Positions 1 to 64,000 of a stretch of 64,000 nt of DNA are shown here, in pieces (positions within the stretch are counted from its first letter, which is position 1; each line of letters begins with the position of its first letter). Both the position numbers and the translations under genes were made by a program. The stretch is taken from NCBI RefSeq assembly GCF_007744075.1, contig NZ_CP036266.1:6871248-6935247 (forward strand), in the 5' to 3' direction. The notes under the pieces are model-generated. The model did no database searches and was not told the DNA's origin. It saw only the letters and a list, made by a program, of their open reading frames with translations. The DNA is from Gimesia chilikensis. GTDB taxonomy: Bacteria; Planctomycetota; Planctomycetia; Planctomycetales; Planctomycetaceae.

Positions 1-434
1 CGCAGGGGATTTATCTCCCCCAGTTTCACAGTGCGACCGCTTTTGCAGGGTAGGTTGTGTCGGTAGTTTTTTCAGAGTTACCAACATACTTCATACGTAA
101 AGTATTCATATTTTATTGGATAATTTTGTCATAAATCCGTCTGTGATGAAGATCGTCTTTCTGTGCGCCAGGGACTGTAAAGCAGCTTACAAAAGCAGTT
201 CCAGCAGGCAGGACTTGCCTGTGACTTGAATACTCAAACTCTGAAATTCATGGAGTTTACAGCTCAGACTTTGAGAGCAGGAGAAGGGGGATTTTTCTTT
301 GATTTGCCGTATCCTCAGTTTAAATTCAGAGTCAAATGTGAGATAACTCACAGAACAATTGAGGAGCGGGTTTTAGTCTTAACTCCTTGTCTGAAATTTC
401 ATTCTTTCCTGCGATAGAAACGTTGAGGTATTCC
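1..434. other. Gene-free leader region upstream of the MNIO operon
   Basis: I see no convincing gene in this stretch. A 63-codon open frame at 226-417 has no ribosome binding site and no recognisable composition. Two small symmetric elements are visible. One is an interrupted inverted repeat ATACTT (86-91) / AAGTAT (100-105) around a TACGTA core. The other is a short hairpin CAGGCA (205-210) / TGCCTG (216-221). Either could belong to the 5' regulatory region of the precursor gene at 435, or to the end of an upstream gene outside the window. No clear -35/-10 pair could be fixed. Confidence 0.5.
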
Positions 435-974
435 ATGAAACGTCCTGATCTCAATCGACGTGATTTTAATCGAATGACACTCGCCGCCTTTGGTGGGATG
501 GTCGCTGGCTCGATGACGGGCTGCCAGCCAAAATCAGAACCAGCTCCGCAGACACCAGCAACCGGTGACGAAGCCGGTAGTACAACCTCTGAAGGACACG
601 ATGATCACGACCACGATCATGCCGATGATGCAGGAGCGGCAAAGGGAAATAAAGATGTCAGCCTGCTGATGAAAGAGCCACACGTCTGTCGTGGACTGAA
701 TACCTGCAAAGGAACGAACGCAGGCATCAAAAACGACTGTGCTGGCCTGGGTGCCTGTGCTTCTGTCGCCGAGCATGCCTGCTCTGGTCAGAACGAGTGC
801 AAAGGCCAGGGTGGCTGTGGCACCAACCCCGGTATGAATTCCTGTAAAGGAAAAGGGGGCTGTCATATTCCGCTGATGGAAGGTGCCTGGAAACTGGCCC
901 GCGCTGAATTCGAAAAAGCGATGGAAAAAGCCGGCAAGAAAGTCGGTCCCGCTCCAGAACCTAAAAAAGAGTAA
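435..974 (+). CDS. Cys/His-rich bufferin-like RiPP precursor with Tat-lipoprotein leader
   Basis: This 179-residue protein is the probable substrate of the MNIO enzyme encoded just downstream. The leader holds a twin-arginine motif (RR at 8-9 in NRRDFNR), a hydrophobic segment, and a lipobox MTGC ending at Cys30, so it should be exported folded and lipid-anchored. Residues 54-65 form a His/Asp tract suited to metal binding. The core at 85-143 has nine cysteines at 85, 91, 102, 108, 116, 122, 128, 137 and 143. These fall into five C-x-G-x3-C units (CX5C), three of them with NxCKG. The tail is charged. The start at 435 is preferred over the in-frame ATG at 387 because the leader begins there. 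BufA-type precursors of DUF692 operons also carry CxGxNxCKG repeats, and known bufferins sequester copper. The Tat lipoprotein leader is unusual. The copper role is inferred. Confidence 0.75.
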   Translation: MKRPDLNRRDFNRMTLAAFGGMVAGSMTGCQPKSEPAPQTPATGDEAGSTTSEGHDDHDHDHADDAGAAKGNKDVSLLMKEPHVCRGLNTCKGTNAGIKNDCAGLGACASVAEHACSGQNECKGQGGCGTNPGMNSCKGKGGCHIPLMEGAWKLARAEFEKAMEKAGKKVGPAPEPKKE

Positions 975-995
975 TCTCGCATAAAGTAAAATTCG

Positions 996-1038
996 ACAGG
1001 CTCCTGATCCAGCACATTGGATCAGGGGCCTGTTTTTT
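996..1038 (+). terminator. Intrinsic terminator between precursor and MNIO genes
   Basis: A 15-bp stem (996-1010 pairing with 1019-1033, one G-T pair, loop AGCACATT) is followed by a run of T residues to 1038. It lies 21 bases after the precursor stop and 62 bases before the MNIO start. It should end most transcripts after the precursor, leaving lower read-through into the enzyme genes. Confidence 0.85.
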
Positions 1039-1100
1039 GAGCCAGATCACCACACTGTAAACACAACAGCACCCGGGAAATCGCTCAGAGGGAAAGACGA

Positions 1101-2024
1101 ATGACAGAGCCGCGTCTTGGACATGAAAATCTCGGACTGGGAGTCGGTCTGCGGACCGTTCACTTCTCACACATTCTGGAACATCAGCCGGAAGTCGACT
1201 GGTTCGAAATCATTTCCGAAAACTTCATGGATTCACAGGGACGCCCCCGCCACGTTCTGGAGCAGATTGCAGAGCGCTACCCGATCGTCATGCATGGGGT
1301 CTCCCTCTCAATCGGCAGCACCGATCCCCTCAATCGGGACTATCTCCATAAACTGAAAACACTGGCCAACTCAGTTAATGCCCGCTGGATTTCAGACCAT
1401 GTCTGCTGGACGGGAGTGGCAGGTCGGAACACCCACGACCTGCTGCCGATTCCCTACACTGAAGCGACGCTGACGCATATCGTCGAACGGATTCGTACTG
1501 TTCAGGAGATTCTTGAACGGCCCCTGATCCTCGAAAATCCGAGCAGCTATCTCGAGTTTCAAGATTCGACCATGAGTGAGTGTGAATTTATCTGTCGCAT
1601 GGCGGAAGAAGCCGATTGTGGACTGCTGCTGGATGTCAATAACGTCTATGTCTCGAGCGTGAATCATGAATTTGATCCCGTCTCTTACGTAGAGTCAATT
1701 CCGGCAGAACGGGTCGTGCAGTGTCACCTGGCGGGCCACACGAACTGTGGCACGCATCTGATTGACACGCACAACGGCCATGTGGTGAATCCGGTCTGGA
1801 ATCTGTTTCAATTGCTACATCAGCGTACGGGAGGCGTGGCAACACTACTGGAATGGGACGCTGACATTCCGCCTTTCCCGACCGTGCACGCAGAAGTCTT
1901 AAAAGCCCGGCAATACATGGATGAAAACCTGGTCATCCCAGCGCAGGATTCCCCGGAAAGCGGGTCTATCCAGTCTGAGGCAATCCCGCATCCGGCTTCA
2001 TTTATCGCGGCAGAATTCGAATGA
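1101..2024 (+). CDS. MNIO-family (DUF692) multinuclear non-heme iron oxidative enzyme, BufB-like
   Basis: The 307-residue product is a TIM-barrel DUF692 protein, the family of multinuclear non-heme iron enzymes that modify cysteines in RiPP precursors (methanobactin MbnB, bufferin BufB). Family motifs are in order: MHGVS (64-68), SDH (98-100), LLPIPY near 114, LENPS (144-148), LLDVNN (176-181), HLAGH (209-213), DTH (222-224) and EWD (251-253). These supply the His, Asp and Glu metal ligands. The length is normal for the family. The start is the first ATG after a purine-rich AGAGGGAAAGA stretch. The stop overlaps the next gene by 4 bases (ATGA), so the two are translationally coupled. The likely substrate is the Cys-rich protein at 435-974. 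The chemistry on that substrate (for example thiooxazole or oxazolone formation) is inferred from the family. Confidence 0.9.
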   Translation: MTEPRLGHENLGLGVGLRTVHFSHILEHQPEVDWFEIISENFMDSQGRPRHVLEQIAERYPIVMHGVSLSIGSTDPLNRDYLHKLKTLANSVNARWISDHVCWTGVAGRNTHDLLPIPYTEATLTHIVERIRTVQEILERPLILENPSSYLEFQDSTMSECEFICRMAEEADCGLLLDVNNVYVSSVNHEFDPVSYVESIPAERVVQCHLAGHTNCGTHLIDTHNGHVVNPVWNLFQLLHQRTGGVATLLEWDADIPPFPTVHAEVLKARQYMDENLVIPAQDSPESGSIQSEAIPHPASFIAAEFE

Positions 2025-2902
2025 GTCAGCAACCACGCCATCTGGAGCAGATTCAGCGCTGGATGCAGGCCGTAATTACCTGGCCGGGTGAAATCCAGGA
2101 TGGAATTGCTTCAGAGGATGCGCAGTCTGCGATCCCTCTCAACCCTGATGAACTCGAAACCGTGATTACCCGCTCCAGCCAATTGACCAGTCAGGAACGC
2201 ATTGGAATCTATGCCAACGCCTATTACGCCCGGTTACTGGAATGCCTGAGTGAGGAATACCCGGCACTGATCGCGGTTCTGGGAGAGACCGCATTTGGGG
2301 CTTTCTGTATGCAATATCTGCAGTCGTGTCCCTCAACCAGTTATACCCTGGGGGATCTGGGCGCCCAGTTCCCTGAATTCCTCTCTGAAAACAGACCGGC
2401 TCGGGAACAGTCAGACGAACCGGACTGGACCGATTTCCTCGTGGAAGTCGCAACGCTGGAGCGACTTTACAGCGAAGTCTTCGATGGACCGGGCATCGAG
2501 CAGACGCCCCTGTTGACGCCGGAAAAACTGAACTCCCTCTCTCCCGAAGAGTGGCCTGAACTGAAACTGCAGTTAGCGCCCTGCTTCCGACTGTGCCGGT
2601 TCCACTATCCTGTGCACGAATTCATTACCTCTGTCCGGAAGTCAGAAGAGCCAGCCATTCCGGTCCCCCAAACCACCTGGCTGGCGATCACCCGCCGCAA
2701 CTTTGTTGTCCGACGCGAGAGCATTTCCGAGCCTGAATACTTACTGCTTTCACAATTGCAGGAGGGACGGAGAATCGGAGAAGCGATAGCCGTGCTGATA
2801 GAAGCAAAACTGCTGGATCCCGAAGATCTCGTCGCTCATCTGCACGAATGGTTTCGCCACTGGACTGCCGCGGCGTTCATTATTGGATTTACAACTGAGT
2901 AA
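2021..2902 (+). CDS. DUF2063 partner protein of the MNIO enzyme, BufC-like
   Basis: The 293-residue protein matches the DUF2063 pattern ('putative DNA-binding domain'). The signature segment around 59-97 reads RIGIYANAYYARLLECL, then a EYPALIAVLG turn. It is followed by TLGDLGAQFPEFL near 110-122 and the VATLERLYSEVFDG segment near 145. In MNIO systems this family acts as a partner that binds the precursor leader and presents it to the oxidase; the older DNA-binding label is not supported by its context. The start overlaps the stop of the MNIO gene in an ATGA, so both are made in fixed ratio. The C-terminal half (about 180-293) is the second lobe of the family. No terminator was seen after it. 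Confidence 0.85.
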   Translation: MSQQPRHLEQIQRWMQAVITWPGEIQDGIASEDAQSAIPLNPDELETVITRSSQLTSQERIGIYANAYYARLLECLSEEYPALIAVLGETAFGAFCMQYLQSCPSTSYTLGDLGAQFPEFLSENRPAREQSDEPDWTDFLVEVATLERLYSEVFDGPGIEQTPLLTPEKLNSLSPEEWPELKLQLAPCFRLCRFHYPVHEFITSVRKSEEPAIPVPQTTWLAITRRNFVVRRESISEPEYLLLSQLQEGRRIGEAIAVLIEAKLLDPEDLVAHLHEWFRHWTAAAFIIGFTTE

Positions 2903-3255
2903 GTGGAGCAACTGCTGATCTCAGAGCGGATTTCCGGGACTTGAGACGAAATCAAGCGAATTCAATTTTTGCTTCAAAATCGTGCCTGTTGAAAAGAATG
3001 GGAAATTTAGATAGTCTGGCAAAAGAATTACTGCTCAAAATCAAGGGAATATCGGCTCCGCAGGCAGATACAAATCAACAAATCAGGATGTATTGTCGCC
3101 TGACAGGTCGCCGCCTCAAAGCACCCGCGTGCCCCGCATTGACACAAAAACGGCTCGGAATTACAGTCCCGACTTATAAAAATTACACACGGAATATTCT
3201 TTAGCTTATTTTCAAGAAAATGATCAGCAGCGGGGCTGTCAGGGAGGGCAGCAAT
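2903..3255. other. Gene-free stretch between MNIO operon and amidase gene
   Basis: About 350 bases carry no supportable gene. An open frame of 87 codons beginning with TTG at 2941 has an atypical composition and no ribosome binding site. The end of the stretch (3242-3247, GGGAGG) is the ribosome binding site of the next gene. The promoter of the amidase gene probably lies in the AT-rich segment 3170-3210. Confidence 0.5.
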
Positions 3256-3993
3256 ATGAAGGGCATCATCATGTGTTGTGTTGCAATGTTGCCAGCCTTT
3301 GAAATCGCGGGGTGTACGCAACGAAACTCCCTGCCTCCTGTGACTATTAATTCCCCCGCTCCCATGCCAGCCCCTCAATACCCGGCTCAAGCAGCAAAGC
3401 CAGCCCCCACGGGGCCTCTGTTTACCACGCCTCCGACGATTGCAATCGAACCGTCAAACCCCTGGAAACCCGAAGCAGAGGTGCGTGACTGGGAATATAT
3501 TGTGATTCATCACACCGCGTCGTCATCAGGCAGTGTCGAGAGCATTCACGAACTGCACAGCAAGAAAAAGGATAAATCCGGTAATTCCTGGCTGGGAATC
3601 GGTTATCACTTCGTGATTGGCAATGGCAATGGCATGCCCGACGGAGAGATCGAATCCACCTTCCGCTGGCGTGAGCAGATGCATGGAGCCCATGCAGGAA
3701 ATAATGCGTACAACCAGAAAGGGATCGGGATCTGTCTGGTTGGAAATTTTGAAAATGAACCTCCCACAGACGCACAAATGGCTGCTGTGAAGAAGCTCGT
3801 GGGAGTACTCAAAGCGGAATACAATATCTCCAGCCAGAACGTACAGGGACACCGCGATGTGAAAGCGACCGCCTGCCCCGGGAAATACTTCCCCATGAGC
3901 GAAGTCGCCTCTGCCGTTGATCTGCCCGTTCTGGGATCAACGTCCCCACCTGAACCCACGAGAAAACCTGAGATCGAACTGGCTCAGGAATAG
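3256..3993 (+). CDS. N-acetylmuramoyl-L-alanine amidase (amidase_2/PGRP-like) lipoprotein
   Basis: This enzyme probably hydrolyses the bond between N-acetylmuramic acid and L-alanine in peptidoglycan. The 245-residue protein starts at 3256, 8 bases after a strong GGGAGG site; an in-frame ATG at 3220 lacks one. A short hydrophobic leader ends in a lipobox at Cys20 (EIAGC), followed by a Pro/Ala-rich linker (about 30-60). The catalytic domain shows the zinc ligands His85 (IVIHHTAS), His199 (QGHRDV) and Cys207 (TACPG). It also has the family segments [11 protein letters not shown] (about 114-124) and [11 protein letters not shown] (about 156-166). Cys as the third ligand matches T7-lysozyme/PGRP types rather than AmpD, which uses Asp. 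It should sit at the outer or inner membrane facing the periplasm. The gene appears monocistronic. Confidence 0.85.
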
Positions 3994-4050
3994 CCCTACC
4001 AGACAACCCCACATTTAAGACTACCCCCTGATTCACTCACTGAAAGCAAA

Positions 4051-4827
4051 ATGAAAATGGATTATTCTCAACGTCTTAAATGGATTGAACATGTTTTACA
4101 GACAGAGAGCAGAGGGTTAGACCGTCTCGATACTTCAGGCAGCAACTCGGAACCGACCTCGGAGACAGAGACCACTCTGAATCTGCCGCTGAAGCATATT
4201 TCCCTGTTTCGCCCTGAACATTACCAGTCGGGTTACGCTTATCCGCTCGTGATCTGGTTGCATCCTGATTGTGGATCAGAACACGACCTGCATACCGTAA
4301 TGCCCAAAATCAGTACCCGGAATTATCTGGGGCTTTCATTCCGGGCTCCGGCCATTGATCCCAAAGCACCACAGAACGGCTATCGCTGGCCCGACAGCCA
4401 GTTGTTTATTGAGTTGTTTCTCAGTCAGGTGGAACAGACGGTAGAAGAATTGAAAAAGGTATTCCACATCCATCCCGATCGGATTTATCTGGCAGGGAAG
4501 GGCACCGGTTGTTCAATTGCCACCCGCCTGCTGCTGCAGTCAGAGAACCTGTTTGCGGGAGCCGCTCTCCTGGAGGGACATTTCAGCAAGCATGATTTCC
4601 AGTACCAGGAAACCGGTAATCTCGCAGGAAAACGGATTCTGCTGGATCCACAGCACTCCCAGCAGCCCCTGTCCACACAGCGACTGATGAGACTCTGGAA
4701 AACCAGAGGCGCGGATGTCCAACTCCCGCATCCGTCTCAGCATTCAGGACAAAACCAGGGGCGCGAACTTCTGCGGGCCCTCGATTACTGGATCATGGAA
4801 GGAATTTCTACTGCGAAGCTGGCCTGA
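4051..4827 (+). CDS. Alpha/beta-hydrolase-fold protein (phospholipase/carboxylesterase-like), nucleophile missing
   Basis: The 258-residue protein resembles the PF02230/dienelactone-hydrolase group of alpha/beta hydrolases. It has a strand-turn PLVIWLHPDCG (65-75) with an oxyanion-like region. A helix-lead segment RIYLAGKGTG (about 144-153) sits where the nucleophile elbow should be. The consensus G-x-S-x-G is here G-K-G-T-G, so the catalytic Ser position (151) is Gly. The C-terminal histidine region (LPHPSQHSGQ, about 225) is partly kept. No signal peptide is visible, so it is probably cytoplasmic. The protein may have lost hydrolase activity and serve in binding or regulation. A neighbouring Ser155 or Thr152 taking over is possible but unproven. 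ATG 4057 is an alternative start. It is not evidently in an operon. Confidence 0.6.
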   Translation: MKMDYSQRLKWIEHVLQTESRGLDRLDTSGSNSEPTSETETTLNLPLKHISLFRPEHYQSGYAYPLVIWLHPDCGSEHDLHTVMPKISTRNYLGLSFRAPAIDPKAPQNGYRWPDSQLFIELFLSQVEQTVEELKKVFHIHPDRIYLAGKGTGCSIATRLLLQSENLFAGAALLEGHFSKHDFQYQETGNLAGKRILLDPQHSQQPLSTQRLMRLWKTRGADVQLPHPSQHSGQNQGRELLRALDYWIMEGISTAKLA

Positions 4828-5038
4828 GTCATGTTCTCTGCCCACAGCTGATTGCGCCTGTACAGTTTCAATTACGACGATTAATCGGTTTATGCCGAAG
4901 TTTCCTGTCGTAATGCGTCCGGTCTGGCCGATGAATTAACTGGAACCCGGTACCGACACCGGAGTCCGACTGCTGAAATTTACGGGCAGCCTTTTGTGGA
5001 CTGTTCGCTTTATTCTACCGACCGGCAAGGAGAGAACT

Positions 5039-5344
5039 ATGATGGTGCGGCGTCTCATGCTCGCAGGGTTGTTCCTGTTTGTGGTTGGGTTGGCCACGTC
5101 TTTTTCCCCTGCTGATGCACAGGCAGCCGGACGCGGACAACCAACCGACTGGAAACGATTCTACTATTACCCCTATGTCTATTATCCCCAGAACTTCCAG
5201 CGACCTCAGGGGAGTTATGACAATCTCTATTACCGCTATCCGGAAAATATGAGAATCCCGGTTTACAACAAAGACTGGCACAACTTCTACCCCAGTGATC
5301 GCCCTTACCACAAAGGCAATCACTTCTATCTGGACGTCTTTTAA
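5039..5344 (+). CDS. Small Tyr-rich secreted protein of unknown function
   Basis: I do not recognise this protein. It is about 101 residues long. An AGGAGAG site at 5028-5034 selects one of the adjacent ATG codons at 5039 or 5042. A hydrophobic signal peptide ends near an ADAQA site (about 25-29 residues in). The mature part is about 70 residues and is very rich in Tyr, Pro, Asn and Arg, with repeated patterns such as FYYYPYVYYPQNF, LYYRYPENM and FYPSDRPYHKGNHFY. It has no cysteines and no membrane segment after the signal. Such composition suggests a periplasmic or surface structural protein. A clean terminator follows at 5393-5423, so the gene is a single transcription unit or the end of one. 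Confidence 0.65.
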   Translation: MMVRRLMLAGLFLFVVGLATSFSPADAQAAGRGQPTDWKRFYYYPYVYYPQNFQRPQGSYDNLYYRYPENMRIPVYNKDWHNFYPSDRPYHKGNHFYLDVF

Positions 5345-5392
5345 AAGACTCCCTGCGTGACTCTCTACAGCACGCCCCGTGATCTGAACACC

Positions 5393-5423
5393 AAAGCCTG
5401 CGAAGTATTTCGCAGGCTTTTTT
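5393..5423 (+). terminator. Intrinsic terminator after the Tyr-rich protein gene
   Basis: A perfect 12-bp inverted repeat (AAAGCCTGCGAA at 5393-5404, TTCGCAGGCTTT at 5409-5420) with a GTAT loop is followed by T residues to 5423. Its flanking A and T runs would let it act in both directions. Confidence 0.9.
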
Positions 5424-5603
5424 AATTCCCCTCTGAGAACTGAATTTCCAGTCAGTTCCACTTTCCACAATCGACACTGACATTCTAAAATTACCCCAGA
5501 ACGAATCCTGGCTCAGGAATCACAGTTTCACTTTTCCCAGGCAATAGACCTCCCCTGACCAGCCCTCCGATCCCAATTCAAAACGCCCGGCAGTTACAGC
5601 TTT

Positions 5604-6350
5604 ATGTCAAACGAAAAAACGGAAGGTATCATCATTCGACTGGCCGACTTCAGCGAGTCGAGCAAAGTGGTTACCTGGTTTACGCGGGACTTTGGGAAAA
5701 CTGCGTGTCTGGCGAAAGGTGCCAAGCGGCTGAAAAGCTCATTTGAGGCTGCTATTGACTTACTTGCCACATGTCGGATAGTCTTCATCCGAAAATCTTC
5801 CGGCGGGCTCGATATTCTTACCGAAGCCCAGCTCGTGAATCGTTTTCGACCTTATCCTGGAAATCTGTCTCACCTGTATGTGGGGTATTATATCGCAGAA
5901 CTGCTGGATGCTCTGACAGAGGAGTACGATCCTCATCCGGAGCTGTACGATGCAGTCTGCGAAACAATACAGCACCTGCAGGAACAAGACGATTTCCAGA
6001 AACCTTTGATTAAATTTGAATTAACCATATTAGAGGAGATCGGTCAGCTTCCTCAGTTCGAATACTGTGCCGGCTGTAACGGCGAACTGGGGCCTGCTGA
6101 AGCGTATCTCTATGATGCCCACAACGGCGGAGTGTATTGCCGGGATTGTGAACAGCAGAGACACGGAAATGTGCGTGTCTCGCGGGGAACCATCTCGGTA
6201 CTGCAGAAACTGTCAACTGAAAAAACGGTACTGTCCCAGCGACTGAACCTGTCCCTTCAACAACAACGCGAGATTCGACACCTGCTGTCAACTACCATGT
6301 CCCATATCCTGGGGCGTCGCCCCAAAATGGCGTCCTACCTCAAACTGTAA
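5604..6350 (+). CDS. recO: DNA repair protein RecO
   Basis: RecO loads RecA on SSB-coated single-stranded DNA with RecR (RecFOR pathway) in the cytoplasm. The 248-residue product has the typical length. The N-terminal OB-fold begins EGIIIRLADFSESSKVV and continues with the GKTACLAKGAKR segment (about 31-42). The C-terminal helical part holds a zinc knuckle with Cys155, Cys158, Cys179 and Cys182. The helix that follows (about 190-240) ends in the RPKMASYLKL tail. It begins the group recO, BamD-like, LptE-like and TIGR03009-like, all on the plus strand, although each gap is 30-190 bases, so a single operon is only likely. Confidence 0.92.
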   Translation: MSNEKTEGIIIRLADFSESSKVVTWFTRDFGKTACLAKGAKRLKSSFEAAIDLLATCRIVFIRKSSGGLDILTEAQLVNRFRPYPGNLSHLYVGYYIAELLDALTEEYDPHPELYDAVCETIQHLQEQDDFQKPLIKFELTILEEIGQLPQFEYCAGCNGELGPAEAYLYDAHNGGVYCRDCEQQRHGNVRVSRGTISVLQKLSTEKTVLSQRLNLSLQQQREIRHLLSTTMSHILGRRPKMASYLKL

Positions 6351-6381
6351 TCAATTCATTTTCCTCAGGTGGAAGTCACGG

Positions 6382-7854
6382 ATGACCATGTCCACTTATG
6401 ATCGACTTAATAAAACTTCACGCGTATTCCGCACTGTAGTTCAGGCTCTGATTCTCAGCGTCTGTATCAGTGCCACGGGCTGCGCCATGTTCAGCGACCG
6501 TTCGACCGGATTATCCGCGTGGAAACCGCCCTGGTCTAAAAAAAGCGTGACCGATGATCCCACTATCGACAACGTACGCGGCCCTATGCAGCGCGTGCTG
6601 CAGACAGCGATGTGGAAAAAAGAACGGGAATCCAATTTCATCAAACCTGGCGTTGGTGCAACTGAATACAAAAAAGCCCAGGAATTGTTTGACGCCAAGA
6701 ATTACAAAGAGGCTGAAAAAGAATTCAAGGCTATCGTCAAGAAATTCAAAAACGATCCCATTCGAGAAGACGCTCAATTCATGATCGCCGAGTGTCAGTT
6801 TGCCCGGAAGCGATACTCCTGGGCGCAGGACAGCTACGATCAGTTGCTGGTAGATTTCCCTTCTACACGTCACCTCGATCAGACGACCAAGCGGATGTTT
6901 ACCATCGCACGCCACTGGTTACAGGATCCTTCGATCATTTCCGGTAGTGAAGTCCAGCAGGTTAACCTGGAGGAACCGGGCTCGGACTCCCCCGAACTGC
7001 CCGATGATGGTAAAAAACGCAGCAGCCGCTGGGCACTGGTGCCCAACCTGTTTGACCGCAGTCGCCCTGTGTTCGATACCGAAAACCGTGCTCTCGAAGC
7101 CCTCAAATCCATCTGGCTGCATGACCCCACCGGTCCCCTGGCCGATGACGCTCTGATGCTGACCGCCAGTCACTACCTGCAGAAGGGGCGTTACATGGAT
7201 GCAGACCGAACATTCGGCCTGCTGCGTGAAGAGTATCCAAAAAGCCCCCACCTGAAGGATGCCTTCATGCTGGGAACGCACGTGAAACTCATGTCTTATC
7301 AGGGTCCCCGCTACGATGCCACCGTGCTCGACGATGCTGGAAACCTGAAAGAAACCACACTGCGAATGTTCCCCAACGCCGACAAACAACGGCTGAAGAC
7401 GGAACTTCAGAAAATCGAATACGCGAAAGCGAAGCGTGAGTGGGAGACCGTTCAATACTGGATGCGCCGCAGCAAACCCAAGTCAGCTGCTGTGTACTGT
7501 AACCTGCTGATCGAACATTATCCCACGTCTCCCTTTGCCAATCAGGCCCGCGATCTGCTGGCCGAACTGGGACGCGATAACACGAATCATCTCTGGGCCA
7601 ATTACGCGGTGCCAGGGAAAAAGTCAGCTGAAAAAGAACCAGAACCATCTCGCTTCTCACTTCCGGGCATTCCCGGTTTTGGCAGCGACGAACCCAAGGC
7701 GGTTCCCGCCCCGTCCAAAGCACCTGCTGAGCAGGCACCCGCTGAGGATACGGGACTTGAACCACCGGCCCGTTTGAGACTGGATGGACTGGACGAACCG
7801 ATTAGAAGAATTCCGTCAGACGGAGAACCGGAACCGGCACGGATCCAACTATAA
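6382..7854 (+). CDS. BamD-like outer membrane assembly lipoprotein with TPR repeats
   Basis: The 490-residue protein carries a lipoprotein signal with lipobox ATGC at Cys34. The tetratricopeptide-like region at about 90-190 contains a YKKAQELFDAKNYKEAEKEF helix pair and a DAQFMIAECQFARKRYSWA pair. A second set at about 235-300 includes LTASHYLQKGRYMDADRTF. This pattern matches the BamD/YfiO family, which helps the BAM complex insert beta-barrel proteins in the outer membrane. It is about twice as long as proteobacterial BamD (about 245), with a central linker and a Pro/Ala/Glu-rich C-terminal tail (from about 415). The start at 6382 follows an AGGTGGA site by 8 bases. Its neighbour is an LptE-like lipoprotein, which supports an outer-membrane biogenesis locus. 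A general TPR role other than BAM is possible. Confidence 0.7.
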   Translation: MTMSTYDRLNKTSRVFRTVVQALILSVCISATGCAMFSDRSTGLSAWKPPWSKKSVTDDPTIDNVRGPMQRVLQTAMWKKERESNFIKPGVGATEYKKAQELFDAKNYKEAEKEFKAIVKKFKNDPIREDAQFMIAECQFARKRYSWAQDSYDQLLVDFPSTRHLDQTTKRMFTIARHWLQDPSIISGSEVQQVNLEEPGSDSPELPDDGKKRSSRWALVPNLFDRSRPVFDTENRALEALKSIWLHDPTGPLADDALMLTASHYLQKGRYMDADRTFGLLREEYPKSPHLKDAFMLGTHVKLMSYQGPRYDATVLDDAGNLKETTLRMFPNADKQRLKTELQKIEYAKAKREWETVQYWMRRSKPKSAAVYCNLLIEHYPTSPFANQARDLLAELGRDNTNHLWANYAVPGKKSAEKEPEPSRFSLPGIPGFGSDEPKAVPAPSKAPAEQAPAEDTGLEPPARLRLDGLDEPIRRIPSDGEPEPARIQL

Positions 7855-7899
7855 ACCTCTCTGCCTGGCAGAATTGTATCACCCTGTATGACTTAGCTT

Positions 7900-8421
7900 A
7901 TGAAACGTTTTGTGGTCAACCTGTTCGTGCTGCTGGTGCTGTCAGTCAATCTGCCAGGCTGCGGCTACACCGTCGGCAATTCGTATCAGCCCGACGTACA
8001 GACAGTGTATGTACCTATTTTTGAAAATCAGACTCTGCGTCGTGGATATGAGTACCAGTTAACCGAGGCCGTGCAGCGTAAGATTCAGTCACGAACTCCT
8101 TTCCGACTGGCCAAAGGCGTAGAAGCTGATACCCGGCTTACCGGGACCATCAGAAAAATCAATAAATCAGTATTGGGGACCACTCAGAATGACGATCCTC
8201 GTAATCTGAATCTGGAGTTTGTCGTGGATGTCACCTGGGAAGATATGCGAAGTGGCCAAATTCTGTCACAGCAGCAGGTTCCCATTACTGCCGATGTCGT
8301 CAACCTGGTTTCCCAGGCTTCGTTTGCACCGGAAGTCGGGCAATCCCTGGCGACAGCGACCCAGAGAGTCACCGATGAGCTGGCCAATCAAATTGTACAA
8401 CTTATGGAAGCCCCCTGGTAA
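7900..8421 (+). CDS. LptE-like LPS assembly lipoprotein
   Basis: The 173-residue protein has a short lipoprotein signal ending in LPGC (Cys21). The mature start CGYTVGNSYQPDVQTVYVPIF resembles LptE family proteins, where a CGY/CGF start is followed by VxVPxFxN. The VYVPIFENQTLRRGYEYQLTEAV segment (about 36-58), a LTGTIRKI strand (about 83-90) and the final ATQRVTDELANQIV helix (about 150-163) also fit. LptE plugs the LptD barrel and delivers lipopolysaccharide to the outer leaflet. In planctomycetes this family is one sign that the outer membrane is real; LptD itself is not in this window. The gene lies 45 bases after the BamD-like gene. Confidence 0.75.
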   Translation: MKRFVVNLFVLLVLSVNLPGCGYTVGNSYQPDVQTVYVPIFENQTLRRGYEYQLTEAVQRKIQSRTPFRLAKGVEADTRLTGTIRKINKSVLGTTQNDDPRNLNLEFVVDVTWEDMRSGQILSQQQVPITADVVNLVSQASFAPEVGQSLATATQRVTDELANQIVQLMEAPW

Positions 8422-8608
8422 TTTTGATTCACAAACACACATGGTCAGGATCTCTCTATCCTGATAAAATCCTATACCATTTCAGAAACCCAACAATTTA
8501 AACCATCCCCACCTTTCAGATGAACCTGTCTACTACACAAGTACGGATTGCGAAATCTCATCGGGCCTCAAGCCAGACCTGCAATTCAGGGAAGGATTTG
8601 GATATCAA

Positions 8609-9751
8609 ATGAAGTCAAAACCTGTCTTACACCAATGTGCTCTCATGTTATTCTCCTGGGCGATGCTGACACTACTTGTGACCGCGTCTCTCGAGGCGCA
8701 GACCGATCAGCGAAAACCACGCCCCGACCCGGCCGGCGCAGTAATGCAGGTCCAGGAACTCCCCAAAGCGCTGGAAAACATTCTGGAGAAATGGGAAAAG
8801 GAATCAGGAAAAATCAATAAACTGGAAGGCGAACATGTTCGCATCTGGTATGACGATGTTTTCTGTGTCGAAAAACGTTCCGAGGGAAAATTCTATTACG
8901 AGAAACCAGATAAAGGCCGGATCGATATTACCGGCATGAAAATTGGTAAGAATGCCAAGCCGGGTAAAGTGAATCCCAAAACAGGAAAACCCTTCATATT
9001 ACAACCTGGCGAAAATGAGAAATGGATCTGTGACGGACATCGGATTTTCAAAATTGATGAAGATGAAAAAGCGTACGAAGTCTTTCCGATCCCCCTGGAG
9101 CGTCGTGGTGCCAATATCATGGAAGGCCCCCTGCCATTCCTGTTCGGGATGCCTGCAAAAACTGCTAAGCAACGCTATTATTTAAAACTGATAGATAACT
9201 CACCACAACAAATTGTCATCGCTGTCAAACCACGTCGGCGGGCAGATGCGGCAAATTACCAGGAAGCCAAAGTCCTGTTGGATCCGAATACGTATCTGCC
9301 GCGAGCTGTGCAGTTAATTCACCCAGGCGGGAATCAGTCCACTGTTTACAGTTTCCAAAAAGTGGAAGCGAACAAAGCCAGAGGCATCATCGCTACAGTA
9401 TTCGGAAACAGTCCATTTACACCGGACCTGGAAGGCTATCAGCTCCAGGGTAAAGTGGTCGCTCAAGCCGATGGCGGTCAGGAGCTACAACCTGCTCCGC
9501 AGCAACAGATCGCTCCTATTCAGCATGCTACTTTTAAAGTACCAAATATGGTCGGACATGACTTTAAATCCGCCAGAAAAGTACTGGAAGATATGGGCCT
9601 GAAACCTCAGTTTCACCGAGGCGATCCTGCAGGACAACCCAAACTGATCTACCAGGTTTATCAGCAGGTTCCCGTACCAGGTTCTGCAGCTCAGAAGGGC
9701 CAGACGATTCATCTGAAACTCTACGTCGATCCGAGTAAAGCACAAAACTGA
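8609..9751 (+). CDS. TIGR03009-type secreted protein with C-terminal PASTA domain
   Basis: The 380-residue protein begins with a signal peptide (hydrophobic about 12-28, ending near SLEAQ). Residues about 60-270 match the planctomycete TIGR03009 type, a LolA-like beta-sheet fold. The region contains VRIWYDDVFCVEKRSEGKFYYEKPDKGRID, then WICDGHRIFKIDEDEKAYEV, then PLPFLFGM. Proteins of this fold usually bind lipids or lipoproteins, but the role here is unknown. The end (311-375) is a PASTA domain: VPNMVGHDFKSARKVLEDMGL, followed by QVPVPGSAAQKGQTIHLKLYV. PASTA domains bind peptidoglycan or beta-lactams, usually on Ser/Thr kinases, so this pairing on a secreted protein is unusual. It is followed by a strong bidirectional terminator. 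Confidence 0.75.
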   Translation: MKSKPVLHQCALMLFSWAMLTLLVTASLEAQTDQRKPRPDPAGAVMQVQELPKALENILEKWEKESGKINKLEGEHVRIWYDDVFCVEKRSEGKFYYEKPDKGRIDITGMKIGKNAKPGKVNPKTGKPFILQPGENEKWICDGHRIFKIDEDEKAYEVFPIPLERRGANIMEGPLPFLFGMPAKTAKQRYYLKLIDNSPQQIVIAVKPRRRADAANYQEAKVLLDPNTYLPRAVQLIHPGGNQSTVYSFQKVEANKARGIIATVFGNSPFTPDLEGYQLQGKVVAQADGGQELQPAPQQQIAPIQHATFKVPNMVGHDFKSARKVLEDMGLKPQFHRGDPAGQPKLIYQVYQQVPVPGSAAQKGQTIHLKLYVDPSKAQN

Positions 9752-9780
9752 GTCGGGTAAGAACAAGAAATAACTCATAG

Positions 9781-9813
9781 AAAAGCCCTGGGGAAACCAC
9801 CCCGGGGCTTTTT
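9781..9813. terminator. Bidirectional terminator between the TIGR03009 gene and smpB
   Basis: The hairpin AAAAGCCCTGGGG / CCCCGGGGCTTTTT (loop AAACCA, one G-T pair) sits between two convergent genes. It has A residues on one side and T residues on the other, so it can stop transcription from both. Confidence 0.9.
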
Positions 9814-10307
9814 CAGTTATTGCGGGCGCGCATCGCACGTTGAATATCCATGCGAGCGGAATCTTTCTTGAGCTTCTCTCGCTTGTCGTGCAGTTTACGC
9901 CCCTTGGCGATTCCCAGTTTCACCTTCACCAGGCCACGGGTGAAGTAGACGGTCAATGGAATCAGCGTCAGACTTGAGTTCTCGGACCGCTCAGCAAATT
10001 TGCGGATCTCGGCTTTCTTCATCAGCAGCTTCCGGGGACGCCGGGTCTGATGATTCATTGTGTTCGCCTGCGGGTAGAGGGCGATATCACAGTTAAAGAG
10101 CCAGACTTCTCCATCCTGCACGCGGGCAAACGCCTCTTCGATGGAGATCTTGTTCGCGCGGATGCTTTTGACCTCGCTCCCCGCCAGCATAATTCCGCAA
10201 TCGAGTGTATCCAGAATTTCGTAATTGTGGCGGGCCTTACGATTCTGGCAGACGGTACGTGAATTGGGATCTTCTTTCGAAGCTTTCTTCTTTCCCTTTT
10301 TACCCAT
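9813..10307 (-). CDS. smpB: SsrA-binding protein SmpB
   Basis: SmpB binds tmRNA and brings it to stalled ribosomes for trans-translation. The 164-residue protein has the expected length. Its OB-fold shows the family hallmarks NRKARHNYEILDTLDCGIML, then GSEVKSIRANKISIEEAFA (about 43-62). These are followed by VWLFNCDIALYPQAN (about 68-82) and HQTRRPRKLL (about 86-95). The C-terminal basic tail has GIAKGRKLHDKREKLKKDS. The N-terminus is Lys-rich. A CAGGAG site precedes the ATG by 8 bases. The tmRNA gene was not found in this window. The gene lies downstream of a minus-strand PH-domain membrane protein, with about 160 bases between. Confidence 0.95.
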   Translation of the reverse strand: MGKKGKKKASKEDPNSRTVCQNRKARHNYEILDTLDCGIMLAGSEVKSIRANKISIEEAFARVQDGEVWLFNCDIALYPQANTMNHQTRRPRKLLMKKAEIRKFAERSENSSLTLIPLTVYFTRGLVKVKLGIAKGRKLHDKREKLKKDSARMDIQRAMRARNN

Positions 10308-10465
10308 TACCAGAATCTCCTGAAGTCACCCGGATAATCGGGCGAACGATGCTATCTCTAAAGACGTACATATTAACCGAGAATGAACTGATTTCAATCA
10401 GCTTGAAATCACATGCGCGTCTGGTATCGACACGCAAACGTGTGATCTGGTTCACAGCAAATGAC

Positions 10466-11215
10466 TTAATTGCTGTCTGGTCGCAGCTGAACCTGCAGGG
10501 CCCCCAACATTCGGGTAATCTGCTTTTCCTTTTTAGAAATGAAGGGAACATTATCCAGCACAATGGCCCGTGGCTCATTCCGTGGATGTAGTACCAGTCG
10601 GCCGGAACGCAACAGGAGATACTCAAAGATATCGCTGATTTCCTTGTCAATCTTCAGGTTGGGAGCTGAAAATCGTTCGAGGTCACTCAGGAATCCATGG
10701 TGATGCAGCAGTTCATTACCACGAACTTCCCAATAGTCAAAGCGAACATAAATGCCCACACAGATAAAGATCAGCCCCAGAATCCCGGAGAACATCCAGT
10801 ACATCTGAGAATTGGCCCAGGGACGCAGACTTTTCAGGAAATTCGACAGTGCGGGGACAATTTCCGGGTTAAACCGCAGGATCATCCAGGCCCCCATAAA
10901 CAGAGCCACGCCGAGGAAGAACAGCGTCAACGACGTGGTGCGGGGAAAGTCGAACGCCAGTACCGTCAGGTTAAAGCCAAAGACGCCCAGAAAGATCAGG
11001 GCCATGACTTCAGCCGTATGTTCCGATTTACCGCCCACATACGCGGATTCTCCAGCGAATGTCATGAAAATCGCTGCTGCGATTGAGACGATCAGGGTTG
11101 GATAGAGAAACACAATCTTGGGGTAGGAAATCAGATAGATACGGTCGGGGACATCATCTTTGTGCTGCCCGGCTCCCGGTTTCAGTTCCTCACCCATCGT
11201 GGAATCATCGGCCAT
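10466..11215 (-). CDS. Membrane protein with bacterial PH domain
   Basis: The 249-residue protein has four hydrophobic segments: YPTLIVSIAAAIFMTFAG, AEVMALIFLGVFGFNLTVLAF, SLTLFFLGVALFMGAWMIL and MYWMFSGILGLIFICVGIYV. The C-terminal cytoplasmic part (about 165-245) resembles bacterial PH domains (bPH_2/DUF304). That part has a VRGNELLHHHGFLSDLERF strand pair and a final strand RLVLHPRNEPRAIVLDNV. The function of this family is poorly known; some members are linked to membrane stress. The ATG at 11215 is chosen because AAGGA lies 8 bases upstream; an ATG six codons earlier (11233) has no such site. It precedes smpB on the same strand. Confidence 0.65.
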   Translation of the reverse strand: MADDSTMGEELKPGAGQHKDDVPDRIYLISYPKIVFLYPTLIVSIAAAIFMTFAGESAYVGGKSEHTAEVMALIFLGVFGFNLTVLAFDFPRTTSLTLFFLGVALFMGAWMILRFNPEIVPALSNFLKSLRPWANSQMYWMFSGILGLIFICVGIYVRFDYWEVRGNELLHHHGFLSDLERFSAPNLKIDKEISDIFEYLLLRSGRLVLHPRNEPRAIVLDNVPFISKKEKQITRMLGALQVQLRPDSN

Positions 11216-11562
11216 GATCGAATTCCTTATCATTATTCACTGGTGCTGGAGTCTGACGCTGAAACGCAGACCCCGTTATTAATCGAATAGACTTCCTTGA
11301 GCACAACGCATTTTGAGCCGCCAGGGATCACTAAAACCTGCAAGCAGAACCCGATTCGAGCACTGTCTCGGTGGAAATGTGTAGTATCCCCGGCAATTCA
11401 GAACCGTTAGTGTTCCGCAATAGTAGACGTGCTGAATGCGGACTGCAAGGCTGTTTAGGGACTGATACTTAGGACCTGCCACCTTCTTTCCCGCCTGGCT
11501 GTGTTGTCGCTTGATGGACAAGAGCCACCGTGTTTGCCGATTATGCGTGCGACTGGCTCTAT

Positions 11563-11581
11563 TTTGTATAAAATATACAAA
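11563..11581. promoter_or_regulatory. Operator-like perfect inverted repeat
   Basis: TTTGTATA (11563-11570) and TATACAAA (11574-11581) form a perfect 8-bp inverted repeat with a 3-base AAA spacer. It is 75 bases upstream of the DUF1549/1553 start, in very AT-rich DNA. The size and symmetry fit a dimeric repressor or activator site. The regulator is unknown. Confidence 0.5.
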
Positions 11582-11611
11582 GAAAAATATATATAATATA
11601 TAAAAATCAAA

Positions 11612-11625
11612 AGTAAGGACTTACT
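11612..11625. promoter_or_regulatory. Second short inverted repeat near the DUF1549/1553 start
   Basis: AGTAAG (11612-11617) and CTTACT (11620-11625) form a perfect 6-bp inverted repeat with a GA spacer, 31 bases upstream of the start codon. It could be a second operator half-site or a small 5'-leader hairpin. Confidence 0.3.
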
Positions 11626-11656
11626 CACCTCCCGATTCCTTGGTACATATTAATGT

Positions 11657-14600
11657 ATGAAAATACGATTGCCTGAACCCGTTCGTATCGTTTCAGTTCT
11701 GGGATTTTTAACCCTGATCACTGTCTCTACGCCCACCTTAGAGGCGGCAGAGAAGGTTGACTACCTGAAACAGATCAAACCACTGCTGACCGAAAAGTGC
11801 TACTCCTGCCACAGTGCCCTCAAGCAGGAAGCTGAGCTACGCGTTGAAACTCGCGAGTTGATGCTCAATGGCGGTGACAGCGGCGCAGCCCTCGTTCCCG
11901 GCAAACCAGATGACAGCCTGCTGCTCTACCGGATCATGGCAGAGGGGGACGAACAGATGCCTCCGCCTGAGGAAGGTGCACGTCTCTCAGCCAAACAGAT
12001 CGAACTCATCAAAACCTGGATTGAGCAGGGAGCAGAGTCGCCGGCTGAAACGATACCCGGGCGACCGGAAGACCACTGGGCCTTCCAGCCTCCCGTCAAA
12101 GCCAAACTTCCTGCAGGAAATCATTCAAATCCGATTGATGCACTCCTGGGGGCAAAACAACAGTCACAGAACCTGACCCCGGTCGCTCCGGCTTCCAGGC
12201 GAATTTTACTCAGACGTGTCTATCTGGATCTGATCGGCCTGCCACCTTCCCCGGAAGAGATCGCTCAATTCGTAAACGACACCAATCCCAAAGCCTATGA
12301 AAAAGCCGTCGATCGCCTGTTGGCCAGTCCCCAATACGGAGAACGCTGGGGCAGACACTGGATGGATATCTGGCGTTATACAGACTGGTACGGTCTGGGA
12401 AAACAGTTACGTTACAGCCAGAAGCATATCTGGCACTGGCGGGACTGGATAATTGAATCGCTGAATAACGACAGCAGCTACGCAGAGATGGTGCAGGACA
12501 TGCTGGCGGCAGACGAACTCAAGCCGACTGATCACGATGCGCTGCGAGCCACCGGCTTCCTTGCACGGCACTATTACCTGTTTAACCGCACGACCTGGCT
12601 GGACAGCACCCTGGAACATACATCGAAAGCGTTTCTGGGACTCACCATGAACTGCGCCAAGTGTCATGATCACAAGTATGACCCTCTGACGCATCACGAC
12701 TATTACCAGATGCGGGCCATCTTCGAACCATATCAGGTCCGCCTGGATCCCGTTCCGGGTGTCACGGACCTGGAACAAGACGGGCTCCCGCGGATCTTCG
12801 ATGCACACAATGATGCCAAGACCTACGTGCATGTCCGGGGTAACGAAAAAGATCCTGACAAAAGCCAGGCCATGCCGCCTGCAACACCGGAGATTTTCAC
12901 GTTCCGAGAATATAAGCCTGCACCGGTCTCTCTCCCCGCAACCGCACATCATCCTGCCCTGCAGGAATTTGTTATCAAAGACCAGTTAAAAGCCGCTGAC
13001 GCGAAAATCGCTGCAGCACAGAGTAGTCATCAGAAAGCAGAGCAGCAACTGGCGGAACTGGAAAAGACAGCCCGGTCTCAGGTTGCTCAAACAAAAACGC
13101 CTGCTCCTTCCAAACCCTTTCTGATCGACGATTTCGCAAAAGCCAATACGGAACTCTGGGAACTCGGCCCCGGACAATGGGCCTATCAGGATGGAAAACT
13201 GATCCAGACAAAAACCGGCTATGGCCGCGCTTACCTGCGATCCAAGGCGAATCACCCCGAGGACTTCCAGGCTACATTCAAATTCAAAACTACAGGTGGT
13301 GATAAATGGCGGTCAGTTGGACTCGCATTCGATGTGAATGGAGATCGGGAAAAGTGGATCTACCTGAGTGCCGTCCAACCCGGTTCCAAACTGCAGGTCA
13401 GCTATAAAGAAGATGCAAAATCCATCTATCCCTCCGAGGGGCGCCACGCCTGTGAAGTCAGCTTGAATGAGAACTATGAAATGGAAATCAAAGTTCGCGA
13501 TCGGCTGGTCAACGTCTCCCTCAATGGCGAACATGCAATCGCTTATACTCTACCGCTGGCACGGGAAGCCGGAAAAATCGATCTGCTGGCATTCGATGCT
13601 GCCGCGGAATTCGATTCCGTTAAGATTATCCCCTTGCCAGCTGATGCAGAAATGATTCAAGGTAAACAACCAGCCAAACCGAGCCTGGAAGTCGCGCAGG
13701 CCAGGACCAGAACCTCAGCAGCAGCCCTGCAGTCGGCAAAACTGAATAAAGCCTCTCTGGAATCCGCATTCGCTGCGGACAAAGCCACATATTCTGATCT
13801 GCCCGAAGAGAAACAGACCGAACTGAAACGCGCTGCCGCCCTGGCGGCCCGTCAGTATGAGCTGGCTCAGGCAAAAGAGAAACTGGCCCAGCTTCAGGAA
13901 AAACGGCAAGCGACCACTAAAGCAGCGGATCAGAAAAAACTGGACAAAGAGATTCAGACCGCAGACAGCAAACTGCAGGCAGCCCGGAAAGCGATTGAGG
14001 AACCAGGTGAGAAATACACGCGGGTTCGTGCTTCGCTTAAAGCTCTGGAAGGGCCAGCTGAAACGGAAGCTTCCCGTTCACAGCCTTACCCCACAACCAG
14101 CACCGGCCGACGCACTGCCTTCGCCCGCTGGGTCACTGATCGCCAGAATCCACTGACCGCCCGCGTGGCCGTCAACCACATCTGGTTGAGGCACTTCGGT
14201 CAGCCATTGGTGGAAGATGTAACCGACTTCGGCCTGCGTTCCAAACAGCCACTGCACCAGGATCTGCTGGACTGGCTGGCAGTCGATTTCATGGAACACA
14301 ACTGGAGCATGAAACACCTGCATCGCCTGATGGTCACTTCACAGACTTATCAACTCAGCAGTTCAACCCGCGACGCCGATCCTCAGACACTCAAAGCCGA
14401 TTCAGCCAATGCGTATTATTGGCGTCGGAACACTGTCCGCATGGAATCGGAAGTCATCCGCGACAGCCTGCTCTCCCTGGCCGGAGAACTGGATCTGACG
14501 CTGGGTGGCCCCACCATCGATCCCGACAAAAATACAGACAGCAAACGCCGCAGCCTGTATTTCACCTACTCCCGTGACTCCCAGGAAAAATTCCTGAGTA

Positions 14601-14950
14601 TGTTTGATGCTGCTGACATCTTTGCCTGTTACCGTCGTCAGGAAAGCGTTGTTCCCCAGCAGGCACTGGCTCTGGCAAACAGTAAAGTTTCCCTGCAGAT
14701 GGCACGTAAAATCACTGCTCGATTACGGAAACAGGCTCCCGAAGCCAATGACGAGGAATTCGTCAAGCGAGCCTATGAACTGATTCTGTGTGTCGAACCG
14801 ACGGCCGAGGCCCAGTCACTCTGTCTGCAGGCTCTGGGTGAAATGCAATCCGTCCTCAAGACGTCCGGGCAGAAAGAACCGCTCTGGCGTTCCCGCGAGA
14901 ACCTGGTTCACGCCTTACTTAATCATAATGATTTCATCACCATTCGCTGA
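11657..14950 (+). CDS. PSCyt1-DUF1549-DUF1553 planctomycete protein with LamG/DUF1080-like insert
   Basis: The 1097-residue secreted protein belongs to the large planctomycete family that pairs with DUF1501 proteins. A signal peptide (about 1-31) is followed by a cytochrome-type domain with one heme motif CYSCH (Cys48, Cys51, His52) and a MPP motif near 107. The DUF1549 domain comes next (about 150-380), with RRVYLDLIGLPPSPEEI and GERWGRHWMDIWRYTDW. A Lys/Gln-rich coiled coil and a beta-rich insert at about 485-665 (FLIDDFAKANTELWELGPG onward) resemble LamG/DUF1080 sugar-binding folds. A second coiled coil leads to DUF1553 (about 820-1095), with AVNHIWLRHFGQPLVEDVTDFG. The biochemical role of the family is not settled; carbohydrate (sulfated glycan) breakdown is often suggested. 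The DUF1501 gene follows after 9 bases. Confidence 0.9.
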   Translation: MKIRLPEPVRIVSVLGFLTLITVSTPTLEAAEKVDYLKQIKPLLTEKCYSCHSALKQEAELRVETRELMLNGGDSGAALVPGKPDDSLLLYRIMAEGDEQMPPPEEGARLSAKQIELIKTWIEQGAESPAETIPGRPEDHWAFQPPVKAKLPAGNHSNPIDALLGAKQQSQNLTPVAPASRRILLRRVYLDLIGLPPSPEEIAQFVNDTNPKAYEKAVDRLLASPQYGERWGRHWMDIWRYTDWYGLGKQLRYSQKHIWHWRDWIIESLNNDSSYAEMVQDMLAADELKPTDHDALRATGFLARHYYLFNRTTWLDSTLEHTSKAFLGLTMNCAKCHDHKYDPLTHHDYYQMRAIFEPYQVRLDPVPGVTDLEQDGLPRIFDAHNDAKTYVHVRGNEKDPDKSQAMPPATPEIFTFREYKPAPVSLPATAHHPALQEFVIKDQLKAADAKIAAAQSSHQKAEQQLAELEKTARSQVAQTKTPAPSKPFLIDDFAKANTELWELGPGQWAYQDGKLIQTKTGYGRAYLRSKANHPEDFQATFKFKTTGGDKWRSVGLAFDVNGDREKWIYLSAVQPGSKLQVSYKEDAKSIYPSEGRHACEVSLNENYEMEIKVRDRLVNVSLNGEHAIAYTLPLAREAGKIDLLAFDAAAEFDSVKIIPLPADAEMIQGKQPAKPSLEVAQARTRTSAAALQSAKLNKASLESAFAADKATYSDLPEEKQTELKRAAALAARQYELAQAKEKLAQLQEKRQATTKAADQKKLDKEIQTADSKLQAARKAIEEPGEKYTRVRASLKALEGPAETEASRSQPYPTTSTGRRTAFARWVTDRQNPLTARVAVNHIWLRHFGQPLVEDVTDFGLRSKQPLHQDLLDWLAVDFMEHNWSMKHLHRLMVTSQTYQLSSSTRDADPQTLKADSANAYYWRRNTVRMESEVIRDSLLSLAGELDLTLGGPTIDPDKNTDSKRRSLYFTYSRDSQEKFLSMFDAADIFACYRRQESVVPQQALALANSKVSLQMARKITARLRKQAPEANDEEFVKRAYELILCVEPTAEAQSLCLQALGEMQSVLKTSGQKEPLWRSRENLVHALLNHNDFITIR

Positions 14951-14959
14951 AGGTGCCTC

Positions 14960-16417
14960 ATGAATCATCCATCATATACTGATCAGACACAAAGCCCGTT
15001 ACCCCGCCGTCATTTTATGGGCAGCCTGGGGTCCGGACTGGCCGGGATCTCTCTGGCTTCTCTGCTGCAGGAAGAGGCGCAGGCCTCCGGACATCATCCG
15101 CCGACCGGACAACCACACTTTCCTCCCAAAGCCAAAAGTGTGATCTGGCTGTTCATGCGGGGTGGCGTCAGTCATATGGAGAGCTTCGACCCCAAGCCGA
15201 TGCTCACCAAATACGAAGGGAAATCGATCAGTGAGACTCCCTGGAAAGACGTGCAGGACCCGGAAAAGCTGAAAAAAGTCCGAGTGGTTGTGGTCAATGA
15301 TGCCAATGGTCAGCAGCGTAATAAAATCTATCCGTTGCAGGTCGGTCATAAAAAGTATGGCGAAAGCGGCATCGAAGTCAGCGACTGGTTCCCCCATATC
15401 GGCGGCTGCGTCGATGACATTTCGATCGTGCGTTCAATGTGGACGACCGATGACAACCACGGTGCCCAGGTGCAGTTCCATTCCGGCCGTCACATGCTCG
15501 ATGGGCGTGTGCCTACCATTGGCGCCTGGGTCAATTATGGTCTCGGCACTCTGAACCAGAACCTGCCACAGTTTATTAATATGGGCCCGCGTTTCTTTGA
15601 CGTTCGCGACGGTCATTACCTGGGCCCCGCCTATGATTCCGTTCCTCTGAAAGTCGACCCGAAAAATCCACTCCCTTATGCCAAGCCGGAACTGGATCTT
15701 TCTCATCGGGAACAGCAGATTGAGTTTTCTCTGGTCAACCAGTTGAATCAACTGAGTGCCGAACAGTATCCGAACGATACTACGCTACAGGCACGCATGA
15801 AATCTTACGAGCTGGCGTTCCGCATGCAGACCGCCGTTCCGGAGGTGATTCGTTTCGATCAGGAAACCAAAGAGACCCAGGATCTCTATGGACTCAACAA
15901 CCCGGAGACCAAACCGTTTGGCATGCAACTGCTGGCAGCCCGTCGGTTCGTCGAGAAGGGAGTTCGGTTCATCCAGATCATGCACGGCCCTGGTGCCGCT
16001 GGTGCCTGGGATTCGCACTCCAACCTCCAGAAAAGCCATTCCAAACTGGCCAAACAGGTTGATCAGCCTGCTGCTGGTCTGCTGAAAGACCTCAAACGCC
16101 GCGGCCTGCTCAAAGATACGATCGTCGTCTTCGCCACCGAATTCGGACGGACCCCTGGGTCGCAGGGAAGTAATGGCCGTGATCACCATCCCTACGGATT
16201 CTCAATCTGGATGGCCGGCGGTGGACTGAAAGGGGGCGTTGCACACGGGGCAACCGATGAACTCGGCTTCCACGCCGTGGAAAAACCGCATTATGTGACC
16301 GACGTGCATGCCACACTGATGAAGCAGCTCGGCCTGAACGCCCGCCTGCTGGAAGTGCCCGGCCATAAGCGTATTGAAATGGATTTCGGTCACCCCATTG
16401 ATGAAATCATCGCATAA
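14960..16417 (+). CDS. DUF1501 protein with Tat signal (sulfatase-fold family)
   Basis: The 485-residue protein carries a twin-arginine type leader ([24 protein letters not shown] near 17-18), so it is exported folded. DUF1501 proteins have an alkaline-phosphatase/sulfatase-like fold. Seen here are [19 protein letters not shown] (about 63-81), the [16 protein letters not shown] segment (about 165-180), the [16 protein letters not shown] segment and the [20 protein letters not shown] motif near 395. These match the family's likely metal-site residues. It is translated from the same message as the DUF1549/1553 gene (9-base gap), and the two families nearly always occur together in planctomycetes. 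The substrate is unknown. Confidence 0.9.
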
Positions 16418-16507
16418 ACCAGCACCTCCATCACCAGCCGAGCCGCTTTTCAAGGGATTCATCGGGCATCTTTTCTACTGACCGGTCGAATCCGCTCAAG
16501 GAACCGG

Positions 16508-16541
16508 TATAATAAGACCGTGCGATTCAGAATCGTACGGT
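16508..16541 (+). promoter_or_regulatory. Candidate -10 box and leader hairpin upstream of the SASA esterase gene
   Basis: A consensus TATAAT occurs at 16508-16513. Four bases later an 11-bp inverted repeat (16517-16527 with 16531-16541, one G-T pair, CAG loop) begins close to where transcription would start. No good -35 element is present at 17 bases. The hairpin is followed by only a few T residues, so it could be a 5' stabilising hairpin or a weak terminator for the DUF1501 transcript. Confidence 0.4.
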
Positions 16542-16577
16542 TTCCTTATTTACCAGGTTGCTGCGAAAGGGTTTCCC

Positions 16578-17507
16578 ATGCTGCGTTCTGTCTGTCTCGC
16601 GCTGACACTGTTTTCATCCCTGCTGTTGCTGAATATCGATCGGGCAACTGCGAAAACCTACCGGGTGTATTTCCTGGGAGGCCAGTCGAACATGGATGGA
16701 TATGGCTATGTCAAAGATCTGCCGAAAGACTTGAGTGACCAGGTCTCCGGTGTGATGATCTTTCACGCGAACCCGGCACCAGATGCCGTCCCCGTCGATG
16801 GCCGCGGTATCTGGGCTCCACTGAAACCCGGTCATGGAGCCGGTTTCAAGTCGGATGGAACTTCGAATACATATTCTAATCGATTCGGAGTGGAGCTGAC
16901 GTTCGCCCGCAAGATTAAGGAACTGGCCCCCGATGAACCGGTGGCACTGATCAAGATCTCGCGTGGTGGCACCTCAATCGCCATCGATGCCGCCGGCAAA
17001 TTCGGTTGTTGGGACCCAGATTTTAACAGTGGAACCGGTGCAGGGCAGGGAATCAACCAGTACGACCACTTTCTGGCAGGCATGAAACGAGCCTTACAGA
17101 CACGTGATATCGATCAGGACGGAGAGCCAGATACGCTGGTGCCGGCTGGAATTGTCTGGATGCAGGGAGAAAGTGATGCTGCCTACACGGAAGAGATTGC
17201 CAAGCAGTATGAAGCCAACCTCAAGCGACTGATGGACTTAATACGCGCAACACTACTGACAGATGACCTGCCCGTTGTGATTGGACGTATTTCTGATTCC
17301 GGAGATAATCCGGAGGGAAAGGTCTGGAATTATGGTGAAATTGTACGCGATGCCCAGGCGTCGTTCGTCAAAAAAGACAGACATGCGGCCCTGGTAACCA
17401 GTACAGACGGATATGGTTATTCGGATCGTTGGCACTATAATTCAGCAGGTTATCTGGATTTAGGCAGTAAATTTGCCCAGGCCCTATGGAAAGCCCCCCA
17501 GGATTAG
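16578..17507 (+). CDS. SASA-family carbohydrate esterase (sialate O-acetylesterase-like)
   Basis: The 309-residue secreted protein has a signal peptide (about 1-25). The SGNH-type SASA domain (DUF303, carbohydrate esterase family 6 type) follows. It shows the nucleophile block FLGGQSNMDG with Ser37, the central block IVWMQGESDA (about 194-203), and the terminal block RWHYNSAGYLDLG near 290-302 with the catalytic His. Such enzymes remove acetyl groups from sialic acids, xylan or related glycans, outside the cytoplasm. The DUF1549/1553-DUF1501 pair upstream suggests a shared role in polysaccharide use, but this is inference. An ATG at 16578 follows GAAAGGG at a normal distance. Confidence 0.8.
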   Translation: MLRSVCLALTLFSSLLLLNIDRATAKTYRVYFLGGQSNMDGYGYVKDLPKDLSDQVSGVMIFHANPAPDAVPVDGRGIWAPLKPGHGAGFKSDGTSNTYSNRFGVELTFARKIKELAPDEPVALIKISRGGTSIAIDAAGKFGCWDPDFNSGTGAGQGINQYDHFLAGMKRALQTRDIDQDGEPDTLVPAGIVWMQGESDAAYTEEIAKQYEANLKRLMDLIRATLLTDDLPVVIGRISDSGDNPEGKVWNYGEIVRDAQASFVKKDRHAALVTSTDGYGYSDRWHYNSAGYLDLGSKFAQALWKAPQD

Positions 17508-17563
17508 TACTATCCTGCGTGAAGACTTTCCTTTTTATATTCTATTTGAGAGTGTGATGTTCG

Positions 17564-18940
17564 ATGTCTGCAACCAAACCTGAACTGCTTTCCCCAGCCG
17601 GAACCCGTAAAGCCATGCAGTACGCTTACGCCTTCGGGGCGGATGCCGTCTACGCGGGACAGCCCCGTTACAGTCTCCGTGTACGGGAAAACGAATTCAA
17701 CAAACTGGATGTCATGGCGGATGCGGTCGCCGAAGCACACAAGCTGGGCAAAAAATTCTACATCGCCAGCAACATCGCCCCTCACAACCTCAAGGTCCGC
17801 AGTTACCTCAAAAATATGGAACCGGTCATCGACATGCAGCCCGATGCGTTGATCATGTCGGATCCGGGACTGATCATGATGGTCCGCGAACGCTGGCCCG
17901 ATGTGCCGATCCATCTTTCAGTGCAGGCCAACGCAGTCAACTATGCCACCGTCAAGTTCTGGCAGAAATTTGGTCTGACCCGGATCATTCTGTCGCGGGA
18001 ACTGTCCATCAAGGAGGTGGCTGAGATCCAGAAAGAATGCCCCGACATGGAGCTCGAAGTCTTCGTGCATGGCGCACTGTGTATTGCCTATTCCGGACGT
18101 TGCCTGCTATCAGGTTACATGAATCATCGCGATTCCAACCAGGGGAACTGCACCAACGCCTGTCGTTGGGACTATAAAGTCAATGAAGCCGTACAGACAC
18201 TGGAAGGGGACATCGTGCTGAAGAATCCCCCGCCCCCACGTGAACCACAGTTGCCGATCGTGGACCAGGTTTTCCTGCTCGAAGAACCACAACGACCGGG
18301 AGAGTACATGCCCGCCTATGAAGACGAGCATGGCACCTACATCATGAACTCCAAAGATCTCCGCGCGGTACAGCATGTGAAGACCTTTACCGACATGGGC
18401 ATCAGTTCGTTAAAAATTGAGGGACGAACCAAGTCCTTCTTTTATGCAGCCCGCACCGCACAGGTCTATCGTAAAGCCATCGACGATGCTGCAGCAGGGG
18501 TGGAGTTCAATTACGAACTGATGGAAATGCTCGACAGCCTGTCGAATCGCGGTTATACGGAAGGTTTCTTCCAAAGACATGCATCAGAGAGCATGCAGAA
18601 TTACGAGCACGGTCGGTCGGTTGCCAGCAAGCAACAGTTTGTCGGCGATATCATCGACCGCGATGCAGACGGTCTGATTGTTGATGTCAAAAACAAGTTC
18701 GGGCTCAATGATGAACTCGAGCTGATGACTCCTGCAGGGAATACGGTCTTCTCACTGAAATCGCTACTGAACCAGAAATCAGAATCTGTGGACGTGGCGC
18801 CGGGCAGTGGGCACGTAGTGAAGATTCCCTTCACAGAGAATCAGCTTGAAGAGAGTGCAGGCTCGATGAGCGACCACGATCAACAGTTCGCACTGCTCAT
18901 GAAATCGGTTGGGACGCCAGCGACGGCCTCACTCACCTAG
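17564..18940 (+). CDS. trhP: U32 family protein TrhP-like (tRNA uridine hydroxylation)
   Basis: The 458-residue protein is a close match to the YegQ/TrhP subgroup of the U32 family, which takes part in prephenate-dependent formation of 5-hydroxyuridine at tRNA position 34. It starts PELLSPAGTRKAMQYAYAFG and has ADAVYAGQPRYSLRVRENEF. The four-part Cys signature lies at about 165-205: GALCIAYSGRCLLSGYMNHR, then DSNQGNCTNACRW. The C-terminal beta domain is present. These cysteines probably bind an Fe-S cluster. The protein is labelled peptidase or collagenase in older annotation, but protease activity is doubtful for this subgroup. It is convergent with the BON-domain gene, 6 bases apart. Confidence 0.85.
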   Translation: MSATKPELLSPAGTRKAMQYAYAFGADAVYAGQPRYSLRVRENEFNKLDVMADAVAEAHKLGKKFYIASNIAPHNLKVRSYLKNMEPVIDMQPDALIMSDPGLIMMVRERWPDVPIHLSVQANAVNYATVKFWQKFGLTRIILSRELSIKEVAEIQKECPDMELEVFVHGALCIAYSGRCLLSGYMNHRDSNQGNCTNACRWDYKVNEAVQTLEGDIVLKNPPPPREPQLPIVDQVFLLEEPQRPGEYMPAYEDEHGTYIMNSKDLRAVQHVKTFTDMGISSLKIEGRTKSFFYAARTAQVYRKAIDDAAAGVEFNYELMEMLDSLSNRGYTEGFFQRHASESMQNYEHGRSVASKQQFVGDIIDRDADGLIVDVKNKFGLNDELELMTPAGNTVFSLKSLLNQKSESVDVAPGSGHVVKIPFTENQLEESAGSMSDHDQQFALLMKSVGTPATASLT

Positions 18941-18946
18941 AGCCGC

Positions 18947-19654
18947 TTACTTCTGACCTTTAACAGTCAGTTCGTTGTTGATCTTGCGCACCCCCGGCTC
19001 AAGCATCGCCAGGAATTCGACCAGCTTCCGAGTTCCTGCTGAGTCGACCTCACCACGCAGTGTCACACTGTGATCGGCGTTGACCTGAAACTGCACGCCA
19101 CTCAATTTGTCATTTCGAGTTCGCAGTTGATCGAAGGAATTCCCGATTGATGTGGAGACGTTACTCACAGGAATCGCCGGCGCCGTAAATGCGACTCGTA
19201 ACTGGGGTCGGAACTCAGGGACCCTGGGCCCCGTCTGCCCTGCATTCCGCTGATTCAGACTGTTTTGCGAGCCTCCCCCCGTCGCACGATTGAAATTCCG
19301 ATTCTGTCCGGGAGCACCGCCGGTCGCAGACTGGGCATTATTGCGACCAATAAATGCATTCTGCGCAGCATCAGAGCGGCCAATAAAATTGTTCTGAGAG
19401 TTAAGATTTTGTGGCGTTCCCATTCCAGATGAGAGCGGTGTCTGCAGATTGTTCAGAGGAGTCTGTGCTGTCCCTGAACTTCCCCCCAACCCGGATGTGG
19501 ATCCTCCCAAAGATTGATTCCCCCCCCGTGATGATTGTGAGCCACCACTGGTAGAAAGCGTCTGCACCTGCCCCTGACAGATTTGTGTCTGGAGCATGAC
19601 CGCACACGCAAAACCCGCAGTGATCATTGAACTTGTGAAGAATTTATTCAACAT
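18947..19654 (-). CDS. Secreted BON-domain protein
   Basis: The 235-residue protein has a signal peptide ending near ICQGQ (about 29). A long low-complexity region (about 35-130) rich in Gly, Ser, Gln and Asn follows, with repeats such as NAFIGRNNAQ. The C-terminal domain (about 165-232) is BON-like, with the NDKLSGVQFQVNADHSVTLRG strand pattern and the VRKINNELTV end. BON domains bind phospholipid or mark secreted and secretin-linked proteins. It lies directly downstream of the type II secretion genes on the same strand, 110 bases after the lipoprotein gene, so a part in envelope or secretion is possible but unproven. Confidence 0.65.
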   Translation of the reverse strand: MLNKFFTSSMITAGFACAVMLQTQICQGQVQTLSTSGGSQSSRGGNQSLGGSTSGLGGSSGTAQTPLNNLQTPLSSGMGTPQNLNSQNNFIGRSDAAQNAFIGRNNAQSATGGAPGQNRNFNRATGGGSQNSLNQRNAGQTGPRVPEFRPQLRVAFTAPAIPVSNVSTSIGNSFDQLRTRNDKLSGVQFQVNADHSVTLRGEVDSAGTRKLVEFLAMLEPGVRKINNELTVKGQK

Positions 19655-19764
19655 GATATTCCCTTGAAATGGGAGATAGAACAGGGGCTTGCAGACACTT
19701 CTCTAATTATACCATCGTCATTTACGGGGGGAAGCAAATAATCCGTTTGTCGCCCGCTGCCTCT

Positions 19765-20679
19765 TTAGCGATTCCCACTCAGACGGTATTGCCGATATTC
19801 TGTGTCAGACTGAGAATCAAGCGAAGTTCCCTGCTGAACCGGTGCAGGTTCAATCCGGGTCTGTTTTTTCTCGTTGAGCAACTGCCCCAACTGTTCTTCC
19901 AGTCGTCGAATCCGCAGATCCCGATCATCGGCAGATGGAGATTGTTCGCGCGGCGCGAGGGACTCGGCACTCACCTGTTGAATCACAGGTTCCTGGACTG
20001 GCACTGATACGGTCTTACGTTTGAGATCGGCAGCCAGTTCCAGTCGCTTGCCGCGCTCACGTCGTGCCAGCGTCTCGACGGAGGTGACAGCATCTTCTTT
20101 AGGTTGAGGAGCAGGTGATAGTTGCGCCAGTGGTTGAGCCGAATCAGCAGGAGGCTTATTGCCTTCCAGTTTGACAGAAACCATCCGGGAATAAACTTCG
20201 GGGGCCTCCGTTTGAGTCAACTTAACCCGCAGAGCACATTCCGCCTGATCCTTCCCTTTACGCACGTAGGGAATGAAGAGTTGATAAGCTGGCCCCAGGG
20301 TCGAGTCCACAGCATGAACCTGCCAGGCTCCGGAATCAAATTTGAACTGGTGGATCGGCTTGGACTGCTCGGCCCCCTCACCCTGATCGTCATAGAGGTA
20401 AATCATGACCTCCCCCTTCACGTAGACGGGGGTCGTATTGTTGTGTTGAAAAAAGAGTATCTGTCCGGCGAATCCGCGTGTAGGTAAACCATCCACTCCC
20501 TTGCCTTCTGCCGGCTCCCACAGCGCGATCACTTCCACTGCCGGCTTCTTTGCACTGGCATACTGTCTGGAATTCTGCCAGTTCCAGGTCGTGAGTGCCA
20601 GGCTGCTGCAACCAGACAGAGGAATGAAACACAACAGGCAGATCACAGAATATCGCATAGATCTGATCGAATGCTGCAT
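19765..20679 (-). CDS. Lipoprotein coupled to the secretin gene (pilotin candidate)
   Basis: This 304-residue lipoprotein is not a family I recognise. Its signal ends in a lipobox LSGC (Cys24). A beta-rich domain (about 45-175) has segments VEVIALWEPAEGKGVDGLP and VKGEVMIYLYDDQGEG. A Pro/Ala linker and a C-terminal coiled coil (RIRRLEEQLGQLLNEK, near 265-280) follow. Its start lies only 3 bases after the gspD stop, so the two genes are almost certainly cotranscribed and perhaps translationally coupled. An outer-membrane lipoprotein beside a secretin gene fits a pilotin (GspS-like) or secretin-stabilising role, although known pilotins are smaller. A second ATG seven codons in is possible. The function is inferred from context only. 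Confidence 0.6.
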   Translation of the reverse strand: MQHSIRSMRYSVICLLCFIPLSGCSSLALTTWNWQNSRQYASAKKPAVEVIALWEPAEGKGVDGLPTRGFAGQILFFQHNNTTPVYVKGEVMIYLYDDQGEGAEQSKPIHQFKFDSGAWQVHAVDSTLGPAYQLFIPYVRKGKDQAECALRVKLTQTEAPEVYSRMVSVKLEGNKPPADSAQPLAQLSPAPQPKEDAVTSVETLARRERGKRLELAADLKRKTVSVPVQEPVIQQVSAESLAPREQSPSADDRDLRIRRLEEQLGQLLNEKKQTRIEPAPVQQGTSLDSQSDTEYRQYRLSGNR

Positions 20680-20682
20680 TAC

Positions 20683-23600
20683 TTAGTCTCGCTTCCAGTA
20701 GGGAAATTTCGGTTTCTTGAATCGTGTTTTCGGAGCAGGTTTAGTGGGGATCGCAGGTTTTGATTTCGTCTCATAATTCATCTGCTGAATTTCTCCCCCC
20801 AGAGCAGGTGCCGGCGGAGTTTCGGGCATTGGATTCAGATTCGATTGTGGCATCACAGTCGTGGGAATCTCTTCCAGCATACCAGGGCCATCGGGCATGA
20901 ATTCCGGTTCTCCCGGAGGCACTGCGAAGATGGGACCGTGCATATCTTCTGCTTTTTCCACCTGTAGATGAATTCGTTCGGCTTCCACCTGCTTGATGAA
21001 TTCAGAATCTGCATCGTTGCGGATAATTCTCGGCGTGAGGAACACGAGCAGTTCTTTACGACGTGTAGAGAGATAATCGTAACGGAACGGGATGCCCAGA
21101 ACGGGGATGTCACCCAGCCAGGGAACCTTACGTTCGATCGTGGTATCAGATTCTGTAATCATGCCCCCCAGAACAACGGTCTGTCCGTTGGGCACACTGA
21201 CTGTTGTCTGCACGGAAGTAATATTCTTGATGGGAGATTCCACAACGTTACCGGTGGTCGCATCGGTAAAGATGGGAACACTCGATCCGTTAAAGTCACT
21301 TTTCTCCGCCAGGGTTTCCATGACAATGTTGCCGTCCGGACTGATTCGGGGAGTGACCGTCAGGATAATCCCTGCTTCCGACTGCACGATAACAGGATTC
21401 GCTGAACCGACTGCGGTGACAGAAACTCCATTGACCACGGGCACAATCTGACCGACCTGAATTTGAGCTGTCACATTATCTACAGTACGAATCTGTGGAC
21501 GACTCAGAATGTGCACGTTCCGTTTTGCGGCGAGAGCCCGAATCAGGATACTCACCGATTCCGAACTGGCAGAAAGTACCAGTCCACCGAAACCAAGATC
21601 ACTGTTGCCTCTCTGCAGCGAGAAGTTACTCAGGGCCTGGCCTGCGGTGTTGCCGGTATTATTCGTGTTATTGGTCCCCAGAGGATTCACAGAATTGAAG
21701 ATGAAACCTGGTGTTGCTTCCTGAGACACGATCGTCTGATTGGTCTGAGTCACGTTATTCTGCCCGGTTACGGTCTGCTGTACCGTCAGAACATTATCAA
21801 TCAGACTGCGGTTAAAGAGCAGGGAGTCCTGGATCCCCAGTTCCACACCAAACTCATCGTCGTTATCCAGTTCCACTTCGACAATCAGGGCCTGAATAAT
21901 CACCTGCGGTGCTTCTTTATCCAGCTCTTTGACCAGGTTGGAAACCTGTTCGAAATAACGGGGAGTCGCACTGATGATCAGGTTATTGTTGATCGGTTCC
22001 GGAACCACAATCACTTCGCGTTCCAGCAGTTCAAAACTGCTGATCAGATCCGGGTCCTGGGCAACCAGTGACCTCTGCGTTTCGAGAAATTCATTGATTG
22101 CCTGAGATACATCAGCCACCGGGGTATTCTTCAATTGAATAACGGTCGTTTCCCGTTTCCTGCTGTCGGCACTATCCAGTTTGAGCAGAATCGCTTCGAC
22201 GATCTGCAGGGCATCGGCGCCCCCTTGGGCAACAACAGAGTTTGTACGGCGATCGACTGAAAACTTGAGCGGAATCAGGTTGCTGTTCGCATCATTTACG
22301 CCTGCGATCTGAATTCCCAGATCGGTCTGCTGGTTTTCCTCTGAGAATGTTGACTGTAACAATGTAACCATTGACTCAGCATCAGCATTTTTCAGTGTAA
22401 AGACTTTGAGCTCTGCAACTGTGGTGACGCGTTCGTCAAACTGTTGAATCAGGGCGCCGATCAGGTCCAGGCTATCCTTAGGGGCTGTTACAACCAGTGT
22501 ATTGGCCCGAGGATCCGGAATCAGACGAATGTCAGCCAGAAGACCGGATCTGAGTACCCGACTCTGCTGCCCTTCTTTTGACAGGTATTCAAGTACCACA
22601 GAGCGGGCTTCCTGCAACTGCTGTGCGGCTTCCCCACCGGCGCCACCAATGTTGGCTCCCAGGCCGGTCGTAGTCCGGGCGGCTGCCGGATTTAATACAC
22701 TCTGCAGAGTAGCATTCAACGTTTCCGCCAGATCGGCGGCAATGGCATTCTTGAGTGGGAAGATCTTAACACGGCTCACCGCCTGTGACTGATCCAGATC
22801 AATCTTATTGATTAAAGCAGCCACTTCCTGCATGTCGCGAGGCTGTGCCTGCACGATGATCGAGTTCGTGCGAATATTTGGTGAGACCACCACCCGCGTC
22901 CCCAGTCCGCCGCGCTCGTTGTAAAACTCACGCAGGGTTGTCGCAACCTGACTGGCGCTGGCGCTCTTGAGCTGAAATACACCAAACTCATTCATCGGAT
23001 CCACTGGCTGATCAAGTTCATCAGCCAGTTTCAGAATGGAGGGCATGTCAGTTTCCGGAGCCAGAATCAGCAGGGCATTCGGTTTTACCAGGGGAATGAT
23101 TTTAATCTTCTGTTCCTGCCCCTGGATTGCCCGCAGCTTGACGAGGTCTTCGTAAACACCATTCAACAGTTCTGCCAGAGCAGCAGAGTTCACATTCCGC
23201 AGATTTAACAGATGAATATCGGGGCGTGTTCCTTCACTGAGTTTTTCCAGTTCCTTGATGATCTTCATCAGCGCGTTCACATCTTCATCTTTCCCGCGCA
23301 GAATCAGGACTCCCAGATCGGGAACCGACTCTATGTTGACGTTACCACTCAGGTCCTGTAACAGTTCAGGTAATGATGGCTTTGGGGCCATGTTCTCCGG
23401 TTTTTCAGCCGGTTGAGGTGGTACCTGTGGAGCGTTCGGGTTTTGTGGTTGAGCTTCATCAAACGACATTTGGTCGATACGTTCCCGTAGCTGATCAATC
23501 TGTTGCTCACGAGGCGCCCCCAGCTGATCTACATAGCCTCTTGCAGGTCTGTTCCGGGTAGCGGCCGCAGTGGAGGCAACCTGTGTCTGCTGATGCAGTG

Positions 23601-24678
23601 TCTGTGCAACTCGACCAATTTGTGGTGAACCCGTTACGAGCTGAATTGATTCCGCATAACCATTGGCAGATCGGTCCAGCTTGAGAACGGTTGATTTGAG
23701 GGCAGCAGCTTTCTTCCGTGATGACTCGAAAACAAGTTCGTTGTTCTGTTTGTCCAGACCGATACGGAAATCGACCTGAGCTGAGATCACATCCAGACCT
23801 TTACTGTCCTGATCCCGATTTAATGTCTGCTGGCGTGATTCAAATACCACAATACCAGGCAGCCCCCGGGGGCCTTCCCCCTGCAGTTCTGCCTGTGTTT
23901 CAAATGCATGATAAAACAGTCTGAGAATGTCGGTGCTATGAACGGTACGGGGATGGACACTGAAAAGGACTTTTGCAGGTTCAATTGCGCCCGGTTGCAA
24001 CTGACGGGCACTGTTCTCAAATGCCGGTGGTTCTACAGTAGCGGCGATATCTGCGTGTCTGGTTGCTGGAACCGAAGTTGGTGCAGCCTCCTGATGTGAT
24101 ACACGCTCGACATCTGACGGCTTCTGCTGAGGCTGCTCTGATTCATTTTCTGCTGACTGAATTGTCGGACGGATATATCGCGCCTTGGTCGATCGGAGAT
24201 CCAGGACGACAATAAATTTATCTTTCTGTAACAGACGGAACCCTTTGGGTTCCAGATCCCGGTTCAAAATCTGAAACGTTTCTTCGAGGGTATGTGGTCG
24301 TTTATCTCTGCGGGAGAAGAATCCTTTGGGAACAACGTCCATCACAAGTGTCAGTCCGCTTTGTTCTGCGACTTTACGAAGTACCTGATCCCAGGTGGAC
24401 TGTAGATGGTTCAGGGTAATATTGGCAACATCTTCGCTGTTTTCCGTTTCATCCTGATCCTCTGCAGGCAGTTCGGATACGGGAACACTCTTTGAGGTCA
24501 CCACTGCAGCTTTTGCTGACTGATCAGACGACGCAGTGGAAGGTTTGCGCAGGCGGTTCCAAAATCCCGGTTTGCTGTCAGCATATGCTGAGAGAGAGGG
24601 ACCGCACAGTATAAGAATCGTTAACAGACAACGTAGATGTCTGGAAAATTTTCTGACTATTCTATTGTAAGAAAACAA
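20683..24678 (-). CDS. gspD: Type II secretion system secretin GspD (large form)
   Basis: The 1331-residue protein forms the outer-membrane channel of the type II system. It has a signal peptide (hydrophobic CLLTILILCGPSLSAYA), an N0-like domain (about 85-160), then several NolW-type N domains (about 450-900). Many of these carry the TNSIIVQAQPRDM and VVTAPKDSLDLIGALI pattern. The secretin pore domain is at about 960-1222. The hallmark VPWLGDIPVLG begins at 1185 and is followed by KELLVFLTPRII. It is about twice the size of enterobacterial GspD (about 650). A C-terminal Pro-rich tail reaches 1331. The start codon appears to be TTG at 24678, with an in-frame stop 15 bases upstream and no ATG before about codon 114. 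The upstream gap to the next cluster gene is 374 bases. Confidence 0.9.
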   Translation of the reverse strand: MFSYNRIVRKFSRHLRCLLTILILCGPSLSAYADSKPGFWNRLRKPSTASSDQSAKAAVVTSKSVPVSELPAEDQDETENSEDVANITLNHLQSTWDQVLRKVAEQSGLTLVMDVVPKGFFSRRDKRPHTLEETFQILNRDLEPKGFRLLQKDKFIVVLDLRSTKARYIRPTIQSAENESEQPQQKPSDVERVSHQEAAPTSVPATRHADIAATVEPPAFENSARQLQPGAIEPAKVLFSVHPRTVHSTDILRLFYHAFETQAELQGEGPRGLPGIVVFESRQQTLNRDQDSKGLDVISAQVDFRIGLDKQNNELVFESSRKKAAALKSTVLKLDRSANGYAESIQLVTGSPQIGRVAQTLHQQTQVASTAAATRNRPARGYVDQLGAPREQQIDQLRERIDQMSFDEAQPQNPNAPQVPPQPAEKPENMAPKPSLPELLQDLSGNVNIESVPDLGVLILRGKDEDVNALMKIIKELEKLSEGTRPDIHLLNLRNVNSAALAELLNGVYEDLVKLRAIQGQEQKIKIIPLVKPNALLILAPETDMPSILKLADELDQPVDPMNEFGVFQLKSASASQVATTLREFYNERGGLGTRVVVSPNIRTNSIIVQAQPRDMQEVAALINKIDLDQSQAVSRVKIFPLKNAIAADLAETLNATLQSVLNPAAARTTTGLGANIGGAGGEAAQQLQEARSVVLEYLSKEGQQSRVLRSGLLADIRLIPDPRANTLVVTAPKDSLDLIGALIQQFDERVTTVAELKVFTLKNADAESMVTLLQSTFSEENQQTDLGIQIAGVNDANSNLIPLKFSVDRRTNSVVAQGGADALQIVEAILLKLDSADSRKRETTVIQLKNTPVADVSQAINEFLETQRSLVAQDPDLISSFELLEREVIVVPEPINNNLIISATPRYFEQVSNLVKELDKEAPQVIIQALIVEVELDNDDEFGVELGIQDSLLFNRSLIDNVLTVQQTVTGQNNVTQTNQTIVSQEATPGFIFNSVNPLGTNNTNNTGNTAGQALSNFSLQRGNSDLGFGGLVLSASSESVSILIRALAAKRNVHILSRPQIRTVDNVTAQIQVGQIVPVVNGVSVTAVGSANPVIVQSEAGIILTVTPRISPDGNIVMETLAEKSDFNGSSVPIFTDATTGNVVESPIKNITSVQTTVSVPNGQTVVLGGMITESDTTIERKVPWLGDIPVLGIPFRYDYLSTRRKELLVFLTPRIIRNDADSEFIKQVEAERIHLQVEKAEDMHGPIFAVPPGEPEFMPDGPGMLEEIPTTVMPQSNLNPMPETPPAPALGGEIQQMNYETKSKPAIPTKPAPKTRFKKPKFPYWKRD

Positions 24679-25052
24679 GGGGGCACCCCATTAGAATCAG
24701 AAGTGAACGAGAGGAATCAAAGGTCGGGAAAGTGGACGCATCTCAGGCGAGATCATCTCCGACAGAATCCCTACAATCGTTATTATCGGTAAAGTTTAAC
24801 ATTGACATTGAACAAAGGTTTTGATTTTGCCAAGAAAGTCGGTGTTTTCCCACCGGAGCCAGTCCGCCTTAAGTGCATATTTATCAATAACTTACAACAC
24901 CACTCGAAATGCAGGCGCAGGAAGAAATGCATTGCTGGCGAATATCGGCAGGCAAAATAGGATGTATTGGACTGATAAAAGGAGAGGAGGATCTACGTAG
25001 ATAGGAGAGTTTTGCTTTTACAAATGCCACATAAGAGAGATGGGATGCGGCG
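24679..25052. other. Gene-free gap inside the type II secretion cluster
   Basis: This 374-base gap between the PilO-like gene and gspD contains no supportable gene. It includes a perfect 12-bp palindrome ATCTACGTAGAT (24991-25002) set in purine-rich flanks. The gap suggests that gspD and the lipoprotein gene have their own promoter. I could not fix a convincing -35/-10 pair on the minus strand. Confidence 0.5.
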
Positions 25053-26951
25053 CTAATTTAACACGGGAACCGAGGCCAGGTTTCGCAGAGATCTGAAATT
25101 TTCTCCCAAAGAGAGCATCCAGGGCTTTCCGTCTATTTCCAGAATGATGTGTTGATCGGTGATCGTTTTCACAACCGCATGCAAATCTGCGACATCGATT
25201 GAATCCCCCTCTTTGACTTCCCGTTTTTCATTGGTAGCGCGATTGCGGATCCAGGCGATTCGACGGCCATCCAGTTCGATACTGCCTGTTAAAAATGTAA
25301 AAAATGCATCATCTAATGTGACATTAACTGTCAGCTTCTGAGTGCTGGACGCAGAGGGTATCCCGGAATCGGTGACTTTGACTGTCACAGGGTATTCTTT
25401 CATTTCTGTCGCTACGGACGGCGTCCAGGTCAACTCACCGGTCTGAGAGTTGATCCGCATGCCTTCGGGAGCACCTGACTCTAATTCGAACATCAGTTTC
25501 TGAGCAGGTTGATCCGAGTCAGTTGCTTTTACCTGGAGGGTTAAGGGGCGCGTCTGGTATGCCGTCACAGTAGATACCGTTTCCAGTTTTGGGGCGGTAT
25601 TTTTTTCCATAAACTCGATCTCGAACGTTCTCTCAACTTTCTGATCGCCTTGGGTGGCAGTGATTGTCACGGGAAATGTTCCGGTCTTCTGTTCTGTTGC
25701 CGGTGCCCATTGCAGTTTTCCAGCCTGGGCTACAATCCCGAGTAAATCTGATTTGACAGAAATCTTCGGTGCTGACTGTGAGGGATTGATCCCTGCAAGG
25801 GGCAGGGACAGATCCAGGCTGTTACCTCTGATCAGAGTCTGTTTCCCAATATCGCGAAGTTCCAGTTGATAAACCTTGTCAGGAACCGGTTTGGCGAAAG
25901 GACTGTTATCAGCGATCTGCTGATAGTCATATAATGCCTGCAGGTATTCCGGCACCTGAGTTACAGCCGCTCCTTTGTTATGCGAGGCTGGTCTGGTATC
26001 AAGCACACCACGCTGGACAGTCCACTCTGTTGAAGTACGACTGCTCACATTCAGAATTTCATTATCAATTTTGATCAGGAAGCTCTCACCAGAAGGGAAA
26101 TAGCGATCCGACAGAACCTTGAGCAGCTGAGCATCCTGGGTCAGAGTCTGTTGCAGCTTCGTGCTTCCTTCTGCTGTCTGATTCATGGGAGCCAGTTCGA
26201 CCGGAGTCCCCGCTTCATAGCGTGCCGGCACCGTTTGGCTAGTACCACGGGTCACTGTCCAGGTATCACCCTTGATCGCATTCACAGTCAGAAATTCCTG
26301 ATTAATCCGCACGCGGAACGGAGTTTCGTTCGGGAACTCCCCAGCCCCATTCAGTTTCAGACTGGTTGCATCAAAATTCAAACTCTCAGACAACCTGGTA
26401 CGTGGAAACAGCTGTTCGCGCGGCCTGGCTTTACTCAGTGCCAGCCCTTCCGCAGTTAACTTCACTTCTAGCTGATCCGCTTTTGCAGTCCCGGTGCTGT
26501 CCAGTTCGAGATTGATGATGTTCTGACGTAAATCGGTCTGGTAGAAATGCAGCAGAAACTGAGCGAGTTGAGCGTAGGTTGCTGTCCCTTCCAGCGACAC
26601 CTGAATCGCAATATAGGTTTTGCCTTCTCGAATCCGCCGCCCGGGTGAGAGTTTCAGATTGGTAATACCCGAGAGTTCCGCTACATCGCTCAACCATTCG
26701 AGGTAAAGACGCTGCGCGTCATGCTCGTCTGGAGGGAGACTATGTGCCACCCAGTCACCCAGTTGTCGGGCAGAGCGGAGCAGTTCCAGTTCTTTGTTCT
26801 CCTTCTGATCGATCTGTTGATTCAATACTTTAAGCTGATTCTGCCGTGTCTGAACCGGTTCGATGAAGGTGCTGTTAATCACAGGCATCCCGAGCCAGAC
26901 CAGAATGATGGTCCCAAAAATCGCAGCTAGTATTTTTTCTCGTTTCTGCAT
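25053..26951 (-). CDS. PilO/GspM-like protein fused to Ig-like domains and a GspC/PilP-like domain
   Basis: The 632-residue inner-membrane protein appears to join several assembly-platform parts. It has one N-terminal membrane helix (about 5-24) and a coiled coil (about 28-55). A PilO/GspM-like ferredoxin-fold segment follows (about 70-170), with YIAIQVSLEGTATYAQLAQF and ELDSTGTAKADQLEVKLTAEG. In the middle, two putative Ig/cadherin-like repeats (about 370-540) contain GKLQWAPATEQKTGTFPVT and GELTWTPSVATEMKEYPVT. The C-terminal segment (about 550-625) has SIELDGRRIAWI, REVKEGDSI and HIILEIDGKPWMLSL. This looks like the HR/PilP domain of GspC, which contacts the secretin. Start codon choice is uncertain: ATG 26951 or GTG 26969. 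The fusion is my reading and needs structural confirmation. Confidence 0.65.
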   Translation of the reverse strand: MQKREKILAAIFGTIILVWLGMPVINSTFIEPVQTRQNQLKVLNQQIDQKENKELELLRSARQLGDWVAHSLPPDEHDAQRLYLEWLSDVAELSGITNLKLSPGRRIREGKTYIAIQVSLEGTATYAQLAQFLLHFYQTDLRQNIINLELDSTGTAKADQLEVKLTAEGLALSKARPREQLFPRTRLSESLNFDATSLKLNGAGEFPNETPFRVRINQEFLTVNAIKGDTWTVTRGTSQTVPARYEAGTPVELAPMNQTAEGSTKLQQTLTQDAQLLKVLSDRYFPSGESFLIKIDNEILNVSSRTSTEWTVQRGVLDTRPASHNKGAAVTQVPEYLQALYDYQQIADNSPFAKPVPDKVYQLELRDIGKQTLIRGNSLDLSLPLAGINPSQSAPKISVKSDLLGIVAQAGKLQWAPATEQKTGTFPVTITATQGDQKVERTFEIEFMEKNTAPKLETVSTVTAYQTRPLTLQVKATDSDQPAQKLMFELESGAPEGMRINSQTGELTWTPSVATEMKEYPVTVKVTDSGIPSASSTQKLTVNVTLDDAFFTFLTGSIELDGRRIAWIRNRATNEKREVKEGDSIDVADLHAVVKTITDQHIILEIDGKPWMLSLGENFRSLRNLASVPVLN

Positions 26952-27012
26952 AACTTTTACATTCAACACTAATCAAGATCGTGGCAGCTCAGACAGTTAA
27001 AAACTGCTGACA

Positions 27013-28488
27013 TTATTTTTTTGTTTCTGTTGCCGACTTCGTTGTGGGGGCTTCTTGAGGCGGCAGGCGCTCTGCATCAATTTCAAAGGGAACCGGGTAC
27101 TCGGTATCGCTCGTCAGATTATTACTTCGTTTGGGATGGACTCGATAATTGTTGTATGAGAGCTGCTGATTCAGATCTCTCACGTCCAGGTCATCTTTGG
27201 CATTGCCAGTCGTACGAAGACGGCTCAATGACTGGCCGCTGGAACGACTCACAGAGAGCTCACTCAAATAGATCCGGTCTGTTCCCGGTAATACGCGTTC
27301 CAGTTCCTGAAATACTTTTAAGGTCGGAGAATTCGATTTCTCCCATTCTTCGATCACAGCCACCGACTCCAGAGTGGGCAGTCCCCGCTTGAGCAGTTCA
27401 TCGAGATCGCGCTGTACCTTTTGCCGCTCTGCAATTTCTTCATCCAGTTCTGAGACCCGCTGATGTGTGAGAAAAAATGCCGTCAATACGATCAACGCCA
27501 GTCCACCGACTCCCAGAGCAATCTGCAGTTTCCTGCGATCCGGTTTTTCTTCTGCTTTATGGGGATGCAGAAAATCAACTGTTTCCAGACGTTTGTGCTG
27601 CCGAGCATAGACGAGTCCCAGGGGTCCTGCCACAGTGCCTGGTACAGCAGAAGTATCTGCAGTCGTTATAGATGCCAGTGGATTCAAAACTTCGACAGTA
27701 CACTGATACTGTTCCTGCAGATCCTGAATAAGTGACTGCTGTTGGGACTCATCACCGATCAGGGTGATGGAACTGATACCCTGGCCTGCCAGTTGAGTAC
27801 TGCGTGCCATGAGAAAACGTTTCAGTTCGGTCTGGATTGTTTGATTCGAAACAGTTCCGTCTGCTTCAGAAACCGGTACGGAATTGGTAAACAGTAACCG
27901 ACGCGCCTGGATCAATGACATTTCCAGATAACCGTCCGTCGGATTCAGTATCAATGTCGGCGATTCCAGATCTCCCTTTGTCGTATGGGCAACCCATTCC
28001 GCAGCACTGACGGAGCTTAGTCCGGTAGAGGCGACTTCCAGCCCCATCGACTGAAATGTTTTCAGAGCTTTGTCGTGTAAATCTTTTCCGATACTGACAA
28101 CGAGAACGTCGCGGGTGGTCTTACCTTCCTGAACCGGCATCAGCAGGTAATCGAGCATTAACTGTCCGAGAGGGACAGAAGATTTCGTAGCCGTCTGAAA
28201 CCGTACAATTTCGGGAATTTCATCCAGAGGAACATCTGGAATTTCGATCAGGCGCACCGTGGAATCGTGACGGGGAAACGAAATCAGGACCTGCTTCGCG
28301 GAGACTCCCAGGCGATGCAGTTCATTCTTAAGCCAGCTGCCGGCAGAGACCGGATCCTGCGCAGGACGATGTTGTTCCGGCCAGGTAATTTCAAAGGCAC
28401 GTTTGATGGAGACCGAGGTCACACCGACATGCGCTTCGATTCCAGTCAGCTTCGACTTGTCCCAGTTAATAGCCAGATAATCTGCCAT
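27013..28488 (-). CDS. PilM-PilN (GspL-like) fusion protein
   Basis: The 491-residue protein carries an actin-like PilM/GspL cytoplasmic domain (about 1-300) that starts DYLAINWDKSKLTGIEAHVG. It contains KQVLISFPRHDSTVRLIEIP and a PLGLVYARQHKR end. A membrane helix follows (about 325-345, QIALGVGGLALIVLTAFF), then a coiled coil and a periplasmic PilN-like domain (about 345-470) with LKVFQELERVLPGTDRIYLSEL. Type II systems normally have GspL of about 400 residues with the same plan. Here the spacing and the PilM-like motifs suggest an origin from pilM-pilN. The protein should bind GspE and the PilO-like partner encoded next. It is cotranscribed with gspK on the minus strand (68-base gap). Confidence 0.75.
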   Translation of the reverse strand: MADYLAINWDKSKLTGIEAHVGVTSVSIKRAFEITWPEQHRPAQDPVSAGSWLKNELHRLGVSAKQVLISFPRHDSTVRLIEIPDVPLDEIPEIVRFQTATKSSVPLGQLMLDYLLMPVQEGKTTRDVLVVSIGKDLHDKALKTFQSMGLEVASTGLSSVSAAEWVAHTTKGDLESPTLILNPTDGYLEMSLIQARRLLFTNSVPVSEADGTVSNQTIQTELKRFLMARSTQLAGQGISSITLIGDESQQQSLIQDLQEQYQCTVEVLNPLASITTADTSAVPGTVAGPLGLVYARQHKRLETVDFLHPHKAEEKPDRRKLQIALGVGGLALIVLTAFFLTHQRVSELDEEIAERQKVQRDLDELLKRGLPTLESVAVIEEWEKSNSPTLKVFQELERVLPGTDRIYLSELSVSRSSGQSLSRLRTTGNAKDDLDVRDLNQQLSYNNYRVHPKRSNNLTSDTEYPVPFEIDAERLPPQEAPTTKSATETKK

Positions 28489-28556
28489 AATAAATTTCTC
28501 AATAAACGGGTTTAAACATCCTGAGTTCGACTGCCGGTTTGTCTGATACTTTGCAA

Positions 28557-30263
28557 TTACTGATCCGGTGACGTTCCCTGTACCGTCGAGAGATCATAGC
28601 CTGCACCGAGATTACTTAAATCACGAACATAGGTAATGCGTGGCGGAATAAAAGTTCCGTCAATAATGGCTTCCATGCGAGTCATCTGTCCTGACTGACC
28701 GAAATAGCCCAGCGTCTGCACTCGAAAGACATCGCCGCCACTACAGATATAGGGGGCCAGTTTTCGCAACTGTTCTATTGTCGTCAGACCTTCAATCACA
28801 AGCCATCCCGTTGTCTGACGAGCCTGGCTGATTTCTGTGGCAGGGGCTCCGTTTGTAGCAGTCATTTGGGAATTTACGATCGCATTAGCCAGCGTTTCAT
28901 CCATTTCGGGAATTCCCAACAGAGTTTCCAGGCGGGCTTCACTGATCTGAATTCGTCCCTCAATGTACTGATTCTTTGTGGTCGTCAACATGTCATGGAG
29001 AATCGGGAGACTGGTCGTCATGCTCGCCGCATCTGCAGGCCAGGGACTGGTCAGTGTTGTCTTGGTCCCATCGATTTCGATTTCCACTTCTGATCCCACC
29101 AGATCATAAATGGAATTGATTGTGAATGCGGCTCCGGCAGACAGGTCCATGCCCCCGCGGGTGACCGTCACTCCCTCTTCCGAAAATATTGCTTTGGCCA
29201 GACCGGTCGCCAGTTCATTTAAGGCCTGTTGTTCCGACGTACTGCCTCCCACGGTTGTCAAGGTTGGCCCCGAGTCCAGATCTTCAGCAGTCTGCAGGGG
29301 CCCACTCACTCTGTAAGCGACGATGAACCGGGCTTCATCAGGTCCCAGTTCGGTCTCCAGTTGATCGTAGAGTTCCGTGAGCATGGTCTGATTGACGTTA
29401 ATCTTCTCAGAGCCATCCGGACGAATATTTATCTCTCGACTGTGTACTGTGAGATAAGCCGACCAGCCTGCATTCAGCACCCCATCTGCATTGTCCAGGG
29501 GCAGCGTGGCATCGCCATCGTCCTCATTCGGATCGAGAATACCATTGCGATTTGTATCTTCACCATAGAGTAGTTCCGGAGTCACTCCACGGACGAGCAA
29601 CAGTTCATCCAGTGATTCCAGCGGGGCATTTTTTGCGTAATAAGGTGATTCCAATGTACCATAGTAATCGCTTTCAGCCCCATAAGCGCGTGGATCATCA
29701 TCTTCATCGATCCAGTCCAGAATCGCCGAGGCAATTTCCTCAGTCATATTCGGGATATACATCAGACGATCAACAGCAGTGATTGCCTCAACATCCAGTT
29801 CATTGTCCTCTTCCGTCGCCAGAATATTGAGATTCAACTTGCCCGACTCATTACTCAAACCGAAGCGAATGGTTTTTGATTGTGCGTCTGAGATGACCGG
29901 GGCAACAATACTGAAATAGCCACTCACGCGGGGAACATCGCTGGGAATCAGATTGATATTCTGAAACTGACTCGGATTGTGATACGAATTCCAGCCATCA
30001 ACATCAGAGCGATCTCCAACATAGGCGGCCGCCAGTTCGATTCCGGAAAGCGCCAGCTCCCGAGACTGAATCGCCCGACCATAGCTGTTGGTGGCTTCGA
30101 TCTCCACGATCATCAGTTCCGAAAAGGTATACGCCCCCAGACTGAGCATCACCACGACTACTAGCACGACCAGCAAAGTGCTACCTGCGCGTTCCGACAG
30201 CCTGCCGACAGGTGTCTGTCGAATGCTACGAAAACCAGGTTGTGAATTGACGGTGTACTTCAT
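28557..30263 (-). CDS. gspK: Minor pseudopilin GspK-like
   Basis: The 568-residue protein has a prepilin-type N-terminus: the segment AGSTLLVVLVVVVML with the expected cleavage after Gly27. It lacks the Glu at position +5, which is usual for GspK. A large globular part follows, with the GspK pattern FGLSNESGKLNLNILATEED, then DWIDEDDDPRAYGAESDYYG and helix-hairpin-helix-like DELLLVRGVTPELLYG. GspK caps the pseudopilus tip. At 568 residues it is larger than usual (about 320). The D-rich DTNRNGILDPNEDDGD segment (about 236-251) resembles a calcium-binding loop, as found in GspK. The gene is followed by the PilM-PilN fusion. Confidence 0.85.
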   Translation of the reverse strand: MKYTVNSQPGFRSIRQTPVGRLSERAGSTLLVVLVVVVMLSLGAYTFSELMIVEIEATNSYGRAIQSRELALSGIELAAAYVGDRSDVDGWNSYHNPSQFQNINLIPSDVPRVSGYFSIVAPVISDAQSKTIRFGLSNESGKLNLNILATEEDNELDVEAITAVDRLMYIPNMTEEIASAILDWIDEDDDPRAYGAESDYYGTLESPYYAKNAPLESLDELLLVRGVTPELLYGEDTNRNGILDPNEDDGDATLPLDNADGVLNAGWSAYLTVHSREINIRPDGSEKINVNQTMLTELYDQLETELGPDEARFIVAYRVSGPLQTAEDLDSGPTLTTVGGSTSEQQALNELATGLAKAIFSEEGVTVTRGGMDLSAGAAFTINSIYDLVGSEVEIEIDGTKTTLTSPWPADAASMTTSLPILHDMLTTTKNQYIEGRIQISEARLETLLGIPEMDETLANAIVNSQMTATNGAPATEISQARQTTGWLVIEGLTTIEQLRKLAPYICSGGDVFRVQTLGYFGQSGQMTRMEAIIDGTFIPPRITYVRDLSNLGAGYDLSTVQGTSPDQ

Positions 30264-30284
30264 GGATTATTATCAGAGGTCTGA

Positions 30285-31211
30285 TTAAAACGAACTGGTA
30301 TCCTGTTCGGTCGTCTGTAATACCGCAGGTAGAGCCAGCGGGAGTGCAATCACCATGCTGTAGGTATTGTTATAACCATTGATTTTTTCGTTCACAGACT
30401 CCAACGAAGTCTGTTGCAAATCGCTGCGAAAGCCGATTGTGACCCTGATTGCCTGCGGTACGGTCCCGTATTCAGTGCTGTCCCAGAGTTCGAGCCAGTC
30501 AGTGCCATCAAAATATTGAAACTGCAGACTGCTGATTTCCGGTGCCAGGAGTTCTGACTGTGACGCCATCTGCTCCAGATCCGCAGCCTGATCTGCCATG
30601 CTCATTGAGAGCCGGTCTCCTTCCAGACGAGCCACTCCCTGCACATCTTCACCGCCCCCAGAAGTATTCCGAAACTGATCGCCGGCGGCCCCTTGCAGTC
30701 CTCCGGCCCCCGCAACTGCCAGAAAGTAAGATACGGAAAGCAAATCACTACGGACGCTCGGCGCGGTGGTTGCTCCAGAATTCGAAGAGAGCAGGAGAGG
30801 CTGTCGGGCTGGTCTGCTGGTGTGGAGCACAAGAGACTGACTATCACCATACACGCCGATGTTTCCCGAAGTGTAGGCATCATCGGTACTGGTCACCTGG
30901 ATTTCGACGGTTTCTGCTTCTTCGGTCTCTGAATCAGCAGAGCCTGTACCCTCCGTCTCTGCTTCTGCGGTCTCCAGTCGATAAGTCACGCAGTGCAGAT
31001 CATGTGATATTTTCTGGAAGACGGCTCGCGCAATCTGAGCCTGTTCCACCTGGCGATGCCCAAGAGTTGTATATTTCCAGTAGAGATCCAGGGCGGAATA
31101 AATGGCGGCCAGCAGCAGACTGGTCAGCCCAATGGCCAGGATGACTTCGAGCAGGGTGAACCCGGGTAATTGTACCATGTGAACATGCTTGTGCGATGTG
31201 GAGCGTTTCAT
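30285..31211 (-). CDS. gspJ: Minor pseudopilin GspJ-like
   Basis: The 308-residue protein has a prepilin signal with cleavage after Gly17 (QLPGFTLLEVILAIGL, Glu at +5). A long extension in the same frame upstream of 31211 is not used: the ATG at 31211 overlaps the gspI stop by 4 bases. The soluble part contains ARAVFQKISHDLHCVTYRLE and ISSLQFQYFDGTDWLELWDS, which match GspJ proteins. An acidic, Glu/Thr-rich insert (ETAEAETEGTGSADSETEEA, about 93-112) is notable. GspJ joins GspI and GspK in the tip complex. Confidence 0.8.
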   Translation of the reverse strand: MKRSTSHKHVHMVQLPGFTLLEVILAIGLTSLLLAAIYSALDLYWKYTTLGHRQVEQAQIARAVFQKISHDLHCVTYRLETAEAETEGTGSADSETEEAETVEIQVTSTDDAYTSGNIGVYGDSQSLVLHTSRPARQPLLLSSNSGATTAPSVRSDLLSVSYFLAVAGAGGLQGAAGDQFRNTSGGGEDVQGVARLEGDRLSMSMADQAADLEQMASQSELLAPEISSLQFQYFDGTDWLELWDSTEYGTVPQAIRVTIGFRSDLQQTSLESVNEKINGYNNTYSMVIALPLALPAVLQTTEQDTSSF

Positions 31212-31660
31212 AGCTGCTCCTCCAGTGTCAGCTCTGAAGCTGACTCCACGGTGTTGGCTGCGTCGAGCAGCATTGCCGGATCTCGAATCTGTCGTGTCAG
31301 CTGATAGCTGGTCGTGACACTTTCTCCCGCACCGGAGTAGAGTACTCTGACTGTTAACTGCAGCATGTTCTCGTAGGCGCCAGGCTGGACATCCAGGCTC
31401 CACTTCCAGTTTTCTTCATCTTCATACGCAGCCAGAGAAACCGATTCCAGAGGCTGGGCTCCCGCCAGTACTTCCGCAAGTTTTGACTGGCATTTAAGTA
31501 TTGCCTGTGTTCGCAACTGCGCCTGCACTGCTGCCCGGGAACCGATGCCAATCAACTGACTGAGGGCTGTGAGTGCGCCGAGGAAAATCGCCAGTGAGAT
31601 TAAGACCTCGAGCAGGGTCAATCCGGCACGAGTGCGTTTTTGCGTTGGAATGCTGATCAT
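31208..31660 (-). CDS. gspI: Minor pseudopilin GspI-like
   Basis: The 150-residue protein has a prepilin signal RAGLTLLEVLISLAIF, with Gly13 at -1 and Glu at +5; Leu instead of Phe is at +1. Length and hydrophobic helix match GspI. It overlaps the end of the gspH-like gene by 4 bases (ATGA) and the start of gspJ by 4 bases, so the three minor pseudopilin genes are tightly coupled. It is expected to form the base of the tip complex with GspJ and GspK. Confidence 0.8.
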   Translation of the reverse strand: MISIPTQKRTRAGLTLLEVLISLAIFLGALTALSQLIGIGSRAAVQAQLRTQAILKCQSKLAEVLAGAQPLESVSLAAYEDEENWKWSLDVQPGAYENMLQLTVRVLYSGAGESVTTSYQLTRQIRDPAMLLDAANTVESASELTLEEQL

Positions 31661-32277
31661 GACGATTTCCCCTGTCCGTAGGAAACCGTGGTCGTCCCGG
31701 TAAGGCCGCGTAGTTGAATGCGGGCCACGGAACGTTTATCTTTCAGAACATCCTGATTCAAATCAAAGGCAGCCGTCCCATCCGGATAAAAGGTGATGGG
31801 GAAAGCCCCCTGCATCCAGTTCCAGTTTTTTGAATTTGGCAGGTTTGATAACCAGGCGTAGGGGACTGCCGCTTCCGTCACGACTGCGGAAGTTTCCTGG
31901 CTGAACTGGAATTCCTCGGGCAACCTCCCCGAGAGCACAGATTGACTGGTCGCGATGGTACTCGTATTGGCTCCAGAAGATGCCCCTCCCAGCAGTCCTT
32001 GATCGACGGGAACGACCAGATACTGCCGCCCTCCCGGTTCCAGAAAGACCTGATACATCACCCCCTGATCAATGGCCCGCACCCGGGCGGCAGCAAAGGC
32101 GGAATTCAGATCCAGCATGCTCTGTCGCAGCCGGTTGCTCGCGCTGATGCGCAACACAGCCGGCCAGACGACACTGACCAGAACCAGCAGCAGAGCCAGG
32201 ACCAGCAGCATCTCGAGCAGCGTAAAAGCAGCTCGTCGTGAATGCTGTTTTCCTGGCTGGTACTGTCGGTAGATCAC
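31657..32277 (-). CDS. gspH: Minor pseudopilin GspH-like
   Basis: The 206-residue protein begins at a GTG with GAGGA 8 bases upstream. Its prepilin motif reads RRAAFTLLEMLLVLALLLV. The -1 residue is Ala17 instead of the near-invariant Gly, which may slow or block processing by prepilin peptidase. Glu at +5 is present. The soluble part has the GspH/FimT pattern LNSAFAAARVRAIDQGVMYQVFL and PEEFQFS, ending with TFYPDGTAAF and ARIQLRGLTG. Its stop overlaps the gspI start by 4 bases. Confidence 0.75.
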   Translation of the reverse strand: MIYRQYQPGKQHSRRAAFTLLEMLLVLALLLVLVSVVWPAVLRISASNRLRQSMLDLNSAFAAARVRAIDQGVMYQVFLEPGGRQYLVVPVDQGLLGGASSGANTSTIATSQSVLSGRLPEEFQFSQETSAVVTEAAVPYAWLSNLPNSKNWNWMQGAFPITFYPDGTAAFDLNQDVLKDKRSVARIQLRGLTGTTTVSYGQGKSS

Positions 32278-32322
32278 GTGGAATATCCTCTGGTAAAATC
32301 AGAGACTGGAGTGGGACAGAAA

Positions 32323-32775
32323 CTATTCTGTCTGCTCCCAGTTATTAACATCATCGCCGGAACCGTTTTCATCCTGCTGATTGGGGCCCGAAGACCAGAT
32401 GGCCGGCTTAGTGGACTGCGCTTTATTGTTCGGGTACTCGTAGTGGAACATCTGCCCCCAGGCATCCAGTGGCAGAGATTCAATGAAGGGTTCAGCAGCC
32501 TGACCATCCGAGCTGACGGGTTCGAGCAGCAGCTGTAACTGTTCCGGTCCGCCTTGAGGATATTCACCATTATTCTCGGCGGCATAGAGTTTGAATGCCT
32601 GTTCGAGATTATGGATACTGGCGCGGGTCGCTTTGATATTTGCTTTTTTCTGGCTTCCCAGCAGGTTGGGAACGACCATCGCAGCGATCACGAGAATAAT
32701 GCCCAGCACGATCAGCATTTCGAGGAGGGTAAAACCACGCCGCTGTTGTCTGTTGTGAATCTTGATTTGTTTCAT
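32323..32775 (-). CDS. gspG: Major pseudopilin GspG
   Basis: The 150-residue protein carries the classic signal RRGFTLLEMLIVLGIILVIA with cleavage after Gly14 and Glu at +5. The pilin body has ATRASIHNLEQAFKLYAAENNGEYPQ and the GspG C-terminal pattern with PLDAWGQMFHYEYPN and WSSGPNQQDENGSGDDVNNW, where the acidic loop binds calcium. This is the main subunit of the pseudopilus. It lies between gspF and gspH and is 45 bases upstream of gspH. Confidence 0.92.
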   Translation of the reverse strand: MKQIKIHNRQQRRGFTLLEMLIVLGIILVIAAMVVPNLLGSQKKANIKATRASIHNLEQAFKLYAAENNGEYPQGGPEQLQLLLEPVSSDGQAAEPFIESLPLDAWGQMFHYEYPNNKAQSTKPAIWSSGPNQQDENGSGDDVNNWEQTE

Positions 32776-32866
32776 GTCTCCATCCTTTTTACTTTATACT
32801 TGTTCCAGAAGGGAATGTTCTGGGTTCTACCCGAGTAAGATAAAACCAATGACTTGTCACATATTA

Positions 32867-34075
32867 TTATATTAAACCAGAGCTTTGGAAAACCGGTAAA
32901 AGTAATGCCAGCATCACAAAAACGACCACAGCTGCCATGATGAGCAGCATAAGTGGCTCCAGCATTCGCACAAACATATCCAGCTTGCGGTTGGTCTGGC
33001 GTTCCATGTTATCTGCGATATCGATCAACACCTGTTCCAGGTTGTTGGCTTCCTCACCAACGGCGATCATTTCGACGACTTCTTCCGGGAACTGACCACT
33101 TATGGCAAAAGGCTCAGCAATCGATTTTCCGGCAGAAATACTCTCTGCGGCTTCACCAATCGAATTACTGATGACTTTATTACCGGCGGCATCCTTGGCG
33201 ATTCTCAGGGATTGCAGGATGGGGACGCCATTGGCCAGCAGGGTCCCGAGAATTCGGCAAAAACGGGCGATAGCCAGACTACGAACAATGGCTCCCAGGC
33301 CATAGGCATTCAACCGGAACTGATCGAATTTCATACGGCCTTCCGTTGTCTCGAGATATTTATAAACTGCGGCTCCCACGAAAACGATCGCAAAAAATAT
33401 CAGAAACCAGTACGACTGCATAAAAGCACTGAAACCAAGCAAAGTTGTGGTTGCCCAGGGGAGGTCGCCTCGCTCAGACATCCGTTGAAAAATCGGTTCA
33501 AACTTGGGAACGAAGTAAACCAGCAGAAAGCTGACGATCACAGTTCCGAAGGTGGTCAGGAACGCGGGATAGATCATCGCACCGACTACCCGGTTTTTCA
33601 GTTCTTCCTGATGATCCGTGAAGCTGGCAATTCGCTTTAATACATCTTCCAGGAAGCTGCCTTCCTCGCCGGCACGTACCATACTCACAGCCAGTTCCGA
33701 AAAGACTTTGGGATGCTGCCCCATCGCGACTGCCAGCCGGGTTCCATCAGCAACTTCAGCGCGGACCTCTTCAAGTACCTGCTTGAGTGACGGGTTGGTC
33801 GATTGCCGGTTCAACAGTTCCAATGAGCGTAAGAGAGGCACCCCCGATTTGAGCAAGTCGGCCAGCTGTGTATAAAAAACAGACAGATAGCGGGCCCGAA
33901 CCCGTTTACCAGACCGTCTCAGCTGCGCTTTCGCCGCATCTGCCAGATCGACTTTGACCGGAAACAGACTCTTGGCAGCCAGCGAATTCAGTGCATCCTG
34001 CTGATTGGCAGCAGAAAGCACACCGGTCACCTGGCGGCCTGTTGCTTCTCGTGCGATATACTGAAATTCGGGCAT
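32867..34075 (-). CDS. gspF: Type II secretion inner-membrane protein GspF
   Basis: The 402-residue protein matches GspF/PilC. The N-terminus has FQYIAREATGRQVTGVLSA. The two repeated cytoplasmic domains contain YTQLADLLKSGVPLLRSLEL and FCRILGTLLANGVPILQSLRI. Membrane helices lie near 168-190, 222-240 and 372-398. Residues VEMIAVGEEANNLEQVLIDI before the last helix are typical. GspF anchors the ATPase GspE to the membrane platform. It follows gspE by 63 bases. Confidence 0.92.
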   Translation of the reverse strand: MPEFQYIAREATGRQVTGVLSAANQQDALNSLAAKSLFPVKVDLADAAKAQLRRSGKRVRARYLSVFYTQLADLLKSGVPLLRSLELLNRQSTNPSLKQVLEEVRAEVADGTRLAVAMGQHPKVFSELAVSMVRAGEEGSFLEDVLKRIASFTDHQEELKNRVVGAMIYPAFLTTFGTVIVSFLLVYFVPKFEPIFQRMSERGDLPWATTTLLGFSAFMQSYWFLIFFAIVFVGAAVYKYLETTEGRMKFDQFRLNAYGLGAIVRSLAIARFCRILGTLLANGVPILQSLRIAKDAAGNKVISNSIGEAAESISAGKSIAEPFAISGQFPEEVVEMIAVGEEANNLEQVLIDIADNMERQTNRKLDMFVRMLEPLMLLIMAAVVVFVMLALLLPVFQSSGLI

Positions 34076-34138
34076 CTGACTGACTTCAATTACTTACTAA
34101 CTGGACTCAACTCTTTTTGCTCTCTGCGGGAGTGCGAG

Positions 34139-35821
34139 TTAAATATCTCCCTTGGTGACCCGCAGGATCTCATCGATCGACGTGATTCCGGCGAGGACCT
34201 TTTCCCAACCGGCATCCCTTAAGGTCTGCCAGCCATTCTTTCGCGCGTAATCGCGAATCTGGCCTGAGCTGGCGTGTTCGGTACACAATTTTCGTATAAC
34301 AGGATCATTTATGAGCAGTTCCAGGATACCAATACGCCCCGAGTATCCCATTTCTCTACAGTGTCGACACCCCACAGGTTCATAAATTTCCTGCATCCGT
34401 TCCAGGGGAAAGTCCGGGGGAATTTTATCCGGGTGAGGCTGATGTGGTCGTTTACAATGTTTACAGAGGACACGCACCAGACGCTGAGCCAGAACGGCTT
34501 CTACCGTACTGGCCACCAGGTATGCTTCCACTCCCATATCAACCAGACGGGTAAAAGCACCGGGTGAGTCGTTGGTGTGCAGCGTGCTGAAAACAAGGTG
34601 CCCGGTCAGCGATGCCTGAATGGCGCTGTTCGCAGTTTCTCCATCACGAATTTCCCCGATCAAAACTACATCCGGGTCGTGACGCAAAATACTTCTCAGT
34701 CCGGCTGCGAAAGTCAATCCGATGCGGGAATTCACCTGAATCTGGCTGATCCCTTCGCTGTGATACTCGACCGGATCTTCCACCGTGATGATTTTCGTTT
34801 CCGGACTTTTAATCTCGTTCAAAGCACTGTAAAGCGTCGAAGTTTTACCGCTACCCGTAGGTCCGGTCACCAGAATAATTCCGTGAGGCAGCTCGATCAT
34901 TTCACGGAATGTAGACAGCATGTCCGCATTCAACCCCACATTATCCAGTCGGAAAACCATGCGTTCTTTGTCGAGCAGACGCAGTACGACGCCTTCGCCG
35001 TAAATCATGGGAATGATCGAAACACGCACATCGATTTCACGCCCCGTAACTCGTAGTTTGATGCGTCCGTCCTGGGGAAGTCGTTTTTCCGCGATATTCA
35101 GATGCGCCATGATTTTCAGACGCGTAATGATCGCTGAATAAAAATGATTGATCTCTGGTGGCACCGATTGCACCCGCAACAGACCATCCACACGATAACG
35201 GACCACCAGTCCGGTTTCGTGTGGTTCAATGTGCACGTCACTGGCCTGCTGCTGAAGCGCCTCCACGAGCAATTCGTTAACCAGACGAATCACCGAGGCG
35301 GTCTGTGCCATGTCGGCCAGTTCACCATGTTCCTCGGAGACTTCTTCCAGAAGTTCAACGCCGTCTTCAGCCGCTTTCTGAGAGACCAGTTCGTTGATGG
35401 TATCGCCGCCAACACCCAGGTTCTGCTTGATCAGATCGACGACGTCTTCATGCAACGCGAGCACAGGCTCCAGTACTTCACCACTGAGCGAGCTGAGTTC
35501 ATCCAGGGCTTCGAAGTCAAACGGGTCGGCAGAAGCGACCAGCACGCGTCCATTTTCACGCTGTAAGGGGAGCAGGGAATGACGAAAGATCGGAGTTGCC
35601 GGAAACTGCGACAGCAGCTGGGTATCGACCTGATAGTCTTTGAGCTCGAAATATTTCATGCCCAATTCATCGGCGAACGCTTTGAGCAGATCCTCTTCAG
35701 AGGCGAGCCCCATATCCATTACCACGCGGTCCAGACGATGACCGTTCGCCGATTGCTGGGCTAACAGCAACTGGCGTTCGTCAAGGATGCCACGTCGTTG
35801 GAGAATATCACTGATTTCCAT
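34139..35821 (-). CDS. gspE: Type II secretion ATPase GspE
   Basis: The 560-residue cytoplasmic ATPase powers pseudopilus assembly. It has an N-terminal MshEN/T2SSE-N domain (about 10-140) and the ATPase core. Walker A is GPTGSGKT (320-327), the Asp box follows, and Walker B is VLIGE (386-390). The His box lies near 405-415 (LVFSTLHTN). A zinc-binding tetracysteine is complete at Cys453, Cys456, Cys485 and Cys488. Length is usual. It lies 52 bases downstream of the large repeat protein gene and starts the gsp gene order E-F-G-H-I-J-K. Confidence 0.93.
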
Positions 35822-35873
35822 GGATTTGACCCGATGGGATAACGAACTTTTCAGGAGATGATTTCAGGTATGT

Positions 35874-38800
35874 TTATCGTCCACGGTTACGACCGAAACG
35901 GCTGCTACCACCACGGGAGCCCCCGTCGCTGCCGGGAAATCGGAAACCACGTGAGGACCGACCACCAAACGGTGAACTGGAAGAACCACGGCCCGAGTCA
36001 CCACCACCCGGCGATGCGCCCCCCATGCGTTCCCGCATCCGTTGTTCGAAGAAACGTCGAATTTCTTCGCCACGATCGCTGGATCCGGAGGAGCTATCCG
36101 ACTGGTTTGAGCTGGAGGGAGTTGGTTCCGTTGTTTTCTTACGCGAATCGCTGCCGGTGGTACTGACACTGACATTGGGGAGCAGAGAGGTTAAGGCATT
36201 CTGAATCAGGGCCGAGTTGCCGTTATTCAACGTGACAACACGCACTGACTTGCGAGACATTTGCGCGGAGTAATCAAGCTCGCGTACCAGAGATTCGATC
36301 TCCTGAAACAAAGAGTCATTTGCAGATACCAGTAACTGATTGGCGTTGGCATCCACACTGACGGCCAGCTTGGCTTCGGGAGGCTGTGCATTCTGTGAAT
36401 TCTGAGATCCCCGACCGCCCATCATCGCAGCAAAGGGATTGCCGCCCCGAGAGTTATTCTGCTGCCGGGGTGCTTCCATATAGTCTTTGTAAAGCTCTTT
36501 GACGATATTCGCAACTTCTGTCGCAGACGCATATTCTACGGGGATAATGCCTGGAGAACGATCCCGCAATGAATCGGGTAGTTCAGAAGCATCCAGCACT
36601 TTGAGCATCTGTTCGACCGAACGCACCTTATCGGGAGGTCCTGTGACATACAGAGCATTGGAACGTGCCTCGGGGATAATGCGGAGTGTCTGCGGGCCCA
36701 TACCCAGTGTGGACAGTCCAGTTGCATCCATCAGCCCGCCCCCAATCGAAGAGATCCCGCTGAACATCCCGGAATCACTGGAAGTATCGGAAACGGAACT
36801 GCTGGGAAAGAGACTTTCCAGCATCTTGGCTGTGGCAGTCGCATCAGCAGAACGGAGATAAAAAACCGTCCACTGATTTTTAGGAGGGATCGCCTGGGTC
36901 AAGGCATCGATCATTTTCTCCAGACGATCCAGAGCTTCCTGGTCGGTGGATGTGATAATCAGATTATCCCCGTTGGTGGAAACCGCGATCGGATTTTTCT
37001 TTGAAGAGTCTGCGGCTGCTTCAGGTGCTTTGTCTTCTGATTCGGTAGCAGGCTTTTCTGGCTCAGACTTTGCCTCTGTCTCAGTTTCAGTCTGTTGTTC
37101 GCTGGCTGTGAACAGGAACCGAGTCTGATCGGAGTCGGTTTTACGGTGTTGCTGCTTAATCGGTCGATCCAGCGGAGTGCTGATATTCCGTGATGGATTG
37201 CGAAAACCCCGGTTCCGGGTGGGGTTCTCATCTTCTCCCAATACACGTTCCCGAATCTGACTTTCCTGTGATGGAACAACAATGCGAATCGGGTTTTCAT
37301 CACCCGACGAGGCTGACCAGAGCTTATCAATCAGTTGCATGATTTCACGTGAATCTCGACCTCCCAGAGGGATCGTGCGAATGGGACCACGATCTGAGTC
37401 ATCCTGGGCTCTGCCAGTACCATCCTCCCCCAGTTGCGCCAGCAGGGCTTTGACCTGAATCACCTGATCCGGAGTTCCTCGAATCAACAGACGCCGCCCC
37501 AGAAGATCGGCTTCGATCGTGGGAGCATCGTTTCCATCCCGCAGAAACAGGGAGCGTAGGGTTGTGGTTGCGGAAAGGGGATCCAGCTTGCTCAGGTTGA
37601 TGACTGAGACAGACTGACTGCCCCCTTCGCCATCCAACTGTCGGATCATTTCTTCGATCTCCTGGTGCTCCTTGGGAGTCGCCACGATGTGAATCTTGTT
37701 ATTCCGACCATCTTCATTAACGACGACTCCCGGCATCATCGCATCCAGGGTCTTGGTGACTTCCCGTGAATCCGAAGAACTGACAGAGTAAACCCGCAGG
37801 TAAGGCTTATTTCCACCGGGGGCCAGCATGTTGCCTTCGTCGACATCAATCGATTTGATAATTTCTTCCGCCAGTTTAAGTTGGGCGGGTGTCGCAGTTA
37901 CCAGCAGCCGATTAGTACGCGGGTCCGCTGTCACCTGTGTTGTCGAATCTTTTGTCGGCGTCTGAGGAGGTGGAGAACTGTCTCGACTGCTGCGACGTCG
38001 ATAATCGTAGTAGCGTGAAGAAGAAGAGGACGAGCTGGCACTGACATTCTGGGTAGCAGAGGGCAGCCCGAACTGGCTGCGAACTATTTTCTCAGCCTCA
38101 TTGGAATCAATAAACTTCAATTCAAACGCGCGGAATGCGAGATCGGTAGGACCGGCATTCGCAATGGCGCCTTCCAGCAGTTTTTTCACACGCTGCAGGT
38201 TGCTGCCGATATCGGTAACGATAATCGAATTGGCGGTTTTCAGTGCAACAGACTTCCCCTGCGGGCCCAGAATGGCCTGGACTTCTTTGGCGACTTGATC
38301 GATGTCGACCCCCTCCAGCTGGAAGCTCACGCTCATCAGTTCATTTTGGCCTCGCTGGGGTAACTCACTGGCATCGACAATGGGTACCAGGTTTGGTGGA
38401 ATGCCGTTATCGATGTTCAGAACGACCAGGAACTGATTCCTTCGAACAATGACATACCCTTTCTGCAGCAGATATCCATTAATGATATCCAGCGCTTCGG
38501 TGGGAGTGTAAGAACCCTGATCGTAGTAGTTGAAGGTCCCCGGGGGCACATCGTTGAGATCGAGCGTATAGCCTGCGGACTCAGCAAACAACTTCAGGAC
38601 ATCGCCCCAGGGAGCGAAACGGAAGTTGAACGACATCTTGCCAACTTCACCCGGCTTTTTCGCAGGGACGGTTTTCTCATCCGCTTCGTTCTCACTCATT
38701 GCCACTGGTTTAGCACCGAATGAGATGCTGCGGTCTTCAGGCTTGAGCCCTTCCGGTTCAACGGGGATCTGCGGTCTTGGTCGCGGAGCAGCTCCGGGAG

Positions 38801-39638
38801 TACTGCTGACAGAGGGAGTCGCTCCCGGGGTGGCTGTGCTTTCGGCTGTGACCAGTACGGGACCGAGCATCTGCTTCCACTGAGACTTTTGATCTGGAGT
38901 CAGGACCGCCTCAATTTTCTGGTCGAACTCCTGCTGCACTTTTTCCCGTTCTTCCGAGGTAGCACGTCGCCCCAGATCCCGACGGGCATCCGAGCGCTGC
39001 TCTTCAAGTTCTTTGATCTTCGCCAACTGATCATCGGTCAGTTTGAGCTGTTTGCCTGTTTCGTCGTCGGTCAGCTGACGATATCCGTTTTCCTGCAGCT
39101 GTAGTTGTTTCAGACGTGCTGACTGCTTTTCATTCAGGAGCCCCCAGAGTTTGGCTTCGCCTTCCGTGCGCTGTTTTTCAAAGGAAGCACTCATTTCTTC
39201 GCGGACTTTGGTCCGCTCTTCGTCGGTCTGGGCATCCCGCATGCGGTTCATGAAGGGTTCCATCGACTCGCGACTGGGACGCATTGACTGGGCTGCTTCC
39301 TGGAGCTGTTTGATCTGATCTTCGGTGAGCTGGAGTTCTTTCTGAATCTCTTCCCGCGTCACCATGAAGCCAATCGCTCCGCGGAAGCCGCTAAAACCAC
39401 CTCCGCCAAACCCACCGCGAAAACCGCCTCGGTCGCCTCCGAATCCACCTCTGCCACCAAAGCGACTTCGGTCACCGCCGAAGCCTCCGCGGTCCCGTCG
39501 GCCTCCAAAACCACCTCGGTCTTCAGAGTCACTGGAAGGTTCCTGGGCAAGAAGCACTGAGTGTACAGAATCTGAACACACAAATGTGACAGAGAGTACG
39601 CTAATCAGGAAGAACTGGAATTTCATTTTACGAGTCAT
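35874..39638 (-). CDS. Large secretin N-domain repeat protein without a pore domain
   Basis: The 1254-residue exported protein (signal about 1-31) is related to secretins but seems to lack the C-terminal pore. An RGG/GGFGG-rich stretch (about 40-90) is followed by a helical region with LTxxQ-like motifs (LQLTEDQIKQLQEAA, LTPDQKSQWKQMLG; about 95-265), as in Spy/CpxP proteins. An N0-like domain lies at about 330-410, with LKLFAESAGYTLDLNDVPPG. Then come several NolW/N-type repeats (about 425-1130), such as RLLVTATPAQLKLAEEIIKS. The C-terminus ends in Ser/Gly/Arg-rich tails (RGGSSRFGRNRGR) with no VPxLGDIP motif. It is directly upstream of gspE and may be the first gene of the operon. A start at 39626 is also possible. 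The likely role is a periplasmic scaffold or ring; this is inference. Confidence 0.7.
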   Translation of the reverse strand: MTRKMKFQFFLISVLSVTFVCSDSVHSVLLAQEPSSDSEDRGGFGGRRDRGGFGGDRSRFGGRGGFGGDRGGFRGGFGGGGFSGFRGAIGFMVTREEIQKELQLTEDQIKQLQEAAQSMRPSRESMEPFMNRMRDAQTDEERTKVREEMSASFEKQRTEGEAKLWGLLNEKQSARLKQLQLQENGYRQLTDDETGKQLKLTDDQLAKIKELEEQRSDARRDLGRRATSEEREKVQQEFDQKIEAVLTPDQKSQWKQMLGPVLVTAESTATPGATPSVSSTPGAAPRPRPQIPVEPEGLKPEDRSISFGAKPVAMSENEADEKTVPAKKPGEVGKMSFNFRFAPWGDVLKLFAESAGYTLDLNDVPPGTFNYYDQGSYTPTEALDIINGYLLQKGYVIVRRNQFLVVLNIDNGIPPNLVPIVDASELPQRGQNELMSVSFQLEGVDIDQVAKEVQAILGPQGKSVALKTANSIIVTDIGSNLQRVKKLLEGAIANAGPTDLAFRAFELKFIDSNEAEKIVRSQFGLPSATQNVSASSSSSSSRYYDYRRRSSRDSSPPPQTPTKDSTTQVTADPRTNRLLVTATPAQLKLAEEIIKSIDVDEGNMLAPGGNKPYLRVYSVSSSDSREVTKTLDAMMPGVVVNEDGRNNKIHIVATPKEHQEIEEMIRQLDGEGGSQSVSVINLSKLDPLSATTTLRSLFLRDGNDAPTIEADLLGRRLLIRGTPDQVIQVKALLAQLGEDGTGRAQDDSDRGPIRTIPLGGRDSREIMQLIDKLWSASSGDENPIRIVVPSQESQIRERVLGEDENPTRNRGFRNPSRNISTPLDRPIKQQHRKTDSDQTRFLFTASEQQTETETEAKSEPEKPATESEDKAPEAAADSSKKNPIAVSTNGDNLIITSTDQEALDRLEKMIDALTQAIPPKNQWTVFYLRSADATATAKMLESLFPSSSVSDTSSDSGMFSGISSIGGGLMDATGLSTLGMGPQTLRIIPEARSNALYVTGPPDKVRSVEQMLKVLDASELPDSLRDRSPGIIPVEYASATEVANIVKELYKDYMEAPRQQNNSRGGNPFAAMMGGRGSQNSQNAQPPEAKLAVSVDANANQLLVSANDSLFQEIESLVRELDYSAQMSRKSVRVVTLNNGNSALIQNALTSLLPNVSVSTTGSDSRKKTTEPTPSSSNQSDSSSGSSDRGEEIRRFFEQRMRERMGGASPGGGDSGRGSSSSPFGGRSSRGFRFPGSDGGSRGGSSRFGRNRGR

Positions 39639-39968
39639 ATTTAATCACGATTCTGCGATAAAACGGCAAAGAAGTGCAAAAAAGATATTCTTTTGATCAT
39701 TATGCTAGAACTGCAGAAAATCAATTACAAGATAAAAATTCGACTCAGTCAGTATCACCTTATACCCCAAGGAGTTATGGACCGTTTCAAGGATCCACTG
39801 ATTCTCCCAGAATGAAGCGATCTTTTCTCCAGGGTCTGGTGTTTCTATGTTAGAGTCAGAAACGGGGTTATTACAGCTTATTTCAAAAGATGCGCAAATT
39901 CCCTGTCTCTGTTTATTAAACACGGTTTTTGACTCGAAAGACCGCTCTATTTCATGTGGAGCCAGAAA
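39639..39968. other. Divergent promoter region of the secretion operon and the EF-hand gene
   Basis: This 330-base intergenic region separates two divergently transcribed genes. It is AT-rich and contains no supportable gene. Promoters for both directions should lie here. At its right end GGAG (39958-39961) is the ribosome binding site of the EF-hand gene. No clear operator or hairpin was found. Confidence 0.5.
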
Positions 39969-41075
39969 ATGTTCCGGTTTGTCCGATATTTCGTTCCAGT
40001 TGTACTGCTGGTAACGTTCAGTGCTGATCTGTCATATGCGCAGCCTGGTGGAGACAGTCGCTCACGAGGGTTCATGTCCTTTCTGGATCGCAACCGCAAT
40101 GGTGTCATCGAACCCGATGAATTCGATCGGATGCCGGGACGCTTTAAAGAGATGCTCGAATCAGCGGGTGTTGACACCTCCCGCAGCATGACAGCTCAGG
40201 AATATGAACGTGTCATGCCACGCGTGATGGAACAGATGCGGAGCCGTCGCGGATCTTTCGGCGGTGGTGACAGTGATGACCGACGTCGCTCCAGTTTTTC
40301 CCGCGGATCTGGAGGTCCCAGCTTTGGTGGTTCTGGTTTCGGCGGGCCGCCCAGTTCTTTTTCCCGTTCCCGGGGGGATGACGACGATGGCCGCGATGAT
40401 GACTCGCGGGGCGGCTTTGATCGGGACTCCATGCGAGGACGCTACGGATCATTCCAATCAGATCGAGGTCGTGACGAGGGCGATTCACGCAGCCGCTCCA
40501 GCAGTTCACAAAAGGAACCCAGCAAACCGGTACGGACTACTGTGGATCTGAATTCGGATTTTGTACCCCATGATACCGACCAGGACGGGCAGATCGGACT
40601 TTATGAGTGGCGGATGAACAACCCCGGCAAGTTGTCAGAGTTCTTCTCCATGGACCTCAACGGTGACGGGTTTCTGACTCCGAAGGAAATTCAGCTCTCC
40701 AAAGCGGGTACTCCGCAGAGAAGTGCTGCCTCATTCATGTTCGCCTTGAATTCGGGACAATCAGGAACTTCCCAGCCAGCTCCACAAAAGTCCTCAGCGA
40801 GCACGACTCCTGCTTCAGCGTCCAAATCAGCAGAACAGCCTGCTCAGCCGACAGCAGAAACAAAACCTGTGGCCCCCAGTTCCGACCCGATGGTCAGTCA
40901 GGCAAATTACTTCTTTAAACTGCTGGATCGCGACAAAGACAATTCCATCTCGGCAGAAGAATGGAAGAAGAGCCGATCCATGCGACGCATGTTTGAGGAA
41001 GCCAGCATCGACCTGACTGTGACCATGTCGCAGGAACAGTTTGTCAAGCATTATATCGCCATCAAAAAAGATTGA
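39969..41075 (+). CDS. Secreted EF-hand protein with RGD/S-rich linker
   Basis: The 368-residue protein has a signal peptide (about 1-24). It has four EF-hand calcium-binding loops: D40-E51 (DRNRNGVIEPDE), D202-E213 (DTDQDGQIGLYE), D229-E240 (DLNGDGFLTPKE) and D320-E331 (DRDKDNSISAEE). Between the first and second loops is a long low-complexity segment (about 92-185) of Gly, Ser, Arg and Asp, including GGPSFGGSGFGGPPSSFSRS and DDDDGRDDD. The later linker (265-305) is Ala/Pro/Ser-rich. The start at 39969 fits GGAG 7 bases upstream better than the ATG at 39954. Such EF-hand proteins are frequent in planctomycetes and of unknown role. It is divergent from the repeat protein, with which it shares RGGF-type low complexity. 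Confidence 0.75.
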   Translation: MFRFVRYFVPVVLLVTFSADLSYAQPGGDSRSRGFMSFLDRNRNGVIEPDEFDRMPGRFKEMLESAGVDTSRSMTAQEYERVMPRVMEQMRSRRGSFGGGDSDDRRRSSFSRGSGGPSFGGSGFGGPPSSFSRSRGDDDDGRDDDSRGGFDRDSMRGRYGSFQSDRGRDEGDSRSRSSSSQKEPSKPVRTTVDLNSDFVPHDTDQDGQIGLYEWRMNNPGKLSEFFSMDLNGDGFLTPKEIQLSKAGTPQRSAASFMFALNSGQSGTSQPAPQKSSASTTPASASKSAEQPAQPTAETKPVAPSSDPMVSQANYFFKLLDRDKDNSISAEEWKKSRSMRRMFEEASIDLTVTMSQEQFVKHYIAIKKD

Positions 41076-41111
41076 TCTGGCCGACAACGCTTGGATATCA
41101 CTTCGATACCT

Positions 41112-42989
41112 TCAAGGTTTGGGCTGGGGTAAAGCGTCTCGCTTTTGTCCGCGTTCTCTGTTGCGTCGCGCACGCCGTTCCTGATTCCGGTCAAACTGTT
41201 TCCCGATGGAAACTCCCAGCAGCTTCAGATAGCCCTCGTCAAACTGGAAACGGGAGCGGACTCCGGTTTCAGTCGGTTGAGTTGTGATGAGCACCAGATC
41301 ATTTTCTGAAGTGAAGATTCCGTCCAGGATTTTCATGATTTCACTATCGTTGATCTCCGCTTCTGAGAACAACTGCAACCAGGGCTTGATATGGAACTCG
41401 AACTGAAACGGAGCCGTCCGCTGAACCTTGCGTTCTTCGGGGGTTGCAGCATGGATCCGCTCGATCGCTTCATTCAGAGCGGCAACCGCGATCTCGGTTC
41501 CCATCGCAAACCAGATGACTTCAGAATCGGCGCCCACATATAACGAGGGGACACCGCCGAGGAATCGTCGCTGTCGATCATCGGCATTTTTAACATCAGG
41601 TTGTAACTGATGCAGGCCAATTCCCTGAACGGTTTCTGCGTTTGTGAAAATGCGGGCCTTATTATCAGGATTCTTCTCGACTCGATTGATCATATCGAGC
41701 AGAGCAGCCGGCAGGTTTGAAGACGGAGACACTTTAATGCCACCGATCAAGGCAAATTTCTTGGATGGGGTCGAAACCAGTTGCACAAAGGCATCAATGT
41801 GGCCTTTATTAACCTGAGATTTGACAGGGGCAAAGAACTGCTGAACGGAATTCGTCTGCTGGAGCCGCTCATCAGCAGTAAGCAGTTTTTCACTCAACTG
41901 TGTTTCAAAATAATTCAAATAATTGAGATAGGTTTTGCGATCGCGACGGGGCATGATGACGGAAACAGACGCCGCCAGCGGTAATGTTTCACGGGCTGTC
42001 ACGACGCTGAAGTAACTGGCCTGGCCGGGCAGGTTTTTCATGCTGCGTGCCAGATCACTGTTGGGACGGGCCTTGATCAACAGATCGACAAATCCCTGCT
42101 TCTGTTCTTTATCGATATGGGCTCCGAGTGTCAGCTGCTGGGCTTCATTGAGAAAATATTCAATGTTCTCCAGGTTCTGCTTGCCCGACATTCTCCGCAG
42201 TTCGTAAGCCGCATTGGACTCACCATCCCGCTGTTGTAACTGTGTTTCGATTGCCGTGCGGAAAAAGCCCAGAAACGTGGTCCGCATCAGTTCTGGAATT
42301 GAACTCATATCAAGTTGTGCAGCCGCATCGAATTGAGTCGTCAGCTGCTGATATTGTTGGGCTGGATCTTTGAACTGATGTGTTTCAAAAACTTCCAGAT
42401 CGAGCGACGCCTCTCCCCGCTGATGAAACTGATGAGCATATTTATCTTCGATGCGAAAGTAAAAGGCGCTGTTGCCCGCTTCGACTACATACAAGCCTTC
42501 CTCGCGGGGCAGACGCTCTTCTGCATTCATGAAACCGGGCAGAATACTCTGAAAAGTTTCAATGAAGGAACTGATTTTCGAGACGGGATAATAAGGGATA
42601 AAAACCGGCTGAGGCAGCAGACCTGTTTTCAGGTATAATTCGAAACCCAGATTGCGATTCTGATCGAGGCCCTCCAGGTCGTTCACATTTGCCAGTGAGG
42701 CTGAAGCGATCTCAGCAATTTCAGGTCGCTCTGCCAGTTCAAAAATGAAGTCGATATCCTGCAGGATCCGCTCCACACTGGCAACATTCACCACGATGAC
42801 AGGTTTGGGCAACAGAGCTTCGACAGACTGACTTTTTTTCTCTGGCTCCTCGTCCTTTTTTTTCTGGTCCGACTCCTGTGCCTGTAATGAGCCGCAACAG
42901 AACAGGGCCATCAGTAAGGTCAGACTAAACACGCAGCGCCAGCCGAATTGTCGTTGAGTAAAGTTCGGAGCAGAATATGGAAAAATCAT
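41112..42989 (-). CDS. Secreted planctomycete protein of unknown function
   Basis: I do not recognise a known domain in this 625-residue protein. A signal peptide (about 10-38, ending near GSLQAQ) is followed by a Lys/Glu-rich stretch and then a long mixed alpha/beta region. Segments include KPVIVVNVASVERILQDIDFIFEL, the GLLPQPVFIPYYPVSK strand and DLEVFETHQFKDPAQQYQQL. The C-terminus is very basic (RNQERRARRNRERGQKRD). AGGGA lies 4 bases upstream of the ATG at 42989; an in-frame ATG at 43019 has a weaker site. It is convergent with the EF-hand gene, 36 bases apart, and downstream of a spermidine-synthase-like gene on the same strand. It is probably periplasmic. Confidence 0.65.
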   Translation of the reverse strand: MIFPYSAPNFTQRQFGWRCVFSLTLLMALFCCGSLQAQESDQKKKDEEPEKKSQSVEALLPKPVIVVNVASVERILQDIDFIFELAERPEIAEIASASLANVNDLEGLDQNRNLGFELYLKTGLLPQPVFIPYYPVSKISSFIETFQSILPGFMNAEERLPREEGLYVVEAGNSAFYFRIEDKYAHQFHQRGEASLDLEVFETHQFKDPAQQYQQLTTQFDAAAQLDMSSIPELMRTTFLGFFRTAIETQLQQRDGESNAAYELRRMSGKQNLENIEYFLNEAQQLTLGAHIDKEQKQGFVDLLIKARPNSDLARSMKNLPGQASYFSVVTARETLPLAASVSVIMPRRDRKTYLNYLNYFETQLSEKLLTADERLQQTNSVQQFFAPVKSQVNKGHIDAFVQLVSTPSKKFALIGGIKVSPSSNLPAALLDMINRVEKNPDNKARIFTNAETVQGIGLHQLQPDVKNADDRQRRFLGGVPSLYVGADSEVIWFAMGTEIAVAALNEAIERIHAATPEERKVQRTAPFQFEFHIKPWLQLFSEAEINDSEIMKILDGIFTSENDLVLITTQPTETGVRSRFQFDEGYLKLLGVSIGKQFDRNQERRARRNRERGQKRDALPQPKP

Positions 42990-43251
42990 ACGATCCCTTT
43001 TCACAGACGTGAGTTTCATCAGATTACTTCAAAAGCCCGACCCATCGCCCGCAAGATCTGATTGCATTTAGAGACCGGCACAGCCACTGATTTTATGCCA
43101 TATTCTGTGCCAGAGAAGCCGGGGCGAGACAGGCCTGCTGTCGCGCTATCATCCTGTATACCCCTGAAAAAATCAAATAGATTCAGGGAATCCGGAATTT
43201 TAGATCAGCGTGCATCGCAAGGGCGTCTGAGTTGTGAAACACACCAATGTG

Positions 43252-46200
43252 TTACAGAGACGGCACTTGAGGCAGGTTGAGATTATCCAGGAGCTTCTTG
43301 CGTTCCTGCCGGTTCTTCCTGTCCTGCTTGTAATGGTGTGGCAGGACGCGTTGATGATAAGTCTCCAGAGGGCGAACCAGGGTCCGATCCAGGACTTTCT
43401 TGCGCAAAGACCACTCCTGTTCCGAAATCCCCGCATTTTCCCGGATCTCTTCCATGGCCTCAAACGCCAGGTCAATCGCGGTCATGCTGAGTTCGATATC
43501 ATGCAACGCCTGCTTCGACGTCACTGGTGGAGCCTGGGAACGATTGTCCCAGCGGGTCTTCAAATGCTGTAACAAGCCATTCAGATGGTCCCATTGCTGT
43601 CCGGTCTCCTCGAAGAGTTCCGGTTTCTCTGCAGCGAGTTCAATCGCCCGGACCACCGAGTTGATCGAACGGTCAGAGCCTGCGCCGTAATTGATCGCGT
43701 GCAGACGATGAGCAAACTCCAGTTCCGGCGGAGCATCATCAGATTTTCTATAAAGTTCAGCGACCTCATCGTGCATGAAGTAACTGATCATCGGGTCATA
43801 GATCGAAGTAAAACGGGTAACGCGCGTAATCAGTTCTACCGAGGGAGAAGGTTTCGCCATCGCATCGGATAGAGCCTTGAAGTAGAGCATCCGGCGTTTA
43901 TCTTCATTGTGGATAAAATCATTCTCATTCAGCCCTTCAGCAGCAACCTGTCTGATCAGCGAACGGGGGTTGTCAGTGATCTGTTCTTTAGCCGGCTTGC
44001 GATATTTCCAGTACTGATCCGGATATTGCACCATCAGTTTATTCTGCGCTGTGACTTCGGACAGCCTGCGGAGCACGATCGGGTCGTCCTGCTCATTATG
44101 CATCCAGTTAATCAGTCGTTCGGTCCGTTGATCACGGCCCACCATCCGCTGAACTTCTTCGCGTTTCAGTCCCCAGCGCATCATTTCATAGGGAAGCGTG
44201 AAGGCAAATTGACCTGTCGCTGAACTGTTTACCGAAGTTGGCTGATCTGCCACCATCTGCTGGAGAGACTCATTGGAGTAGGCGGCCAGGTTCAACAGAA
44301 CTGACCAGTCCCAACCTACCTGTGCCAGCGTGCGACGGACCTGAGGTGCCTGGAGGCGATCCAGCAGTCCGGGGCGAACAAAGCCCTCTTCAGAATTGGT
44401 CGCCAGGAACAGGGTTTCTCCATTCGCAATCTCAATGGCCATTACCTGTTTGAATTCCGACAGAAATGTGCGGGCGATTACCCGCAGAGGTTGTGCGCCA
44501 AAATCAATATGCTGGAAGCGCTGGCAGAACATGCCACCTGCTTTCAGATGCCGGGAGACATTTCGATAAAAATCAGCCGTATACTCTGACTGAGATTGAG
44601 CGACTACAGACTGCACGGGATTACTGATAATCAGGTCATAAGCAGCAGTCGTTTTTGCACGCGAGGCCATGGCCAGAGCGACAGGGGACTGCACCAGAGT
44701 GACGCGGTCAGAATCCAGTGCCGAGATCGAATTACGGGTAGCAATTTCATCCTGATATAACTGAATCAGTCCCGGATCATGTTCCAGACAGGTGATATGC
44801 TGCACTGGAAAATCCAGGCTGGAGTTAAGACTCACTCCCGATCCCAGTCCCAGAAACAAGACATCGGCGGGGCGGTCATGCAACGTTACCGGTATCACAA
44901 AAGGCATCAGTTCCCCTGTTGTATGGGGGCACAGCCCTGCATCGGTAGTGGTGACTCCTACAGGCAGCCCGCTGCGGCGGATTTGCAGCTGGTTTTCATG
45001 ATATGACCAGACAGTATATGTTCCGTGGGGTCCTTCTACTTCTGACAGACAGCGACCTTCATCCATGTAGGGAAGCAGATCCGGTTTTAAGCCGTAACGG
45101 AGTCCGGTGAATGTATTCGTGGAAAACAGGAGTTTCGTGGAACGATGCGGATCATAATTATTGTACCCGGAAGTCAGGACAACCAGCAGGACCAGAGCAC
45201 AACTGACGCCGGCTGTCTGCCAGCGTGACCGGGGAAAGCGGAACTGGACAGCCCAGATCAAGAGTGACAAGCAGGACAAAGCCCCCGTAGTCGCCAGAGA
45301 CAGTATTTTAAGATCCACACGTGCGGTACCAATCAACCAGGACCCGCAGAGCAATCCTGCCAGCAAACAGAAAGGTTGCCAGACCGGCAGACGATAGACG
45401 GAAATGTTGTTAGTGCTGTCTGACTGGCGTGTGATCGACAGCTTCATCCAACCACCCCAGCAGAAGCCCAAAGGTGCCAGGAACAGCGTCAGCAGCCCGC
45501 CTCGTATCACCGCCAGCAGAAATGCAAATTCGATGTAAGCGTTGGCATACAGCATCCAGTTCACCAGGAATGGGAACAGTGCCAACGCCGCTGCTCCGAT
45601 CAATGCAGCTCCCAGGGTCAAGCGTGATGCGAGTTGTGAACCCCGCGCTGCACTGCGTGCTTCAATCCAGTACCAGGCTGCACTGACGCCTGCGAGCAAC
45701 GCCGCCCAGGCAGTCACTTTCAAATAGAGTGAGTCCGGATAGAGCTGGAAGACGACACGCTCAATGATGACAGTCAGAAAACCGGTCGCCAGGCTGACCA
45801 GAAAGCCGCTGGCAATCAGCAATCGGGAATGTTTCCACTGCATACTTCCTTTTTCGGAATCGTTTTTGGCGTTCAACGGACTGCCAGTGGTCATCGTCTG
45901 CAGCCAGCTGACCATACCGGGCAAGTATCGAGTGGCCAGCTTGCGCAGCCAGGGACTGACCACAATCAGCAGAACGATACCCACTGCGGTCCCTAGTGTG
46001 AGATTCCAGCCCAACGCGGGAACCAGGCAATAGACAGCTGATAGCAATGCGAATGTCACGCCGGTGAGAAAACGTGCAACAGGGGAGACCAGGGGGGTAC
46101 TACCTTCGGACTGCTGTTCGAGTGAAGCTCTGACTGAGAACCAGCAGATGCGGGCAGTCCAGAAAACTACAGGCAGCAGGAGCACCATAGCAGAAAGTGT

Positions 46201-46605
46201 CATCAGTCCCGTTAAAAAGACCGGGTTAGAAACCTGATCCAGTGAGATCAGATGCAGGATCTGGTTGAGCTGCCAGAGCAGTATTGGAAAACAAAGTGTC
46301 CAGATCGAAAACAGAGCCAACGTGATGCCGGTCCGAAAGCGCTTCTGTTTCCAGCGCGTCGTTTCAGACTCGCAATTCCCTTTATCTGAGGCGGAAGAGG
46401 GTAATCCCAGCCAGATTCCCATGACCGTGGCCAGACCGATGCCTGTAACGACAGACAGATGTGCTCCAACCAGGGTCTGAAACCGCTGAATACAGGCAAG
46501 CAGAAAAAGGCCGCAAATCCAACCGGACAGGAAAGCGAACCCTAATCGCGTCTGAGCGAGAGTGAGAGTGAATTTGACTAGATTTTGAGCAAACGAACGT
46601 ATCAT
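43252..46605 (-). CDS. Membrane-fused spermidine-synthase-like protein
   Basis: The 1117-residue protein joins a multi-pass membrane region (about 15-490, roughly a dozen helices) to a spermidine/spermine-synthase-like methyltransferase fold (about 575-720). The latter shows VLFLGLGSGVSLNSSLDF, ITCLEHDPGLIQLYQ and the DLIISNPVQSVVAQSQSEYT motif. A soluble helical extension of about 350 residues, rich in charged residues, ends the protein. Such membrane-bound spermidine-synthase-like proteins occur in many bacteria, but the substrate is not known; some are suspected to act on envelope molecules. The aminopropyl-transfer Asp is replaced in the family motif by SNP, so classic polyamine synthesis is unlikely. 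AGGA precedes the ATG by about 5 bases. Confidence 0.75.
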   Translation of the reverse strand: MIRSFAQNLVKFTLTLAQTRLGFAFLSGWICGLFLLACIQRFQTLVGAHLSVVTGIGLATVMGIWLGLPSSASDKGNCESETTRWKQKRFRTGITLALFSIWTLCFPILLWQLNQILHLISLDQVSNPVFLTGLMTLSAMVLLLPVVFWTARICWFSVRASLEQQSEGSTPLVSPVARFLTGVTFALLSAVYCLVPALGWNLTLGTAVGIVLLIVVSPWLRKLATRYLPGMVSWLQTMTTGSPLNAKNDSEKGSMQWKHSRLLIASGFLVSLATGFLTVIIERVVFQLYPDSLYLKVTAWAALLAGVSAAWYWIEARSAARGSQLASRLTLGAALIGAAALALFPFLVNWMLYANAYIEFAFLLAVIRGGLLTLFLAPLGFCWGGWMKLSITRQSDSTNNISVYRLPVWQPFCLLAGLLCGSWLIGTARVDLKILSLATTGALSCLSLLIWAVQFRFPRSRWQTAGVSCALVLLVVLTSGYNNYDPHRSTKLLFSTNTFTGLRYGLKPDLLPYMDEGRCLSEVEGPHGTYTVWSYHENQLQIRRSGLPVGVTTTDAGLCPHTTGELMPFVIPVTLHDRPADVLFLGLGSGVSLNSSLDFPVQHITCLEHDPGLIQLYQDEIATRNSISALDSDRVTLVQSPVALAMASRAKTTAAYDLIISNPVQSVVAQSQSEYTADFYRNVSRHLKAGGMFCQRFQHIDFGAQPLRVIARTFLSEFKQVMAIEIANGETLFLATNSEEGFVRPGLLDRLQAPQVRRTLAQVGWDWSVLLNLAAYSNESLQQMVADQPTSVNSSATGQFAFTLPYEMMRWGLKREEVQRMVGRDQRTERLINWMHNEQDDPIVLRRLSEVTAQNKLMVQYPDQYWKYRKPAKEQITDNPRSLIRQVAAEGLNENDFIHNEDKRRMLYFKALSDAMAKPSPSVELITRVTRFTSIYDPMISYFMHDEVAELYRKSDDAPPELEFAHRLHAINYGAGSDRSINSVVRAIELAAEKPELFEETGQQWDHLNGLLQHLKTRWDNRSQAPPVTSKQALHDIELSMTAIDLAFEAMEEIRENAGISEQEWSLRKKVLDRTLVRPLETYHQRVLPHHYKQDRKNRQERKKLLDNLNLPQVPSL

Positions 46606-46900
46606 GGCTTCCTTGCCTGTCGTTATTGATCAATCGGAATTGCATCACGGCTTAAAGTTTCATACTCTAAGTCATTCTTTAAGAGTCCCTTAGCAGCAAT
46701 TTCTGCCGATAGAATCGCAGGGACCGAAGACTGTGTTTTATCGAAAATGCGTAAATATATGCAATACCAGTCGTTGTAACCCCATTACCACTTGCCCGCC
46801 AACAACACACTTGTACACTACACTAGTCAAAGATACGTCACTGAGTAAAAATAGGTAGATTCAAAAATCTCCCATTCCACTTTGAATAGAAATCATCGGT

Positions 46901-48514
46901 GTGAAACGGAAAACCCAACGCCCAATGGCCTCTCCCCCAGTCTCCAGACTGAGCAGCCAGCCAGAAGATCCATGGTTGCCATCACAGTTCACGTATTCTT
47001 TGATTTTCTGCTGCCTGACCTGGGTCACAGGTTTCTCAGCGTCGAATGCTGCCGAGACCAGTTATCTGGTTACAGCGAAAACTGCGTCCAGTTCAATTCA
47101 GACAGATGAGCTGAAATCTCATATCGAGTTCCTGGCCAGTGACGCACTCGAAGGACGCGAAGCAGGTACCCAGGGTGGCCAGGCTGCTGGAACCTATATC
47201 CGCAATTTTTTACAGAAGCATGGTGTCCAACCCGGAATGGGTGAAGAAGGCTACTTTCAGGAGTTCGATGGGGGATTTCGGAATATCCTGGGAGTCATTC
47301 CGGGTAATGACCCAAAATTAAAAAACGAATACATTGTCATCGGGGCTCACTACGATCATGTGGGGTACGGCAAGCCCTCCAACAGTCGGGGTGGGGTCGG
47401 TCAGATTCATAATGGCGCTGATGACAACGCCAGCGGAACTGCAGCCCTGCTGGAAATCATTGAAGCCATCTCTGAGCATAAAGAGCTCCCCCGGCGTTCT
47501 ATCCTGTTCGCCTTCTGGGATGCTGAAGAGATGGGATTGCTTGGCTCCCGACACTGGATGAATTACCCGAGTGTTCCACTCGAACAGATCCAAATTTATT
47601 TCAACCTGGACATGGTCGGGCGGCTCAAAAAACAACCGCTGACTTTATTCGGCTCCCGTTCTTCCATCGGTTTGAGATCCTGCACCGTCAAATGCAATCA
47701 TCGTGACACGGATCTGAAAATCAAATTTGACAGTGCGATCCGCCCCGACAGCGACCACTGGCCTTTCTATCAGAAGGGAATTCCCTTCCTGATGCTGCAT
47801 ACCGGGAAACACGATGACTATCATCGTCCTGAAGATGACGCCTTCAAAATCGATTACGCAGGTACCCAGAAATGTGCCCAGCTGTTGACCCAGCTGGTAT
47901 TTGAATTTGCCATGCAGGATAAAAAGCCGGAATACCGTGCTGCAGATCAGGATATTCTGGCTGGGATCGATCAGGAAACAAGAATCACGACGCAGGATCC
48001 GCCCCGACTGGGTGTCGCCTGGAATGCAGACCAGTACGAGGAAGGGCATCTGATGATTACTCAGGTTCTGGCCAGTTCAGCAGCGGATGCCGCTGGCCTG
48101 AAGGTCGGGGATGAGATCATTAAAATCGACGGACGATCGCCTGTAGAAGCGCCTGGATTTGCAGCGCTGGTACGGAGTTCCCCTGAAAAGATCAAGCTGC
48201 AGATCAAACGAAAAAAGGAAGATGAACTACTGGAAATCCCGGTAGAACTTTCAGGCAATCAGCTCAAACTGGGAATTCAGTGGCAGACTGATGAAACCGA
48301 ACCCGAAGTGATGGTGATCTCGAACATTATCAAATCATCGCCTGCAGATCTGGCCGGTCTAAAAATCAACGACCGGATTTATGAGATCAGCGGACGCTCA
48401 TTTGAGAGCAGTGATGAATTTCGCGAACTCGTAAAAGATCTGCCTCTGCCCTTGAAACTTCAGGTCGAACGCGAGGGACGACTACAGCACTTTGAAGTTC
48501 AATCAATGAGATGA
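46901..48514 (+). CDS. M28-family metallopeptidase with two PDZ domains
   Basis: The 537-residue exported protein is an M28 zinc aminopeptidase-like enzyme. A signal-like hydrophobic segment (about 30-50) follows a polar N-terminus. Metal ligands are seen at His150 and Asp152 (GAHYDH), Asp174 and Asp175 (NGADDNASG), Glu209 and Glu210 (DAEEMGLLG) and Asp237 (NLDMVGRL). The His/Asp cluster HTGKHDDYHRPEDD follows at about 298-311. Two PDZ domains occupy about 355-445 and 450-537, each with the AGLK(V/I)(G/N)D signature. They would bind C-termini of substrates or partners. The start is uncertain: GTG 46901 or ATG 46925. The stop overlaps the convergent gene's end by 16 bases. Confidence 0.85.
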   Translation: MKRKTQRPMASPPVSRLSSQPEDPWLPSQFTYSLIFCCLTWVTGFSASNAAETSYLVTAKTASSSIQTDELKSHIEFLASDALEGREAGTQGGQAAGTYIRNFLQKHGVQPGMGEEGYFQEFDGGFRNILGVIPGNDPKLKNEYIVIGAHYDHVGYGKPSNSRGGVGQIHNGADDNASGTAALLEIIEAISEHKELPRRSILFAFWDAEEMGLLGSRHWMNYPSVPLEQIQIYFNLDMVGRLKKQPLTLFGSRSSIGLRSCTVKCNHRDTDLKIKFDSAIRPDSDHWPFYQKGIPFLMLHTGKHDDYHRPEDDAFKIDYAGTQKCAQLLTQLVFEFAMQDKKPEYRAADQDILAGIDQETRITTQDPPRLGVAWNADQYEEGHLMITQVLASSAADAAGLKVGDEIIKIDGRSPVEAPGFAALVRSSPEKIKLQIKRKKEDELLEIPVELSGNQLKLGIQWQTDETEPEVMVISNIIKSSPADLAGLKINDRIYEISGRSFESSDEFRELVKDLPLPLKLQVEREGRLQHFEVQSMR

Positions 48515-49008
48515 GATTTCCATTCGACCTGGTGTGCATTGAGGCCGGATTTTGTCAGTTCCTCTTTGAGCGTTTTTTCCGGTACCACGCGTGCAGAGCC
48601 TGTACGATAGACGCGAACTTTGACACCATCCTCGTCCCCGGTAGCACGCCCCGCCAGCGTGAGAATGGTTTGAATATCAGCGGGCTGATATTTTTCGCGA
48701 GGCTGTGAGTCGGCTTTGACCTTGTAACTGCGATCATCGATCAAAATATCGAGGACCTGCAAAGGGAGCTCTGCCAGGGTTTTCTGTTCTCGTGGTTCCG
48801 GTTGGATTAAAACCGGGATCATATCTGACTCCGTCGAGGCCATTACGGAGGGCGAACTCTCTTCCGCCTGTGGTTCAGCCTTCTCTTCTCCCTCCCCCGG
48901 TCCGGAATTAATGCCGGGACTCAAGCCGATAAACTGGCCCAGAATGATCCCCAGAATTAAAACGCCTCCCCCGGCATACATCATTCGCTTTGGTTGCTTG
49001 CGCATCAT
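48499..49008 (-). CDS. Small membrane-anchored protein of unknown function
   Basis: The 169-residue protein has one N-terminal membrane helix (about 10-30, MMYAGGGVLILGIILGQFIG) after basic residues. A Glu/Pro/Ser-rich linker (about 35-80) and a soluble domain (about 80-165) follow. The domain contains LPLQVLDILIDDRSYKV, then YQPADIQTILTLAGRATGDE and VKVRVYRTGSARVVPE. I do not recognise the domain; the pattern is of a periplasmic ExbD-like or accessory protein, but this is weak. Its 3' end overlaps the end of the M28 gene on the other strand by 16 bases. It lies about 90 bases upstream of the ceramidase-like gene's end. Confidence 0.55.
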   Translation of the reverse strand: MMRKQPKRMMYAGGGVLILGIILGQFIGLSPGINSGPGEGEEKAEPQAEESSPSVMASTESDMIPVLIQPEPREQKTLAELPLQVLDILIDDRSYKVKADSQPREKYQPADIQTILTLAGRATGDEDGVKVRVYRTGSARVVPEKTLKEELTKSGLNAHQVEWKSHLID

Positions 49009-49096
49009 TCGGTCCTGTCAGTGGGTGAGAGAAAATCGCATAATACCGAACCACACCTCTGATACGGAATTCAGCTGTATGATGAGCATAGAAACA

Positions 49097-50536
49097 TCAG
49101 GGTTGAGATTTCAGTTTTCGCATCAGGTCCAGAATCACCTCCACAATTTTATCTGAAGCATCTAACTGGACCCGGTTGGTTCCCATCCAGGTTTCATACC
49201 CTCCCAGTTTATGCTGCTCAGGTGTGGGCAGATAACCGTTGTAACCGTTTGCCAGTTCAATCGTGAAGGCATCTTCAAATGGGGCTTTTTCTTTCAGTTC
49301 CAGACCGATTTCACAGAAGGTTTCAAAGGGAATTGCAGCCACAGTCAGATCACCAATTCTCAATGCCTGTAGTATTACAGTAATTTCATCAGGACCTTCC
49401 AGCAGTCGCTGAACTCGCTCTGCATAATTCCGCTCGTAACGATGATGCTGTTCCGCACCCTCCGGTTGAGCCATCACTTTTTTGAAATAAGCCTGCATCG
49501 CGGCATCAGGTTTACGGACCTTTAATGTCAGTTCTGCATTGGCTGCTCCGAGAGGAACCCAGGTCTGATACTTTACCTGCTGACAGGCGTCGGCCACACG
49601 TCTGGCGACCAGTTCTGCCACCTGGTTCATCTTTTCGTACGCAGCCATCCGCTTGCCGGGCTTCTGGAAATTGATGTTATTGATGTCACCACTGGTGCCG
49701 TTCGACAGCATTCCCACAAACGGAGGATCTTCCGGCTTCGCACCGAGCAGGGGGCCAATTTTTTCGGAAAAGATACCGAAGTAGTCTGCAGAGATTTCTC
49801 CTTTATTGACGCCTCCCACATAATGCAGAGAGTAATTCGCCAGGAGCGCCAGTGGCCGACCATCCAGCGACTGCACACTGATGAATGAGATTTCCGGATC
49901 GATGGGCCCTGCGGGTTTTACCAGAGCGGCATTGCCCCGCGGTGGATTCATCCGCACTTTGTCGACCCCACCGAATGGATTCTTACAGAAATCAGGATTT
50001 GTCGTATACCAGCGACGGTTAAAAACTTCAGAAGGTTCATCTACGCCGCCCCAGCCGATGCGTGCCGGTTCCCGATTCTCCATCGCACAGCGGACACAGT
50101 CAGCTATTCTTCGTGCCAGGAAGTCGTGATATTTGGAACTGCTGGCGCGGGTCGCGGAATGCGTGTGAGTAGCCGCCATCAGAATATTCTCGGGTGGCAA
50201 ATCGGTTTCTGCTTTGATGTAATCCCGGGCCGCCTGAAATACATCAACAGTGATCCCCAGATTGTCACAGATCACGAAGGCGATTTTAGTTTCACCGTTA
50301 TCCAGTACCAGACAGCGGGCGTGCAGTTCATCGTGTACGTTTTCGGCCGGAAACGGTTTGAATCCACCGACGATGTATTCTCCCAGAGGAGGCGTAATAT
50401 TGCTGGTCGCTGCCCCTGCCTTCAGAACCTTATCAGCCGCAAAAGTTGTGGTGGTACTGAATACGAACAGGAACAGACAGAAACTGGCACCCCAGATTCC
50501 TCCCCTTGACTCAAGTCGGCTGAATTTATACGTCAT
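49097..50536 (-). CDS. Neutral/alkaline ceramidase-like secreted hydrolase
   Basis: The 479-residue protein has a signal peptide (about 8-33, ending near TTTFAADK). It matches the neutral/alkaline non-lysosomal ceramidase N-terminal domain. It has KAGAATSNITPPLGEYIVGGF, then a HDELHARCLVLDNGETKIAF block, then MAATHTHSATRASS, whose His residues are zinc ligands, and LLANYSLHYVGGVNKGEISADYFG. In planctomycetes such proteins are common and their true substrate is uncertain; amide or ester hydrolysis of a lipid or glycan is inferred. The start at 50536 follows GAGGAG by 8 bases; the longer frame to 50632 is unlikely. It is a single gene on the minus strand. Confidence 0.8.
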   Translation of the reverse strand: MTYKFSRLESRGGIWGASFCLFLFVFSTTTTFAADKVLKAGAATSNITPPLGEYIVGGFKPFPAENVHDELHARCLVLDNGETKIAFVICDNLGITVDVFQAARDYIKAETDLPPENILMAATHTHSATRASSSKYHDFLARRIADCVRCAMENREPARIGWGGVDEPSEVFNRRWYTTNPDFCKNPFGGVDKVRMNPPRGNAALVKPAGPIDPEISFISVQSLDGRPLALLANYSLHYVGGVNKGEISADYFGIFSEKIGPLLGAKPEDPPFVGMLSNGTSGDINNINFQKPGKRMAAYEKMNQVAELVARRVADACQQVKYQTWVPLGAANAELTLKVRKPDAAMQAYFKKVMAQPEGAEQHHRYERNYAERVQRLLEGPDEITVILQALRIGDLTVAAIPFETFCEIGLELKEKAPFEDAFTIELANGYNGYLPTPEQHKLGGYETWMGTNRVQLDASDKIVEVILDLMRKLKSQP

Positions 50537-50697
50537 CTGGTCTGCTCCTCGGGATGATGGTCTGCATTGTTGTGTACGTAAGCTGCTCCTACGATTATAA
50601 GAATGAGGAACCACCAATACAACAATCTGCATCGCTGGATGAAAACAGCGGGGATCGTCAGCGCTGCTTTGCGTTCTGCAAAACCGGCAACAAGAGC

Positions 50698-51651
50698 TTA
50701 ACCCTCTGAAACAGTCTGCGGATTCAGATCGGGAATGTCTTCAAAGGGGTGCCCGTTCTGCCAACCGGATTTCCCTGTCGCACGAAAGTGTTCCAGGCGA
50801 CGAATACTGATCTCACAGAAAATGGGATCCAGGTCAGCGGTCAGGCAGCGGCGGCCCAGTTGCTCACAGGCTATGAGCGTAGTACCGGAATGAGCAAACA
50901 GATCGAGTACAAAGTCATCCTGTTGAGAACTGGCCTGCAGAATTCGTTCGACCGATTTGATCGGCTTCTGGGCATAACATCCTGAAACATTTTCTTCCAT
51001 GCGATAGAAGACCTGCTGAATATCGACCCAGACATTCCCGGGCCTGATGTTCTCGGAACGGCCCCGTTCGAGGTTCTCCGTCTTTTTTCCGTTGATGTTT
51101 TTATAGTACCCGCGCAGGATCTTCGGGATATCCGTGTATTGTACTTCAAAAAATGGATTACCTCGCGTGTAATATAGCAGTTCCTGACGCACGGCCATCC
51201 AGTTTTTCTGCGTGCCATAACCACGCTGATTCCTCATGGTGACAAAGGACCGTGATTCGAACAGCCCGGTCTGCTGCATCATCATCATGAACTGGGGCAA
51301 TGGTTGAAAATGCTGATTCTGGTCCGCTCCCAGCCAGACATAAAAGGAAGCATCCGAACTCAGAAAGCGGGCCGACATGCGCACCCAGTCGGCACACCAC
51401 TCAATAAACGTATCGATATTACGCAGATCGAAGGCGACCAGGTTATAGGGCGGGTCCTGAATCGCCAGGACAGGACGATCCTCGCCGATCAGCCTGCTGA
51501 TCTGTTCCGAATTGGTGGCATCTGCGCAGGCCACTCGATGTCGACCGGTGGGATCCTCCCAGACTTCTCCCGGCTTCAATCGGCAGAATGGTAACAGTTG
51601 TTCTCTCAAAACCAAATCTTCGTCCAGGCGCGGCAGAGGATTGTTTTTCAT
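50698..51651 (-). CDS. Orphan beta-class DNA methyltransferase (N4/N6)
   Basis: The 317-residue protein is a DNA methyltransferase of the N6_N4_Mtase family. The catalytic motif DPPY lies at 66-69 and precedes the SAM-binding motif DLFAHSGTTLIACEQLG (starting near 250). This is the beta-class order. The usual FAGSGTT is here FAHSGTT. The N-terminal PGEVWEDPTGRHRVACADAT (about 27-46) resembles phage and ParB-linked methylases. No restriction enzyme gene is adjacent, so it is a solitary methyltransferase that could act in epigenetic control. The start at 51651 is preferred over a longer frame to 51744. Target sequence is unknown. Confidence 0.85.
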   Translation of the reverse strand: MKNNPLPRLDEDLVLREQLLPFCRLKPGEVWEDPTGRHRVACADATNSEQISRLIGEDRPVLAIQDPPYNLVAFDLRNIDTFIEWCADWVRMSARFLSSDASFYVWLGADQNQHFQPLPQFMMMMQQTGLFESRSFVTMRNQRGYGTQKNWMAVRQELLYYTRGNPFFEVQYTDIPKILRGYYKNINGKKTENLERGRSENIRPGNVWVDIQQVFYRMEENVSGCYAQKPIKSVERILQASSQQDDFVLDLFAHSGTTLIACEQLGRRCLTADLDPIFCEISIRRLEHFRATGKSGWQNGHPFEDIPDLNPQTVSEG

Positions 51652-51962
51652 CTGACTCTTTCTTTCGCCGGGTTTTGTGTCAGGAAGCGAAAGGTCATTA
51701 TTGCAGCTTATTGTCCGCTTTGAGTTCCATTCGCATATCATCATAGTCTTTTATTTGATGCATCAGATAAAAGATCTGGAACCAGAATATACAAATTTGT
51801 ATTTTCGGGAAAGAGTTGAATCCCCCTGCTGTGGTAGATCCTGGAACTGTCACTCGATTCTATTATCAGTCTCTATAACGAGGAGCGAACAACTCAGTCT
51901 TGCAGTCAAAATCCATTCGAAACATACTTAGCAATCTTCAATAACACACACCAGCTGACAGG

Positions 51963-52421
51963 ATGTCTCCACAAATGAAACTAGAGCTGTCCGAAAAGAC
52001 AAAACTGAATGCTTCTCCGCAGGTCATTCATGAATGGCTCAGCAATCTTGAGAACTGGCCCAAGATCAACGATAAGATCAAATCGGTCACCGTGGAGGGG
52101 AATCGTTGTTTCGGTGAGATGGAGTTCAAAGGTAAAACACTGGAATTTGCCGGTATGGTCCCGGAAGATGATGACCCGTTAAAGATCACCTGCAATATTG
52201 TCATCCAGACGGAGTCGGAAAAACGAGACCCCGAACACATGACCGTGGTCTATGAAATCAGACCCGGTGGACGTGCCACTCAAATTGTCGAACGCATTAT
52301 TTTCGAGAGAGAAATCCCCTTCTGGGGCTGGTTGCTCGTCAAGCTGATTATGAAAATCGGTAAGCCGACCGGTCTGACAAACCTGCAACGGATCAAAGAG
52401 CATATTACTGCGGAAGACTAA
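51963..52421 (+). CDS. SRPBCC-family protein
   Basis: The 152-residue cytoplasmic protein has the START/Bet v 1-like fold of the SRPBCC superfamily. The first strand and helix are MKLELSEKTKLNASPQVIHEWLSNLENWPKIND, followed by antiparallel strands. The last helix contains LVKLIMKIGKPTGLTNLQRIKEHI. Members bind hydrophobic ligands or act as cyclases. No ligand can be named. An ATG at 51975 is an alternative start. It stands alone, convergent with the small secreted protein gene. Confidence 0.65.
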   Translation: MSPQMKLELSEKTKLNASPQVIHEWLSNLENWPKINDKIKSVTVEGNRCFGEMEFKGKTLEFAGMVPEDDDPLKITCNIVIQTESEKRDPEHMTVVYEIRPGGRATQIVERIIFEREIPFWGWLLVKLIMKIGKPTGLTNLQRIKEHITAED

Positions 52422-52437
52422 CTGTAAGGAGGGTGAT

Positions 52438-52815
52438 TTACTTGTTCTCTTTGAGAACGAATTCACCGTAGTAGCCGATATTCGACTTATACTTTCCGCT
52501 GAGCGTTGCTCCTTTCATCAAACCAATCCACTGGTACTGATGCCCGCGAATGGTCGCCTTGCCTGACAGGTTGTATTGACTGCCTGTGGATTTAAACTGA
52601 AAGGTCGCCTCATATTTGAAAGGATCCCCTTTAAACAGCCCGGTAAAGGTGGCTTTCCAGCTCCCCTTCTCGTCAGACGTAGCGACACATTTCAAGGGGC
52701 CCGTCGTATTGTACTTGCGGTTATTCCATTTCCCTTCCCAGGTCCGTGTCTCCCCAGCCCGGACCTGGGAAAGGCAGAACATCCCCAGCACTGCAATCAG
52801 CATGAATCGTGACAT
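52438..52815 (-). CDS. Small secreted beta-rich protein of unknown function
   Basis: The 125-residue protein has a clear signal peptide (MSRFMLIAVLGMFCLSQVRA, cleavage near 20-21). The mature part of about 105 residues has alternating hydrophobic and polar residues typical of a small beta-barrel, with ATFTGLFKGDPFKYEATFQF, GQYN-like turns and a final YYGEFVLKENK strand. I do not recognise a family. It is convergent with the SRPBCC gene, 16 bases away, and isolated from others on its strand. Confidence 0.6.
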   Translation of the reverse strand: MSRFMLIAVLGMFCLSQVRAGETRTWEGKWNNRKYNTTGPLKCVATSDEKGSWKATFTGLFKGDPFKYEATFQFKSTGSQYNLSGKATIRGHQYQWIGLMKGATLSGKYKSNIGYYGEFVLKENK

Positions 52816-53021
52816 CGTCGCCTGCTCCTGCCTGAATCGAATTTCGAGTGAGAAAAATCATCTCTCTGACTGAAACTCGTCAAAGCGCTGACAGCAGCGA
52901 CATTTTTGGTCCCTTTTTTCTGGAACCTGATATCAATCTCTCAGATATTTGCGTCCCCAACTACGCTAAACTACTGACAGGATACAGGTTGCGAAACGGT
53001 CATATTCGTGTTTCGCGGGAA

Positions 53022-54353
53022 TCAGGCACTCTTCCGCAAAGAGTAAGGTTTAGAATTCGTTTTTAGCGAAGCAGCGCTTTCAGACTGCGTCGAATTACCA
53101 GTCGACAGATTTCGGCGGAGCCTTCGTTTGCAGTGCTGATTGTAGAGGATGCGGGAATAGCGTCCGTAGTGCAGATCGAGGACGCCGGTAGTACTGACGA
53201 AGGCCAGAATCGAACCGATGGTGACCTTGGGATAAACGCAGGCAAACCGCTTTTCATAGCGCGGTCGAAAGCGGCTCTTAAAATGTCGCAAGCCGGTAAA
53301 ATCAAAAATACTGGTCAGATAATTTTCTGCAAATCGCAAGCCGTGCCTCACCAGCGCACTGTCCCCGGGCAGGCGGTGACAGTCACGCCCCAGATCCAGA
53401 CAGAGCCCGGCCTGCGCAACACCTTCCTGTTTCAGCTGCTGTAATACGAAATGAATCAGGAAGGCCATGGTGCCTTTAACCGAATCCAGGCGATGCCGAT
53501 AGAGTTCTGTCGCCCAACCGGTCCCATTCAAAATGGGATTACAGATCACAAAGCCTTCGATCCGTCCCTGGTATCGGGCAACGAACAGGCGCCGTCGCCC
53601 GAGTGCATGATTGTCAATTCGTCCCTCAAAAAATCGCATCGCTTTTTTTTGAGGTTTACGCGTCAACGATTCGTCGGCGACTTCAATGACCTCGGAGATG
53701 ATATCGGACCAGTGCACCGGATGCAGTTGATCTGGACGAACTTCGCAGGCGGTCATCCCCTGCCGGAGGCAATAATTGGTCTGTCGGCGGACCCATTCAT
53801 AGTCTTTTCCCTGCCAGGTGCAGGTATCCAGATCGATCATCGGGTCTTCGCCCCACTTGGTCACCTGAAACTGCATTTCCTGGAACAGGGGAAGATCTGC
53901 TTCTCCGATGTTGTGAAAAGCAATTGATAGTCGGTTCTGTTTTGCATACTCCAGAAATTCGCGTACCAGTTGAGGCTTATGGGGTTCGGGAGCAATCAGG
54001 CCTCCGCCGATGATGATATGCCGGTACCAGCGTTTGTAGGAGATCAATCCCCGTTTCCCCTGAGACCAGAACAGATCACGATCCGGTTCGGAAGCCAGAT
54101 AGGAATCAAAATATCTGCCATGCTCAAAAATAAAATCGCGCAGTTCTGTTTCTGTGTGCTCCTCAGGCAGGCCCAGCGGTTCGTGATCGAATGCCTGATG
54201 CGAGGGATCGATCCGCCACTGTGTCCCAGCTTGTTCAAAACGGTCTGCGTTCTGACTGGTCAGCTGGTCGACGGGCAAGCCCTGGCGTGTCTGCCCCTGA
54301 TCGCTCTGATGCAGTTGCAGGCCCTGTCTGGAATGAGAATCAGCTGACGACAT
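53022..54353 (-). CDS. DUF2156 / LPG-synthase C-terminal type aminoacyl- or acyltransferase
   Basis: The 443-residue soluble protein matches the C-terminal catalytic domain of phosphatidylglycerol lysyltransferase (DUF2156, tandem GNAT folds). It shows FDSYLASEPDRDLFWSQGKRG near 90-110 and AFHNIGEADLPLFQEMQFQV near 163-182. GEDPMIDLDTCTWQGKDYEW (near 186-205) matches the family's nucleophile-acceptor region, and the second GNAT-like half has RRRLFVARYQGRIEGFVICN. It lacks the membrane helices of MprF, so it is a free-standing enzyme. GGAG precedes the ATG by 7 bases. It is the last gene of a minus-strand group with the E2-like acyltransferase, ACP and AMP ligase, so it may transfer an aminoacyl or acyl group to a carrier-bound or lipid acceptor. 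Confidence 0.75.
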   Translation of the reverse strand: MSSADSHSRQGLQLHQSDQGQTRQGLPVDQLTSQNADRFEQAGTQWRIDPSHQAFDHEPLGLPEEHTETELRDFIFEHGRYFDSYLASEPDRDLFWSQGKRGLISYKRWYRHIIIGGGLIAPEPHKPQLVREFLEYAKQNRLSIAFHNIGEADLPLFQEMQFQVTKWGEDPMIDLDTCTWQGKDYEWVRRQTNYCLRQGMTACEVRPDQLHPVHWSDIISEVIEVADESLTRKPQKKAMRFFEGRIDNHALGRRRLFVARYQGRIEGFVICNPILNGTGWATELYRHRLDSVKGTMAFLIHFVLQQLKQEGVAQAGLCLDLGRDCHRLPGDSALVRHGLRFAENYLTSIFDFTGLRHFKSRFRPRYEKRFACVYPKVTIGSILAFVSTTGVLDLHYGRYSRILYNQHCKRRLRRNLSTGNSTQSESAASLKTNSKPYSLRKSA

Positions 54354-54436
54354 TGGTGTGCTCCGAAAATTAACGGACCGTGGTACGGAACTTCCTCGTG
54401 TGGGAGGCAGGATTTAAAATGAATCTCTTCTTCAAC

Positions 54437-55345
54437 TCAGGCAGCCCGTTTCTGAACTTCTGCATCCTCAGACTGCTGAACCAGGCTCTGCGGGTGCATC
54501 AGAAAGCCGCGCAGCGTATTGATGAACGCTGCAGACTGATTTCCGTTGACCATACGATGGTCCAGCCGCACAAACAGGGAAGCCTGTTTACGCACGACGA
54601 CTTTGTCATCCACAACGACAGGGCGTTTTTCAGTCGCTCCCATGGTGACGGCGATACAGTATGCATTCAGCGGGAGCGACGCGGGTTTATGGGCAATCAA
54701 CGGCGGTGCACCGGAGAATCCCAGATAATTGACGAATGCCCCGGCATGATTCAGTCCCTGCTGCCAGGGCCAGATGGTGGGAGCCCGAAGCCAGTTGCCG
54801 GCCGTGAATCCAACTTTTGATGTGTGTAGAATCCAGGAAAGCCGGAGCCAGTGACCCAGGTTGATCAATGCGTTTTTAAACGTCGATCCCTCTTTGACGC
54901 GTTTTTTATCACGGGCCACCTGCATCGATTTTTCTCGGGCAGATTCCCAGAAGAAACCCGCGATCTCGTCGAGTGAATAATCTTCGGCTTTCCGCATGAA
55001 GACACAATCGACTTCGCCCGTGCTGGTCTGCAGCATCGGCATGACGATATTCACGCCCTCGTACTGATAAACTTTTTTCCCAATCACCCGGCGGTTGACT
55101 TCTGGATGCTGTCGCAGGCTTTCAGCCACGGCACGGACCAGAACATGCGCGGGAGTGAGCAACGTGCGGTTGCGGCTGCGCTGCTCTTCCAGAAAGGATT
55201 CCAACTCTTCGGTATCGACCGTGGTTCCCCAGACGAGCATCGGATCGCAACGGAGCGATGTACTCGCGAGATAGGTGGTATTGATCCAGCCAATCTCGGA
55301 GAGTGGCACCGGTTTACTCTTTGTCGCCCAATACATATCAGACAT
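54437..55345 (-). CDS. 2-oxoacid dehydrogenase E2-type acyltransferase domain protein (altered active site)
   Basis: The 302-residue protein contains only the catalytic (CAT-like) domain of dihydrolipoyl acyltransferases, without lipoyl or subunit-binding domains. The terminal motif is HRMVNG at 263-268, where the standard is HRxxDG; the Asp is Asn267 here. The catalytic His263 is present, as are LLTPAHVLVRAVAESL (about 78-93) and GVNIVMPMLQTSTGEVDC (about 113-130). It lies 47 bases downstream of the ACP gene in the AMP-ligase cluster and is not next to E1 or E3 genes. It therefore probably moves an acyl group from or to the carrier protein in a biosynthetic pathway. A start at 55336 with a better SD is also possible. 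Confidence 0.75.
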   Translation of the reverse strand: MSDMYWATKSKPVPLSEIGWINTTYLASTSLRCDPMLVWGTTVDTEELESFLEEQRSRNRTLLTPAHVLVRAVAESLRQHPEVNRRVIGKKVYQYEGVNIVMPMLQTSTGEVDCVFMRKAEDYSLDEIAGFFWESAREKSMQVARDKKRVKEGSTFKNALINLGHWLRLSWILHTSKVGFTAGNWLRAPTIWPWQQGLNHAGAFVNYLGFSGAPPLIAHKPASLPLNAYCIAVTMGATEKRPVVVDDKVVVRKQASLFVRLDHRMVNGNQSAAFINTLRGFLMHPQSLVQQSEDAEVQKRAA

Positions 55346-55392
55346 CCTGTCTATTGGATTTGTAATACTCTGACGTCCTGTCCAGAGTAGTT

Positions 55393-55647
55393 TCAGGCAG
55401 CTTTTTTCTGCTCTGCCTGTCGCTCTGAAATCAGCTGAGAAATCGTGGCGGGATTTTTAAATAAATCTGGTCTGATATCCTGAAAATCGAGTCGTACTTC
55501 AAAATCAGATTCGACGAAGACCAGCAGGTCCATCATCGTCAGGGAATCCAGCAGACCGGAATCAATCAGTTCGGTGCTGTCAGTAATTGTCTGTCCTGTG
55601 ATGGAGCTGAGAAATTCAACCAGTTGTTCCTGAATCGATGCACTCAT
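55393..55647 (-). CDS. Acyl carrier protein
   Basis: The 84-residue acidic protein matches the acyl or peptidyl carrier fold, with LIDSGLLDSLTMMDLLVFVE and the phosphopantetheine site D34-S35-L36. It differs from fatty-acid AcpP, which has a DSLDTVEL-like site. Its position between the AMP ligase and the E2-like acyltransferase fits a dedicated carrier for a cluster-specific acyl group. Spacing is 47 bases to the acyltransferase gene and 37 bases to the AMP ligase gene. It would need a phosphopantetheinyl transferase encoded elsewhere. Confidence 0.88.
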   Translation of the reverse strand: MSASIQEQLVEFLSSITGQTITDSTELIDSGLLDSLTMMDLLVFVESDFEVRLDFQDIRPDLFKNPATISQLISERQAEQKKAA

Positions 55648-55684
55648 TAGTCGTGTCCTTTGCAGTTGCAGACGAAAGTTAAGA

Positions 55685-57292
55685 TTACAGATCGCCGACT
55701 GCTGCCAGTTCTGACAGCTTGACCCGATCGACTTTCATGGCGTGATTTAATGGTATTTTCTGTAAGATCCGGATCCGGTCCGGTACGAGTTGGCGTGGCA
55801 GCTGGCTACGACAGACACTCAGCATTTCTGCTTCCGTGAGTCCCGCATCTTCTGGAGTGGTTTCGATGTACAATGCCAGCCGCGTACCTGTATTTTTTGC
55901 TTCAAAGGGGACCGCCACCGCCTGCGACAGGGGAAAAGTTCGCAACGCGAATTGCTCCAGATCTGCCGGATGCACGCGATAACCGGATATTTTGACCAGT
56001 GAATTTCGTCGACCCTTGATGACGATTCTGCCTGACTGATCGAAAGTGGCCAGATCTCCCGTATAGAGCCAGCCGTTGTGTATCCGTTTGCGGGTCTCTT
56101 CCGCATCTCTCCAGTAGCACTGCATGATGTTGGGGCCACGCGCCCGCAGCTCGCCAACCGTTCCTGCAGTCACAAGTTGTCCACTTCCATCAACTATCTG
56201 CAGCGTTACTCCAGGTATTGCCTGACCGATGGTTCCGTCACTTACACCGACGAGTTGCTCCGGTGGTACGTAGGCCAAGCGAGCTGTAGCTTCCGTCTGG
56301 CCGTACATGACAAAGAAACGGGCCGGATGGATGACATCACTGATTTCTACAGCCTGTGTATGAGGCAGGGCACCTCCCGCAACAGACATATAACGCAGAT
56401 GTGGAAACTGCGTCTGCTTAAACGAAGTTCGTTCCAGCAGAATCCGAAACAGGTCGGGGACGGCTGAGAGACTGGTGCATTCATGGCGGATCATTGCTTC
56501 CAGAATGCTTTCAGGAAAAATGGTATTCCCGTCCAGAATCAGGTGCGCCCCCTGTAGAATGTGAGACTGCAGTACAGAGTTTCCAAACGCATGATGGAAA
56601 GGCAGGATGCATAAAGGCCGTTCGTCTGCCTGCAACTGAAGGTAATCCTGGATCGATTGTGCGTTAGAGATCAAGTTCCCATGACTCAGCATGACCCCCT
56701 TGGGCATCCCACTGGAACCGGATGTAAAGAAAATCGCAGCCAGGCTCATCGCAGAGCGTGCAACCGGCTGGAGTGTATTTACTGGAACTGTTCCGGTCAC
56801 AGATTCCTCTGAATCCATGCCCTTTACAGTATATTCTTCCAGATCCGGGTGACGCCTTAAAACCGGGGTGGTTGTAATCGTACAAATCGCCTGCGTTGAA
56901 TCCAGAATATTCTTTAGCGCGCCGCTCTCCGTATTCGCTGGAACAGGCACAACGACACCGCCAGCGAACAAGACTGCATAGAAAGCAGCGATATACTCCA
57001 CGGAATTGGGAACCAGCAGTACAACACGGCTTCCAGATTCAAAACCGGCGACCTCAGACAGCTGTTCGGAAATTTGTCTGACCAGCAAAATCAGCTCACC
57101 ATAACTCAAGGTCCGCTCAGATGTGGAAATCGCGGGTTGCTCACTATGCAGAGCTGTGATTTCCAGTAGTCGATCGACCAACCCTGCTCCCGTACTTTCA
57201 GAGGTCACCTCCTCCAAAAGGGTTATGGGAGAAGCTGCAAGCGGATGCTCGACCAGCCTGAGGCTGGAGAGAAAGTCTATGGGGAAGTGCAT
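55685..57292 (-). CDS. AMP-dependent synthetase/ligase (acyl-adenylating enzyme)
   Basis: The 535-residue protein is a class I adenylate-forming enzyme. The A3 phosphate loop TSGSSGMPKG lies at about 190-199 and A5 is YGQTEAT. A7/A8 reads YTGDLATFDQSGRIVIKGRR followed by SLVKISGYRVHP. The A10 lysine occurs in NHAMKVDR. It would activate a carboxylic acid with ATP and load it on the carrier protein encoded next. The start is ATG 57292; the frame can also open at TTG 57307. It is the first gene of the minus-strand group and is divergent from the 2-oxoglutarate oxygenase gene. The substrate cannot be named from sequence alone. Confidence 0.9.
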   Translation of the reverse strand: MHFPIDFLSSLRLVEHPLAASPITLLEEVTSESTGAGLVDRLLEITALHSEQPAISTSERTLSYGELILLVRQISEQLSEVAGFESGSRVVLLVPNSVEYIAAFYAVLFAGGVVVPVPANTESGALKNILDSTQAICTITTTPVLRRHPDLEEYTVKGMDSEESVTGTVPVNTLQPVARSAMSLAAIFFTSGSSGMPKGVMLSHGNLISNAQSIQDYLQLQADERPLCILPFHHAFGNSVLQSHILQGAHLILDGNTIFPESILEAMIRHECTSLSAVPDLFRILLERTSFKQTQFPHLRYMSVAGGALPHTQAVEISDVIHPARFFVMYGQTEATARLAYVPPEQLVGVSDGTIGQAIPGVTLQIVDGSGQLVTAGTVGELRARGPNIMQCYWRDAEETRKRIHNGWLYTGDLATFDQSGRIVIKGRRNSLVKISGYRVHPADLEQFALRTFPLSQAVAVPFEAKNTGTRLALYIETTPEDAGLTEAEMLSVCRSQLPRQLVPDRIRILQKIPLNHAMKVDRVKLSELAAVGDL

Positions 57293-57307
57293 ACGATACG
57301 GTCTCAA

Positions 57308-57650
57308 AGTGTAAATTGCTCTCTTCAGAGAGAGTCCCTCTGACCGTAGTAGATCGGAGGGTAATTTCCCTCATCCTTATCGGCGTTCCATGATCGTTTG
57401 CACCGCTGAATCGGTATACATACCCCCGTTTTTATCAGGACGACCAGACCAAACACCCTATTCCACCCATCTGCCCAACCAGAACGAACATCACAGGGGA
57501 TATAAAGGGATTTACACCTAATCTATTCAGAACTATCATCCACCCGTTCAGTAAATAGCCGATACCACTGATTGTGGCCTTTTCTCCAGCAACAATCTCC
57601 GGCTGACCTTTATGTGCCATTCAAACTTTCTCTATTTCCGAGTAAGTCCC
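57308..57650. other. Divergent intergenic region of the carrier-protein cluster
   Basis: This 343-base region lies between the divergent AMP-ligase and 2-oxoglutarate oxygenase genes and should hold both promoters. A 61-codon frame on the minus strand (57435-57620) codes for a hydrophobic peptide and is listed separately as doubtful. No operator was found. Confidence 0.4.
57435..57620 (-). CDS. Possible small membrane peptide gene
   Basis: This 61-residue frame starts with ATG and has two hydrophobic segments (SGIGYLLNGWMIVLNRLGV and SPVMFVLVGQMGGIGCLVWS) in an otherwise gene-free divergent region. A weak purine stretch (AGAGAAAG) is found upstream. It could be chance: no family is recognised, and the region should also hold promoters. 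I give it only as a candidate. Confidence 0.25.
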   Translation of the reverse strand: MAHKGQPEIVAGEKATISGIGYLLNGWMIVLNRLGVNPFISPVMFVLVGQMGGIGCLVWSS

Positions 57651-58616
57651 ATGCAAGTGAAGACTTCGAATCTGGAAAAGCCACAAACCCTGCCCCTGCT
57701 CATTGAACCGGCCGATCAGGGGTCTGCCTCCCTGAGTGACCTGATTGAATACATCTCACGGGAACGGAACTGGCTGGATCAGACTCTGCTTGAGCAGGGA
57801 GGCGTGTTGCTGCGTGGATTCACCATTCAGGAAATTGATGAATTTCAGGACGTGGCCCAGGCGCTGATTCCAGAGTTAAAGCCGTACGTCGAAGGGCAGT
57901 CTCCCCGCACAAAAGTGACCGGGAACGTATATACTTCCACCGAATTTCCTGCCCAGTTTCGCATCACGCTGCACAACGAGCTTTCCTATACCAAGTCGCC
58001 CCCGCCGCGAATAGTATTCCACTGTCATCTTGCTGCGGAGACCGGCGGAGAAACGCCAATCGTCGACTGCCGAAAGCTCTACCGTGAGATGTCAGCCGAG
58101 ATTCTGGCGAAGTTCGAAGAACGGGGAGTCCGCTATGTTAAGAACATGCATGGGCAGGAGCGGGGGATCGGCAAGTCCTGGATGGATTATTTCGAAACCA
58201 ATGATCGGGATCAGGTCGAAGCATACCTCAAAGACAACGACATCGAATTTGAATGGACGGCCGATGGAAACCTGCGTACCTGGTCCATCCGCCCCGGCAC
58301 GCTGGCCCATCCAGTTACAGGAGAAATGCTCTGGTTTAACCAGGCGGATCTCTGGCATATCACCAATGTGAATGAACGAAACCGCGCTCAGCTGCTACAG
58401 CGGTTTGGAGAAGAAAACCTGCCAACCCACGCGTATTACGGAGATGGTTCCCCCATTACCGATGAGGATCTCGCTGGAGTCCGAAAGACCCTGTGGGAGA
58501 CGGCCGTTATCTTCCCGTGGCAGCAGGGCGATGTGCTGGCCCTGGATAATTTCAGTGTCGCCCATGGCCGGATGCCTTATGCAGGACCACGGAAGATTCT
58601 CGTTGCAATGGGATAA
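57651..58616 (+). CDS. TauD/SyrP-type Fe(II)/2-oxoglutarate dioxygenase
   Basis: The 321-residue protein has the TauD-like double-stranded beta-helix. The metal triad begins with H108-x-E110 (TLHNELSY) and ends with His305 (FSVAHGRMP); the Arg that binds 2-oxoglutarate is in GPRK just after. HxE in place of HxD is typical for the SyrP/AsnO group, which hydroxylates amino acids or carrier-bound substrates in natural product pathways. The start at 57651 is the first ATG with the proper N-terminal extension; an ATG at 57612 would add 13 unlikely residues. It opens a plus-strand pair with the methyltransferase at 58657 and is divergent from the AMP ligase, which suggests one pathway. Confidence 0.8.
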   Translation: MQVKTSNLEKPQTLPLLIEPADQGSASLSDLIEYISRERNWLDQTLLEQGGVLLRGFTIQEIDEFQDVAQALIPELKPYVEGQSPRTKVTGNVYTSTEFPAQFRITLHNELSYTKSPPPRIVFHCHLAAETGGETPIVDCRKLYREMSAEILAKFEERGVRYVKNMHGQERGIGKSWMDYFETNDRDQVEAYLKDNDIEFEWTADGNLRTWSIRPGTLAHPVTGEMLWFNQADLWHITNVNERNRAQLLQRFGEENLPTHAYYGDGSPITDEDLAGVRKTLWETAVIFPWQQGDVLALDNFSVAHGRMPYAGPRKILVAMG

Positions 58617-58656
58617 ATTTAGAGTTTTAAATGTCTAACCACTAAGGCAGGACGGT

Positions 58657-59565
58657 ATGGCACATACAACGGCAGCACCTGAGTCAGACACAGATTCTGC
58701 TGCGATCTGGCTTCCCCAGGATCTTCAGCAGTCGCTGGAAAGGATGACCCGGGGACAGCGAATCGGGAACTGGCTGATCAATCCTTACAAAAATTATCTG
58801 ATCCCTGCCAGTTGGCTCAAAAGATTACTACAGTCGAGTCAGAGCGAGTTACTCGCGGAGACCTTTCGCCGTCCTGGTGGCTGGAGGGCTATGGAAATCC
58901 TGTACCGGAAAGATGCACCGGTCGACCTGCTGGATCGACAGGCGATCCTGGATAACCCCATTTCCAGAGCTTCACGGAATCGATTGCAGACGGTAACCCA
59001 AATCCTGATCGATCTGATTCAGGCTTGTCAGTCGGACGGTCCCGTCATTCTCATGGGCGTCGGTGCTGGCCCGGGTCGTCATGTGCAGACCGCGATTTCT
59101 CGATTGCAGTTAAGCGCAGACGAAGTCCACGCCCACCTGATCGACCTGGACGATGATGCCTTTGAATACGGACAACAACTGGCAGAACAACTCGGAATTT
59201 CAGACTGTATCAGCTTCCTGCAGGGGGACGCGCGCGAGATTCAGACGGTATTACCCGATGTCAAACCGAATATCGTCAAACTGATCGGTCTCATCGAATA
59301 CTTGAATGACCAGCAGTTACACGAACTGTTGTCCGCCCTGCATACAATCATGGTCCCGGGGGGAAACCTGGTCACACATGGGATTCTGGATCCCTGGCAT
59401 GGTGCTCCCTCTCTCAAACGGATCTTCAATCTACAGCACATCAGACGCTCCGGCGATGATGTAAGACAGATGCTGGAAACCGTCGGATTTCGCGTCATCG
59501 ACCAGGTAACCGAACCGATGGGAATCTATCCGATTGTGACCGCAGTGAAGCCGATGGTAGAGTAA
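58657..59565 (+). CDS. SAM-dependent methyltransferase (Methyltransf_20-like)
   Basis: The 302-residue protein holds the class I methyltransferase motif I MGVGAGPGRHVQ (about 133-144) and an acidic end of strand 2, AHLIDLDDDAFEYG. Motif IV is IVKLIGLIEYLND. The N-terminal 100 residues with LINPYKNYLIPASWL are helical. It resembles PF12147 methyltransferases. It lies 40 bases after the dioxygenase gene and is convergent with the FAD-binding protein gene, so it probably works with the oxygenase on the same product. The substrate is unknown. Confidence 0.7.
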   Translation: MAHTTAAPESDTDSAAIWLPQDLQQSLERMTRGQRIGNWLINPYKNYLIPASWLKRLLQSSQSELLAETFRRPGGWRAMEILYRKDAPVDLLDRQAILDNPISRASRNRLQTVTQILIDLIQACQSDGPVILMGVGAGPGRHVQTAISRLQLSADEVHAHLIDLDDDAFEYGQQLAEQLGISDCISFLQGDAREIQTVLPDVKPNIVKLIGLIEYLNDQQLHELLSALHTIMVPGGNLVTHGILDPWHGAPSLKRIFNLQHIRRSGDDVRQMLETVGFRVIDQVTEPMGIYPIVTAVKPMVE

Positions 59566-59601
59566 GATTTAAGATTGTTATTTACGGCTTACGCTAACGT
59601 C

Positions 59602-61047
59602 TCAAATGTAATATTCGATGACGTGTTCCTCCTCGACGGACATCCGGTAATCGTGTCCTGGCGTGACCAGAGCGACATCATCCAACAGCAACTGCGCGAC
59701 ACGCATCGCCTGACCACGCAGTTCCGGAACTGCTGTGGTCTCCCAGAGAGTCCCCTTCATCAACGGTCCAACAGCGAACAGGAACTCAGAGGGATTTCCT
59801 TCCGCATCAATCACCGCGAAATCGGCACCGACATCGATGCCCATATCCAGTTCGTCTGGGCGGATGAGTCCCCGTTTGAGCAGATTCTGGAACAGCGGCA
59901 CACTGGTGCCGGAAAATCCACAATTGGGTCCGGTGCAATTAATGACCAGTCCCCCCTCAAGTGACTGGGTTAAACCGGTTTTGTTCTGAACATCCACCAC
60001 GACCTGATCATTCTGAGACGTGACTCCCGTGATTCTGCCCCGTACCACTTTGAGGCGTCCTTCGGTAATCGCTTCCGTCACCCGTTGATGAATAGGCTGC
60101 GCAATCCGATGTCTGATCACATTCCAGCGGGCAGCGTAACGTTTGAGAAATTCCTGTTTTTCTTCGAGGTCAAACTGCTGCCAGATCCGCTGCGTGTGGG
60201 GCCGCAGTCGATCGACGACGATGCCAGGGTTCTCACCAATCCGCTGCAGCTGTCGACAATGTTTTTCCAGTAACTGGACCAGGTTTTCGAGGCCCAGGCT
60301 CTCCGGCTCTTCTGGCAGGAAGTCGGGATATTCAATGCCGCGGAAATGAGCCTGCGGAATCATGCCGTTATGCGACACTGCGATCATATTCCCTTCCCAG
60401 CCCAGTTCGCTGAGCGTGAGAAAGACGTCGATCATCGACAATCCGGTGCCGAGCACAATGATGTCCTGATCGGGATCCGGAATCTTTTCCATCCAGTTCC
60501 CCCAGGGGTCTGCGCAATAGGCGGGATGCGTAAAATCTTCCCCGGCCAGTGAAGTGGGAGGCTGATTCCCTGTCGCCAGCAGCACGCGATCTGCTTCCAG
60601 CGTTGAGCCATCACGGAGTGTGATTTCTGCACTCCCGTCAAAACTGTAATCTATATCGACGGCTTCATTTTCGACGACGCGGATTTCCGCCGGATGATGT
60701 GAGTCAATCGGCTGCATGTAATTCGCGAGGATACTTCGCAGATAATCGCCATAGATCCGTCGGGGGACATAAGTCTCACGCAGTTGCGGATCGGGCAGGT
60801 CGCTGTAATCCACGCGAGTGCGTAACCAGTCCAGAAAGTGATTGGCATGGTCGGGAACAGCAGACATGTTGCGAGCGGCGACATTCAACAGATGTTCTTC
60901 CCGTTTCGTGCCATAAGCGACGCCACGTCCCAGTGGATAGCGGTCGTTGATCAGTTGAATGCAGAGCGGACCGTCACTCAATCGTGCCAGATTCACCGCT
61001 GCCATGGTCCCGCTGAATCCGCCTCCAATAATCGCCACTGTCTTCAT
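59602..61047 (-). CDS. FAD/NAD(P)-binding oxidoreductase (NAD_binding_9 type)
   Basis: The 481-residue protein begins with the dinucleotide fold MKTVAIIGGGFSGTMAAVNL (GxGxxG) and contains RGVAYGTKREEHLLNVAARN (about 45-64), typical of PF13454. A second nucleotide-binding block DQDIIVLGTGLSMIDVFLTL (near 180) and a C-terminal GLVINCTGPNCG segment complete the fold. Related proteins are labelled FAD-dependent or hydroxyacylglutathione-like oxidoreductases. The ATG at 61047 is chosen because the fold starts there; AAAGGA lies about 10 bases upstream. It follows the thioesterase gene on the same strand. A link to the carrier-protein cluster is possible but not shown. Confidence 0.75.
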   Translation of the reverse strand: MKTVAIIGGGFSGTMAAVNLARLSDGPLCIQLINDRYPLGRGVAYGTKREEHLLNVAARNMSAVPDHANHFLDWLRTRVDYSDLPDPQLRETYVPRRIYGDYLRSILANYMQPIDSHHPAEIRVVENEAVDIDYSFDGSAEITLRDGSTLEADRVLLATGNQPPTSLAGEDFTHPAYCADPWGNWMEKIPDPDQDIIVLGTGLSMIDVFLTLSELGWEGNMIAVSHNGMIPQAHFRGIEYPDFLPEEPESLGLENLVQLLEKHCRQLQRIGENPGIVVDRLRPHTQRIWQQFDLEEKQEFLKRYAARWNVIRHRIAQPIHQRVTEAITEGRLKVVRGRITGVTSQNDQVVVDVQNKTGLTQSLEGGLVINCTGPNCGFSGTSVPLFQNLLKRGLIRPDELDMGIDVGADFAVIDAEGNPSEFLFAVGPLMKGTLWETTAVPELRGQAMRVAQLLLDDVALVTPGHDYRMSVEEEHVIEYYI

Positions 61048-61224
61048 GAGAGTCCGGTCCTTTCGCACACCGCGTCGACCGGAGTAGAAGGGTTCCGGCT
61101 GTGAGTGTGTCACTCAGAATGTTTGCTGATGGAATGACTGCGATCTGACTCAGGGAGTCTTCTGAATTGTACCCAGATCGTATTACCAGCAACAGACAAC
61201 GGCCCATAAACGGCCCGGTCTCCA

Positions 61225-61635
61225 TCAGCAGTCCTGCTGAACAATGGGCGTTTTGTTTCCCTGAGCATCAATGGCTACGTAGGTAAAGGCGGCTTCGGTC
61301 ACTTTGAAACGGGGGCAGTCGGACGCTTCGTGTCGCAACACTGGCTGGACCCAGACCTCCAGCGACAGGGTAATCGATGTTGTCCCGATCCGATCAATCT
61401 GGCCAAAACAGCAGACAACATCTCCCACCTTGACCGGGCGAATGAATTTCATCGACTCTACTGCGATCGTGACGGTGCGGGTGCCGGCTACCTCTTTTGA
61501 GAGAATCCCTCCGGCAATATCCATCTGCGACATGATCCAGCCTCCGAAGATGTCTCCGTTGGCATTCGTATCCGCCGGCATGGCCAGCGTACGCAGTATC
61601 AGTTTTCCTTCCGGCAGGTCACAGAACTCTTCCAT
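61225..61635 (-). CDS. Acyl-CoA thioesterase of the YciA type
   Basis: The 136-residue hotdog-fold protein shows the family motif TLAMPADTNANGDIFGGWIM (about 16-35), with the Asn and Asp of the active site. It also has the strand SKEVAGTRTVTIAVESMKF and the central VGDVVCCFGQIDRIG. It would hydrolyse acyl-CoA to free acid and CoA in the cytoplasm. AGGAA precedes the ATG at 61635 by 8 bases; the in-frame start at 61689 is less likely. Spacing to pyruvate decarboxylase is 69 bases. The pairing suggests a role in acetyl-CoA or acyl-CoA balance, as inference. Confidence 0.85.
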   Translation of the reverse strand: MEEFCDLPEGKLILRTLAMPADTNANGDIFGGWIMSQMDIAGGILSKEVAGTRTVTIAVESMKFIRPVKVGDVVCCFGQIDRIGTTSITLSLEVWVQPVLRHEASDCPRFKVTEAAFTYVAIDAQGNKTPIVQQDC

Positions 61636-61704
61636 GGTTGTCGTTCCTGTTTCTCTGTTGTCGGTGATGGACGCGTCTCCCTGATACAACGAATACGTAT
61701 CAGC

Positions 61705-63399
61705 TCAGTTCACGCGTGGAGGACGACCATTATTCTTGGCTACATGACTGCCCCAGACCAGCAGATTTTTACTACAGTCATCGCGATCGATCAGAACTTC
61801 AATAAAAGCAGGACCATTATGCGACTTTGCCGTTTTGATCGCCTCATCCAGTTCACCTTCGGTCGCCGCTTTACCACTCCAGCCATTGCCGTCCGCAGCA
61901 TTGAAAACATGAACCAGATCAGCGTAGTTCCAGTTCTTGATATTGTTATACGGTCCGTCGTGAATTTCGACTTCGATGGTGTAACCGCCATTATTGATCA
62001 GGAAGATGATCGGATTCAGGTTGTACCGGATGATGGTTGAAATTTCCTGTGCGGTCAGCTGGAACGAGCCATCGCCGATCAATGCAATGGGCCGTCGTTC
62101 CGGCGCCCCGATACAGTATCCCAGCAGCGCTCCCACAGACCAGCCGATGGAACCGTATTGCATCTGGATTTCAAATCGGGATCCGGTCGGCAGATTGAGC
62201 TGCATACCGTTGAACCAGGAATCTCCCGTTTCTGCAATGACGGCTGAATCTGCGGTCAGCATCTGTTGGACACGCGAAACCAGCTGTCGGGTCGAGAGAG
62301 GCGTCTCGGGGGCACCAGCAGATAGTGCAGGCGGATCTTCCTGAATTCGTTTATAAGCGACCATGGAAGCATCGTTGGCTGTGATGCGGGGAGCCAGTTG
62401 CTCAAGGAACTCGGACAGTTTCACATTACTAAAAGTCTGATTCGGGCAGACTACGCTGTTGGGGCGAGCCTGAATCACCTTACTCGGGTCTACCAGTGCG
62501 GCGTGTCCCGTTGTCGTGTAATCGGTGAAAGTCGGGCCGGCGAACAGGCAGAGATCTGAAGAATCGACGATTTCGCCACAGCCAGGCGATCCGACAGGCC
62601 CCCAGTAAATGCCCATGTAATTCGGATGCTGTTCGTCAAAAAAGCCCTTGGCATTGGGCATACTGGCAATCGCGTAGCCTGAGGCATCAGCCAGCTTGTG
62701 AAAATTTTCCTCGGCTCCAAAGGAACGGAGCTTGACCCCCGAGACCAGAACGGGCTTGGCTGCGTTGTTGAGCAGATTCGCCACATGATCGACGGCTGCT
62801 TTGAGCGATACAGGGTCGCTGGCAGTGGGACCTCCAAAGGAGCGAACATTTGGTTTGGAGGTGATTGCATCCGCAATGTTGCAGGCGATTTCAATGTAGA
62901 CCGGCTTACGAAACCGCAGGGCGGTCTGAATCGCATGGTCGATTTTCGTTGGAGCTTCATGGGGATCGCGGATCGTGACCGCTTCCGCTGTCACTTTGGA
63001 AAAGATATCTCGCTGGTAATCATAGTCCAGTTTCCCCAGTGTGTGATGCAACATTTCGAATTCGGCTTCAGAATTCGTATTCGGGCCGCCGGAAACAGCG
63101 ATGACAGGCAGGTCTTCCGCATACGCTCCGGCAACAGCATTGAGCAGGCTCAGACCACCGACACTGTAAGTTACGAACACGGCACTGGCTCCACCGGTGG
63201 CCCGGGCATATCCGTCTGCAGCATAGCCGGCATTCAATTCATTACAGCAGGAGATCATCTCCAGATTCTTATTCTCCAGGATCCGGTCCAGCAGAACCAG
63301 GTTGTAGTCTCCCGGGACGGCGAAGTAATGCTTCAAGCCGATTTCTTCGAGACGGTCAGCCAGATAAGAACCGACGGTGGTGGTACAATGGTCAGTCAT
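61705..63399 (-). CDS. pdc: Pyruvate decarboxylase (ThDP-dependent)
   Basis: The 564-residue cytoplasmic enzyme would convert pyruvate to acetaldehyde and CO2. It has the PDC pattern: an N-terminal Pyr domain with [20 protein letters not shown] and the conserved Glu in [16 protein letters not shown] (near 53). The active-site pair His-His in LHHTLG lies near 115-116. The PP domain has the ThDP motif [19 protein letters not shown], ending in [20 protein letters not shown]. Length and the [13 protein letters not shown] block are typical of PDC rather than acetolactate synthase; indolepyruvate decarboxylase is a possible alternative. Ethanol or acetaldehyde formation in planctomycetes is uncommon. 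It lies directly downstream of the malic enzyme gene. Confidence 0.85.
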
Positions 63400-63445
63400 G
63401 AGTATTCCTTACAGACAAAAAATGCTGGCGAGACGATCAGTCGAA

Positions 63446-64000
63446 TTAGAGAGACTTGTATTCGGGTTTCCACATGGTTTCTTCGATCCGCTGATCGATT
63501 TCCTCTGCGGTCAGGGAATCTGCGACTTCCGCATCAATGGCTGCCTGCGCGACAGCCCGGGCAATGGACCGGCCCACGTCGCGGATAATCGTCAGAGAAG
63601 GGAGTAGCGAAGCCGTCGGATCCTTGAGGGCCGGAGAGGCCTCTTTTAAGGCAAACGCTGCCGCCATGAACATGGAATCGGTAACCCGTCGCGCCCGGGA
63701 AGCCCGAATCCCCAGTCCCATCGCAGGGAAGATGTAACTGTTATTACACTGGGCGATTACATGGGTCACACCATTATATTCCACTGGATCGAAGGGGCTG
63801 CCGGTGGCGATGACGGCTTTGCCGTCCGTCCATTTCAACAGGTCTTCGGGTGTGGCTTCTGCCCGTGAGGTTGGATTCGAAAGCGGAAAGATGACGGGAT
63901 GTTCTTCGTGGCTGGCCATTTCCCGGATAATCTCTTCGGTAAATGCGCCCGTCTGTCCCGTGGCGCCGACCAGGACGCCTGGTTTTGCATTGCGGACGAC
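63446..64000 (-). CDS. NAD-dependent malic enzyme, C-terminal part (start beyond window)
   Basis: The frame is open to the window end, so the N-terminal part is missing. The visible 184 residues match the malic enzyme NAD-binding domain, with KPGVLVGATGQTGAFTEEI and HPVIFPLSNPTSRAEATPED. IATGSPFDPVEYNG and CNNSYIFPAMGLGIRASRAR follow. The C-terminus has EIDQRIEETMWKPEY. The enzyme oxidises malate to pyruvate, which would feed the pyruvate decarboxylase encoded 46 bases downstream. NAD versus NADP use cannot be decided from this part. Confidence 0.88.
   Translation of the reverse strand, partial: VVRNAKPGVLVGATGQTGAFTEEIIREMASHEEHPVIFPLSNPTSRAEATPEDLLKWTDGKAVIATGSPFDPVEYNGVTHVIAQCNNSYIFPAMGLGIRASRARRVTDSMFMAAAFALKEASPALKDPTASLLPSLTIIRDVGRSIARAVAQAAIDAEVADSLTAEEIDQRIEETMWKPEYKSL

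Follow-up and report, generated by a model that had tools for sequence, protein, structure and literature searches.

A candidate bufferin (captophorin)-type operon with a putatively Tat-routed precursor in the planctomycete Gimesia chilikensis

The closest described systems are the bufferins Buf2/BufA2 (NF050166; PMC12452194), the captophorins (Cu-associated thiooxazole metallophores; PMC13097082), and the DAG-RiPPs NedA and DybA (PMC12636315); what we say of them draws on parts of these papers. Bufferins share with our locus the gene order, a BufB-type MNIO, a CxGxNxCKG core, and a signal peptide. Their lipoprotein forms are known, with about 16% of Buf2 precursors predicted as lipoproteins; the Buf2 chemistry itself is incompletely identified in print, and other metals have been suggested for some bufferins (PMC12452194). 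Captophorins have in common an MNIO, a type-1 DUF2063/RRE partner, and a Cys-rich Cys-Lys precursor, and their survey tree covers Pseudomonadota (PMC13097082); they contain thiooxazole, which for the operon described here is a prediction from sequence. NedA and DybA are also MNIO substrates with a lipobox, but of the EGKCG oxazolin type or the ChrH type, and E. coli has been used to make a tri-acylated lipoprotein modified by an MNIO (PMC12636315). The words "Tat" and "twin-arginine" are absent from the main text of PMC12636315, and the parts of the MNIO literature compared here make no mention of Tat as an export route.

We analyzed a window of 64,000 nucleotides, the whole stretch of DNA taken from contig NZ_CP036266.1. 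Reading its open reading frames gave three same-strand genes in the order precursor, MNIO, DUF2063 (Table 1), the last two overlapping by 4 nt. This confirms the bufferin-type gene order proposed in the earlier note, with both the enzyme and the partner families over their cut-offs. The MNIO scored 363.3 bits with the NCBI bufferin-maturase model NF050167 (cut-off 310) and 369.6 bits with PF05114 (1e-110, cut-off 25), and was alignable to 3bww, 8hci, and MbnB. The partner scored 66.8 bits with PF09836 (cut-off 27.2) and 31.4 bits with PF22106 (cut-off 27), the latter being presumably its RRE-like part. It reached 63.6 bits with the HvfC model, under the cut-off of 142, and a sequence search of solved structures gave no match. 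The captophorin combination of type-1 partner, MNIO, and Cys-rich precursor was thus found here (PF09836, PF22106, Cys-Lys-Gly).

Table 1. Features of the operon, with positions in the window
Feature	Position	Strand	Comment
16-bp palindrome TGTGAGATAACTCACA, 6-bp arms, 4-bp spacer	337..352	.	candidate operator upstream of precursor
Precursor gene	435..974	+	179 aa, Cys/His-rich; divergent Buf2/BufA2 relative
Twin-arginine motif R8-R9-D10-F11	456..467	+	conservation in alignment A1
h-region with A18-x2-G21-x3-G25	474..521	+	proposed leader/recognition element
Lipobox-like MTGC	513..524	+	putative lipidation at Cys30
Linker with His/Asp cluster HDDHDHDH	525..686	+	possible extra metal site
Nine-Cys core, including three Cys-Lys-Gly motifs	687..863	+	proposed thiooxazole sites
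C-terminal helix with W...R..FE	879..929	+	typical of the window's subclass
Terminator-like hairpin and T-run, between precursor and MNIO	995..1038	+	-32 kcal/mol, z -7.18
MNIO enzyme, BufB type	1101..2024	+	307 aa; NF050167, PF05114
DUF2063 partner (BufC, type-1 partner)	2021..2902	+	293 aa; PF09836, PF22106

All 17 same-genus genomes, the host's own included, contained a precursor orthologue; the MNIO was likewise present in 17/17, and the DUF2063 gene was next in line in 17/17. Since the three genes recur across the genus, the arrangement is not due to chance. The precursor orthologue was also found in 32 of the 59 relatives searched. The host genome presented a single MNIO; TatC, Lgt, and LspA were each matched once. 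Plasmid searches using the window precursor and a 12-Cys precursor as queries gave no match. The neighboring genes include YHS-domain and thioredoxin-like ones.

The precursor's relation to BufA2 is supported through its family. All 26 members of our alignment of divergent homologues (A1) matched the BufA2 model NF050166 at E<=1, and an 11-Cys relative 53% identical to the window precursor (L002) passed it with 60.8 bits, but the window precursor scored 26.7 bits, under the cut-off of 60. Our reading is that it is a Buf2-related variant, not BufA2 proper. Of its ten Cys, nine belong to the core and one to the lipobox; a His/Asp-rich linker lies between these two parts. Bufferins Buf2/BufA2 have 6 or 12 core Cys, and the nine seen here look like an eroded 12-Cys duplication, with L002 and L062 (11 Cys) as intermediates. 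Seven core Cys are invariant in A1 and two nearly so. Over 78 aligned positions, the core was 47% identical to that of a 12-Cys precursor. The 12-Cys Buf2-like planctomycete precursors L065, L073, and L078 have a homologous core, and the last two share the Tat/lipobox signals; unlike the window precursor, all three have two six-Cys repeats and no C-terminal W...R..FE helix. This helix, which also sets the window precursor apart from Buf2/BufA2, is predicted at residues 149-165 (block pLDDT 74-77) in a single-chain AlphaFold model with a mean pLDDT of 51. Within A1, R156 and E160 are invariant, and W152 and F159 nearly so.

The precursor N-terminus, MKRPDLNRRDFNRMTLAAFGGMVAGSMTGC, displays RRxF, a short uncharged h-region, and the lipobox-like MTGC. 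Conservation bears out the twin-arginine motif proposed earlier: R8, R9, and F11 were invariant in the 26 divergent homologues, whereas the residue between was any of eight amino acids. In the named relatives (the best 80 of 388, ranked by similarity to a Tat-bearing query), RR was kept in 80/80, and at +3 there was F in 78/80 and L in the remaining two, although these relatives are not independent of one another. L132, counted among them, reads RRDF and has a stop codon in its linker.

We also compared MNIO loci, fetching 90 that were top-scoring among the matches listed; tree counts leave out L031-L060 (obtained via the precursor) and L111-L120 (distant MNIOs). Precursors beside 80 planctomycete MNIOs comprised 37 with RRxF, 22 without it (L019 was labelled non-RR by hand), and 2 ambiguous, and at 19 loci the precursor was not found. 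The window-type clade of the MNIO tree (31 rows, SH-aLRT 98) held 28 Tat-type precursors, two loci with no precursor found, and one precursor without a signal, L093; Pfam yielded no matches for L093 or L244. The median h-region hydrophobicity was 1.59 in the 37 Tat-type precursors vs. 2.05 in a set of 22 others that includes 2 ambiguous ones, with L019 and L093 omitted (p 7e-6). Tat signals are expected to show lower h-region hydrophobicity.

The NCBI Tat-signal model TIGR01409 matched 7 of the 26 A1 members at E<=1. L017 passed it (17.4 vs. 16.7), the Tat-type L073 stayed under the cut-off (13.1 vs. 16.7), and the window precursor gave no match. RRxPhi was present in 3 of 52 crude lipobox candidates of the host genome, the window precursor being among the three, so lipoproteins of Tat type appear to be infrequent there. 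By its motifs, the signal fits the TAT/SPII type, with RRxPhi, a moderately hydrophobic h-region, and a lipobox, and TatC, Lgt, and LspA in the genome; by motif and conservation, it differs from the Sec-type signal of Buf2/BufA2.

As for the lipobox claimed in the earlier note, MTGC is present and 29 of the 37 Tat-type precursors have one, but the window's is non-consensus. The predicted lipid anchoring is less firmly supported than the Tat routing, because of Met at -3, MYGC in place of MTGC in the same-genus homologue L047, and the 8/37 Tat-type precursors without a lipobox. Lipid anchoring as a novelty was rejected, since parts of PMC12452194 and PMC12636315 already describe it. The suggestion of a new planctomycete subclass keeps the conserved Tat-type signal, which may be a new feature. 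This subclass also occurs in genomes titled Verrucomicrobia.

The precursor could instead be an ordinary Sec lipoprotein bufferin, with RR doing no more than supply the n-region's positive charge in a Sec/SPII signal, which we consider unlikely. A Sec signal needs only positive charge in its n-region, yet RR and F are invariant around a free position; the Tat-type h-regions are less hydrophobic, and RRxPhi is infrequent among the other lipobox candidates of the host genome. What speaks for a Sec signal is that lipoprotein Buf2 forms are published (PMC12452194), that a lipobox is also present in 11 of the 22 tree precursors classed as non-RR, and that the h-region motif AxxGxxxG is common to Tat and non-Tat members.

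Our main reading, to which we give a probability of about 0.6, takes the locus for an operon of bufferin (captophorin) type whose precursor is Tat-routed and probably lipid-anchored. What the sequences show is the order and families of the genes, RRxF conservation, the Cys core, and a lipobox in most relatives; the steps that follow are inferred. In the cytoplasm, the DUF2063 partner would bind the precursor, perhaps via AxxGxxxG of the signal, and pass the core to the MNIO, which would oxidize several core Cys to 5-thiooxazoles, most likely those in Cys-Lys-Gly. Tat exports after synthesis, so modification can precede export. After exit via Tat, the finished peptide would be lipidated and trimmed at Cys30 by Lgt and LspA; on the outer face of a membrane, it would bind excess Cu(I) or another soft/borderline metal. 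The nine core Cys, the missed BufA2 cut-off, the weak lipobox and its loss in 8/37, the 26/80 loci without an MNIO, the lack of a TIGR01409 match, the sub-cut-off score of L073, and the signal-less L093 inside the clade count against this mechanism. Copper specificity was considered and dropped as a claim for this operon.

Also improbable is that the modified, Tat-exported, lipidated peptide binds Zn, Ni, Co, or Hg via the Cys core together with the His/Asp linker, or serves in metal sensing or delivery to a membrane enzyme. Except for the metal, this overlaps with our main reading. The HDDHDHDH linker (12 of the 54 distinct Tat-type precursors have at least four His there), the adjoining YHS-domain and thioredoxin-like genes, and the other metals suggested for some bufferins (PMC12452194) are consistent with it, but the linker His cluster is mainly confined to the window's genus, so it is not general, and the literature ties the core chemistry to copper in studied members.

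The earlier note had allowed for a precursor from an unrelated family with no MNIO neighbors; instead, 54 of the 80 named relatives (best 80 of 388) presented an MNIO at the same locus, 48 of the 54 with a DUF2063 match. The MNIO was absent from the fetched locus in the other 26. At least three of these are loci where the contig ends soon after the precursor gene. Eighteen of the 26 genomes were searched, and the MNIO was elsewhere in 17 and not found in one (genome completeness not given); given these loci and this genome, some members may act unmodified. For the window, an unmodified metallothionein-like Cys-rich lipoprotein, with the MNIO maturing another peptide or some relatives only, is nevertheless quite improbable, as the gene order holds in 17/17 genus genomes, the sole MNIO of the genome is of BufB type, and cores with Cys-Lys-Gly are similar to the Cys-Lys group of precursors in PMC13097082.

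Returning to the Tat-routed reading, among planctomycete bufferin signals AxxGxxxG was found in 33/37 of Tat type and 19/22 of the others (20 non-RR and 2 ambiguous), against 1/39 background N-termini, but the p-values are merely indicative because the regex was set after viewing the sequences and the background was hand-picked from host-genome lipobox candidates. The motif is possibly a maturase recognition element, which would explain how planctomycete bufferins are recognized. As a universal bufferin motif it was rejected: it matched one of seven Pseudomonadota Buf2-like precursors, two of which are identical (L253, assigned by eye, with the match outside the h-region), and 0/4 DUF2282 precursors.

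More tentatively, and with the odds somewhat against it, Tat may act as an order-keeping gate: the signal would combine RRxF for export with AxxGxxxG, a leader element recognized by the MNIO partner, and only the modified (perhaps metal-loaded or folded) peptide would be exported and lipid-anchored. If so, this would be, to our knowledge, the first case of an MNIO peptide using Tat and one of the first for RiPPs in general, in a subclass spread through Planctomycetota and some Verrucomicrobiota. This natural family, in which some precursors next to related maturases have Tat tags and others Sec-like tags, makes the question of modification before export testable.

At the regulatory level, the hairpin that separates the precursor and MNIO genes emerged from visual inspection and folding, and the terminator scan did not list it. 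Its consensus stem in the 17 genus sequences has nine pairs, eight kept in 17/17 and one broken in 2, with covariation in 1/9 pairs only. A sigma-70 promoter scan found 2 vs. 2.5 in shuffles, and a wider search for a CRP-like regulon gave 7 sites vs. 5 in the reversed control. The upstream palindrome was invariant at 17/17 same-genus loci, and the pattern TGTGAGN4CTCACA was present in all 17 genus genomes. In L014/L053, L182, and L025 the arms are kept and the spacer is changed, and the site closest in sequence to the palindrome is that of L255.

At the operon level, the gene order and family matches bore out the earlier reading of precursor, MNIO and DUF2063 genes as an operon. It is genuine, conserved and of an established type. 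The enzyme, the only MNIO in this genome, matched PF05114 at 1e-110 (Pfam) and passed the bufferin maturase BufB model (363.3 vs 310), and it stayed under the cut-offs of the HvfB, ApyH, ChrH and MbnB models (all NCBIfam). It aligned with the 3bww, 8hci and MbnB structures across the HG, DH, LEN, LDxNN, HxAG and DxH motifs, which we take to carry the iron ligands, some structures lacking some of the motifs. The DUF2063 protein exceeded both Pfam cut-offs: PF09836 (66.8 bits vs 27.2) and PF22106 (31.4 vs 27), which models the C-terminal domain of NGO1945. In one fetched locus, a YHS-domain protein and a thioredoxin-like (DUF255) protein are encoded upstream of the operon (L202:8013-8891 (+) and 9030-9842 (-)), the YHS match of the DUF255 protein being below cut-off; these neighbours could possibly reflect a metal or redox context.

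Features of the operon and its candidate control elements, in window positions
Feature	Position	Strand	Remarks
16-bp palindrome TGTGAGATAACTCACA	337-352		upstream of operon; matched 6-bp arms, CRP-like half sites
Precursor gene	435-974	+	179-aa product
Hairpin, 17 bp, running into six T	995-1038		between precursor and MNIO; -32 kcal/mol, z -7.18
MNIO (DUF692) enzyme gene	1101-2024		PF05114 match
DUF2063 protein gene	2021-2902		4-nt overlap with MNIO gene

The Tat-type signal of the window-type precursors is well supported by its conservation. R8, R9 and F11 were constant in all 26 members of our alignment of these precursors (A1), with D, N, G, Q, K, E, H or R at position 10. The least biased count came from 80 planctomycete loci (nine of the window's genus) sampled through the MNIO and not the precursor: 37 had an RRxF precursor, 22 lacked the motif, two were ambiguous, and the precursor was not found at 19. 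At these loci, 29 of the 37 RRxF precursors carried a lipobox, and DUF2063 was matched at 63 of the 80. The h-region was less hydrophobic in Tat precursors (median Kyte-Doolittle 1.59 vs 2.05; 37 vs 22, two of the latter ambiguous; p 7e-6).

On an MNIO tree built by a quick method with SH-aLRT as its only support, the window-type clade (31 rows, SH-aLRT 98) comprised 28 Tat precursors, two not found and one signal-less. A second group of 16 rows, mostly with 12-Cys precursors, was mixed: nine Tat, six non-RR and one ambiguous. At minimum, the tree required four changes between Tat and non-Tat when the rest were left out, and six between Tat and all others.

A different sample came from a scan with a single core peptide pattern over 84,980 species, one genome each, which gave 388 relatives. 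The best 80, ranked by likeness to the Tat-bearing query, all had the twin arginine (80/80, including the L132 precursor with a stop codon within its linker), followed at +3 by F in 78 and L in two; the lipobox was present in 57 of the 79 counted. By record title, these 80 were 68 planctomycete, nine verrucomicrobial or Limisphaerales and three unnamed bacteria, and the verrucomicrobial assignments need care because many records are metagenome bins.

The window's genome encodes TatC, Lgt and LspA, and RRxPhi occurred in only three of 52 crude lipobox candidates over 864 kb, the window precursor (P0001) among them. The NCBI Tat-signal model did not match P0001; it matched seven of the 26 A1 members at E<=1, and L017 passed the cut-off.

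Several observations speak against a simple picture. The lipobox is a weak one that not all Tat-type precursors share. In the window-type clade, L093:1446-2465 places the Cys domain in a signal-less 340-aa protein directly before the MNIO. Moreover, the fetched locus contained no MNIO for 26 of the 80 named relatives, some of which lie on short contigs; of the 18 genomes searched among them, 17 had an MNIO elsewhere and one had none. Such Tat-type precursors (L131, L135, L139, L141, L142 and others) may be modified in trans or, alternatively, used unmodified.

Lipid anchoring, which the earlier note had counted as part of the novelty, is already published: in PMC12452194, which describes Sec signals, about 16% of Buf2 are predicted lipoproteins. 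The finding is thus less surprising than first claimed. The putative export route, as read from the sequences, does look new for a bufferin-type precursor. Neither "Tat" nor "planctomyc" occurs in the accessible main text of PMC12452194, figures apart, and "Tat" is absent from the accessible portions of PMC12636315 and of PMC13097082, where the class is named captophorins. No Tat-exported bufferin or MNIO peptide was reported among the literature matches listed, although supplements may hold Tat calls; "twin-arginine" with "MNIO" matched only work on a moss mitochondrion, and the Tat-lipoprotein-RiPP combination only work on a lantibiotic. With this conserved Tat signal, one can test which comes first, modification or export.

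For the precursor itself, the comparison with BufA profiles suggested earlier had a divided outcome. P0001 fell short of the BufA2 model (26.7 bits, cut-off 60; NCBIfam), but its relatives closed the gap: all 26 A1 members, the others 43-80% identical to P0001, matched at E<=1, and the L002 precursor (53% identical) exceeded the cut-off with 60.8. Identity to P0001 was 81% for the precursor of L122, a Gimesia record, and 47% over 78 aligned positions for the planctomycete precursor L065. Core Cys numbers were 12 in L065, 11 in L002 and L062, and nine in P0001, so the simplest reading is a six-Cys Buf2 domain that was probably duplicated and then lost Cys. Seven of the nine core Cys were invariant in A1 and two nearly so. 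The hallmark of the subclass is a C-terminal W...R..FE helix (A1 conservation and a predicted model); the His/Asp linker was mostly confined to one genus, and 12 of the 54 distinct Tat-type precursors carried at least four His there. Pfam DUF7640, a domain of unknown function, was matched at E<=1 by seven of the 26 A1 precursors (best 1.5e-07) and may be a wider relative.

Both signal kinds share an AxxGxxxG motif within the first 45 residues (33/37 Tat and 19/22 other planctomycete bufferin precursors), which suggests a role other than export. Among 39 signal-like N-termini picked by hand from the window's genome it occurred once, and among seven Pseudomonadota Buf2-like precursors read also once, there outside the h-region. 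We infer that it may be a recognition element for BufB-BufC. Unpublished support for the signal peptide as part of the BufB-BufC recognition sequence, from a Buf1 system, is noted by Antoine et al. (PMC12452194).

The palindrome was unchanged at all 17 same-genus loci, and its arms were kept with an altered spacer in three further genera or records (L014/L053, L025 and L182). The window's genome has one TGTGAGN4CTCACA site and also one match to the reversed control pattern, so the evidence is position and conservation, not count. A second site occurred in five of the 17 genus genomes, and the pattern in 36 of 173 upstream regions, mostly of one genus. Across the 17 sequences of the genus the hairpin shared a nine-pair consensus stem; two of them break one pair, and only one of the nine pairs co-varies. 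The hairpin is a candidate leaky terminator that would yield more precursor than enzyme. A stable intergenic hairpin followed by at least four T in eight bases was seen at 27 of 84 loci folded (without shuffles, genus genomes partly counted twice).

The best MNIO match of the plasmid collection (L244:3-1430, Pseudoalteromonas plasmid; 55% identity) is preceded by a gene for at least 475 aa, without a match in Pfam or NCBIfam, with a bufferin-like Cys domain near its C-terminus (E 3e-07 to P0001, two-sequence comparison). At L113, a planctomycete TIGR04222 membrane protein (92.8 bits, cut-off 43) with a Cys-Gly tail precedes the MNIO, and similar tails were seen at L112 and L114-L120.
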